DNA of 40,578 nucleotides from an uncultured Veillonellaceae bacterium (GTDB taxonomy: Bacteria > Bacillota > Negativicutes > Selenomonadales > Selenomonadaceae). The DNA lies in the NCBI GenBank assembly GCA_902766015.1, contig CACXCC010000097.1:1-40578 (forward strand), written 5' to 3'. The position numbers and the translations under genes are program-made. Under the pieces are notes generated by a model. It was not told the DNA's origin. It worked only from the letters and a program-made list of their open reading frames with translations, and did not search any database. The first letter of the stretch is position 1; each line of letters starts with the position of its first letter. Below, in pieces: positions 1-40,578 of this stretch.

Positions 1-342
1 GCCGCTGCTGTGATCCGCATGTGTCATCCGGACTCTTCCGAACGGCAGCTTCACCGAACCGCCGATGTTCATCGGATACGATTTGATGTCGCCGACGCGT
101 TCCTGACAAAGCGCGAGAACTTCCGGGATGGCCACGATCGCCGCACCCGTACGTTTCGCGATTTCCGGCGCGTCACCGAGATGATCGCCGTGTGCGTGGG
201 AAACGAGAATGTAGTCGCATTCCGCTTCGTCAGCTGCGATTGACGCCTTTGGATTTCCCGTCAGGAACGGATCAAAGAGCACTTTATATTGACCGTCATC
301 GAGCAGGAAGCAGGAATGACCGTAATATGAAAACTGGACCAC
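1..342 (-). CDS. UPF0173-type metal-dependent hydrolase (MBL fold), N-terminal part
   Basis: This is the first 114 codons of a gene that runs off the left edge of the window. The protein starts VVQFSYYGHSCFLLDDG and reaches the metallo-beta-lactamase signature HAHGDHLGD at about residues 52-60, which supplies metal ligands. The 'YYGHSCFLL' opening followed by 'FDPFLTGNP' is typical of the UPF0173 (YtkL-like) branch of the metallo-hydrolases, whose substrate is not established. I chose the GTG at 342-340 because AGGAG lies about 9 bases before it; an in-frame TTG at 351-349 sits too close to that ribosome binding site. It lies downstream of the c-di-GMP genes in the same direction. The family assignment is firm; the function is unknown. 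Confidence 0.85.
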   Translation of the reverse strand, partial: MVQFSYYGHSCFLLDDGQYKVLFDPFLTGNPKASIAADEAECDYILVSHAHGDHLGDAPEIAKRTGAAIVAIPEVLALCQERVGDIKSYPMNIGGSVKLPFGRVRMTHADHSSG

Positions 343-415
343 ACTAAACAACTCCTTTGCATGCTGTTCCCTGTATTTATCTTTCCCTGTAATACGATAA
401 AAACCCTATATAGTT

Positions 416-445
416 ATCATAGCACATCGGAGCTTGTTTTAGAAG
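416..445 (-). promoter_or_regulatory. Possible promoter for the UPF0173 hydrolase
   Basis: On the minus strand an extended -10 (TGC-TATGAT, hexamer at 416-421) stands about 75 bases before the GTG start. At 17 bases spacing there is only a weak -35 (TTCTAA), overlapping the end of the preceding gene. No terminator hairpin is visible between the two genes, so read-through from upstream is also possible. Confidence 0.35.
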
Positions 446-3400
446 GTTTTGTGTTCCAGCATCATATTTTCGGCGCGGATAATCATTTCACCGATATCCT
501 CCGTATCGGCATACCAGGCTGAACCGATCGCAAAATAGAGCGTGACCGGTGTGTCTTTGTCAACACGGCGGATCTGTTTCAGTGCTAAACTGATTCGATT
601 TTGTACATCGGTCAGCATAAGTGCCGTCGGGCAATGCATCAATATTCCGAAGCGGCTTCCGAACATGCGGGCAAGGGCAAATCCCTCGGGAATTGTATTT
701 TTCAGCGTTTCGGCAACAATCTGCATGAGCTGTACATACATTTCTCTTCCGTACGCCGCACGGAATTTTCTCAAGTCAAGAAGCTGCAGCGTGACAAAGC
801 AGAAATTTTCTTTTTCCCGTTCATATTGACGTGCTTCCTGTTCACAGGCTGCCGCAAGGCCGTGCAGGTTCATCAGCCCCGTCATCGAATCGGTGTTATC
901 CTTCGTTTTATAAGCGGAAACGAGATCGGCCACATTCGTGACGTCAACAAAATAACCGGCTAATCCGACAATTTTACCGTGGTCGTAAACGGGAGCCTTT
1001 GACGCCATGATTTTGCGGACTTTCCCGCGTACGAGGCATTCACCGACCGCTTCCGTGATCATGGCGCCTTCGCGGAGCACCCGTTCCTCATCCCGCTTGA
1101 ACGGTTCCGGATCCGGATGCCAGCCCATATCTTCGTCATTTTTTCCTAAAATGTCACCGAGCGTCAAATTGTAATAATGCAGGAAGGTTTCGTTGGCACC
1201 GACAAAACGACGCTGACTGTCTTTCCAAAACATCCCGAGACGTTTCTGCGTCGTGAACGCCCGCCAAAGGGCATCGGGGCGCGGTACACCGTCCGATTTA
1301 TAGCCGTCCGCGATATCATCAGGTGGATTTTCCTGTTCAAATGTCCGTTCTAAACGTACATCATCCCAGCCCGCGAGATTGCGGCTGACGGTAACAAGAT
1401 AACGCCTCGTATCATCCGCATCGGTAATTTCCGTGATCACAGCACGACGCCAATGGTAACTGCCGTCATCTTCGCCCATATGGAAAAAGGCATTCAGGAT
1501 CCGTTCCGGTGTTCCCGCCAACCGTACATGGAGTGTTTTCGGGTCCAATAGGCGACAAAACCGTTCACGTTCCGACGGATGAATGTACTGATCGGCATAA
1601 AGCGCAATTGCCCGCTTTGCCGTGAGTCCTTCGTATTTTTGGGCGTCTCTAAGCCGCCCGTACCAATGGACAAACCGGTCTTCATCGGGATAGATTTCTC
1701 CGACCCGCCAAAAAACGGAATAAATATCCTGCATGACAGCCAAGCGTGCCTGCGGCGTGTGGAAATGATATTCGAGTTCGATCAAACGGACATAAAAAGC
1801 ACGCTGACCCAAATACTCCGTAATAAACTCGACGGACATTCTGCCTGTGATATTGTGAAATACGAAATCGTACCCGGCCGGACGCTTGGAAATGACAGCC
1901 GAATCGGCCAAATTCTTCAACGTCGCATCCAGTTTCTCATCATTGGTGATGCGGTTTGGCGCGATGTTTTCCCACGGTCCCGCACAGACTTCCTCCAAAA
2001 ACTTGCGGAACTTCGCCGTCGTATAAAGGAAGCGGCTGTGTTCCCGGTCGAGTTTCATAATTGCCGTCGGCAATTCGCGATCCGAAGCCGTATTACCGAT
2101 CGGGTTGGCGAAATCAAGCACATTGACCTTGCCGATCCGACGGTAAAAAACACGCTCCCGGCTTGTTTCAACACCGGCTTTGACCAAAGCGGTATTTTCC
2201 TTCAATCGTTCGATAGTGTCCGGCTTCGAGAAAAAATAACCCTGTGTTAAAAAGCAACCGATGCTCTTCAAAAAGTCAAACTGTTCCTGCGTCTCGACGC
2301 CTTCGGTGAGTGTCAACATGCCGAGACGCTTTGCCATGTCAACGATACTGCGTATCATCAGATGCGTGCGGTAATTTTCGCGCCGCAAGAACTGCATGTC
2401 GATTTTAATGCAGTCAAAATCGTAATTTTGCAGCGTATTAAGCGAGGAATACCCGCTTCCAAAATCATCGAGCCATACCTCAAAGCCGTCGTTATGAAAC
2501 GCACGGATGTGATCGTTGACCGCCTCTTCGTCCGAAAAGATGACCGACTCGGTGATTTCCAGATGAATCAGATTGTGGGGAATACCGTATTGCTGCAATA
2601 TGGCATTGACCCGTTCATGCAGGTCCGGCAGATTCAGATCGTGACGGGAAAGGTTAATGGAAACGGGAATCGGCACATTATCCTCATTCCACCGCTGCCG
2701 CATAGTACGGCAGGCCGTTTCCAAAACGTAAAGATCGACTTTATAGAGAAGATGCGCATTTTCCAGCACAGGAATAAACTGGCCCGGCGTCAAAAAACCG
2801 TTGACAGGATCGTCCCAGCGTGACAATGCCTCCATCGCGGCAATCCGCCCCGAAAACGTTTCGACAATCGGCTGGTAAAAAACCTTGATCCATCCTTTTG
2901 TGATAGCCTCGTCGACGTGGGAAATCAGATACGATTCCAGTTTCAGGGCATTTTCCATCTCTACCGTATAACGTCCGCAATAAGCGTAGGCGTTCTCGCG
3001 AACATTTTCCGCCGCAAGCCTTGCGCGGTCCATCGCGACTTTGCTGTCTTTTTCCTCACCGGTCAATGTATAAATACCGGCGAAAATCTCGGCGCTGTTC
3101 CGCCCGTGGTGCTTCATTCGCTCGTGAAGGACATGTATTGTTTGCTCCGCCCTGCTGTCTTCAACGAGCGCATAGAAATTATCGGCATATATGCGTGCGA
3201 CAGAATCGGAACCGATAACGTTTTGAATCTCCTCGCCGAATTGACGCAGCAACTCATTGCCTGCGAGAAAACCGTTCTGATTGTTAAAAACCTTAAAATG
3301 ACGGATGTCAAAACTGATGACGGCCCACGCCACATTGTCCTGTCCGTTGTTTAACGCCGAAATACGCTCGGCAAGCGTGCGTTCAAAGACGAAAGCAGTG

Positions 3401-3477
3401 CAAAGTCCCGTGACCGGATCGACATTCGGTATACAGTCAACCGGTAACGTGTCATTGTTTGTATCAGTGTATTTCAT
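439..3477 (-). CDS. GGDEF/EAL/PAS protein, probable c-di-GMP phosphodiesterase (1012 aa)
   Basis: Domains in order: a degenerate GGDEF (about 20-165, with YADNF at 97-101 in place of GGDEF), an EAL domain (about 185-430), an accessory region with a PAS-like fold (about 445-700), a PAS domain (about 735-850), and a second degenerate GGDEF (about 860-1012, MFGSRF at the signature site). The EAL domain keeps the expected motifs: EAL at 216-218, NLSR at 275-278, EITES at 307-311, DDFGSGYSSL at 337-346, KID at 358-360, EGVE at 392-395 and QGYFFSKP at 412-419. I infer that it hydrolyses c-di-GMP and does not make it. There are no membrane segments, so it is probably cytosolic. The start ATG has AGAGG 8 bases or so upstream, and it lies 39 bases after the 1697-aa gene, so the two are probably cotranscribed. 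The signals sensed are unknown. Confidence 0.85.
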   Translation of the reverse strand: MKYTDTNNDTLPVDCIPNVDPVTGLCTAFVFERTLAERISALNNGQDNVAWAVISFDIRHFKVFNNQNGFLAGNELLRQFGEEIQNVIGSDSVARIYADNFYALVEDSRAEQTIHVLHERMKHHGRNSAEIFAGIYTLTGEEKDSKVAMDRARLAAENVRENAYAYCGRYTVEMENALKLESYLISHVDEAITKGWIKVFYQPIVETFSGRIAAMEALSRWDDPVNGFLTPGQFIPVLENAHLLYKVDLYVLETACRTMRQRWNEDNVPIPVSINLSRHDLNLPDLHERVNAILQQYGIPHNLIHLEITESVIFSDEEAVNDHIRAFHNDGFEVWLDDFGSGYSSLNTLQNYDFDCIKIDMQFLRRENYRTHLMIRSIVDMAKRLGMLTLTEGVETQEQFDFLKSIGCFLTQGYFFSKPDTIERLKENTALVKAGVETSRERVFYRRIGKVNVLDFANPIGNTASDRELPTAIMKLDREHSRFLYTTAKFRKFLEEVCAGPWENIAPNRITNDEKLDATLKNLADSAVISKRPAGYDFVFHNITGRMSVEFITEYLGQRAFYVRLIELEYHFHTPQARLAVMQDIYSVFWRVGEIYPDEDRFVHWYGRLRDAQKYEGLTAKRAIALYADQYIHPSERERFCRLLDPKTLHVRLAGTPERILNAFFHMGEDDGSYHWRRAVITEITDADDTRRYLVTVSRNLAGWDDVRLERTFEQENPPDDIADGYKSDGVPRPDALWRAFTTQKRLGMFWKDSQRRFVGANETFLHYYNLTLGDILGKNDEDMGWHPDPEPFKRDEERVLREGAMITEAVGECLVRGKVRKIMASKAPVYDHGKIVGLAGYFVDVTNVADLVSAYKTKDNTDSMTGLMNLHGLAAACEQEARQYEREKENFCFVTLQLLDLRKFRAAYGREMYVQLMQIVAETLKNTIPEGFALARMFGSRFGILMHCPTALMLTDVQNRISLALKQIRRVDKDTPVTLYFAIGSAWYADTEDIGEMIIRAENMMLEHKTF

Positions 3478-3516
3478 CTTTTAGTACCTCTGAAGCTTGG
3501 TTAACTGAGTCGAAAA

Positions 3517-6500
3517 TTACTGTTTTGCTGCATCAATCGGCGGAGTTGTGATCGGACAGGTCAGATATAAATACTGCCGATCTCTGCCCTGAACCTTGAT
3601 AATCACATGTTTACGCCAAGAATAGCCGCCGTTGTCATCATGCGTACGAAATGCCTCGGCGTAGGCATAGGAGTCCTTCATATGGGCAATAATTGCCGGT
3701 TCATTGTTGAACGCCAGATAGCGTTCCCAGTCCTCGGGCGCAATGATTTCCTTGTAGCCTTCGCTGAGCCATCCGGAAAGCGTAAAGTCCGTTGTCGCCG
3801 TGCGCTGCGAAGCCCGGTTGTCAATAATGGTATGAACGCTGTCGTCGTTCCAATCTGTCACCCCCGCATAAACGTATGCCTGATACAGATTGCGGATAAG
3901 AGCGTCCATTTTACTCTGTCGAGTGACGGGAGCTTCGGGGGTCAGCATTTCCACGGTAAAATCGAACAGGGCGCGGCCGCCGACTCTCCCGATAAACGTT
4001 GACTCCAGATGTAAATAGCCGTAGTCGGATACAAGATAGGCACTTTGCGGTTTCCCGTTTTTTTCTGCCGCTTCCATTGCCGAAAATGACGACTTCGTTT
4101 TTGCCGTTAACGGGAAACGCCGTCCGTAAACCGGTTCATCCGGTGTCAATTCGCCGATTTGTACGATTTCCTTCCGATAGTCATCACGCAAATACCGGAA
4201 AATCAGCCAGTTCTGTTCCTTTTCCACGATCGCGAGCGATTTATCGCGCTGGAAATCGAGATGTCCCGCCTTGGCGTAAAGAAGACTGTACTTACGCTCT
4301 TCGACCCCGATATTCTGCTCTTCCATATGACAGATGAGTTCGTCATACGGCTGGGGTTTGCCGAAATACCACCCCTGAATCTTTTCACAGCCGATATCGC
4401 GCAGGAATTCGTATTTTTCCCTCGTGTCAACGCCTTCGGCCACGGTCTCGAGGCCGATACCCTTGACCATGCGGACGAGGTCCGAGATGATCTTGCGTGA
4501 TTTTTCCGTCAGCGTCGAGAAAAACTTCATGTCAAGTTTTGTCTCATCAAAATCGAAATCCTTGAGCAGATTCAATGACGAATAACCGCTGCCGAAATCG
4601 TCCATCCAAACCTGGAATCCGACTGCGCGCAGGCGGTTGATATCTTTTTGGATGCGTTCCGCTTCCGTTGCTGCCATCGATTCCGTGATCTCAATACGGA
4701 TCATGTCATGCGGGATATCATAGGACTTAACGGTTTCGATGACATAAGATACAATATCGCCCTCGAGGAAGTCAAACCGTGACAGATTGAACGAAACGGG
4801 AACGACCGGTTTGCCGGCGGCAAGGCGTTCCTTATGTTCCTCACAGACGGCGCGCAGCATGTACTTATCAAGTTTTTGAATCTGCTGCGAGCGCTCAAGT
4901 GCCGTGATAAACTGTCCCGGATTCAGGAAACCGTGTTCCGGGTCAATCCAACGCGCAAGTGCCTCGGCACTGCAAAGCTCATGATTAATGACGCGGATGA
5001 CCGGTTGATAATAAACCTTGATCCAACGTTTTGCGATCGCTTCGTCGATATGCGAAGCAACATAATTTTCGAGTTCCAGCTTTTCGACGAGCTTATGGTC
5101 ATAATACGCCGTGTCTTTGCCGGGATTGCCGTAAATGTTCCGGCAGGCAGCTGCGGCGTTACTCATACAAACACCCGCGTGGGTTTCTTCTTTCGGAATT
5201 TCATAGATACCGGCATCGATAACAAGATCTTCGTAGCCGCGCACATCGGCTAAGCTCTTACGAACAGCCGTCAAGTTTTCTTCGATACCGTCGACTTTTG
5301 TGAACACACAGAACGAATCGACCGGCTGACGCGTGAGAATCGCATCGGGGAAAGCTTTATGCAGTTCCTCCGCAATCCGCCGCAGAAGTTCGTCGCCCGC
5401 GGCAAGGCCGAAGCGTTCATTATATATACGGAATGACTCGATATTCAAAAAAACAACGGCGCGTTTTTCGTAAACCTTGCGGGAACGGTTATCACGGATC
5501 AAAGAGGAAAGCTGTTCCGTAAATTGGTTCTGACTGATAAGTCCCGTCAGACTGTCGGTAACTTTTCGTTCCTCTTTGATTTCCTGCAACATGCAGAAAA
5601 CGAGCGGTCCCTGATCGGAATCGACGCGAACAGCGGAAGTCCGCGCCCAACGAAGGCCTCCGGTTTTGGGCATAATGCGGAAACTGACGTCATAATATTC
5701 CCCGTCGTTACCACGGAGTCCACGCATCATGGCTGACCATGCAGGGATACGATCATCCGAATAAATGACACGATAAACCGTTCCGTGCAAATAGTTCATC
5801 AGGTCGTCAACCGTGTCACATCCCCAAAGTTGCGCCGTTTTCCGATTGGCATAGAGGATCTCATACGGTTCATCGAGACGGTAAATCAACAGAGCACACG
5901 GCATTTGATCGAAATCCTCGATCTGAATATCTGTACCGCCGTTATAGAGACGTTCGGCTTTCCGGATTTTACCGAGATCTTTGACCTGTTTTACATCGCG
6001 GAATTTATAGCCGACAACGAGGTACGCTTTTTTGTCTTTTTGCACGGAAACAAGCTGCGCCTTCATGGTGATGCAAATATCCGGTACGTATACCTCATAA
6101 CGGGAAATATCACCGATTCGATTCAGCGGGCGGACAAATTCCCGGATTTCCCGGTATGTCCTTGTCGATTCGTCGTTGATGAGCTCTTCCAGACCGGTCC
6201 GGTCGTATCGTCCCTGCTTTTTCTCCCAGATGCGGGCTGCTTCGTTTTCATAGATAATATGAACCCGATCGTTCTCTACCACGATCAGGAAAACCGTTTG
6301 CCGTTCCTGAATCGGGCGGAACCCGGCACCGATATGATTCGAGGTGACATTTAACACGTTAACGCGATGCAGCGGCCGGTAAAACTCCGCATCTTCGGGC
6401 TTTTGGAGCTGCATCGGTTTTTTCTCGGGGCCGATGAGGAACGGGCCTTCTTTCGGCAGCGGCGGGGAAACCCAGTCGCCCTGGATGATCATACAGCCGG

Positions 6501-8610
6501 CTAAGCGCAATACTTCGACCTGCTGGGCAGTTTCGACGCCTTCCATGAGCGGCAGGATTCCGATCCGCTTGCACGCGTCAATGACAGCCGACAAAACGAC
6601 ATGTGTTTTACGACCGACGTTTTGGAGCAGGCTCCGATCCAATTTCAATATGTCAAATTCGATATTTTCTACGAGGGATAAGGGAATGCCGTCATTGCCG
6701 AAATTATCAAGAATAACGGTATAGCCGTCTTGACGGAAACGACGGATATGATCGGAGGCGTTATCCGACAATGCCGCACCGCTGAATTCAAAGCCGATAT
6801 ACTGCGGTGTCAGTCCGTATGACTTGACAATCGCGTTGATTTTCTCATGGATACCGGGGTAAGAGATGTCACTTCGCGTCAAATTCAAATGACACGGGAC
6901 CGTGGCACCGCCCTTTGCCCGGACTTCGGCAAGATCCCGGCAAACGAGATCGAGCATGTACAAATCGAGTCGATAGGCTAAATTCGATTCTTCGAGGATC
7001 GGCACAAATTCCTCGGGAAGGAGCACGCCGCGTTCCGGATCTTTCCAACGGGCCAGGGCTTCAAAGCTGATGACTTTGTTGTTAAAGAGTCCCAAATTCG
7101 GCTGATAGTACGGTTCAATCCAATGCGATGAGATCGCCCGGTTGATATTGGTAAGAATATAATCCTTGTTGTCGACAAAATGGCGTACATTTTCATCGTA
7201 AAAATGGACGCAGTTCGTACGGTCAAGGTCATAATAATTCTTCGTGCGGCGCGCCCGATCCAATGCCGTTATGGCATCAAACGGCTGTGTGACGAAATAA
7301 ACGCCGACGCGGAATCCCGCGGCAAACCCATTTGACCAGCGGTTGATTTCTTCATTGAGCTGATTGATCGCCTGACGAATCTCTTCCCGATTCTTTGTAG
7401 TCAAAATGACAAACCGGTCCTCTGTATGGCGGATAATCGGGCAATCCGGGAACAACTTCTGCAGAATTTTGGCCGATTGCTGTAACAGACGGTCGCCTTC
7501 TTCAAACCCGTACTGTTCATTGTAAGCATGAGTACCGTAGGCGTCGGCATAAATGACGGCAGGAACGCTCCCGTTTGCATGGTCTCTCAGCCATTTATCA
7601 CCGGTTGCCCGATAATATGCGGCATTCGGCAGTTCGGTGAGTTCATCGATAAACTCGGGGAGAAGATCTACATCCCCGTTACGTGCGCTTCCTTCGATGC
7701 CGTTGCGGCCGTTCTTTTTAACAACATAGAGATTTCGATCGGCCGTTTCCTGCATTTCTTGCAGGTCTTCGATCGTATCGGGAATCCCGTGGACATAGCC
7801 GCAGGAAATATGTATCGGAAATACGCGCTCAAAGACATGAACGTTTTCCAGTTTCCGGCGCAATACCTCATCTTTGCGACGGATATCATAATCGGACACA
7901 TAGCTCCCGATGACGAGGAATTCGTCACCGCCGATCCGGTAGCAATGACCTGCTCCGTAAATGCGTCGGATGCGTTCGGTGACCGTTGTCAGGACGACGT
8001 CGCCGCTGGCATGGCCGTACGAGTCATTAAATACTTTAAAATAATCGACGTCAATGATCATAACGAAAATATGCTTATGCAGCAGGTATTGTTCGTCAAC
8101 GGCAAGGCCGCGTCGATTTCGCAGTGACGTCAAAGGATCCCGGAAGGTCTCCTCTTTCAGGCGCATTTCGTTTTCCCGCATCGGCGTGATGTCAAAGAAA
8201 AAACCGACAAGTCCCGTAATCTCACCGTTTTCCCGAATCGGAGCCTCGGAATACAGACAGTGCTTGCGTTCGCCGCGGATTTCGACATCCTGTGTCCCAC
8301 GGATCGGTTCTCCGTCGGCAAGGAGTTTTTTCTCCTGCTCATGCAGTTCTTTCGGATGACTAACGGTCTTTAATTCTTCGGCGGTACGTCCCAAGAGTTT
8401 TTTGAGCGACAGTCCGTAGAAAGAAAGGAACGTCGAGTTTGCGCCCCGGTAACGCAGATCCTTGTCTTTCCAATACATGCAAACGGCAGTACCGTTCATA
8501 ACGGATTGCACGAGCGCTGCTCCTTTTTCGTGATTGAAATAGGATGTCAGTTCGTTATAAAACAACTGCATTGCTTTATTTTGTTCTTTTTGATTGCCGG
8601 CCATGTCCAT
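3517..8610 (-). CDS. Giant multi-module PAS/GGDEF/EAL c-di-GMP protein (1697 aa)
   Basis: Order seen: PAS (about 35-145); GGDEF 1, intact (RIGGDEF at 225-231, no RxxD inhibitory site before it); GGDEF 2, degenerate (TEDRF at 396-400); EAL 1, damaged (EAL at 517-519 kept, but the ITE-type motif reads FEFSG at 607-611 and DDFG reads DNFG at 635-638); accessory region (about 745-880); PAS (about 900-1010); GGDEF 3, degenerate (PVDSF at 1096-1100); EAL 2, intact (EAL 1216-1218, NLSR 1275-1278, EITES 1307-1311, DDFGSGYSSL 1337-1346, EGVD 1392-1395); and a C-terminal PAS-like tail. I infer one cyclase and one phosphodiesterase in a single chain. The first ATG overlaps the stop of the upstream GGDEF gene as TAATG. 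An ATG two codons later (8604) is better spaced from AGGAAGG (9 versus 3 bases), so the true start is probably 8604. Confidence 0.88.
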   Translation of the reverse strand: MDMAGNQKEQNKAMQLFYNELTSYFNHEKGAALVQSVMNGTAVCMYWKDKDLRYRGANSTFLSFYGLSLKKLLGRTAEELKTVSHPKELHEQEKKLLADGEPIRGTQDVEIRGERKHCLYSEAPIRENGEITGLVGFFFDITPMRENEMRLKEETFRDPLTSLRNRRGLAVDEQYLLHKHIFVMIIDVDYFKVFNDSYGHASGDVVLTTVTERIRRIYGAGHCYRIGGDEFLVIGSYVSDYDIRRKDEVLRRKLENVHVFERVFPIHISCGYVHGIPDTIEDLQEMQETADRNLYVVKKNGRNGIEGSARNGDVDLLPEFIDELTELPNAAYYRATGDKWLRDHANGSVPAVIYADAYGTHAYNEQYGFEEGDRLLQQSAKILQKLFPDCPIIRHTEDRFVILTTKNREEIRQAINQLNEEINRWSNGFAAGFRVGVYFVTQPFDAITALDRARRTKNYYDLDRTNCVHFYDENVRHFVDNKDYILTNINRAISSHWIEPYYQPNLGLFNNKVISFEALARWKDPERGVLLPEEFVPILEESNLAYRLDLYMLDLVCRDLAEVRAKGGATVPCHLNLTRSDISYPGIHEKINAIVKSYGLTPQYIGFEFSGAALSDNASDHIRRFRQDGYTVILDNFGNDGIPLSLVENIEFDILKLDRSLLQNVGRKTHVVLSAVIDACKRIGILPLMEGVETAQQVEVLRLAGCMIIQGDWVSPPLPKEGPFLIGPEKKPMQLQKPEDAEFYRPLHRVNVLNVTSNHIGAGFRPIQERQTVFLIVVENDRVHIIYENEAARIWEKKQGRYDRTGLEELINDESTRTYREIREFVRPLNRIGDISRYEVYVPDICITMKAQLVSVQKDKKAYLVVGYKFRDVKQVKDLGKIRKAERLYNGGTDIQIEDFDQMPCALLIYRLDEPYEILYANRKTAQLWGCDTVDDLMNYLHGTVYRVIYSDDRIPAWSAMMRGLRGNDGEYYDVSFRIMPKTGGLRWARTSAVRVDSDQGPLVFCMLQEIKEERKVTDSLTGLISQNQFTEQLSSLIRDNRSRKVYEKRAVVFLNIESFRIYNERFGLAAGDELLRRIAEELHKAFPDAILTRQPVDSFCVFTKVDGIEENLTAVRKSLADVRGYEDLVIDAGIYEIPKEETHAGVCMSNAAAACRNIYGNPGKDTAYYDHKLVEKLELENYVASHIDEAIAKRWIKVYYQPVIRVINHELCSAEALARWIDPEHGFLNPGQFITALERSQQIQKLDKYMLRAVCEEHKERLAAGKPVVPVSFNLSRFDFLEGDIVSYVIETVKSYDIPHDMIRIEITESMAATEAERIQKDINRLRAVGFQVWMDDFGSGYSSLNLLKDFDFDETKLDMKFFSTLTEKSRKIISDLVRMVKGIGLETVAEGVDTREKYEFLRDIGCEKIQGWYFGKPQPYDELICHMEEQNIGVEERKYSLLYAKAGHLDFQRDKSLAIVEKEQNWLIFRYLRDDYRKEIVQIGELTPDEPVYGRRFPLTAKTKSSFSAMEAAEKNGKPQSAYLVSDYGYLHLESTFIGRVGGRALFDFTVEMLTPEAPVTRQSKMDALIRNLYQAYVYAGVTDWNDDSVHTIIDNRASQRTATTDFTLSGWLSEGYKEIIAPEDWERYLAFNNEPAIIAHMKDSYAYAEAFRTHDDNGGYSWRKHVIIKVQGRDRQYLYLTCPITTPPIDAAKQ

Positions 8611-9584
8611 TACCCTTCCTGATGTTCGTAATCTAACGGGATTTCCGTAATAAAGCTCATATCTCCGTAGTATTCGTTGTGATGAAAACGGCTCAGAAAT
8701 AAGACGTTCTTTAAACGTCCGTGTTTGTCGCGAATGCGGAGGAACAACCGATTATTCCCATACGGGTCGATTTTCGCGAAATCCTCTTCATAGACGAGAG
8801 ATGTCGGATTTTCCGAAGCATACGCAAGCAGTTCTTTCAGCGAGTCAAACCCGTGCAGTTTTACGGCAGCCTGATTGGCAAAAAGCAGTTTGCGCTTTCC
8901 TTCCGTAACGTTCATGATCAGGAGTCCGCCCGGCATATAAAGGTCAAAATCTTTGAGGGCAAAGCCGAGCTGACTGCGTTCTTCCTCATCGCGTTCCGAA
9001 TTATAGCATTCGACGCCGTTGCGTCCGTTCAGCTTGACCGTATAGAGCGCTTTATCCGCCATACGCGTCATTTCGCGGCGGGATCCCGGCCCGGCGGAAT
9101 AACCGATCGAAACGGTAAACGGTAACGTTCTCTCTTCACTCACGAACGGTGATACCTGCCCCGCGAATGCACGCAGTGTTTCATCGGCTTGTTCCTCCGT
9201 AACGTACTTGAGAAGCAGGATAAACTCGTCGCCGCCGTTGCGTCCGAGAATGGCCTGTTCACCGAAAAACGCCTCCATGTTCCGGGAAAGGTAAATCAGA
9301 ATGCGGTCTCCGAACGGATGTCCGAACCGGTCGTTGATCTGTTTGAAATTGTCAATATCGAGAAGGGCGATAGCTGCAAAACTGTTGAGATGTTCCGTCA
9401 TCCAGCGGTCGACGTTATCGTCAAATCCGCGGCGGTTGTACAGTCCTGTGAGTGTATCCGTCAATGCCTGACGCTCGAGATGTTCCCGGCTTTCCCGGCC
9501 TTCATACAGGATAATCGCCACCCGGACGAACCCCGTTACGAGAATGACAAACAGGAAACTTAAAAGGGCGAATTTTCCGGCCAT
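8610..9584 (-). CDS. Membrane GGDEF diguanylate cyclase with C-terminal PAS domain, probably N-terminally truncated
   Basis: A single hydrophobic segment (about residues 4-27) is followed by the usual linker into GGDEF (LTDTLTGLYNRRGF at 41-54; intact RNGGDEF at 115-121) and then a PAS-like domain (about 212-315). Cyclase activity is likely: the signature and the DIDNFKQIND motif are complete, and I see no RxxD inhibitory site. The ATG at 9584 has no ribosome binding site. The frame stays open upstream to a TAA at 9626-9624, and those 13 codons (TGTVYITYNVEKP) look like the end of an extracytoplasmic sensor domain leading into the membrane helix. I therefore suspect that a first helix and a periplasmic sensor are missing. 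Its stop overlaps the start of the 1697-aa gene (TAATG), which suggests translational coupling. Confidence 0.8.
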   Translation of the reverse strand: MAGKFALLSFLFVILVTGFVRVAIILYEGRESREHLERQALTDTLTGLYNRRGFDDNVDRWMTEHLNSFAAIALLDIDNFKQINDRFGHPFGDRILIYLSRNMEAFFGEQAILGRNGGDEFILLLKYVTEEQADETLRAFAGQVSPFVSEERTLPFTVSIGYSAGPGSRREMTRMADKALYTVKLNGRNGVECYNSERDEEERSQLGFALKDFDLYMPGGLLIMNVTEGKRKLLFANQAAVKLHGFDSLKELLAYASENPTSLVYEEDFAKIDPYGNNRLFLRIRDKHGRLKNVLFLSRFHHNEYYGDMSFITEIPLDYEHQEG

Positions 9585-9726
9585 CGGTTTTTCTACATTA
9601 TAGGTAATATAGACAGTCCCCGTTTACACACCGCGTGACAATACGTCAAATCAGCCGGTTCGGACCGTCCCCGCGCATGACGTTCCGGGCTATACCCCGG
9701 CTCCGCAGAACGAACCCGCGCCGACT
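9585..9726. other. Suspected deletion or assembly junction between two 5'-truncated divergent genes
   Basis: The plus-strand frame of the deacetylase is open from 9613 to its first usable codon at 9727 and already encodes the Pro-rich repeat (for example RTVPAHDVPGYTP), but this stretch has no ATG, GTG or TTG in frame. The minus-strand frame of the GGDEF gene is open from 9584 up to 9623. Neither gene has a Shine-Dalgarno sequence. Only about 30 bases separate the two coding stretches, too little for the missing signal peptide or sensor domain. The minus strand contains TATAAT at 9597-9602 without a convincing -35. Confidence 0.6.
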
Positions 9727-11649
9727 GTGAGCAAGCCGGCCGAAACCGTTCCCGCCCGCGATATTCCGGACTATAAGCCGGTTCAGACCGCTCCTGCTTC
9801 TTCCGTCCCCGACTATAAGCCGGTCAAAATGACGCCGATTGCAGAGGATTCGGCACCGAAACAAACCGTCCCTGCTTCGTCCGTCCCGTCGTATGAGCCG
9901 TCCGGACAAACGACGACAACGAGTCGGCAAAACAATACATCCGCATCAACGTCAACGACCGTCAAAAAGCCCGCCGTGACAAAAGGTCCGCGTATCAGCG
10001 CCGCCGATCAGGCACGCTACGAATCCCTGCGTCAGGCCAATCAGGGGCAACAGGCGCCGAAAGAGCGTTTCATTACGACAACGGCACAGAATATCATCGT
10101 CACGTTCGGCGGCCTGACGAAAAAAGCCCCTGTCGAAGATATCCTGAACCGCCTTGATGCCTACCGGACGAAAGCTACGTTCTTCGTCACGGAGCTTGAA
10201 CTGCAGCGTTACGGTTCTACGGTGCGCGAAATCGTCAACCGCGGCCACGAACTCGGTCTCGGACTGCGAACCGGTGAAAACGGTACATACCTTGACACCT
10301 GCGCTCAGATCGACCGCCTGCAGAAACGCATGCTGAAAGATTACGGCGTCAAACCGGTCATCGCGCGTCAGGTTTTCGGCAAGGAAACGCCGGAAGTCAA
10401 TGAAGCCTGCTCTGCGATGGGCATCCGTCTTTTCGGTCAGACCATTAATGCCGTACAGACAAAAAATAAAGAAGCCGTCAATGCCGAGGATATTTTCTCC
10501 GGCATGTTCGGCAAATCCATCCGCTCCATGGGGCGCGGACAGATCATCTACATGCGTCTCGACTTCCTGACGCATCCGATGCTCACGGGTCAGGTCCTCG
10601 ATCTCATCAAACGCAACAAGATCGACAACAACGCGTACCGCACCTTCGGCGACTCGCCGGAACTCAATGTCGCCAACGACTCAGCGTATCATCTCGCGAG
10701 TATCGGGCAGGTATTGGCGGATCCGAGTAAACTCTGGACCTATCCGGTTTCCACAGACGTTCTCCCCTACAGTCTGCGGCCGGGCATCGTTACCGTCAAC
10801 GATGCGGATAAAAATCTCGATCGCGACATGAAGAAATATTACATCGGCTCGCCGCTCGTCAACGATCTGGACCGCGTCAAAGGATTCAACAACGCGCAAC
10901 GCCGCCAACTCGATCAGGAAGGTGTGATCAAGACGGTCGCCGACAACACGATTTTCTTCACATTCGACGACTGGAGCACCGACTATTCCCTCAACCATCT
11001 GCTCTACGTCCTGCGCAAACATCACGTACCGGGCAATTTCTTCATCATCACATGGAATGTCAAGAACAATCCGAACCTGCTGCGCGCGATCGCCGAGGAC
11101 GGACATGTCATCGGCAGTCATACGAACCGTCACAGTCCGATGGTCGATCAGGGCGGTTACATGAAGTCGATGGACAAAGAAGATTATGCCGCTGACGTCA
11201 AACAGTCCTATGAAGAACTCGCGAAAACGATCGGCGATGTCACGTATCAGGGACAGCCTGTCCTCACGCGTTACATGCGCCCGCCGACACTTGCGATCAG
11301 CAAACAGGGGATAAAATCCATCTTTGACGCCGGTTTTACCTACATCGTCTCCGGCTCGGAAAGTGTCGATGACTACAACGCCGGTTCCATGCAAGCCGTT
11401 GTCGGTGCGATCCAGCACGGCATTTACGACGCGAAAGGCAATGTCCGGCGCGGATCCATCCTCGTCATGCATATGACCGACGCCGCAAAGTACACGGCCG
11501 AGGCGCTTGACATCATCCTCACGGAAAACGAAAAACGCGCCGACGATGATCCGAAAAAATTCAAAGTCGGACGACTCTCCGACTACCTTATCGACGGCTA
11601 CGATCAGAGCATAGAGCAGGTTCCGCCGCTCGTAAAGCCGCGTTCTTAA
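9727..11649 (+). CDS. Polysaccharide deacetylase family protein with two NodB-like domains, 5' end missing
   Basis: As read from GTG 9727 the protein has 640 residues: Pro-rich repeats (about 1-60, recurring 'VPDYKP'), a Thr/Ser-rich linker, a degenerate NodB-like domain (about 115-300, VTFGG at the site of the TFDDG motif), a spacer, and a second NodB domain (about 400-600). The second domain keeps TFDD at 412-415, HTNRH at 465-469, RPP at 518-520 and a late LVMH (His582), so it is probably an active, metal-dependent deacetylase acting on a cell-surface or wall glycan. Export would be expected, yet there is no signal peptide. The repeat continues in frame upstream of the GTG without a start codon, and no ribosome binding site precedes it. 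I therefore treat the gene as truncated at its 5' end. It may not be expressed. Confidence 0.75.
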   Translation: MSKPAETVPARDIPDYKPVQTAPASSVPDYKPVKMTPIAEDSAPKQTVPASSVPSYEPSGQTTTTSRQNNTSASTSTTVKKPAVTKGPRISAADQARYESLRQANQGQQAPKERFITTTAQNIIVTFGGLTKKAPVEDILNRLDAYRTKATFFVTELELQRYGSTVREIVNRGHELGLGLRTGENGTYLDTCAQIDRLQKRMLKDYGVKPVIARQVFGKETPEVNEACSAMGIRLFGQTINAVQTKNKEAVNAEDIFSGMFGKSIRSMGRGQIIYMRLDFLTHPMLTGQVLDLIKRNKIDNNAYRTFGDSPELNVANDSAYHLASIGQVLADPSKLWTYPVSTDVLPYSLRPGIVTVNDADKNLDRDMKKYYIGSPLVNDLDRVKGFNNAQRRQLDQEGVIKTVADNTIFFTFDDWSTDYSLNHLLYVLRKHHVPGNFFIITWNVKNNPNLLRAIAEDGHVIGSHTNRHSPMVDQGGYMKSMDKEDYAADVKQSYEELAKTIGDVTYQGQPVLTRYMRPPTLAISKQGIKSIFDAGFTYIVSGSESVDDYNAGSMQAVVGAIQHGIYDAKGNVRRGSILVMHMTDAAKYTAEALDIILTENEKRADDDPKKFKVGRLSDYLIDGYDQSIEQVPPLVKPRS

Positions 11650-11675
11650 ACCGTATATCGATTTCTTGCTGACAT

Positions 11676-11708
11676 CAGCCCGGAAAATCCCTCCGGGCTG
11701 ATTTTTTT
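11676..11708 (+). terminator. Rho-independent terminator after the deacetylase
   Basis: CAGCCCGG (11676-11683) pairs perfectly with CCGGGCTG (11693-11700) across a 9-base loop and is followed by a run of seven T. It lies 26 bases after the deacetylase stop. Confidence 0.88.
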
Positions 11709-11714
11709 ACACGC

Positions 11715-11750
11715 AAAAAAGCCCGAACCGTCATATTTGACAGTCCGGGC
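11715..11750 (-). terminator. Minus-strand terminator-like hairpin
   Basis: On the minus strand an imperfect hairpin (arms starting GCCCG at 11721 and ending CGGGC at 11750) is followed by six T (11720-11715). With the neighbouring plus-strand terminator it insulates the deacetylase from antisense transcription coming from the methyltransferase side, which has no terminator of its own after 12569. Confidence 0.6.
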
Positions 11751-11845
11751 ATCCATTCTGCGATTTATTGGAATTTGGAGACATTCAGTCAGGTTTTGTG
11801 GTAAAATAAGACTAATGACACAGAAAGGAGAACGCGTCGGATTCA

Positions 11846-12565
11846 TTGAGCCGGCGCTGTACATACATCATGAGAACACGTTTTTCTTTGCCGCAGGTCA
11901 ACCTCGAAACAACCGGTCACGAATTGCCGAACGCACCGCTGCTTCTCGTCACCGGCGGACGTAAACCGGGGAAGTCCTGGCTGAAAAAAGTCGCGAAAAA
12001 CCGCCGTATTTGGGCGATCGACCGCGGACTTGAAGCCTGTGACGCCGCAAAAATCAAACCGGAACGCCTCATCGGCGACGGCGACAGTGCCGATCACGAA
12101 ACATGGGAGCGTTACGAAAAAAGCGGCATTATCGTCGAATCATTCCCTCCCGCCAAAGACGATACGGATACGCAGCTCGCGCTCAAACGCGCCGTTGACG
12201 AAAGTGCGCCACTCCTCATCACCGGTGCATTCGGCGGACGGTTTGACCATGCGTTCAGTACGCTGTTTTCCTGCGCCGCGCTCCCCGTCCCCGTCTGCCT
12301 CGCCGACAAACGCGAAACACTGATTTTCATCAAAAACGGTGAAACTCTCCACGCCATGCTCTACCAACAGCCGAAAGCCGTCTCCCTTCTCCCGTTCACC
12401 TCAACATGTGAAGGTGTTCGCGTCGATGATGTCCGCTGGCCTCTCAACGACGCCGTACTGACACAAGCCTATCCTTACACCATCAGCAACGAAGTCATCG
12501 GCAGTTCCTTCACCGCGACCGTACAGAAAGGAATTCTCGGCGTCTACTTCTGTTGGGATGAATAA
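11846..12565 (+). CDS. thiN: Thiamine pyrophosphokinase
   Basis: It transfers pyrophosphate from ATP to thiamine to make thiamine pyrophosphate in the cytosol. Family motifs are visible in order: AIDRGLEAC, IGDGDSAD (the usual GDxDS), KDDTDTQLAL, ITGAFGGRFDH and, near the end, ISNEV. The total length of about 230-239 residues fits the family. The start is uncertain. The TTG at 11846 lies about 15 bases after AAGGAGA. The in-frame ATG at 11870 gives the more natural N-terminus (MRTRFSLPQVN) but has no ribosome binding site. No other thiamine gene is nearby. It converges with the RNA methyltransferase gene, with only 3 bases between the stops and no terminator there. Confidence 0.88.
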   Translation: MSRRCTYIMRTRFSLPQVNLETTGHELPNAPLLLVTGGRKPGKSWLKKVAKNRRIWAIDRGLEACDAAKIKPERLIGDGDSADHETWERYEKSGIIVESFPPAKDDTDTQLALKRAVDESAPLLITGAFGGRFDHAFSTLFSCAALPVPVCLADKRETLIFIKNGETLHAMLYQQPKAVSLLPFTSTCEGVRVDDVRWPLNDAVLTQAYPYTISNEVIGSSFTATVQKGILGVYFCWDE

Positions 12566-12568
12566 GAT

Positions 12569-13369
12569 TTAAAAATGTCTTTGCCGCACAGCTTCGTAAA
12601 GCACAATCGCTGCCGACGCGTTGACATTGAGTGACTCGGCACCGCCGTACATCGGGATATAAACGCTTTGCGACGCATGTAACAATTCTTCGGACACACC
12701 GTTTCCTTCATTGCCGAACACGACGGCCGTACCGCCCGTCAAATCTGTTTCATAAATCGTTTTTGCCGTATCATCGAGGGCTGTAGCGTAGAGCTTCAGT
12801 CCTTTTTTTGTCGTAAAATCCAGGAATTCCGCACGATTGACATTCGTCACAACGGGAATATGGAACAGCGATCCCATCGCCGCGCGTACGGTTTTGGCGT
12901 CAAATACGTCAACACAGCCCGTAAGGAAAATGATCCCGTCTGCCCCGGCCGCATCGGCCGTGCGGATAATCGTACCGGCGTTGCCGGGATCCTGCACGCC
13001 GTCGAGGACGACATAAAACGGATTATCCGACTCCGCGAACGCGTCAAGTTCCGCGTGGTTCATGCGGACAACCGCGAGGATTCCCTGCGGCGTCTCCGTC
13101 CCGCTTGCCTTTTTAAACAGCGGCGCGCTGACTTCACAGACCGGACATTTCGTCTCCAATGACGTCAGCAGTTTTGCGCCGCGTTCGTCCTGTTCGAGTT
13201 CCGGCGTAAACAACGCAAAGTCAATCGTCCAGTCCGACGCCGCGACCATCTCGACGAGGCGTACGCCTTCCGCGACAAACCTTCCTTCTTTTTGACGGTG
13301 TTTTCGCTGTGCGAGCGATGCGGCGAGTTTGATCTTTTTATTCGCCGCGCTTTCAATCTGTTCTCTCAT
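12569..13369 (-). CDS. TrmH/SpoU-family RNA 2'-O-methyltransferase (RlmB/YsgA-like)
   Basis: It is an S-adenosylmethionine-dependent ribose 2'-O-methyltransferase of the knotted SPOUT class. All three SpoU motifs are present: LDGVQDPGNAGTIIRTADAA, VFGNEGNGVSEEL and IPMYGGAESLNVNASAA. The N-terminal 100 residues (EGVRLVEMV, then PQGILAVVRM) form the substrate-binding domain typical of the RlmB/YsgA type. At 266 residues it is full length. GGGGGA precedes the ATG by about 5 bases. It lies after the rplT terminator, so it probably has its own promoter. YsgA-like genes are commonly found near rplT or pheS in Bacillota. The exact target, probably rRNA, cannot be read from the sequence. Confidence 0.88.
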   Translation of the reverse strand: MREQIESAANKKIKLAASLAQRKHRQKEGRFVAEGVRLVEMVAASDWTIDFALFTPELEQDERGAKLLTSLETKCPVCEVSAPLFKKASGTETPQGILAVVRMNHAELDAFAESDNPFYVVLDGVQDPGNAGTIIRTADAAGADGIIFLTGCVDVFDAKTVRAAMGSLFHIPVVTNVNRAEFLDFTTKKGLKLYATALDDTAKTIYETDLTGGTAVVFGNEGNGVSEELLHASQSVYIPMYGGAESLNVNASAAIVLYEAVRQRHF

Positions 13370-13472
13370 ATCGATCCCCCGTTTCTGTTTCCTATAAATC
13401 TGGCAGTATCCGTCATTTTGACGTGAAGCAATCGGTCGTTTTCATGGTAATGGCGCAATCCGGATACAAAAA

Positions 13473-13509
13473 ACGGGCTCATATCCCGTTTGACGAAATA
13501 TGAACCCGT
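13473..13509 (-). terminator. Terminator of the infC-rpmI-rplT operon
   Basis: On the minus strand a 12-base arm (13509-13498) pairs with 13484-13473, with one mismatch, and is followed by TTTTTT (13473-13468). It starts just after the rplT stop codon. Confidence 0.9.
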
Positions 13510-13519
13510 TCGTAAATTC

Positions 13520-13873
13520 TTACTGGTTTTCTTTAGCAACAGCAACGAGCTGAGCGAAAGCGGCAGCATCGGAAACGGCGAGGTCAGCGAGCATTTTGCG
13601 GTTGACTTCAACGCCTGCTTTCGTGAGGCCGTTGATCAGGCGGCTGTAGGAAATGCCGTTCTGACGGGCAGCTGCATTGATGCGGGCGATCCACAGTGCG
13701 CGGAACTCGCCTTTCTTTGCGCGACGGTCACGACGGGCATAGTAGAGTGCCTTCATGACAGTCTCGTTAGCTTTTTTAAACTGTTTGCTCTTGGAGCCTT
13801 TGTAGCCTTTGGCTAATTTTAAGATTTTCTTATGACGTCTATGTGCAGTCACGCCGACTTTAACTCTTGGCAT
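13520..13873 (-). CDS. rplT: 50S ribosomal protein L20
   Basis: The 117-residue protein starts [24 protein letters not shown] and contains [18 protein letters not shown], diagnostic of L20. L20 binds 23S rRNA early in large-subunit assembly and in many bacteria represses its own operon through the mRNA leader. AGGAGG stands about 8 bases before the ATG. It is the last gene of infC-rpmI-rplT and is followed by a strong terminator. Confidence 0.98.
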
Positions 13874-13924
13874 GGGTAAATCCTCCTAGTATCTGGTTTA
13901 TTTCAAATCGTGTATCGCTGATGA

Positions 13925-14122
13925 TTAAGCGTACGGCAGCATGTCTTTGATGCGACGGAAATCGGCACCGGAAGCGATTGCTGCTTTGCGCAGGTTGCGT
14001 TTACGTTTCGGGGATTTCTTTTCGAGGATATGGCTCTTATAAGCCTTGTTACGTTTGAACTCTCCGCTGCCCGTTACGGTGAAACGTTTTGCTGCAGCTC
14101 TGCGGGTTTTAATCTTTGGCAT
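13925..14122 (-). CDS. rpmI: 50S ribosomal protein L35
   Basis: This 65-residue, very basic protein starts [20 protein letters not shown] and ends with the conserved LPYA-type tail, matching L35 in length and sequence. It overlaps the end of infC by 14 bases in another frame and has its own strong GGGAGG site, so the two are likely translated in a coupled way. rplT follows after 51 bases. Confidence 0.98.
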
Positions 14123-14696
14123 TACTGTTTCCTCCCTTGGAATCTGTTTGCTGTGTCTGTTGCGGTTTCTTTTTCGATGACTTCTGCGCTTTCGGCGAGA
14201 TGATCATCGTCATGTTTTTGCCTTCTAATTTGGCATTGCGCTCGACCGTTACCTGATCGCCAAGCGTTTCGGCTACACGGGCAAGCACCTCACGACCGAG
14301 TTCCTGATGGGAAAGCTCACGGCCGCGGAACATGATCGTGACTTTGACTTTGTTGCCTTCCTGGATGAAGCGGAGGGCATTTTTGAGCTTGACGTCAAAG
14401 TCATGCTGCTCAATATGCGGACGAAGTTTAACTTCTTTGATATTGATGACTTTCTGCTTCTTCTTGGCTTCTTTTTCGCGCTTCTGCTGTTCGTAGCGGT
14501 ACTTTCCGAAGTCCATGATACGGCAGACCGGCGGTTTCGCCTTCGGAGCGACCTCGACGAGGTCGAGATGCTGTTCTTCTGCACGACGAAGAGCCTCGCG
14601 GGTCGGCATAATGCCGAGCTGTTCGCCCGTAGCGCTTGTTACACGCACTTCGCGAACACGGATCTCTTCATTGATGCGTAACGACTCTCTGCTAAT
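14109..14696 (-). CDS. infC: Translation initiation factor IF-3, with an ATT (AUU) start codon
   Basis: IF-3 binds the 30S subunit and discriminates against non-canonical start codons. The protein carries [14 protein letters not shown], the central [13 protein letters not shown] linker and the C-terminal domain (IFRG-type motif seen as [10 protein letters not shown]). Its N-terminus by homology is [12 protein letters not shown]. The codon for that first Ile is ATT at 14696-14694, placed 10 bases after a perfect AGGAGGT (14712-14706). The in-frame ATG further upstream (14735) lies before this ribosome binding site and has none of its own. I therefore place the start at the ATT, as in E. coli infC, where the AUU start lets IF-3 repress its own translation. 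The C-terminal tail is Lys/Gln/Ser-rich. It overlaps rpmI by 14 bases. Confidence 0.93.
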
Positions 14697-14837
14697 GGTA
14701 GAAACACCTCCTGAAATCCATATTACTGCTCTCAATAAAAAAGAGGCAGCGCGGACGCCACCTCTAAAAGTTTTTACCTATTAACCCGTCTGACTGTGCA
14801 TCAGCAGGTGAGAAGCGGTGGCTTCTTCTTGATCACT
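14697..14837 (-). promoter_or_regulatory. infC leader with terminator/antiterminator (L20-leader-like attenuator)
   Basis: The leader runs from the predicted transcription start to the infC ATT. A terminator hairpin (14765-14742; 10-base arms AGAGGTGGCG and CGCTGCCTCT with two G-U pairs) is followed by TTTTTT. An earlier segment, GCCACC at 14822-14817, is complementary to GGTGGC in the terminator's left arm (14762-14757), so an alternative antiterminator pairing is possible. Bacillota commonly control this operon by L20-dependent transcription attenuation. Whether this leader binds L20 is inference. Confidence 0.7.
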
Positions 14838-14843
14838 TGACAT

Positions 14844-14872
14844 AATATACCACAGTGCGGCATACGTGTCAA
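14844..14872 (-). promoter_or_regulatory. infC operon promoter
   Basis: A TTGACA -35 (14872-14867) and a TATATT -10 (14849-14844) are separated by 17 bases on the minus strand. The -35 overlaps the thrS TGA stop codon, so the infC operon starts exactly where thrS ends. Confidence 0.88.
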
Positions 14873-16788
14873 TAGTTTTGTTCGCGCGAAGCGACTTTTT
14901 TCTGAACGTAGGCGATAAATTCGTCAATCGTCAGCGTCGTCGTCTCTTTCTCGCCGTATTTACGGACCGTTACGGTACCGTTTGCCGCTTCCTGTTCACC
15001 GAGAACGAGCGTGTACGGCGTCTTGTTGACCTGCGATTCGCGGATCTTGTAGCCGACTTTCTCGTTGCGGTTGTCGAGTTTAACGCGCAGGCCGAGAGCG
15101 AACATCTTGTCATAAACGGCTCTTGCGTATTCGTCATTTTTATCCGTAACCGGAATGATGCGGGCCTGAACCGGAGCGAACCAGACCGGGAATGCACCGG
15201 CATAGTTTTCGATCAGGATGCCGATGAAACGCTCGATGGAGCCGTAAACGACGCGGTGCAGCATGATCGGACGATGTTTTTCGCCGTCTTCGCCGACATA
15301 CGTCAGATCAAATTTCTCCGGCATCTGCATGTCATACTGGATCGTGCCGCACTGCCAGGTACGTCCGATGGAGTCACGCAGATGGAAATCGATTTTCGGA
15401 CCGTAGAATGCGCCGTCGCCTTCATTAATTACGTAGTTGAGGCCGCGATGTTCGAGCGCTTTACGCAGACCGTTCGTCGCGAGTTCCCATTCTTCGTCCG
15501 TACCCATCGAGTCAGCCGGGCGCGTCGAAAGTTCTGCCGTATAGGTCAGGCCGAACGTGCTGTAAACTTCGTCGAAGAGGTCAATCGTATGCTGGATCTC
15601 TTTTTCGACCTGATCCGGCGTTACGAAGAGATGCGCATCGTCCTGCGTAAAGTTGCGGACGCGGAACAGACCGTGCAGGGCGCCCGAAAGCTCGTGACGA
15701 TGGACGAGGCCGAGTTCGCCGAGACGAAGCGGCAGATCACGGTAACTGTGCTGATGCGTTTTGTAAACGAGCATACCGCCCGGGCAGTTCATCGGTTTAA
15801 CCGCGTAATCTTCACCGTCAATTTTCGTGAAGTACATATTTTCCTTATAATGAGCCCAGTGACCGGACTGTTCCCACAGTTTACGGTTCAGGATGATCGG
15901 CGTGCGGATTTCCTGATAGCCGTAACGGCGATGAACTTCGCGCCAATAATTGATGAGTTCGTTGCGGATCACCATGCCGTTCGGATGGAAGAACGGGAAT
16001 CCCGGACCTTCCTCGTGCAGGCTGAAGAGATCGAGCTGCTTGCCGAGTTTGCGGTGATCGCGTTTTGCGGCTTCTTCGAGCATATGGAGATAGGCGTCAA
16101 GGTCTTCTTTCTTTTCAAAGGCCGTGCCGTAAATGCGCTGCAGCATCTTGTTCTTTTCGTCGCCGCGCCAGTAAGCACCGGCAACGCTCTGCAATTTGAC
16201 CGCTTTGACTTTACCCGTCGAAACAACGTGCGGGCCGGCGCAGAGATCCGTAAAATCGCCCTGCGTGTACATCGTGATCTTCTCGCCTTCCGGCAGATCG
16301 TTGATGAGTTCGACTTTGTACGTCTCGCCTTTTTCTTCAAAGAATTTCAGTGCTTCTTCGCGGCTGACTTCTTTGCGCTCGAGCTTCAGGTTTTCTTTGA
16401 CGATCTTTTTCATCTCTTTTTCGATGTCGCGCAGATCGCTTTCCGTCAGCTGATGATCCATGTCAAAGTCATAATAGAAGCCGTTTTCGATAGCCGGGCC
16501 GATGGCGAGTTTGACATTGGCATCCGGGTAGACGTGTTTGACGGCCTGAGCGAGGATATGCGAAGCCGTATGACGCAGTGCCCAGCGTCCGTCCGCATCC
16601 TCAAACGTCAGGAACGAGACTTTTGCATCCTGCGTCAGCGGCGTCGTCAGGTCAACGGTTTTGCCGTCGAGTTTGGCAGCGAGGACTTTTTTGGCCAGGC
16701 TGTTGCTGATTGCTTTGACGAGTTCCTGCAGTGTCGTTCCGGCCTCGACCTGACGGATCGAGCCATCGTTTAAGGTAATGTTCAACAT
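14869..16788 (-). CDS. thrS: Threonyl-tRNA synthetase
   Basis: The protein charges tRNA-Thr with threonine. At 639 residues it has the full class II architecture: an N-terminal TGS domain (MLNITLNDGSIRQVEAGTT), the editing domain with HTASH at 73-77, the catalytic core with the zinc-site region KPMNCPGGMLVYK, motif 2 (RVRNFTQDDAHLF), motif 3 (LHRVVYGSIERFIG), and a C-terminal anticodon-binding domain (FPVWFAPVQARIIPV). AAGGAGG precedes the ATG by about 9 bases. It is transcribed alone from a promoter at 17091-17120 through a T-box leader. Confidence 0.98.
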   Translation of the reverse strand: MLNITLNDGSIRQVEAGTTLQELVKAISNSLAKKVLAAKLDGKTVDLTTPLTQDAKVSFLTFEDADGRWALRHTASHILAQAVKHVYPDANVKLAIGPAIENGFYYDFDMDHQLTESDLRDIEKEMKKIVKENLKLERKEVSREEALKFFEEKGETYKVELINDLPEGEKITMYTQGDFTDLCAGPHVVSTGKVKAVKLQSVAGAYWRGDEKNKMLQRIYGTAFEKKEDLDAYLHMLEEAAKRDHRKLGKQLDLFSLHEEGPGFPFFHPNGMVIRNELINYWREVHRRYGYQEIRTPIILNRKLWEQSGHWAHYKENMYFTKIDGEDYAVKPMNCPGGMLVYKTHQHSYRDLPLRLGELGLVHRHELSGALHGLFRVRNFTQDDAHLFVTPDQVEKEIQHTIDLFDEVYSTFGLTYTAELSTRPADSMGTDEEWELATNGLRKALEHRGLNYVINEGDGAFYGPKIDFHLRDSIGRTWQCGTIQYDMQMPEKFDLTYVGEDGEKHRPIMLHRVVYGSIERFIGILIENYAGAFPVWFAPVQARIIPVTDKNDEYARAVYDKMFALGLRVKLDNRNEKVGYKIRESQVNKTPYTLVLGEQEAANGTVTVRKYGEKETTTLTIDEFIAYVQKKVASREQNY

Positions 16789-16836
16789 TCGATAAAACCT
16801 CCTTGGAATGTACAGCGAGCGCGGGAAATAGGCAAC

Positions 16837-17084
16837 AAAAAAAGCTCCGTCCCATCAAAGGGACGAAGCTTGTCGTTTCGCGGTTCCACCCTGTTTGCTG
16901 TCAAGTGTTTGACAGCCACTCGTCATTTGTTAACGGAGTATGTCTCCGTCCGTTTCTACTCAGTTCAAAACGGCAGCTCGGAAAGGGGTAATGGCAGAAC
17001 TATCCGGGGCCTTGCACCGTCCGGCCTCTCTCTGCAGGAAAAGTTTTCCGTCATCATGTCTCTCGTCAACGCTTTTGTTCGATT
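16837..17084 (-). promoter_or_regulatory. T-box riboswitch controlling thrS
   Basis: The minus strand contains the invariant T-box sequence AGGGTGGAACCGCG at 16892-16879. It is followed by a 12-base terminator hairpin (16871-16837, one G-U pair) with a T run. Upstream is a Stem I region with the AGAGAG...GGTGCAAGG distal motifs (about 17033-17000). A candidate threonine specifier, ACC, lies at 16989-16987. Such leaders read uncharged tRNA and let transcription continue into the synthetase gene. The T-box call is firm; the specifier position is my reading. Confidence 0.95.
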
Positions 17085-17090
17085 GACCTT

Positions 17091-17120
17091 ATTATAGGAG
17101 CCGCCCCCTTGCGGTGTCAA
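17091..17120 (-). promoter_or_regulatory. thrS promoter
   Basis: A perfect TTGACA (17120-17115) and a perfect TATAAT (17096-17091) lie 18 bases apart on the minus strand. They begin about 20 bases after the stop of the upstream LysM gene. Confidence 0.9.
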
Positions 17121-17138
17121 GTGCTCCCGGGATATTTT

Positions 17139-17438
17139 TTACTTTTTTTCGTTTGTGAGTACCGGCACACGAACATGCTGTCCCTCGCGGATACTGCCGT
17201 CCGGTTTCAGGTCATTGACGGCAATGATCGCCTCCTGCAATTTTTCCGTTTTCTTTTCATCGTTCGTATAACGGCGCGCAACATCGCCTGCCGTGACGCT
17301 CTTCTGCGGAATCACCGTGATAAACTCACTGCTGTAGAGGTATTCGTTCGTAATATGGAGCGGCGTAAACGCCATGACAAAGAGAAATAATGCGCCCGCC
17401 ATAAAGAGATGCTGTTTGGTATTCATCTTCCGTAACAT
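17139..17438 (-). CDS. YneA-like single-pass membrane LysM protein, possible division inhibitor
   Basis: The 99-residue protein has a short basic N-terminus, one membrane helix (about 10-29) and an extracytoplasmic part. That part resembles a diverged LysM motif (about 38-94: ITVIPQKSVTAGDVARRY ... AVNDL ... IREGQHVRVPV). Its length and layout match YneA of Bacillus, an SOS-induced cell-division suppressor. The start at ATG 17438 is set by AGGAGGGG 6 bases upstream; the frame is open further 5' but without a better site. The promoter region contains a near-match to the Bacillus LexA box, which supports the YneA reading. No lexA gene lies in the window. Alternatively it is simply a small LysM wall-binding protein. 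Confidence 0.6.
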   Translation of the reverse strand: MLRKMNTKQHLFMAGALFLFVMAFTPLHITNEYLYSSEFITVIPQKSVTAGDVARRYTNDEKKTEKLQEAIIAVNDLKPDGSIREGQHVRVPVLTNEKK

Positions 17439-17520
17439 GATATTCCCCTCCTGATTCATACTTATCGTGATTAAAAGGAACGGTTCTTCTAAAAACTTCT
17501 GTTCTGTTTTTGATATTTGT

Positions 17521-17549
17521 ATTGTATCACGGAATATCTGTTCGCGCAA
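17521..17549 (-). promoter_or_regulatory. Promoter with a LexA-box-like operator before the YneA-like gene
   Basis: On the minus strand TTGCGC (17549-17544) and TACAAT (17526-17521, preceded by TGA) are 17 bases apart. The spacer holds CGAACAGATATTCC (17544-17531), which matches the Bacillus LexA/DinR consensus CGAACRNRYGTTYC at 13 of 14 positions. A repressor bound there would block the promoter. The match to Bacillus is known-consensus reasoning; regulation in this organism is inference. Confidence 0.55.
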
Positions 17550-17728
17550 TACCGTAACACATATTTTTTTCGCTCCTGTGTTCGTTTTTATTCTGACACC
17601 AATTGATCAAAAGACGAGACCGCCGGATTTGACACCATTTCTCGGGAGTTCCGGCTGCGTCTGTGCCTGTCATAACGCATCGTCCGTTTGTCCGGAACAG
17701 AATTTCTCCCCCTGTTCATGCGCGCATA

Positions 17729-17737
17729 TGGTACAAT
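17729..17737 (+). promoter_or_regulatory. Possible extended -10 promoter for the UxaA-family gene
   Basis: TGG-TACAAT (hexamer at 17732-17737) resembles an extended -10 box 70 bases before the start codon. No recognisable -35 stands at the right distance. Confidence 0.35.
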
Positions 17738-17807
17738 ATAGAAAAGGCCGCAATCCCGACGCGGCACCGAAATGAACCGAACATAATAACAAAAAGGAAG
17801 CGATCCC

Positions 17808-19316
17808 ATGAACGAAATCAATGCCCTGCTCATGCATGACACGGATAATGTCGTCACCTGCGTACGCGAAATTGCTGCCGGAAAGTCCGTCAACTACCGG
17901 AAAGACGGCGAAATTTTGACACTCACGGCAGCGGATGACATCCCCTATTGTCATAAAGTCGCACTCGTTGACATCCCGAAAGGCGGACATGTCACGAAGT
18001 ACGGCGAACTCATCGGCGAAGCGACCGAGTCAATCCCCCGCGGTGGTTGGGTCAGCGACAAAAACATCGTCAGCGTTCCGCGCGATTACGAAAGCGAACT
18101 CGTCTCTGCGGATTGGCAGCCCGCCCCCGAAACCGAACATGCCGTCCCCGCTCCGCGTTTCTTTATGGGATATCGGCGTGCCGAAGGACGTCCCGGTATC
18201 CGCAATCACGTTCTGATTCTCCCGTCATGTGCGTGCGGGAGCGAAACGGCACGTATTGTCGCCTCGCAGGTCCGCGGCGCCGTCAGCATTATTTTTAACA
18301 CGGGCTGTTCTGATGTTGCCGCGAATACGGCCATGTCACAGAAAGTCCTCACGGGATTCGCCTGCAATCCGAACGTTTACGGTGTTGTCATTATCGGACT
18401 CGGCTGCGAGACGGTCGGCCATAAGAAACTGCGCGAAAAGATCCAGGGCATGACGAGCAAACCCGTCGTTTCCTTCGGCATTCAGGATGAAGGCGGCACA
18501 CTCAAAACGATCGAAAAAGCCGTCCGCGCCGCCCGCGAGATGGCCGCGGAAGCCGGTATGCAGCAAAAAGAAGAGTTCCCGATCTCCGAACTCTACCTCG
18601 GGATCGAATGCGGCGGCAGTGACGCGACGTCGGGAATCGGCTCCAATCCAGCCGTCGGCGAACTTTCCGATGAACTCGTCGATCTCGGCGCTACGACCGT
18701 CATGAGCGAATCAATCGAATGGATCGGCGGCGAGCATGTCGTTGCCCGCCGCGCGAAAACAGCAAAACTCCACAATGACGTCATCGAAGTCTGCCGCGCC
18801 TACGAAAAACATTTACTCGACGCCGGACAGGATTGCCGCGCAGGTCAGCCGACTCCGGGAAATAAAGCCGGCGGTCTGTCAACACTTGACGAAAAAAGTC
18901 TCGGCTGCATCCGCAAAGGCGGGACGCGTCCCGTCAGCGAAGTCCTCGAACAGGCCGTTCCTCCTTCGAAGCACGGCGCTGTCGTCATGGATACGGCGGG
19001 ATATGACATTTCGTCCGTGACGTCAATGGTCGCTTCCGGATGTCAGGCCGTCATTTTTACGACGGGACGCGGCACCCCGACCGGCAATGCGATCGCGCCG
19101 GTTCTCAAAGTCACGGCGAACGAACGCACCTATACGCATCTTGAGGACAACATGGATGTTGACCTCTCCGCCATTATCCGCGGCGAAAAAACCTATCGGG
19201 AAATGGGCGCAGAACTACTTCAAGTCATCAACAACATCTGCAACGGAAAACTCACAAAAGCCGAGGCTTATGGTTTTTCCGACATTGCTGTTGACCATGT
19301 CTGCCGATTTGTGTAA
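17808..19316 (+). CDS. uxaA: Altronate dehydratase family protein (UxaA-type)
   Basis: The 502-residue protein has an N-terminal SAF-like domain (about 1-95) and a long UxaA catalytic domain. Family features include GYRRAEGRPGIRNHVLILPS, NTGCSD, GLGCE, ECGGSDATSGIGSNPA and FTTGRGTPTGNAIAPV. The length fits fused UxaA of E. coli, which dehydrates D-altronate to 2-keto-3-deoxygluconate using Fe or Mn. No uxaB, uxaC or other hexuronate gene is nearby, so the natural substrate could be another sugar acid or sulfolactate-like acid handled by the same superfamily. AAGGAAG lies about 7 bases before the ATG. No terminator is evident after it. Confidence 0.8.
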   Translation: MNEINALLMHDTDNVVTCVREIAAGKSVNYRKDGEILTLTAADDIPYCHKVALVDIPKGGHVTKYGELIGEATESIPRGGWVSDKNIVSVPRDYESELVSADWQPAPETEHAVPAPRFFMGYRRAEGRPGIRNHVLILPSCACGSETARIVASQVRGAVSIIFNTGCSDVAANTAMSQKVLTGFACNPNVYGVVIIGLGCETVGHKKLREKIQGMTSKPVVSFGIQDEGGTLKTIEKAVRAAREMAAEAGMQQKEEFPISELYLGIECGGSDATSGIGSNPAVGELSDELVDLGATTVMSESIEWIGGEHVVARRAKTAKLHNDVIEVCRAYEKHLLDAGQDCRAGQPTPGNKAGGLSTLDEKSLGCIRKGGTRPVSEVLEQAVPPSKHGAVVMDTAGYDISSVTSMVASGCQAVIFTTGRGTPTGNAIAPVLKVTANERTYTHLEDNMDVDLSAIIRGEKTYREMGAELLQVINNICNGKLTKAEAYGFSDIAVDHVCRFV

Positions 19317-19423
19317 TTTCACCCGTATTAACGATCCCCGGCACACCGGGAAGCCTTGTCAAATAAGGATTTCCGTTTAGAAAGCATGACGGCAAAAAAG
19401 CGAAAATCTACAATAAAATCGTA

Positions 19424-19452
19424 TTGGCAAACGCCTCACACTGTGCTAGTAT
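19424..19452 (+). promoter_or_regulatory. Promoter of the YczE-like gene
   Basis: TTGGCA (19424-19429) and TAGTAT (19447-19452) are 17 bases apart, and the -10 is extended (TGC before it). The start codon is 59 bases downstream of the -10. Confidence 0.75.
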
Positions 19453-19511
19453 AGGCAAAGTAAAAATCATCCGCCTGAAAAACAGGCAAAAGAAGAGCTG
19501 AGGTATGATCT

Positions 19512-20210
19512 ATGAACGCTACTTTACTGCAGAAATTTCATGTCAGCGGCCGCTTTCAAACAAAAGCCGTCGCGATTATTATCACGGAAATCCTGACCGG
19601 TATTTCGATTTCGCTGCTCATTAATGTCAATATGGGAACGGATCCCGGTACATTTACCAATGTCATTTTGTCCGAGCGTCTCGGCATCTCGTTCGGCAAC
19701 TGGATGGTCATGGAAAATGCCGTCCTGTTCGCCATCATGTTCGGTGTATCCCGCCTGCGCTATGTCGGGCTCGGTACATTCGCCAATATGATCCTGCTCG
19801 GCTATTCCTGCGATTTCGGCCGTTTTCTCTGGAGCATACTGCTCCCGGATTCCGTCTTTACGGTGTCGCCGATGCGCGAAATCATCTTCGCGTTTGCCCT
19901 CGCCGCGCTCATTTTGTTCTGCGCGATCTATATGAATCTGCAGATGGGACTCGCTCCGTATGACGCACTGCCGTTTATCATCAGCAATCACCTGCCGCAC
20001 ATCCCGTTCTACGTCGTCCGCATGACGTGGGACTTCAGTATTATCGGCATCGGCCTCCTCGTCGGCGGTGTTCCCCCGATCGGTGTCGTTCTCATGGCGC
20101 TTTTCCTCGGTCCCGTCGTTACGATCGTCGGTCATTGGATGGCACGCCGTTTCCCGTCAATCGCGGGTCAAACGCAGGATGACGCACACCGTAAACTACA
20201 GGCTGCATAA
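19512..20210 (+). CDS. YczE/YitT-type integral membrane protein
   Basis: The 232-residue protein has five or so hydrophobic segments (about 18-40, 63-82, 84-105, 122-143, 170-205). It also has the pattern MGTDPGTFTNVILSERLGISFG near the first one, which I recognise from the YczE/YyaS membrane family. The function of that family is not established; transport or regulation has been suggested. GAGG lies 8 bases before the ATG. It has its own promoter and a terminator right after it, so it is monocistronic. Confidence 0.75.
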   Translation: MNATLLQKFHVSGRFQTKAVAIIITEILTGISISLLINVNMGTDPGTFTNVILSERLGISFGNWMVMENAVLFAIMFGVSRLRYVGLGTFANMILLGYSCDFGRFLWSILLPDSVFTVSPMREIIFAFALAALILFCAIYMNLQMGLAPYDALPFIISNHLPHIPFYVVRMTWDFSIIGIGLLVGGVPPIGVVLMALFLGPVVTIVGHWMARRFPSIAGQTQDDAHRKLQAA

Positions 20211-20224
20211 TCCAGCAAAACGAA

Positions 20225-20260
20225 AACCGTACCGGAATGACTCCGATACGGTTTTTTTAT
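20225..20260 (+). terminator. Terminator after the YczE-like gene
   Basis: AACCGTACCGGA (20225-20236) pairs with TCCGATACGGTT (20242-20253), with one mismatch, and is followed by a T run. Confidence 0.9.
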
Positions 20261-20290
20261 TACAGACTCTGCTCCCAAATCCGTTCCCCC

Positions 20291-20319
20291 TGTACAAATG
20301 AAAAATGATGCGATACAAT
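20291..20319 (+). promoter_or_regulatory. Promoter of the HIT gene
   Basis: TGTACA (20291-20296, 4 of 6 to consensus) and TACAAT (20314-20319) stand 17 bases apart, about 41 bases before the start codon. Confidence 0.6.
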
Positions 20320-20359
20320 AATAATATCAAAAGAATCACATTCATCGGAGGTGCTATTC

Positions 20360-20779
20360 ATGAAAGATGAACATTGCGGTTATTGTATGAAAAATGAGCT
20401 GTTGGATCCCTTCGGCATTTACATCTGCGATCTGCCGGCCAGCATCCTCGTCCTTTTCAAAGAGCAGAGCCATCCGGGCCGTTGCATTGTTGCCTCGAAA
20501 CAGCATGTCAGCGAAGTTGCCGATATGACGGATGAAGAAGCTGCTGCATTTATCTGCGACGTCAAACATGTCGCTGCGGCGCTCCGCAAAGCGTTCAATC
20601 CGAATAAGATCAACTACGGTTCTTACGGTGATACGGCCGGCCACTGCCATTTCCATCTCGTCCCGAAATACAAAGATGAGTTCGAATGGGGCGGCACGTT
20701 TGCCATGAACCCGCAGCAGAAATTCCTCACGCCGGAGGAATACGACGAAGTCATCGCCAAAATCAAAGCCGCTCTGTAA
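20360..20779 (+). CDS. HIT-family nucleotide-binding hydrolase
   Basis: The protein has the histidine triad HCHFHLVP (His95, His97, His99 of 139), the catalytic site of HIT nucleotidyl hydrolases and transferases. A Cys pair (CGYC at 6-9) opens the protein, as in many bacterial HIT proteins with a zinc site. I place the start at ATG 20360, 8 bases after GGAGG; the in-frame GTG at 20351 is inside the ribosome binding site. The likely role is hydrolysis of adenosine-nucleotide conjugates in the cytosol. The substrate is not deducible. It stands alone between its own promoter and a terminator. Confidence 0.92.
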   Translation: MKDEHCGYCMKNELLDPFGIYICDLPASILVLFKEQSHPGRCIVASKQHVSEVADMTDEEAAAFICDVKHVAAALRKAFNPNKINYGSYGDTAGHCHFHLVPKYKDEFEWGGTFAMNPQQKFLTPEEYDEVIAKIKAAL

Positions 20780-20802
20780 TAATCCCTTCGGATTTTGACA
20801 TG

Positions 20803-20857
20803 AAAAAAGGAACTGTTTCCGTCAGCATATCAATAACTGACGCACAGTTCCTTTTTT
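20803..20857. terminator. Bidirectional terminator between the HIT gene and hslO
   Basis: AAAAAAGGAACTGT (20803-20816) and ACAGTTCCTTTTTT (20844-20857) are perfect inverse complements. An inner GTCAG/CTGAC pairing extends the stem. The A and T runs let it act on both strands, ending the HIT gene and the convergent hslO gene. Confidence 0.93.
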
Positions 20858-20882
20858 GTTTCCCGGTTATGATCACCGATAT

Positions 20883-21761
20883 TTATTTTCTCTGTGCAAG
20901 CATCTGAATTGCAAGCAGATCGTCTTTGTCAAATTGATATTTTTCGTTGCAAAAATGACAGCAGACTTCGGCGTGACCGTCATCGATGAGCTGCTGCAGA
21001 TCGTTTGACTGCAGGCTCGCGAGAACGGTTGCGATATGCGATTTCGAACAGTTACAGCGGAACGCAAGGTCCGTCGTCGAAAGATAGTTGACGTCAAATC
21101 CCGTGAGCAATGTCTCGATGATCTGCTTCGCGTCAAAGCCGTGCTCGACCATGTGGGAAACGGAGTGAACCGTTGCCAGGTTCTGTTCAAGTCGGTCAAT
21201 GACACTGTCTTCGACATCCGGGAGCGGCTGGATGATAAAGCCGCCCGCGCCGATGCAGTGAAATTCTTTGTCCACGAGTACACCGAGGCCGACGCTCGAC
21301 GGCGTCTGCTCCGAAACGTAGAGATATTTCGTGAGATCGTCGGCAATTTCGCCGTCCGTGATCTCACAGCTTCCCGAAACCGGATTTTTGAGTCCCGTAA
21401 AACGCGTAACGGTAACGAGTCCGTCCTTGCCTACGCCGCCGCTGACGTCAATCTTGCCGAGTGAATTGAGAGGCAGATTGACGTGCGGATTATCGACATA
21501 ACCGCGAACATATCCTTGTGGCGAAGCATCGGCCGTCACCGTCCCGAGCGGACCTCCTCCCTGAAATTTGATCGTGATCGCCCCGTCTGCATCCTTGAGA
21601 TTTGCCGCCATGAGCAGCGCGCCTGTCATCGTGCGTCCGAGTGCGGCCGCGGCAACCGGATAACAATCATGTCGGCGAATCGCCTCGTTCACAAGGTCCG
21701 TTGTAACGGCAGCATAGACGCGTACGCCTTCCGCCGTTGCTTTTACAAGATGGTCTTTCAT
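20883..21761 (-). CDS. hslO: Hsp33 redox-regulated chaperone
   Basis: The 292-residue cytosolic holdase starts MKDHLVKATAEGVRVYA. It ends with the zinc-binding redox switch: CNC in the FRCNCSK segment and CHFC near EVCCHFCNEKYQF. Oxidation of these cysteines activates Hsp33 under oxidative stress. The start at 21761 is set by GGAAGGGG 6 bases upstream; the frame is open a further 32 codons but those residues do not fit the family. It lies downstream of the terminator that closes the riboflavin operon. Confidence 0.96.
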   Translation of the reverse strand: MKDHLVKATAEGVRVYAAVTTDLVNEAIRRHDCYPVAAAALGRTMTGALLMAANLKDADGAITIKFQGGGPLGTVTADASPQGYVRGYVDNPHVNLPLNSLGKIDVSGGVGKDGLVTVTRFTGLKNPVSGSCEITDGEIADDLTKYLYVSEQTPSSVGLGVLVDKEFHCIGAGGFIIQPLPDVEDSVIDRLEQNLATVHSVSHMVEHGFDAKQIIETLLTGFDVNYLSTTDLAFRCNCSKSHIATVLASLQSNDLQQLIDDGHAEVCCHFCNEKYQFDKDDLLAIQMLAQRK

Positions 21762-21778
21762 GGAATTCCCCTTCCGAA

Positions 21779-21834
21779 AAAAGCACAGTACGACACTCAC
21801 ACACGATAAAACGGAGCCGTCGTACTGTGTTTTT
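21779..21834. terminator. Terminator between yfcE and hslO
   Basis: CACAGTACGAC (21784-21794) and GTCGTACTGTG (21819-21829) are perfect inverse complements, flanked by A and T runs on both sides. The loop is 24 bases. It closes the riboflavin operon on the minus strand. Confidence 0.85.
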
Positions 21835-21857
21835 CTGTTCTGATTTTGACGCGTCAA

Positions 21858-22415
21858 TCAAACGGTATGACGCATGAGCACTTCATCCGTGTCAAGGTCA
21901 ACGATACGGATTTCGCCGTTTTCCCACACCGCTACGGTCGAACGGCCGTCCTCACGCTTCGAAAGCGCCGGCGATCCCGGATTGACAAAGAGCGTATTGC
22001 CGCGTTTTTCGAGCACATTCGTGTGAATATGGCCGCTGATAAACACGTCGGCTTTTAAATGTGCCGCCATTGCGTCTTTTTCCGCGTCACTCATGACCGT
22101 ATGTCCGTGCGTGACGACGATACGTTTGCCTTCCCAGACGACATAGGCATACGGCGCCTGAACGGGAAGTTTGAGACAGCTCGCGTCAACTTCGGAGTCG
22201 CAGTTGCCCCGCGCAATGATCACAGGCACCGGACAATTGTTGATGCGCTGAACGAGCCCCGCCGGATTATAATCTGCCTTCATCGGATTGCGCGGACCGT
22301 GATAAAGCACGTCACCCGCATGCAGGATGAGATCCGCGTCATGGAAATATTTGTCAAATGCATGCGCCCACGCCATTTCGTGGCCGTGCGTGTCACTGAT
22401 AATCCCGATTTTCAC
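21858..22415 (-). CDS. YfcE/MJ0936-family phosphodiesterase
   Basis: This 185-residue calcineurin-like metallophosphoesterase has the full motif set: SDTHG at 7-11, HAGDVL, GNCDSEVD, THGHT and SGHIHTNV. These bind two metal ions. YfcE-type enzymes hydrolyse phosphodiesters in vitro, but their natural substrate is not settled. The start codon is GTG (22415), with GAGGG about 8 bases before it. The gene follows ribH by 27 bases in the same direction and precedes the operon terminator, so it is probably the last gene of the riboflavin operon. A link to flavin metabolism is only contextual. Confidence 0.9.
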   Translation of the reverse strand: MKIGIISDTHGHEMAWAHAFDKYFHDADLILHAGDVLYHGPRNPMKADYNPAGLVQRINNCPVPVIIARGNCDSEVDASCLKLPVQAPYAYVVWEGKRIVVTHGHTVMSDAEKDAMAAHLKADVFISGHIHTNVLEKRGNTLFVNPGSPALSKREDGRSTVAVWENGEIRIVDLDTDEVLMRHTV

Positions 22416-22442
22416 CGTGATTCCCTCTTTCCGTAAAACGAA

Positions 22443-22907
22443 TTACAGCGCTTTGAGCAGGTTAGCCATTTCCATCGCGGCCATTGCACCGTCGACGCCT
22501 TTGTTTCCTGCTTTCGTGCCGGCGCGTTCGATCGCCTGCTCGATATTTTCCGTTGTCACAACGCTGAAAATTGTCGGAACGCCCGTCGTCATGCCGACCT
22601 GAGCGACACCTTTTGACACTTCGTTGCAGACGTAATCGTAATGCGTCGTCGAACCGCGGATGACGGCACCGAGGCAGATGACGGCGTCGTATTTGCCGCT
22701 GGCTGCCATTTTCTTTGCAATGAGCGGAATCTCGAACGCACCCGGAACCCAGGCAACGTCAATATCTTCATCTGCCGTTTCATGACGATGCAGTGTGTCG
22801 AGGCAGCCGCCGAGCAGTTTACTCGTGATGAATTCATTAAAACGGGCAACGACAATGCCGAATTTCAGGCCTTTGCCGGTAACAAAACCTTCTTTGATAT
22901 TTGCCAT
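22443..22907 (-). CDS. ribH: 6,7-dimethyl-8-ribityllumazine synthase
   Basis: It condenses 5-amino-6-ribitylaminouracil with 3,4-dihydroxy-2-butanone 4-phosphate to lumazine. The 154-residue protein shows [28 protein letters not shown] and the active-site segment [23 protein letters not shown] precedes the ATG. It follows ribBA by 18 bases. Confidence 0.97.
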
Positions 22908-22925
22908 GATACTGTCCTCCTGCTC

Positions 22926-24137
22926 TTATTTGAGCGTTTCATCATTAAATAAATGACCCATCTTGACCTTTTTGACGGTCAGGTATTTTTTATCGAATTT
23001 ATTGGCCTTGATCATGAGCGGTACGCGCTCGACGATTTTGAGCCCGTAGCCTTCGAGACCCGCGAGTTTTTTCGGATTGTTCGTGAGCAGACGGATACTC
23101 GTGAGGCCGAGATCCGAAAGAATCTGGGCGCCGATCCCGTAATCGCGCAGATCCGGGGCAAAGCCGAGTTCGACGTTTGCTTCGACCGTATCGCGTCCTT
23201 TATCCTGCAGCGCGTAAGCACGCATTTTGTTCGCGAGTCCGATACCGCGCCCTTCCTGACGCATATAAAGGACAACGCCTTCGCCTTCTTTTTCGATCCG
23301 GCGCAGTGCCGCGGCCAGCTGATCGCCGCAATCACAGCGCATCGAACCGAGCGCATCGCCCGTCAGACATTCGGAGTGAACGCGGACAAGGACATTTTCT
23401 TTGCCTTTGACATCGCCCTTGACGACAGCGATATCGCACTCGTTGTTCAGTGCATTTTCGTAGGCTTTGATGCGGAAATGGCCGTACTTACTCGGGAAGT
23501 CGACGTCGGCAACCTGTTTGACAAAGTTTTCCGTACGCTTACGGTATTCGATGAGCGACTGAACCGTGATGATATGCAGGCCGTGCTGTTTCGCGAATTC
23601 CTTCAGTTTCGGGGTACGCATCATATGCCCGTCATCATCCATAATCTCACAGCAGAGACCGGCCGGATAAAAGCCGGCGAGGCGCGCGAGATCCGTTGTC
23701 GTTTCCGTATGACCGGCGCGGCGAAGGACACCGCCTTCGACGGCACGAAGCGGAAAAACATGACCCGGGCGACGGAAACTTGCGGGCTTCGCTTTTGGAT
23801 CAAGCAGTTTGCGGATCGTATGGCAGCGCTCGTAAGCCGAAATGCCCGTTTCCGTATCATAGGCGTCAATCGAAACGGTAAACGCCGTTTCATGATTATC
23901 CGTATTGTTTGCGACCATCTGACCGATATCGAGTTCATCGAGGCGTTTGCCGTCAATCGGCGTGCAGATGAGCCCCTTGGCGTATTTCGCCATGAAATTG
24001 ACGTCAGCCGGCGTTACCGTGGCTGCGGCGACAATGAGGTCACCTTCATTTTCACGGTCTTCGTCATCGACGACGACAATCATACGGCCGTTGCGGATAT
24101 CCTCAATGGCCTGCTCAACCGTTGCAAAATCTGACAT
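22926..24137 (-). CDS. ribBA: Bifunctional 3,4-dihydroxy-2-butanone 4-phosphate synthase / GTP cyclohydrolase II
   Basis: The N-terminal half (about 1-200) is DHBP synthase with the acidic metal site [12 protein letters not shown] and [13 protein letters not shown]. The C-terminal half (about 205-400) is GTP cyclohydrolase II with [10 protein letters not shown], zinc cysteines in [10 protein letters not shown], and [10 protein letters not shown]. Together they feed both branches of riboflavin synthesis. It has 403 residues, the usual fusion length. AAGGAGA stands 8 bases or so before the ATG. It lies 17 bases after ribE. Confidence 0.97.
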
Positions 24138-24154
24138 ATATGATTCTCCTTATC

Positions 24155-24796
24155 TTAAAAGCCGTTTTCCAGCAGAAACGCGCGGGAAATGCCGGTTGAT
24201 GGTTTTTCTTCCTGCTGCGGGACACTGCCGAGCAGTTTTTCAACGTATTTGGCGAGTACGTCCGTTTCGATGTTGATCGAACTGCCGACGCGTTTACGGC
24301 CGAGATTTGTGACCTCCCGTGAATGCGGAATGAGGCTGACGGTAAAATCCGTTTCCGTCACGGACGCGACGGTCAGACTGATGCCGTCAAGCGCGACGGA
24401 TCCTTTCTCGACGATGTAACGAAGAAGTGACGCATCCGCTGCGATACGCATCAGTACGGCGTTTTTTTCGTCTTTTAACGAAACGATTGTCCCCGTTCCG
24501 TCAATGTGGCCGCTCACAATGTGTCCGCCGAGACGCGAAGCGAGCGTGAGCGCGCGTTCGAGATTGACGGGATCGCCGCGGCGCAGTTCGCCGAGTGACG
24601 TACGCCGAAATGTTTCGGGCATGCAGTCCGCCGTAAACGAACTCTCCGTAAATGACGTCACGGTCAGGCAGATGCCGTTGACGGCAATGCTGTCGCCGAT
24701 CTGAACGTCCTCGAGCACTTTTTTCGCGCCGATCGTCAAAACGCCGCGGGCGTTACCTTCGAAACGTCCCGTTTCTTCAATAATTCCGGTAAACAT
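24155..24796 (-). CDS. ribE: Riboflavin synthase alpha subunit
   Basis: It dismutates two lumazine molecules to riboflavin. The protein opens with the hallmark MFTGIIEETG and carries two related lumazine-binding domains (about 1-90 and 95-190; the second begins GGHIVSGHIDGTG). At 213 residues it is full length. It follows ribD by 9 bases. Confidence 0.97.
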   Translation of the reverse strand: MFTGIIEETGRFEGNARGVLTIGAKKVLEDVQIGDSIAVNGICLTVTSFTESSFTADCMPETFRRTSLGELRRGDPVNLERALTLASRLGGHIVSGHIDGTGTIVSLKDEKNAVLMRIAADASLLRYIVEKGSVALDGISLTVASVTETDFTVSLIPHSREVTNLGRKRVGSSINIETDVLAKYVEKLLGSVPQQEEKPSTGISRAFLLENGF

Positions 24797-24805
24797 GACG
24801 CCGCC

Positions 24806-25954
24806 TCACTTTCTCATTTGACGGTCATCGGCAAGTTTTTTGCCGTAACTTTCGCGTGTTCCCGGACGTTTGACATATGCCGAAAGCAACAGGTCACCGT
24901 CAAGCATTTCAGCCGTGAGATCCGTCAGTTCGACCGCGTCGCGGAGTGCGGCAAATCCCGCACCTTCCACCGGTGTCAATGCCGTTTTACCGCCGACAAT
25001 TTTCGGCGCGACAAACGCAAGCACTTTATCGACAAGTCCCGCTTCGAGTAGCGAGAAATTGACCATGCCGCCGCCTTCGACAAAGACGGAACAGATATTT
25101 TCGGCCGCAAGCCGCTCCATGAGAAGCCGCAGATCGACGTGTTCTCCGTCCCCGCAGGTCCAAACGTCGACACCGGACTCCGAAAGCGCCTTGACGCGCT
25201 CCGCCTGAGCCTGTGACGTCACCGCAATAATCGTGCGCGCCTGACCGTCCGTGACAACGTTTGACGTCAGCGGCGTACGCGCCCGACTGTCAGCGATAAT
25301 CCGCACGGGATTGTGCCCCGTCCCGTCCGGGAGACGGCAGGTCAAACTCGGATTGTCACTCAGAACCGTCCCGATCCCCGCGAGGATACCGTCGCAGATG
25401 TCACGGTAATGATGGACGCGCAGACGCGACGCTTCGTTGGTAATCCACTGTGAATCACCCGTTGGCGTCGCGATTTTACCGTCAAGCGTCATCGCCGTTT
25501 TCAGGATTACAAACGGCATCTTTGTCTCAATCCATTTGAGGAACACTTCGTTGAGCTTACGCGCCTCATCCTCGAGGACGCCGCATTTGACGTCAATGCC
25601 TGCGTCACGCAGGATTTTAATCCCTTTACCCGCGACGAGCGGATTCGGATCGCCCATACCGATCACGACGCGTTTGACGCCGGCTTCGGCGACTGCTTTT
25701 GCACACGGACCCGTACGCCCGTAATGTGCACACGGTTCGAGTGTCACGTAAAGCGTAGCGCCTTTCGCGAGTTCGCCCGCCATACGAAGCGCGTGCACTT
25801 CCGCGTGCGGTGTGCCGGCTTTACGGTGCCAGCCGACCCCGACGATGCGTCCGTCTTTAACAATGACCGCACCGACAAGCGGATTCGGTGATGTCCGCCC
25901 TTCCGCATGACGCGCCAGTGTCAACGCCTCGCGCATATAATCTTCATCATTCAT
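24806..25954 (-). CDS. ribD: Bifunctional pyrimidine deaminase/reductase RibD
   Basis: The N-terminal deaminase domain has the zinc site HAEVHAL with PCAHYGRTGPC. The C-terminal reductase domain (about 145-365) includes LKTAMTLDGKIATPTG and FVEGGGMVNFSLLEAGLVD. It carries out the second and third steps from GTP to riboflavin. At 382 residues it is the normal length. It is the first gene of ribD-ribE-ribBA-ribH-yfcE, downstream of an FMN riboswitch. AGGTGA stands before the ATG. Confidence 0.97.
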   Translation of the reverse strand: MNDEDYMREALTLARHAEGRTSPNPLVGAVIVKDGRIVGVGWHRKAGTPHAEVHALRMAGELAKGATLYVTLEPCAHYGRTGPCAKAVAEAGVKRVVIGMGDPNPLVAGKGIKILRDAGIDVKCGVLEDEARKLNEVFLKWIETKMPFVILKTAMTLDGKIATPTGDSQWITNEASRLRVHHYRDICDGILAGIGTVLSDNPSLTCRLPDGTGHNPVRIIADSRARTPLTSNVVTDGQARTIIAVTSQAQAERVKALSESGVDVWTCGDGEHVDLRLLMERLAAENICSVFVEGGGMVNFSLLEAGLVDKVLAFVAPKIVGGKTALTPVEGAGFAALRDAVELTDLTAEMLDGDLLLSAYVKRPGTRESYGKKLADDRQMRK

Positions 25955-25984
25955 CGTATCACCTCACTGAATCTTGGATACGAG

Positions 25985-26175
25985 AAAAAAGGCCGCAGAA
26001 AAGAAATTACTCTTTTCCGTGGCCTTTTACGCATGCAAATAAAAACAAGAACATGCCTTTTCTCATCCAGACTATACTGTCGGCTCCGGAATCTCACCGG
26101 ATCGTGCCTTGCGGCTCGCGGGCTTTACCGCCGGTGGGGATTTTCACCCCGCCCCAAAGAGCATTGTCTCTTTCT
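25985..26175 (-). promoter_or_regulatory. FMN riboswitch (RFN element) with terminator
   Basis: On the minus strand the aptamer (about 26166-26055) shows the conserved GGCGGTAAAGCCCGCGAGC and GCCGACAGTATAGTC segments, plus ATCCGGTGAGATTCCGGA. It is followed by a terminator hairpin (GGCC at 26024-26021 to GGCC at 25994-25991, with a long A/T-rich stem) and a T run (25990-25985). FMN binding should favour termination and lower expression of the rib operon. Confidence 0.97.
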
Positions 26176-26182
26176 GAAAATT

Positions 26183-26211
26183 ATTGTATCATGTACGCCT
26201 ATGACTGTCAA
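26183..26211 (-). promoter_or_regulatory. Riboflavin operon promoter
   Basis: A perfect TTGACA (26211-26206) and TACAAT (26188-26183, preceded by TGA) are 17 bases apart on the minus strand. They begin directly after the stop codon of the small gene at 26214. Confidence 0.9.
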
Positions 26212-26213
26212 AC

Positions 26214-26429
26214 TTACGCTTCGCGCATCTTCCGGCGGATTTTCTCCTGATTCAATCGTTCGAGACGGCCTGCCATCCCGGCAACGTAGCTGCCGTCCTC
26301 GAGTTTTAAGAGCAGTCCCGTGCGGCCGTTATCCGTCTCGATGACGCCTTTCATAATCGACGCTTTCGGCAGCGGACGTTCGCCCCAGAACAATGACTTT
26401 GACATAGCACGTAATTTTGTGATTCTCAT
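26214..26429 (-). CDS. Small basic protein of unknown function (71 aa)
   Basis: I do not recognise this protein. From ATG 26429 (GGAG 4 bases upstream, with a longer GGGGG run before it) it has 71 residues: a basic N-terminus (MRITKLRAMSKSLFWGERPL), a central part that looks beta-rich (GVIETDNGRTGLLLKLEDGSYVAGMAGR), and a charged helical tail (LERLNQEKIRRKMREA). There is no membrane helix and no cysteine. An in-frame TTG at 26453 would add eight residues. Codon use matches its neighbours and the product looks well formed, so I regard it as a real gene. It lies between the macrodomain gene and the rib promoter in the same direction. Confidence 0.6.
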   Translation of the reverse strand: MRITKLRAMSKSLFWGERPLPKASIMKGVIETDNGRTGLLLKLEDGSYVAGMAGRLERLNQEKIRRKMREA

Positions 26430-26541
26430 GGTACTCCGACCCCCTTGAAACAAAATGTAACCGTTTCATTCAGTCCTTGTAACTGCTTTGTAAAGAGTAT
26501 TCGCCGTCAACGGCTCTTTCTCCTTCTTTTACTTTGAGAAT

Positions 26542-27603
26542 TTATTTCATTCCGAGCGTCGGCTGGTGAAACTCAAAGAGCGTCAGATTGATCAGGTTAA
26601 TGTCATACTGGCGCTTTTTGATGTAATATTCTACGATAATATCCGCTTTGCTGCTGTGCGTCAGGGCAAAGCCGGCTTTGCGGATAAAATCGCATGTTTC
26701 TTCAAATGATAACTGCAACGCAACGGCAAACGCAAGCGCCGTATTTTTGCTGGGCTGATAATCTTTTTTCGTGCGGATTTTCGAAAACAGCTTGCGGTCG
26801 ACATTTGCCTTTTTATAGACATCGGCATCCTTTTTACCGGTTTTGTCGATGAGTTTCAGCAGGGATTCCGACCACGTTTCCCCGCACTGCGCGAGTTGAT
26901 CGTCAAGATTTAACGCGGGAGCAACCGGAAATGGTTGCGGGGCGGCTTTTTCGCTGTCAGCCGGTGAAAACGCGGCCGCATCCGCTTTTCTCCGATCCCT
27001 TCGGCGGCGCATCGCTCCCTGCAGCGCGTAGCCCCCGTAATCCGGATAATCCCGGTACTCCGATTCCAGCGCACTTTCCGAATAATGATTGTCAATATAC
27101 GCCTTGACATGGTCAAACAGCTTTGTGCCCATCAAAAAACTGTCACCGTCAAACAGTACGAGATAAACCGTCATTTCCTGTGTCAACAAAAAATCCGTGA
27201 TCGTCTGCAAAGCCGTCGATATCGCTTTATCGCGCGGGAACCCGTACGTGCCGGCGGAAATCAGCGGAAACGCAATCGTCTTCGCCCGAAGCTTTGCTGC
27301 AAGAATCAAAGAATGACGGTAACATGCGGCAAGTAAATCCGCCTCATGATGCCGCCCGTCCTGCCAGACCGGGCCGACCGTGTGAATGACATACTTCGCC
27401 GGAAGACCGAAAGCCTCCGTACTCACGGCATCTCCGACCCCGATCACTCCGATCTTCCGCCGCGCCGCCAAAAGCCCTTTCCCCGCAACCCGATGAACCG
27501 CACTGTCAACACCGCCCCCGACAACCGGTTTCGGATTCGCCGTATTGACAATGACATCAACCTGCATCTTCGTAATATCCTGCCGAACAATCTCCAGCGG
27601 CAT
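26542..27603 (-). CDS. Macrodomain protein with a conserved C-terminal helical domain
   Basis: Residues 1-170 form a macrodomain. It has VDVIVNTANPKPVVGGGVDSA (about 15-35, the ADP-ribose pocket), HTVGPVW at 74-80 and PLISAGTYGFP at 113-123. Such domains bind or hydrolyse ADP-ribose derivatives such as O-acetyl-ADP-ribose or ADP-ribosylated proteins. A low-complexity basic/Pro linker (about 195-230) leads to a helical C-terminal domain (about 238-353, containing YKKANVDRKLFSKIRTKKDY) that I recall from other Bacillota macrodomain proteins but cannot name. I set the start at ATG 27603, where the macrodomain begins; AAAGGA is 11 bases upstream. The frame is open 38 codons further, without homology. 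A VWA gene lies upstream in the same direction. Confidence 0.85.
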   Translation of the reverse strand: MPLEIVRQDITKMQVDVIVNTANPKPVVGGGVDSAVHRVAGKGLLAARRKIGVIGVGDAVSTEAFGLPAKYVIHTVGPVWQDGRHHEADLLAACYRHSLILAAKLRAKTIAFPLISAGTYGFPRDKAISTALQTITDFLLTQEMTVYLVLFDGDSFLMGTKLFDHVKAYIDNHYSESALESEYRDYPDYGGYALQGAMRRRRDRRKADAAAFSPADSEKAAPQPFPVAPALNLDDQLAQCGETWSESLLKLIDKTGKKDADVYKKANVDRKLFSKIRTKKDYQPSKNTALAFAVALQLSFEETCDFIRKAGFALTHSSKADIIVEYYIKKRQYDINLINLTLFEFHQPTLGMK

Positions 27604-27642
27604 TTCGTTCAACGTCCTTTCGTAACAATGTTTCTTTATATA

Positions 27643-27654
27643 TTTGACGTCAAA
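27643..27654. promoter_or_regulatory. Palindrome before the macrodomain gene
   Basis: TTTGACGTCAAA is a perfect 12-base palindrome 40 bases before the macrodomain start. It is followed on the minus strand by the A/T-rich ATATATAAAG. It could be an operator, but the core GACGTCA also occurs by chance in several coding regions of this window. Confidence 0.3.
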
Positions 27655-27710
27655 CCGCTGAAACCCTGCCGACATATCGAAAGGAAATCCGAAACGCAAG
27701 GGACAACCAC

Positions 27711-27753
27711 GCCGCACTTGCCGTTTTAGCCGCAGCGTTCAGGCAAGTGCGGC
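27711..27753. repeat. Perfect 12-bp inverted repeat between the VWA and macrodomain genes
   Basis: GCCGCACTTGCC (27711-27722) and GGCAAGTGCGGC (27742-27753) are exact inverse complements around a 19-base loop. There is no T run on either side, so it is not a standard terminator. It begins 15 bases after the VWA stop and could be an mRNA-stabilising or processing hairpin. Confidence 0.7.
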
Positions 27754-27768
27754 ACGGTTATCCCGACC

Positions 27769-28446
27769 TTATTTCCGACGTTTCCCCCGATTCCGCGCCT
27801 CAATATCCCGTTTCCACCCGTCCCCGAGCGGAGCCGCCATTTTCGCGCTGCGAACATGCGTCACGGCCGCGCATACCGCTTCGTAGTTCATATTCGTGCC
27901 GATCCGGTCATTCTGATACGTCACCGAATGATGTGCGTCAATGCCGTACGATGCAGCCGTAGCAACCGCGTCCATATTCGCACCGAGAAACAGGAATTCC
28001 CAACGATACCGTTTCTGCTGACGCTCGATCATATGACGCACGCGGCGGAAATCATAACGGCGGCTTGCGTTCTCCATACCGTCCGTGATAATGACGACGA
28101 GCGTTTTATCGGGGCGATCCTTCTCATCCGCATATTTGTGGAGATTCCCGATATGATGAATCGCTCCGCCGACCGCGTCGAGAAGCGCCGTACATCCGCC
28201 CGGCGTATAATCACGCCGCGTGAGCGGACGTACTTTATTGAGCGGTACACGGTCGAGCACGACATCGCAGTCGTCTTCAAACATCACTGCCGAAACGAGC
28301 GCCTTGCCCGGTTCATGTTTCTGCTTTTCAATGAGCGAATTAAATCCGCCGATCGTATCCTCCTCGAGTCCCGCCATCGAACCGCTGCGGTCGATGATAA
28401 AAACAATTTCCGTAAATGCCGCTTGATTTGTTTTCTGTTCCTTCAT
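27769..28446 (-). CDS. VWA domain protein (TerY/YfbK-like)
   Basis: The 225-residue soluble protein is essentially one von Willebrand factor A domain. It has a complete metal-ion-dependent adhesion site: DRSGS at 19-23, a Thr in GGCTALLD (Thr86) and Asp122 in ITDGMEN. In bacteria such stand-alone VWA proteins often act as scaffolds in stress-response systems such as the Ter system. The start has GGAGAGGG before the ATG. The C-terminus is strongly basic. No TerD or kinase gene is in view. The macrodomain gene follows after a 165-base gap. Confidence 0.88.
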   Translation of the reverse strand: MKEQKTNQAAFTEIVFIIDRSGSMAGLEEDTIGGFNSLIEKQKHEPGKALVSAVMFEDDCDVVLDRVPLNKVRPLTRRDYTPGGCTALLDAVGGAIHHIGNLHKYADEKDRPDKTLVVIITDGMENASRRYDFRRVRHMIERQQKRYRWEFLFLGANMDAVATAASYGIDAHHSVTYQNDRIGTNMNYEAVCAAVTHVRSAKMAAPLGDGWKRDIEARNRGKRRK

Positions 28447-28560
28447 TTGAACCCTCTCCTTTTCGTTTCCGGATACAGTCTGTTATCTTTTCTTTAACTA
28501 AAGTATACGGAAAATCCCTATCGAAAAGGTCGCATCACGGGCGACATTTTGACACGAAGA

Positions 28561-28591
28561 CAGCCCTTGCAGAATTGCTCCGCAAGGGCTG
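28561..28591. repeat. Inverted repeat after the Tat metallo-hydrolase gene, weak terminator
   Basis: CAGCCCTTGC (28561-28570) and GCAAGGGCTG (28582-28591) are exact inverse complements with an 11-base loop, about 20 bases beyond the stop codon at 28610. No real T run follows, so termination is uncertain. Confidence 0.5.
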
Positions 28592-28609
28592 CTATATTTC
28601 ATGATAAAT

Positions 28610-29725
28610 TTACACCATCTGCTCCCACCACGGTTCGAAATCCGCGGCTTTTGCGTCGAGGTTGACATATTGTCCGATTTTCGGCGTCAGGAGTTCGTAC
28701 GGCTTGCCCGCACTGAGTTCCCGCACATCGGCCATCGGCGCTTCCCATTTGTGACGCGCGAGGCAGAATTTACTGTTATGTGCGAGCATGACTTTTTTCG
28801 CGCCGACGTCAACGGCCGCCTGTACCGTTTCGGGCGGCAGCAGATGGATTGGATGCCATTGTTCGTTGTACTGACCGTTTTCCATAATCGCAAGGTCAAA
28901 TCCGCCGAACTGCTCCCCGATCGCCGTAAAATGATCGCCGTAACCGCCGTCACACGAAAGATAAACCTGACGCGTCGGACTTGTCAGTGCAAAACTGCAC
29001 CACTCCGTCTGATTCTGATCAAGGAAACGTCCCGAAAAATGCTGCGACGGCAAAACATGCACATGAAACCCGTCACCGAGATCAACATCCGTATCCCAGT
29101 CTTCTTCGTGCACGAGCGTCATGTCAAAGCCCCACTGCTCGAAATACTCGCCGACACCGAGCGGGCAGACGATTGACTTGACTTTCGGCTTCAATGCCAT
29201 GACCGTCGGATAATCGAGATGGTCCCAATGATCATGACTCATGAGCAAAACGTCAAGTTCGGGGATATCCTCAGCCTGATAGACATTGCTCCCCGCAAAC
29301 GCCTTGTTAATAAAAAACACCGGCGCCCCGTAATCGCTGAACACCGGATCGATGAGGATACGTTTTCCCGCCAGCTGCAGATAAAACGTCGAATGCCCCA
29401 TCCAGACAACGCAGTCCTCATCCGGACGCAGCGCAAAAAGATCCGTCTTTTCCGCAAGCATCGGCTGTTCCGGCACCCAGCCCGTCCGATCGGCTGTAAT
29501 CATTTTATAAATCGCCTCAGCCTGCGATTCATCCTTTAAAATGCTTTTCACCGGATGCAGGCATTCAAAACGGCCGTTGATATAATGCGGCGAAGCCTGA
29601 ATCCGCCGCAACCGTTCCCCCGTCGGCAGGCGCCCGAAACGGTCCGAATGAACAAATCCGTAACCGCCTGCGGCAAGCGCACCGACCACAGCCGCGCTGC
29701 CGATTAAAAACTCCCGTCGATTCAT
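28610..29725 (-). CDS. MBL-fold metallo-hydrolase with a twin-arginine signal (UlaG/NAPE-PLD-like)
   Basis: The N-terminus NRREFLIGSAAVVGALAAGG is a classic twin-arginine signal: RR-x-F-L followed by a weakly hydrophobic, Ala/Gly-rich stretch. This predicts export in folded form. The body has the metallo-hydrolase motif MSHDHWDHLDYP, an upstream VWMGHSTFYLQLAGKRILIDPVFS, and late CDGGYGDHF and LAHNSKF ligands. It resembles the NAPE-PLD/UlaG branch. The substrate is unknown; lipid or lactone hydrolysis are the known activities of relatives. It lies 21 bases after the fructosamine-kinase-like gene in the same direction, so the two may be cotranscribed. Confidence 0.85.
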   Translation of the reverse strand: MNRREFLIGSAAVVGALAAGGYGFVHSDRFGRLPTGERLRRIQASPHYINGRFECLHPVKSILKDESQAEAIYKMITADRTGWVPEQPMLAEKTDLFALRPDEDCVVWMGHSTFYLQLAGKRILIDPVFSDYGAPVFFINKAFAGSNVYQAEDIPELDVLLMSHDHWDHLDYPTVMALKPKVKSIVCPLGVGEYFEQWGFDMTLVHEEDWDTDVDLGDGFHVHVLPSQHFSGRFLDQNQTEWCSFALTSPTRQVYLSCDGGYGDHFTAIGEQFGGFDLAIMENGQYNEQWHPIHLLPPETVQAAVDVGAKKVMLAHNSKFCLARHKWEAPMADVRELSAGKPYELLTPKIGQYVNLDAKAADFEPWWEQMV

Positions 29726-29746
29726 ATTCGTTACCTCATGTCAACG

Positions 29747-30622
29747 TTATCCCGCATAATACCGGATAATGCTCACAACCGGAGAAAGATATCCCGTACC
29801 GAACAATTTCAGATGATTGAGCAGATGGTAGAGATTGTATAAATCCTTTCGTTCCTCATAACCGGGCTCGTACGGAATAATCTCGTAATACGCATCATAA
29901 AACGACTGCGGAAAACGGCCGAACAGTTCCGTCATACCGAGATCGATCTCATGATGGCCGACATAAACCGCCGGGTCAATGAGAATCGGGCTGCCGTTTT
30001 CATCCGACATGACATTGCCGCCCCACAGATCACCGTGAAGCACCGAAGGAAATGCCGGTTCCGGCAAATACTTGTCCAGATGATCGAGAAGATACTGCGC
30101 GCGTTTCCGATCGGCCGGGCTGAAATAATGCTCCACCATCTTGATAAACGGCCCCAGACGCGCGGTGCGGAAAAAGTCAACCCAACTGTCATTCGGGGTA
30201 TTGATCTGTCTCGTCCGGCCGGCATAATTGTCGGCATAAAAACCGTATTTCTTCTTGGGAACGAGAGACGCTGTCGGTGCGCGGTGCATGGTCGCCAGCA
30301 TATGTCCGAGATCCGGCCAATACGCAGCATTTCGCTGTTTACTTTTGATAAACGAAAGGAGCAAAAACGCGCCCCCTTTTTCCTTGCCCATACCGAGAAC
30401 ATCCGGCGTGTCCGCCCCCGCCTGACGCATTGCGATCAGCCCGTTTTTCTCACCGACAAAGAAATCCGGCTCAACACCGGGCTGATACTTGATAAAAACC
30501 GTATCGCCCGAGGAAAGATCCAGGCGGTACGCATCATTGATATCACCGCCCGAGACAGGCATTCGTCTTATAATCGTTGCTCCGAATAAATGAGAAATGG
30601 CTTTATTTAGCGTATCGTACAT
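29747..30622 (-). CDS. Fructosamine kinase family protein
   Basis: The 291-residue protein has the aminoglycoside-phosphotransferase-like kinase fold with the FN3K signatures LHGDLWGGN (catalytic loop) and LIDPAVYVGHHEIDLGM (metal-binding DP). It also has an N-terminal GGDINDAYRLDL and a Lys in VFIKYQ. Relatives phosphorylate ketosamines on glycated proteins or small molecules, which leads to deglycation. It lies between the aminotransferase (60 bases away) and the Tat metallo-hydrolase. Confidence 0.9.
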   Translation of the reverse strand: MYDTLNKAISHLFGATIIRRMPVSGGDINDAYRLDLSSGDTVFIKYQPGVEPDFFVGEKNGLIAMRQAGADTPDVLGMGKEKGGAFLLLSFIKSKQRNAAYWPDLGHMLATMHRAPTASLVPKKKYGFYADNYAGRTRQINTPNDSWVDFFRTARLGPFIKMVEHYFSPADRKRAQYLLDHLDKYLPEPAFPSVLHGDLWGGNVMSDENGSPILIDPAVYVGHHEIDLGMTELFGRFPQSFYDAYYEIIPYEPGYEERKDLYNLYHLLNHLKLFGTGYLSPVVSIIRYYAG

Positions 30623-30682
30623 GATTACACCCCATTTTTCCGATATCGTGATCGTTCGCCAAAACGTTTTTACCGTCCTGTG

Positions 30683-31867
30683 TCAGCGCCAATCCGCGTT
30701 TTGCGCCGCATTCGCCTTGGCGCGCAGCGACTCGAGACGATTAAGCGCGTCATTCAGCGTCGCATCTTCCTTCGCAAAGTGGAACCGCACGAGATTATGC
30801 ACATCCTCGCGGAAAAAACTCGATCCCGGAACCGTTGCCACGCCGACTTCCCGCGTCATCCACTCGCAGAACTTATAATCGTCGCGCACGCCGAACTCCG
30901 ACACATCCATGAGCACATAATACGCGCCCTGCGGATCCGTAAAGCGGAACCCGAGATCGCGCAGACCGCCGACAAAGAGATTCTTCATATGCGTATAATG
31001 CGCCTGCAGTCCCTCATAATAATCGTCACCGAAATTCAGCCCGACAACAGCAGCCTCCATCAACGGAGCCGCCGCGCCGACCGTCAAAAAGTCGTGAACC
31101 TTTTTGACGCGCTCCGAAACCTCCGGATTCGACAACACATAACCGAGGCGCCAGCCCGTGATCGAATACGTCTTCGACAGCGAATTACAAATAATCGTCC
31201 GCTCCCGCATCCCCGGCAGCGACGCAAGATAAACGTGCTGATTCGGCTTATAGAGAATATGCTCGTAAACCTCATCCGTAATCACATACGCGTCATACTT
31301 CTTCGCGAGATCCGCAATGACCGTCAATTCCTCATACGTAAACACCTTACCGCACGGATTGGACGGATTACAGAGAATCATCACCTTTGCACCCTGCCGA
31401 AACGCCGCCTCCAGTACATCCGCGTCAAAATGAAAATCCGGCGGAACCAGCGGCACATAAATCGGCTCCGCGCCCGAAAGAATCGTATCCGCGCCGTAAT
31501 TCTCATAAAACGGCGAAAAAATAATGACCTTATCCCCCGGATTCGTCGCCGACATCATCGTCGCCATCATCGCTTCCGTACTGCCGCACGTAACAACAAT
31601 CTCACCGTTCGGGTCATAATCCAGCCCCGAAAAATGCTTCTGCTTACGCGCCACCGCCTCACGGAAATTCTGCGCGCCCCACGTAATCGCATACTGATGC
31701 GGACCCGTCTTCGCCACCTCACTCAACCGATCCGTAATCTCATGCGGCGGATCAAAATCCGGAAACCCCTGCGACAAATTCACAGCCCCGTACCGATTCG
31801 CCACACGCGTCATCCGCCGAATCACCGAATCCGTAAAATGCGACGTTCTATCACTTAACGGCTTCAA
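30683..31867 (-). CDS. Class I/II PLP-dependent aminotransferase
   Basis: The 394-residue protein has the fold-type I hallmarks: NPSNPCGKVF (167-176), DEVYEH (198-203) and the PLP lysine in SLSKTYSITGWRLGY (Lys232). The opening VNLSQGFPDFDPP resembles methionine or kynurenine aminotransferases (YbdL/KAT-like), so it may use methionine or aromatic amino acids; specificity is uncertain. The start codon is TTG (31867), with GGGTGG 5 bases or so upstream. A promoter at 31915-31943 serves it. FN3K-like and Tat-hydrolase genes follow. Confidence 0.9.
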   Translation of the reverse strand: MKPLSDRTSHFTDSVIRRMTRVANRYGAVNLSQGFPDFDPPHEITDRLSEVAKTGPHQYAITWGAQNFREAVARKQKHFSGLDYDPNGEIVVTCGSTEAMMATMMSATNPGDKVIIFSPFYENYGADTILSGAEPIYVPLVPPDFHFDADVLEAAFRQGAKVMILCNPSNPCGKVFTYEELTVIADLAKKYDAYVITDEVYEHILYKPNQHVYLASLPGMRERTIICNSLSKTYSITGWRLGYVLSNPEVSERVKKVHDFLTVGAAAPLMEAAVVGLNFGDDYYEGLQAHYTHMKNLFVGGLRDLGFRFTDPQGAYYVLMDVSEFGVRDDYKFCEWMTREVGVATVPGSSFFREDVHNLVRFHFAKEDATLNDALNRLESLRAKANAAQNADWR

Positions 31868-31914
31868 CCGAAACCACCCTTTCTTTGTTTAACATACCGG
31901 AAAACTATGTATCT

Positions 31915-31943
31915 ATCGTATAATGAACACAAACATTTGTCAA
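31915..31943 (-). promoter_or_regulatory. Aminotransferase promoter
   Basis: A perfect TTGACA (31943-31938) and TACGAT (31920-31915) are 17 bases apart on the minus strand, 47 bases before the TTG start. Confidence 0.75.
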
Positions 31944-31955
31944 TAAACGGACCCC

Positions 31956-32199
31956 GAATTGTTTAAGCGCAGCGGAAAACAATTCCCTTGATAGGCTAAG
32001 GAAATGTAAGGGGAGAGCGGGACTGCCCCCGCTGACATTGCTGAAGAAGCCGTAAAGAAAGAAAATCTCTTTCGCGTGGAGCCTGAATTGTTTTAGCGCA
32101 GCGATTTGATTCAGGCGACTTAATTAAGCGAAAGAGATTTTCTTTTAGGCGCAGCTTGTCAGCGGGAGCAGTCCCGCTCTCCCCGTCGTGCCAATGTAA
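31956..32199. repeat. Large nested palindromic intergenic element
   Basis: This fills most of the 348-base gap between the aminotransferase and murB. Three nested inverted-repeat pairs share one centre: 28-base arms 32010-32037 and 32157-32184 (one mismatch), 18-base perfect arms 32058-32075 and 32128-32145, and 8-base perfect arms 32081-32088 and 32109-32116. A separate 9-bp hairpin lies at 31956-31985. Its first 19 bases (31956-31974) recur with one change at 32085-32103 (GAATTGTTTTAGCGCAGCG). AATGTAA flanks the structure at 32003-32009 and 32193-32199. There is no T run and no transposase. It could be a MITE-like or REP-like element, or a large regulatory RNA fold. I see no gene in it. Confidence 0.85.
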
Positions 32200-32215
32200 A
32201 ATTATTAATAAACCG

Positions 32216-33133
32216 TCATTCTTCGCCGATAATCCGAAGCTCCGGATGCAGCATAACCCCGTGTTTCGCAAACACCCGATCCTGCACCTCGTGAATCACC
32301 CCGAGAACATCCGCGGCCGTCGCGCCGCCCATATTGACGACAAACCCCGCGTGCTTCGTCGAAACCTGGGCATGACCGACCGTCAACCCCTTGAGACCCG
32401 TCTGATCAATCAGCGTACCCGCAAAATACCCCTTCGGGCGTTTAAACGTACTTCCCGCGCTCGGCATCTCCAGCGGCTGCTTGCGTTCGCGGCGCTCCGT
32501 AAAATCGGCAATCTTCGCGTCAATCGCAGACTTATCCCCCGGAACAAGATCGAGTTCGACCTCACAAATCACATCCTTATTCTCCTGAAAAACACTGTGA
32601 CGATAACCGAGGTCAAGCTCATCCTTCGCATAATGGCGCACTTCTCCCTTGAGCGTCACGGCAGTGACACCGGCCGCGACATTTTTCGTCTCGCCGTCAT
32701 AAGCACCGGCATTCATAAAAATCGCGCCGCCGATACTGCCCGGGATACCGCACGCATACTCGAGTCCCGTGAGACTCTGTTCGGCCGCAAAAGCAGAAAT
32801 ATCCTTAAGCAACGCACCCGCACCGGCAATAATCCGGTTTCCTTCGCGGCGAATCCCCGACATCGGCCCGTTAAACTTGACGACAACGCCGCGGATACCT
32901 TTATCGCGCACGAGAACATTCGAACCATTCCCGAGAATTGTAAGTGGAATCTCATACTCATTCGCAAGCGAAATCACTTTTGCGACTTCATCAACCGAGG
33001 ACGGAAAAATCAGCGCATCGGCCGGACCGCCGATCTCAAACGTCGTATGAAGCTTCATCGGCTCATCGAGCATGACCTGCTCCGGTTTCAGGAACGAGCG
33101 GCATTCTTTGATAAATTCCCCATTCAGTTTCAA
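32216..33133 (-). CDS. murB: UDP-N-acetylenolpyruvoylglucosamine reductase
   Basis: It reduces UDP-GlcNAc-enolpyruvate to UDP-MurNAc, an early step of peptidoglycan synthesis, using FAD and NADPH. The 305-residue protein shows the FAD-binding segments GNGSNVLVRD and GLEYACGIPGSIGGAIFMNAGAY (split across about 85-150). It also has the catalytic serine region SAGSTFKRP and the C-terminal glutamate in HPELRIIG. The start codon is TTG, with GGAAGGA 8 bases upstream. It is not next to other mur genes. The palindromic element lies right after its stop. Confidence 0.96.
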   Translation of the reverse strand: MKLNGEFIKECRSFLKPEQVMLDEPMKLHTTFEIGGPADALIFPSSVDEVAKVISLANEYEIPLTILGNGSNVLVRDKGIRGVVVKFNGPMSGIRREGNRIIAGAGALLKDISAFAAEQSLTGLEYACGIPGSIGGAIFMNAGAYDGETKNVAAGVTAVTLKGEVRHYAKDELDLGYRHSVFQENKDVICEVELDLVPGDKSAIDAKIADFTERRERKQPLEMPSAGSTFKRPKGYFAGTLIDQTGLKGLTVGHAQVSTKHAGFVVNMGGATAADVLGVIHEVQDRVFAKHGVMLHPELRIIGEE

Positions 33134-33234
33134 TCGTGTATTCCTTCCTTATTTCTTCTATATCTACGAAGCGGCCATCAGCCAACGTACTGTCCCGCTT
33201 CGTTTTATGTCAATAACAGATTCGCGCCCATCGA

Positions 33235-33726
33235 TCAGATATGCAGTCCCGGTCCCTTTTCGGCGAGATTTGCAAACCCGATCTGACGCATCGCTTCGTA
33301 AGCGACAATGGCAACGGAGTTCGAGAGATTCAGCGAGCGTGCCCCCGGAATCATCGGGATACGGACGCAGCTTTCCCAGTTCGCTTTGAGAATTGTCTCC
33401 GGGATGCCCGCCGTTTCCTTACCGAAAACGAGCATGTCATCCGCCGTAAACTGCGCCTCCGTATAGGAGCGCGGTGCCTTTGTTGAGCAATAGTAAAAAT
33501 TGTGCCCCGCATACTGTGCGAGCACTTCGTCAAAGTTTTTATGATAATGTATCGTAACAAGGTGCCAATAGTCAAGTCCGGCACGCTTTAAATGTTTGTC
33601 GTCAACGGAAAATCCGAGCGGCTCTACGAGATGAAGCTCGATGCCGGTTGCCGCGCAGAGGCGCGCGATATTACCGGTATTGCCCGGGATTTCCGGTTCT
33701 ATCAAAACGATATGCAATCCATTCAC
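33235..33726 (-). CDS. trmL: tRNA (cytidine/uridine-34-2'-O)-methyltransferase
   Basis: This 163-residue minimal SPOUT methyltransferase has the TrmL/YibK motifs EPEIPGNTGNIARLCAATG, FGKETAGIP and IPMIPGARSLNLSNSVAIVAYE. It methylates the wobble ribose of leucine tRNAs. The start codon is GTG (33726), with only a weak AAAGA before it. It has its own promoter at 33773-33801. murB follows after about 100 bases in the same direction. Confidence 0.95.
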   Translation of the reverse strand: MNGLHIVLIEPEIPGNTGNIARLCAATGIELHLVEPLGFSVDDKHLKRAGLDYWHLVTIHYHKNFDEVLAQYAGHNFYYCSTKAPRSYTEAQFTADDMLVFGKETAGIPETILKANWESCVRIPMIPGARSLNLSNSVAIVAYEAMRQIGFANLAEKGPGLHI

Positions 33727-33772
33727 TCTTTCGTCTTTGTCAAGTCAATGTCTAACAGCAATTTCCCTACAT

Positions 33773-33801
33773 ATTATAACCAATCGCTACCGTAAAAACA
33801 A
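33773..33801 (-). promoter_or_regulatory. trmL promoter overlapping the ilvD terminator
   Basis: A perfect TATAAT (33778-33773) and TTGTTT (33801-33796) are 17 bases apart on the minus strand. The -35 lies inside the T run of the ilvD terminator. Confidence 0.7.
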
Positions 33802-33838
33802 CCCGCACCCCGGCAGAATCACTGCCCGGATGCGGGTT
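33794..33838 (-). terminator. ilvD terminator
   Basis: On the minus strand a 16-base arm (33838-33823) pairs with 33815-33800, with one or two mismatches, around a 7-base loop. It is followed by GTTTTT. It lies about 22 bases after the ilvD stop. Confidence 0.88.
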
Positions 33839-33860
33839 GACGCATGTTTTATGTCAAATT

Positions 33861-35513
33861 TTATTTCAGGACTGCACCCGTGCTTGCGGAAGTCGTGAGT
33901 TTCGCGTAACGGGAAAGGTAACCGGTCTTGATCTTCGGTTCCGGTTTCTTCCAGGCTGCGCGGCGTTTAGCGAGTTCTTCGTCGCTGACTTCGAGTTCGA
34001 GTTTACGGTTCGGGATATCGATGCTGATGATATCACCGTCTTCAATCAGAGCGATCGGTCCGCCTTCCATAGCTTCCGGCGAAATATGTCCGATGCACGC
34101 GCCTTGGCTGGCACCGCTGAAACGTCCGTCTGTAATCAGGCCGACTTTGAGACCCATGCCCGTGATAACGGCAGTCGGATTGAGCATTTCCTGCATGCCC
34201 GGACCGCCTTTCGGACCTTCGTAGCGGATAACAACGACGTCGCCGTCATGGATTTCACCGGCCATAATGGCATTGACGCCGGCTTCCTCGGAACTGTAGC
34301 ACTTTGCCTTGCCTTTGTAGACGAGCATGTCTTCACTGACGGCGGAAGCTTTGACAACGGCGTAATCCGGTGCGAGATTGCCGTGCAGGATCGCGATACC
34401 GCCTTCTTTGCGGTACGGTTCTTCAACGCTGTGGATGACATTGCGGTCGAGAACTTCGGCGTTTTCGATGCGGTCTTTGACCGTACCCGTGACCGTCAAA
34501 GCGTCAAGATGGATGAGGCCTTTCTTCGACAGTTCGTGCATGACAGCCGGGATACCGCCCGCTTCGTTGAGGTCCGTCATATGATGTTTGCCAGCCGGGC
34601 TGAGTTTCGTGATGTACGGCGTACGGCGGCTGATTTCGTCAAACAGCGGAGCCGGGATTTCGATGCCGGCTTCGTGTGCGATTGCCGTGAGATGAAGGAC
34701 CGTATTGGACGAACCGCCGATACCCATGTCAACCGTGATCGCGTTTTCGAATGCTTCACGCGTCATGATATCACGCGGTTTGATATCTTTCTTGATGAGG
34801 TCCATAACGACTTCACCGGCGCGTTTTGCGAGGAGTCGACGTGCGCCCGTATAAGCCGCCGGAATCGTGCCGTTGCCCGGGAGCCCCATGCCGAGAACTT
34901 CGGTGAGCGAGTTCATCGTATTTGCCGTAAAGAGACCCGCGCAGGATCCGCAACCGGGGCAGACATGCGCTTCGAGGTCAGCCATTTCGTTCGCGTCAAT
35001 TTTGCCTGCGGCAAAAGCGCCTGCTGCCTCGAATGCCTGACTGACACTGACGTCACGTCCGTGGAAACGTCCCGGGAGCATCGGACCGCCGCTGACAACA
35101 ACAGTCGGGATGTTCAGGCGTGCAGCCGCCATGAGCATGCCCGGGACGATTTTATCGCAGTTCGGGATGAGTACCAGTCCGTCAAAACCTGACGCCATGG
35201 CAACGGCTTCGATGGAGTCGGCGATGAGTTCGCGGCTTGCGAGCGAGAATTTCATGCCCGTGTGACCCATGGCGATACCGTCGCAGACACCGATCGCCGG
35301 GAATTCCATCGGCGTACCGCCTGCGGCAGCGACACCGAGTTTTGCGGCCTGTGCAATGTCACGCAGCAGGATATGACCCGGAATAATCTCGTTGAACGAG
35401 TTGCAAATACCGATTAACGGCTTCTTCAAATCTTCCGGCCCGAAACCGTCAGCGTAAAACAGTGAGCGGTGTGCGCAACGTGTCGCGCCTTTTTTGACGA
35501 TGTCACTTCTCAT
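33861..35513 (-). CDS. ilvD: Dihydroxy-acid dehydratase
   Basis: It dehydrates 2,3-dihydroxy acids to 2-oxo acids in isoleucine and valine synthesis, using an iron-sulfur cluster. The 550-residue protein shows [20 protein letters not shown] and [17 protein letters not shown], which carry the cluster cysteines, and [20 protein letters not shown] near the C-terminus. It is full length. AGGAGAG precedes the ATG. It stands alone, without ilvB, ilvC or leu genes. It has its own promoter and a leader with a terminator-like hairpin, then a strong terminator after it. Confidence 0.97.
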
Positions 35514-35538
35514 AAAATATCCACTCTCCTAACGTAGC

Positions 35539-35599
35539 AAAAAATAAGCCGGAACCGCTTCGTCTCTTGCAAACGTACAATTGACGCCCATGTTCCGGC
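35539..35599 (-). promoter_or_regulatory. ilvD leader with terminator-like hairpin
   Basis: On the minus strand GCCGGAAC (35599-35592) pairs with GTTCCGGC (35555-35548) and is followed by TTATTTTTT. It lies inside the transcribed leader, about 26 bases before the ilvD start. It could attenuate ilvD transcription, end recN read-through, or both. I saw no T-box sequence here and no branched-chain-rich leader peptide. Confidence 0.6.
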
Positions 35600-35610
35600 G
35601 GGTAGTATTC

Positions 35611-35639
35611 ATTTTAGCGTATTTTTCGTGTTTATTCAA
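35611..35639 (-). promoter_or_regulatory. ilvD promoter
   Basis: TTGAAT (35639-35634) and TAAAAT (35616-35611) are 17 bases apart on the minus strand, starting 28 bases after the recN stop. Confidence 0.75.
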
Positions 35640-35666
35640 GGGGAACACAGCATAAAATTTACAAGA

Positions 35667-37376
35667 TTACATTTTCGCGAGTTTCTGTTTCTTGACACGG
35701 GCATGGGAAATCATCTCTTTCGCATTACCGAGCGCTGCGGTTGTGAGGTCCGCTCCCGAAGCCATACGCGCGATTTCCTGAATGCGTTCGTGTTCACTGA
35801 GCGGCTGAACATGCGTCATCGCCGTGCCGCCTTCCACGGTTTTGGCGATATAGAGATGCGTATCTGCCATGCAGGCAATCTGCGGTAAATGCGTGATACA
35901 GAGGACTTGACGCCTAACGGCGACCTGAGCGATTCGTTCCGCGACCATTTGCGCCGTTCGTCCGCCGATGCCCGTGTCAATCTCGTCAAATACCATACTT
36001 CCTGCCGCCGTGTCACGTGCCGAGTCAACGGTTTTGATAGCGAGCGCGATACGCGAAAGTTCACCGCCTGACGCGACTTTCTGGAGCGGTTTCGGCGTCT
36101 CGCCGGGATTGGCGGAAAAGAGCAGCGCGATCGTGTCAGCCCCGCGAAGCTGATAGCGTTCCGCCGGTGACACGTCAATCGTGAACACCGCTTTCGGCAT
36201 TCCGAGCGCCGTAATCTGTTCTCCGACGGCTTTATCGAGTTGCTTGGCCGCTTTTTTGCGCGCACGTGTCAACAGATTCGCTTTGCCGCGGACATCTTCC
36301 TCGCGTTCCTGCAGTTTTTTCTCCAGTTCGGCGATGTCGGCGTCATAGTTTTCGATTGCACGGAGTTCCGCGTCAATCTTCTCGAGATACGCGAGCACGT
36401 CATCGGAACTGCCGCCGTATTTTTTCCCGAGTCGATAAAGTACATCGGCACGTGACTGCAGTTGATCGAGGCGCGCGGGATTGAACTCGATATTCTCCGC
36501 ATAATCGCGCACTTCATATGACGCTTCCTGCAGGGAAATGGAGGCGTCCTCGATGATCTTCTGCGCGTTCGCGAGCGTATCATCATAGCGCGAAAGCTCC
36601 TCGAGATTCTTGCGGATGCGGGAAAGCCCGGTAAGGATCCCCTCCCCCGTTTTGCCGCCTCCCTCGAAAATGTCATGCGACTCACTGATATACGAGGCGA
36701 TTTTCTCGGCATGGGAGAGTTTGCGGATTTCGGCTTCGAGCGTTTCGTCCTCATGCGGCTGAATCTGCGCCGCACGGATTTCCTGTGCCTGCCAACGAAG
36801 CATATCGAGGCGCTGGGCGTATTCGCGCGAATCCTGCTGTTTCTCGTCAAAATCTTTTTTCGCCTGCTGCCATGCGCGGTAAGCCTGCTGATATACGTCA
36901 AGCGCATCCTGAACGTCAGCGGATGACTCGTCAACGAGCCGGAACTGGCTGTCTTCTTTTAACAGGCTCAGACTGTCATGCTGACCGTAAACGTCAACGA
37001 GGTGCGCACCGAGCTGTTTAAGGAGCGTCAATGTCACATGACAGCCGTTGACGAGATTGTTATTGCGTCCCGTGCGCAGAATTTGACGCGTAATGATGAG
37101 CGTTCCGTCCTCCGGCTCAATGGCCTGCTCGTCCAGAAATGACTTGAGCGCTTCAGACTCGTCCTCTAACGTAAAGACGGCCTCAACGCGCAGCGAATCA
37201 CAGCCCGTGCGGATTGCATCCGACGAAATCCGGCGTCCGAGAATCGCGCCGAGCGCGTCAATGAGGATTGATTTGCCCGCGCCCGTTTCACCGGTCAGGA
37301 TATTGAGCCCGTCGCCGAACTCAACCTGAACCTGTTTGAGCAGGGCAAAATTCCAAACCGTCAGGGATTTTAACAT
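35667..37376 (-). CDS. recN: DNA repair protein RecN
   Basis: This SMC-like ATPase takes part in double-strand break repair. The 569-residue protein has an N-terminal Walker A (GETGAGKS at 29-36), two coiled-coil arms (about 150-380), the signature VASGGELSRIALAIK and Walker B VFDEIDTGIGG. AGGAGG precedes the ATG. It lies 15 bases after argR and ends the dxs-tlyA-nadK-argR-recN run. No clear terminator of its own follows. Confidence 0.97.
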   Translation of the reverse strand: MLKSLTVWNFALLKQVQVEFGDGLNILTGETGAGKSILIDALGAILGRRISSDAIRTGCDSLRVEAVFTLEDESEALKSFLDEQAIEPEDGTLIITRQILRTGRNNNLVNGCHVTLTLLKQLGAHLVDVYGQHDSLSLLKEDSQFRLVDESSADVQDALDVYQQAYRAWQQAKKDFDEKQQDSREYAQRLDMLRWQAQEIRAAQIQPHEDETLEAEIRKLSHAEKIASYISESHDIFEGGGKTGEGILTGLSRIRKNLEELSRYDDTLANAQKIIEDASISLQEASYEVRDYAENIEFNPARLDQLQSRADVLYRLGKKYGGSSDDVLAYLEKIDAELRAIENYDADIAELEKKLQEREEDVRGKANLLTRARKKAAKQLDKAVGEQITALGMPKAVFTIDVSPAERYQLRGADTIALLFSANPGETPKPLQKVASGGELSRIALAIKTVDSARDTAAGSMVFDEIDTGIGGRTAQMVAERIAQVAVRRQVLCITHLPQIACMADTHLYIAKTVEGGTAMTHVQPLSEHERIQEIARMASGADLTTAALGNAKEMISHARVKKQKLAKM

Positions 37377-37391
37377 AAAGGCAATTCCTCC

Positions 37392-37847
37392 TCACAACGT
37401 GCTGAGGTCTTTGAGCTTTGCCACGATATCCGGCGTCGCTTCTTTCGGCTTGACGACAACGATGATGTTGTCATCGCCCGCGACGGTGCCGATGACTTCG
37501 GGCCATTTTGCATAATCGATCGCGGATGCGACGGTATTGGCTCCGCCCGGCAGCGTTTTGACGACAATGATATTTTCACTCGCATCAATACTGGTCACGC
37601 TGTCGCGAAACAGCCGCGAAATGCGCTCACGGGAAAAGAGGACACTTTCCTGCAACGGCGATGCATAACGGTAGCGCCCGTCTCCGACCGGAACCTTAAT
37701 CAGCATCATTTCCTTGATGTCACGCGAAACAGTCGCCTGTGTGACTTTGATTTTATGTTCGCGTAGGGCAGCGGCGAGTTCTTCCTGGGTTTCGATTTCC
37801 TCGCGCTCGATAATATTTTTAATCATGGCGTGACGCACGCTTTTCAT
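37392..37847 (-). CDS. argR: Arginine repressor ArgR/AhrC
   Basis: The 151-residue regulator has an N-terminal winged helix (about 1-70, with QEELAAALREHKIKVTQATVSRDI) and a C-terminal arginine-binding, oligomerising domain with GTVAGDDNIIVV. It controls arginine synthesis and breakdown genes; none are in this window. It sits between nadK (27 bases) and recN (15 bases), a position conserved in many Bacillota. Confidence 0.96.
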   Translation of the reverse strand: MKSVRHAMIKNIIEREEIETQEELAAALREHKIKVTQATVSRDIKEMMLIKVPVGDGRYRYASPLQESVLFSRERISRLFRDSVTSIDASENIIVVKTLPGGANTVASAIDYAKWPEVIGTVAGDDNIIVVVKPKEATPDIVAKLKDLSTL

Positions 37848-37874
37848 GCTGGTATCCCCCTTTTCGACTACCCC

Positions 37875-38726
37875 TCAGACGTTTTTCCAGAGCTTAGTAC
37901 GCAGGATCTGGTAGTAGTCCTTGTCTTCAAATTTCACGATACGGGCCTGTGCCCGGGATTTCCTGACGATAACCTCGTCTCCCGGCAGCAGGCGGTAACT
38001 TTCCTGACCGTCAAATGTCACAACGATATCCTGATGAATGGCGGCAACTTTAACGTGAACGACATCTTTCTCATCGATAACGATTGGGCGCATGTTGAAC
38101 GTATGCGCGCAAATCGGTGTCAAAACAAGTGCTTTGACAATCGGATTCATAATCGGCCCGCCCGCGGAAAGCGAATACGCCGTCGACCCCGTCGGCGACG
38201 AAATAATGAGTCCGTCCGCCTGATAATCGATGAGATGCGTTTTATTAATCCGCAAACCGAGACGCAGCATACGCGAAACGCCGCCTTTGGCGATGACAAC
38301 GTCATTGATCGCATGACCGAGGAAACGTTTGTGACCGCCCGAATTGACAAATCCCGACAGGAGCAGACGATGCTCGATGCGGTAATCACCCGTATAAATT
38401 TTATTCAATTTCGTCTCGAGTTCGTCAAGCTCGATATCCGCCATAAAACCGAGTGTACCGATATTGATCCCGCAAACGGGAACGGATCGTGTCCCGTAAC
38501 TGCGGCAGACGCCGAGAAGTGTCCCGTCGCCGCCGATGGAAAGAGCCATGTCGGCAGGCTCGCGCCAAATATTTTCGACACCGTAGCGTTCCCGGCGAAA
38601 AAACCGCGATTCATCCTTCGGCAAAATCAGCCGGACCGGTTTATCGGCAAAAAAGGCGAAGATGCGCTCGAGGACGAGCGGCGCTTCTTTCTTGCCGATA
38701 TTCGGATAAACGGCGATCGTCTTCAT
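37875..38726 (-). CDS. nadK: NAD kinase
   Basis: It phosphorylates NAD to NADP. The 283-residue protein has the GGDGT nucleotide motif at 65-69, the NDVVI segment and SPTGSTAYSLSAGGP, all typical of the family. It lies between tlyA and argR with short gaps and is presumably cotranscribed. Confidence 0.97.
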   Translation of the reverse strand: MKTIAVYPNIGKKEAPLVLERIFAFFADKPVRLILPKDESRFFRRERYGVENIWREPADMALSIGGDGTLLGVCRSYGTRSVPVCGINIGTLGFMADIELDELETKLNKIYTGDYRIEHRLLLSGFVNSGGHKRFLGHAINDVVIAKGGVSRMLRLGLRINKTHLIDYQADGLIISSPTGSTAYSLSAGGPIMNPIVKALVLTPICAHTFNMRPIVIDEKDVVHVKVAAIHQDIVVTFDGQESYRLLPGDEVIVRKSRAQARIVKFEDKDYYQILRTKLWKNV

Positions 38727-38756
38727 CGTATCCCTCCTATTCCGAATAGCATCGGC

Positions 38757-39566
38757 TCAGTGATCCAAATCGGCATGAGCATCACGGACGACCGTAACAA
38801 TATCATCTTCGCTCACGTCATCGGGCGCGTTTTCCGCTTTGCCGAGACGTACGAGGTACTCGATATTGCCCTCGGGACCTTTGACCGGCGAATACGTCAG
38901 TGCCTCGACATGAAAACCGAGACTGCGCGCAAACGCGAGCACCGTGCGGATAACTTCCTCATGGATCTTCGGATCGCGTACAACGCCCTTTTTACCGACG
39001 TGTTCACGTCCCGCTTCAAACTGCGGCTTAATGAGCGCGACGATTTCCCCTTCCGGCTGAAGAAGCGTCCACGCGACAGGCAGGACTTTCGTCAGGGAAA
39101 TAAACGCAACGTCAATCGACGCGAAATCGAGCAGCTGACCGATCATTTCCGGCGTTACATTACGGATATTCGTGCGTTCCATATTGACAACGCGCTCATC
39201 CGTGCGCAGTTTCCACGCGAGTTGACCGTAACCGACGTCAATCGCAAACACTTTGACGGCACCGTTCTGCAGCATGCAGTCCGTAAATCCGCCCGTTGAC
39301 GCGCCGATATCCGCCGCGGCTTTTCCCGCAAGCGTCACGCCGAATTCCTTCATCGCCTTCTCAAGTTTGAGTCCGCCGCGGCTGACATACGGGATGTCAT
39401 GACCGAGCAGGCGGATTTTCGCCTCCGGTTTGACCATCGTGCCGGCTTTGTCAATTTTCTGTTCGTCAACGAGGACTTCACCGGCCATAATCATGCGCTT
39501 TGCGCGTTCGCGGCTGCCGGCAAGTCCGCGCTCGACGAGCAGCGTATCGAGTCGTTCTTTTGCCAT
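38757..39566 (-). CDS. tlyA: TlyA-family rRNA methyltransferase
   Basis: The N-terminal S4 RNA-binding domain (about 1-65, RLDTLLVERGLAGSRERAKRMI) precedes an FtsJ-like methyltransferase domain. That domain has the SAM motif ADIGASTGGFTDCMLQNGA and DVAFISLTKVLP. Relatives 2'-O-methylate 16S and 23S rRNA and are often annotated as hemolysin. At 269 residues it is full length. It starts 3 bases after the dxs stop, so translation is probably coupled. Confidence 0.95.
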   Translation of the reverse strand: MAKERLDTLLVERGLAGSRERAKRMIMAGEVLVDEQKIDKAGTMVKPEAKIRLLGHDIPYVSRGGLKLEKAMKEFGVTLAGKAAADIGASTGGFTDCMLQNGAVKVFAIDVGYGQLAWKLRTDERVVNMERTNIRNVTPEMIGQLLDFASIDVAFISLTKVLPVAWTLLQPEGEIVALIKPQFEAGREHVGKKGVVRDPKIHEEVIRTVLAFARSLGFHVEALTYSPVKGPEGNIEYLVRLGKAENAPDDVSEDDIVTVVRDAHADLDH

Positions 39567-39569
39567 TCC

Positions 39570-40578
39570 TTATACCTTCTCCGTATCGTGATTCAGGCGT
39601 TCCGTAATGCTTTGGGCCATCTGCTCCGGCAAAAGTCCGCAGTCTTCGAGTTCTTCGTCCTGCGTTCCCTGCTCGATAAAGCGGTCCGGAATACCAAAAC
39701 GCAGCAAAGGACAAGTCAGGTCAAGATCGGCAAGCGCTTCCGCGACAGCGGAGCCGAAGCCGCCGGCGAGAACATTTTCCTCCATCGTAATGAGGAGTTT
39801 TGCCTGATTTGCCATTTGCGTCAATACTTTCGTGTCAAGCGGTTTGACAAAGCGCATATTAACGACAGCGGCTTTGATGCCCTGTTTTTCGAGAATATCC
39901 GCAGTTTTGACGGCCTTATCAACCATCGTACCGACGGCGAGAATCGCGAGATCCCCTTTCGGTCGAAGCACTTCGGCCTTGCCGACGGGAACACCCGTAA
40001 AGCCCTCCGAAAGCGGCACGCCGAGTCCCGCGCCGCGCGGATAGCGTATGGCGGTCGGTGACGGCATTTTGACGGCAGTTGAGAGCATTTGACGCAGTTC
40101 TTCTTCGTCTTTCGGCACGAAAACCGTCATATGCGGCATTTCGCGCAAATACGAGAGGTCAAAAACGCCGTGATGCGTCGGACCGTCCGCCCCGACGAGT
40201 CCGCCGCGGTCAAGACAGATCGTCACGGGGAGATTCTGCAGGCAGACATCGTGAATCATCTGGTCATACGCGCGTTGCGCAAACGTTGAATACAGGGCAA
40301 TAACCGGATGTTTTCCGCCCGCGGCAAGTCCTGCGGCGAGCGTCATGGCGTGTTCCTCGGCGATACCGACATCGAACATGCGTTTCGGATACGCTTTTCC
40401 GAACGCTTTGAGTCCCGTGCCGCTTTGCATGGCCGCCGTGATCACGACAATATCTTTATTGTCTTTGGCAAGATCGATGAGTGCCTGACTGAATACGGAC
40501 GTATACGACGGCGCGCAGACTTTCTTTGCACCTTTGCCTGTTTTCGTGTCAAATTTGCCGACCCCATGGAATTTATCC
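39570..40578 (-). CDS. dxs: 1-deoxy-D-xylulose-5-phosphate synthase, C-terminal part
   Basis: The gene runs off the right edge; about 335 C-terminal residues are present. They start DKFHGVGKFDTKTGKG and include FDVGIAEEHAMTLAAGLAAGGKHP, DRGGLVGADGPTHHG and RYPRGAG. These are typical of the central and C-terminal transketolase-like domains of Dxs. It makes the first intermediate of the non-mevalonate isoprenoid pathway and of thiamine and pyridoxal synthesis. The apparent ATG at 40445 is internal, because homology continues to the window edge. Confidence 0.97.
   Translation of the reverse strand, partial: DKFHGVGKFDTKTGKGAKKVCAPSYTSVFSQALIDLAKDNKDIVVITAAMQSGTGLKAFGKAYPKRMFDVGIAEEHAMTLAAGLAAGGKHPVIALYSTFAQRAYDQMIHDVCLQNLPVTICLDRGGLVGADGPTHHGVFDLSYLREMPHMTVFVPKDEEELRQMLSTAVKMPSPTAIRYPRGAGLGVPLSEGFTGVPVGKAEVLRPKGDLAILAVGTMVDKAVKTADILEKQGIKAAVVNMRFVKPLDTKVLTQMANQAKLLITMEENVLAGGFGSAVAEALADLDLTCPLLRFGIPDRFIEQGTQDEELEDCGLLPEQMAQSITERLNHDTEKV

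Follow-up and report, generated by a model that had tools for sequence, protein, structure and literature searches.

A putative deletion scar at the junction of two divergent genes lacking their 5' ends, a diguanylate cyclase gene and a polysaccharide deacetylase gene, in an uncultured Veillonellaceae bacterium

The genome of an uncultured Veillonellaceae bacterium carries a point at which two divergent genes, one for a GGDEF-PAS diguanylate cyclase and the other for a polysaccharide deacetylase, both lack their 5' ends. As judged from the nucleotide sequence and its homologues, both genes are genuinely truncated in this sequence, and the site where the two frames meet (9613-9623) is probably the scar of a recent deletion in the DNA of the organism; we give this reading a probability of about 0.6. 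The stretch of DNA analysed, referred to here as the window, is a whole contig of 40,578 bases (C97) that belongs to a 2.04 Mb assembly of 144 contigs, estimated to be 91% complete. The features relevant to this work are listed in Table 1.

Table 1. Coordinates of the frames, repeats and junction in the window
Feature	Positions	Strand	Remarks
GGDEF-PAS frame, 324 aa from the first ATG	8610..9584	-	One transmembrane helix; first helix and sensor missing
Outward in-frame extension without start codon, TGTVYITYNVEKP	9585..9623	-	Where the sensor of homologues ends; putative sensor assignment
PAS/GGDEF/EAL multi-domain protein, 1697 aa, intact	3517..8610	-	Next gene, same strand
GGDEF-EAL-PAS protein, 1012 aa, intact	439..3477	-	Third gene of the block
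Polysaccharide deacetylase frame, 640 aa	9727..11649	+	First in-frame start GTG; PF01522; no signal peptide
Upstream in-frame part without start codon	9613..9726	+	Pro-rich repeats VPxYxP, cut mid-repeat
Four copies of a 39-nt protein-coding repeat (9661, 9742, 9784, 9862)	9661..9900	+	Repeat comparison
Likeliest junction	9605..9625		Frame limits; single-copy; outer bounds about 9590-9661

The limits of the two frames define the junction. In the plus strand the last stop codon in the frame of the deacetylase is the TAG at 9610-9612, and the frame is open from 9613 to the stop at 11649; in the minus strand the frame of the cyclase remains open to 9623, that is, 39 bases (13 codons) past its first ATG at 9584, for a total of 337 aa. 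Both open frames therefore overlap by 11 bases, in good agreement with the first-pass annotation, which had described two frames without 5' ends that meet within about 10-40 bases. The first in-frame ATG, GTG or TTG of the deacetylase is the GTG at 9727; no Shine-Dalgarno match was found for it, although most of the other window genes checked have one, and none precedes the ATG at 9584. Since a copy of the repeat (9661-9699) that matches the three later copies lies ahead of this first possible start, the coding sequence must reach upstream of GTG 9727, and the earlier description of a Pro-rich repeat that continues in frame to about 9613 with neither start codon nor ribosome binding site proved correct. 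A search of the region 9450-9850 found no promoter-like site. The absence of Shine-Dalgarno sequences at the two starts, the repeat upstream of 9727, the overlapping frames and the lack of a promoter-like site between the genes together confirm the original observation.

The GGDEF domain of the leftward frame scores 115 bits (Pfam cut-off, 23.8), its RNGGDEF motif is intact, and the protein carries a C-terminal PAS-like domain. Among the 189 genomes of the same family used for comparison, we found 25 further GGDEF-PAS matches (E <= 1e-38, in 20 other genomes), whose frames range from 538 to 1719 aa, nearly all of at least 589 aa, versus 337 in the window. In the homologues inspected, a periplasmic sensor lies between two helices, and the second of these aligns with the helix that directly follows ATG 9584; in the homologue from Mitsuokella the sensor matches Pfam CHASE. 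Given that the longer homologues inspected possess both elements, the proposal that the cyclase has lost its first helix and its sensor was borne out. The sensor expected between the two helices is missing from the window frame, and a sensor profile, run without a positive control, found nothing in the whole assembly. It had also been suggested that the frame out to 9623 encodes the end of a sensor domain. The extent of the frame is as described; regarding the sensor, alignments with the homologues begin no earlier than about residues 12-22 of the extended frame, and their conserved sensor end corresponds to VYITYNVEKP in the window by position and with weak resemblance.

The deacetylase domain (PF01522, 106 bits against a cut-off of 23.1) retains the catalytic motifs TFDDW, SHTN..H and RPP, as expected for a NodB-type enzyme (TFDD, SHTxxH, RPP), and follows a Pro-rich linker of about 150 residues. 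As an observation in its own right, the VPxYxP linker encoded by 9613-9960 is unusual. It is longer than that of the Dialister relative described below and has another sequence; linkers that are long and variable are also present in Acidaminococcaceae-type relatives (L263, L267, L272 and L273). Neither a signal peptide nor a membrane segment was found in the deacetylase frame, in which the maximum 12-residue mean hydropathy is 0.05, so the missing signal peptide noted in the first-pass annotation is confirmed. In contrast, among the 79 loci from public genomes that were compared, of which 78 allowed the measurement of N-terminal hydropathy, 72 have, ahead of the core, an N-terminal segment whose 12-residue mean exceeds 1.9; the others resemble weaker signal peptides or contig edges. 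Homologues starting at the same residues as the window frames had been named as the finding that would speak against truncation; we looked for them and truncation stands, as no close homologue of the cyclase is as short and the homologues of the deacetylase have the N-terminal hydrophobic segment that the window frame lacks.

The closest deacetylase found is that of Dialister sp. UBA7295 (57% identity), with the same domain and the same catalytic motifs. Of 164 sites conserved without change in eight relatives, the window protein differs at 26, and so does the intact Dialister protein, 16 of the changes being common to both. Decay is apparent in neither the deacetylase nor the cyclase frame. 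Since the number of changes at conserved sites equals that of an intact gene, the event must be either very recent or artificial; a long-standing pseudogene was considered and rejected, given that the changed sites are matched, and mostly shared, by the Dialister gene.

The deacetylase gene of the relatives, rather than facing a cyclase, is part of a co-directional operon that encodes a PilZ-domain glycosyltransferase synthase (NodC/PgaC-like), a PgaB-like protein, a GH18-like lipoprotein and the deacetylase, the third and second of these being weakly similar to GH18 and PgaB, respectively. In Dialister sp. UBA7295 the four genes are intact and co-directional, and the deacetylase includes its signal peptide. 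A co-directional synthase is present within the same locus in more than 70 of the 79 loci. Two layouts are found in Negativicutes and Clostridia (L239-L317): the deacetylase is last in Selenomonas, Megasphaera and Dialister, or first in Sporomusa, Pectinatus and Butyrivibrio, where the protein is often longer and includes an additional deacetylase-like part at its N-terminus. In the operon of Dialister sp. UBA7295 and of Selenomonas-type genomes, which ends with the deacetylase, the leading genes encode a nucleotide-sugar dehydrogenase and an outer-membrane-like protein; in Sporomusa, Butyrivibrio and others the deacetylase precedes the synthase. The synthase was detected in 32 of the 189 family genomes, all 32 of which also carry the deacetylase; at the threshold used it is lacking in the remaining 157, thus absence of the system is common. 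Only the window genome and one other (G187) have the deacetylase without the synthase. The linkage is not universal, since in G013 the deacetylase is located apart from the synthase.

The synthase of the relatives falls below the model cut-offs (NodC, 169 of 550 bits; PgaC_IcaA, 106 of 422 bits), and their PgaB-like proteins score 27-36 bits with PgaB, far below the cut-off; hence a pgaABCD (PNAG) operon, understood as PgaC/IcaA and PgaB above the family cut-offs, was not recognized in them. A literature search for this type of operon retrieved related systems and no description of it. It is widespread in Negativicutes and Clostridia, with an almost perfect co-occurrence of synthase and deacetylase.

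Unlike Dialister sp. UBA7295 and the other relatives, which are complete, with a signal peptide and with the synthase, PgaB-like and lipoprotein genes upstream, the window locus has none of these co-directional genes, and the divergent GGDEF gene occupies the upstream position. An initial scan of the contigs of the genome with the window protein alone gave no match. The synthase and the lipoprotein are absent from the whole assembly, in searches with three positive control genomes each, which gave strong matches. Local searches covered 100 contigs (~1.13 Mb, ~56% of the genome); in this part, the PgaB-like gene gave only weak matches at the level of paralogues, and no matches were noted for the nucleotide-sugar dehydrogenase and the outer-membrane-like gene. 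The comparison with related loci recommended in the first-pass annotation revealed an operon whose other genes are missing upstream of the deacetylase here; a cyclase adjoining the operon was seen in no relative, and the closest cyclase homologue in Mitsuokella is on another contig. Considering that the operon is conserved in the relatives and that its synthase and lipoprotein are absent here, the most plausible content of the gap is the part of the operon upstream of the deacetylase together with the 5' ends of both genes.

A comparable arrangement was found in G187, a member of the same family (genus g3) whose genome is 99% complete in 8 contigs and has no synthase. Its deacetylase (C7:272538-273593) lacks the N-terminus, with a break that corresponds to codon ~222 of the relative, and at about position 1505 of the locus (L236) it faces the 3' end of a gene on the opposite strand, an 85-aa fragment with no family match and without its 5' end. 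The DNA identity with a relative of the genus, 85.6%, ends abruptly at the break. As in the window, a deacetylase without N-terminus, in a genome without synthase, is head to head with a gene lacking its 5' end; nonetheless, the break is deeper in the deacetylase and the partner is not a cyclase, so that the event is an independent one.

From these data we propose that, before the deletion, a diguanylate cyclase with a periplasmic, probably CHASE-type sensor would have been transcribed leftward, and an operon formed by the synthase, the PgaB-like protein, the GH18-like lipoprotein and, last, the deacetylase would have been transcribed rightward from this position. Through the deletion the cyclase would have lost its sensor half, the deacetylase its signal peptide, and the operon all genes ahead of the deacetylase, amounting to at least about 5-6 kb, or 7-9 kb if the usual leading genes of the operon were also included. 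The remaining deacetylase, for which neither a promoter nor a ribosome site nor an export signal is recognisable and which has no partner synthase left, would be a pseudogene; the cyclase, if transcribed at all, would be at most a sensorless protein with a single helix starting at 9584, and the synthase that c-di-GMP would drive would be gone. The genes at 3517-8610 and 439-3477 may also have lost their upstream promoter through the deletion. It seems quite improbable that the deletion was kept by selection, with the sensor-free cyclase acting as a constitutive source of c-di-GMP, its output rewired to other targets in a cell no longer able to make the polymer, and that deletions ending inside the deacetylase recur across the family (here and in G187).

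An error of assembly, the other alternative correctly raised at the outset together with a real deletion, would have joined non-adjacent places or skipped DNA, leaving the missing segment unassembled or outside the bin. We regard it as unlikely, yet as the most serious competitor. Because the genome is a draft in 144 contigs and 91% complete, the operon might exist in the organism without having been assembled or binned; in addition, both frames are otherwise undamaged, the divergence of the deacetylase does not exceed that of an intact relative, and the two genes are side by side in no relative. However, displaced synthase and lipoprotein genes would be expected in the assembly about nine times in ten and were found nowhere, and the same kind of junction is present in the 8-contig assembly of G187; these two facts make a real deletion more likely than a misjoin, but they are no proof of it. 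The junction is single-copy within the assembly, so there is no visible repeat to explain a collapse of the graph, and a repeat-driven collapse was rejected. A chimera with a foreign left arm is likewise unsupported, given that the composition of 1-9610 falls inside the range of its genome, an argument that is not decisive.

A larger rearrangement is highly improbable. An inversion or a translocation with a breakpoint in both genes would have left their 5' pieces elsewhere in the genome, and an inversion also yields a breakpoint inside two opposed genes; nevertheless, no sensor, synthase or lipoprotein was found elsewhere in the assembly, the sensor profile having been run without a positive control and the local searches having covered about 56% of the genome. 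Finally, both genes could be naturally short, starting at 9584 and 9727 with nothing missing, since translation from the ATG that precedes the second helix would produce a one-helix cyclase, and from GTG 9727 a 640-aa protein. This idea is hardly tenable and was rejected on the basis of the starts, the repeats and the lengths of the homologues: neither start has a Shine-Dalgarno sequence, no promoter-like site was found, a coding repeat precedes 9727, the signal peptide is missing where the deacetylase homologues have one, and no close cyclase homologue is equally short.

Comparable layouts and losses are documented in other bacteria. In Escherichia coli the diguanylate cyclase gene ycdT is divergent from the c-di-GMP-controlled operon pgaABCD, and in strain 55989 the cyclase gene beside this operon is broken (PMC4287979). 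This divergent layout is the one that we propose for the window before the deletion, where the cyclase is broken too. There are differences: the operon of the relatives has a PilZ-fused NodC/PgaC-like synthase and weak similarity to PgaB, it also encodes a GH18-like lipoprotein as a protein of its own and an additional deacetylase, and the adjacency of cyclase and operon is seen in no intact relative. In Salmonella, pgaABCD was lost before the diversification of the genus (PMC5464674), similarly a case in which a whole synthase-dependent exopolysaccharide operon disappeared from one lineage; in contrast, here a scar is readable, with the last gene and the 3' part of its neighbour, in one draft genome. 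In a survey of synthase-dependent operons the loss of the locus was the commonest change (PMC7112194). In view of the Salmonella case and this survey, the process is ordinary and of a known kind, and the window adds a new, clearly marked example. If real, the deletion would show an exopolysaccharide system, probably under c-di-GMP control, being lost at a stage when both edges are still readable, with G187 as a second independent case in the family; a matrix defect would be predicted in this species.

The neighbourhood of the cyclase deserves a comment. The whole genome has eight GGDEF matches, six of which fall in the three-gene block at 439-9584; hence c-di-GMP turnover seems to be concentrated there. 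In Mitsuokella multacida (L287) an EAL domain (10816-11529) is encoded just downstream of the deacetylase of an intact operon, and it is 47% identical to that of the gene at 439-3477 in the window; this likeness is an independent hint that the c-di-GMP block and the operon may belong together.
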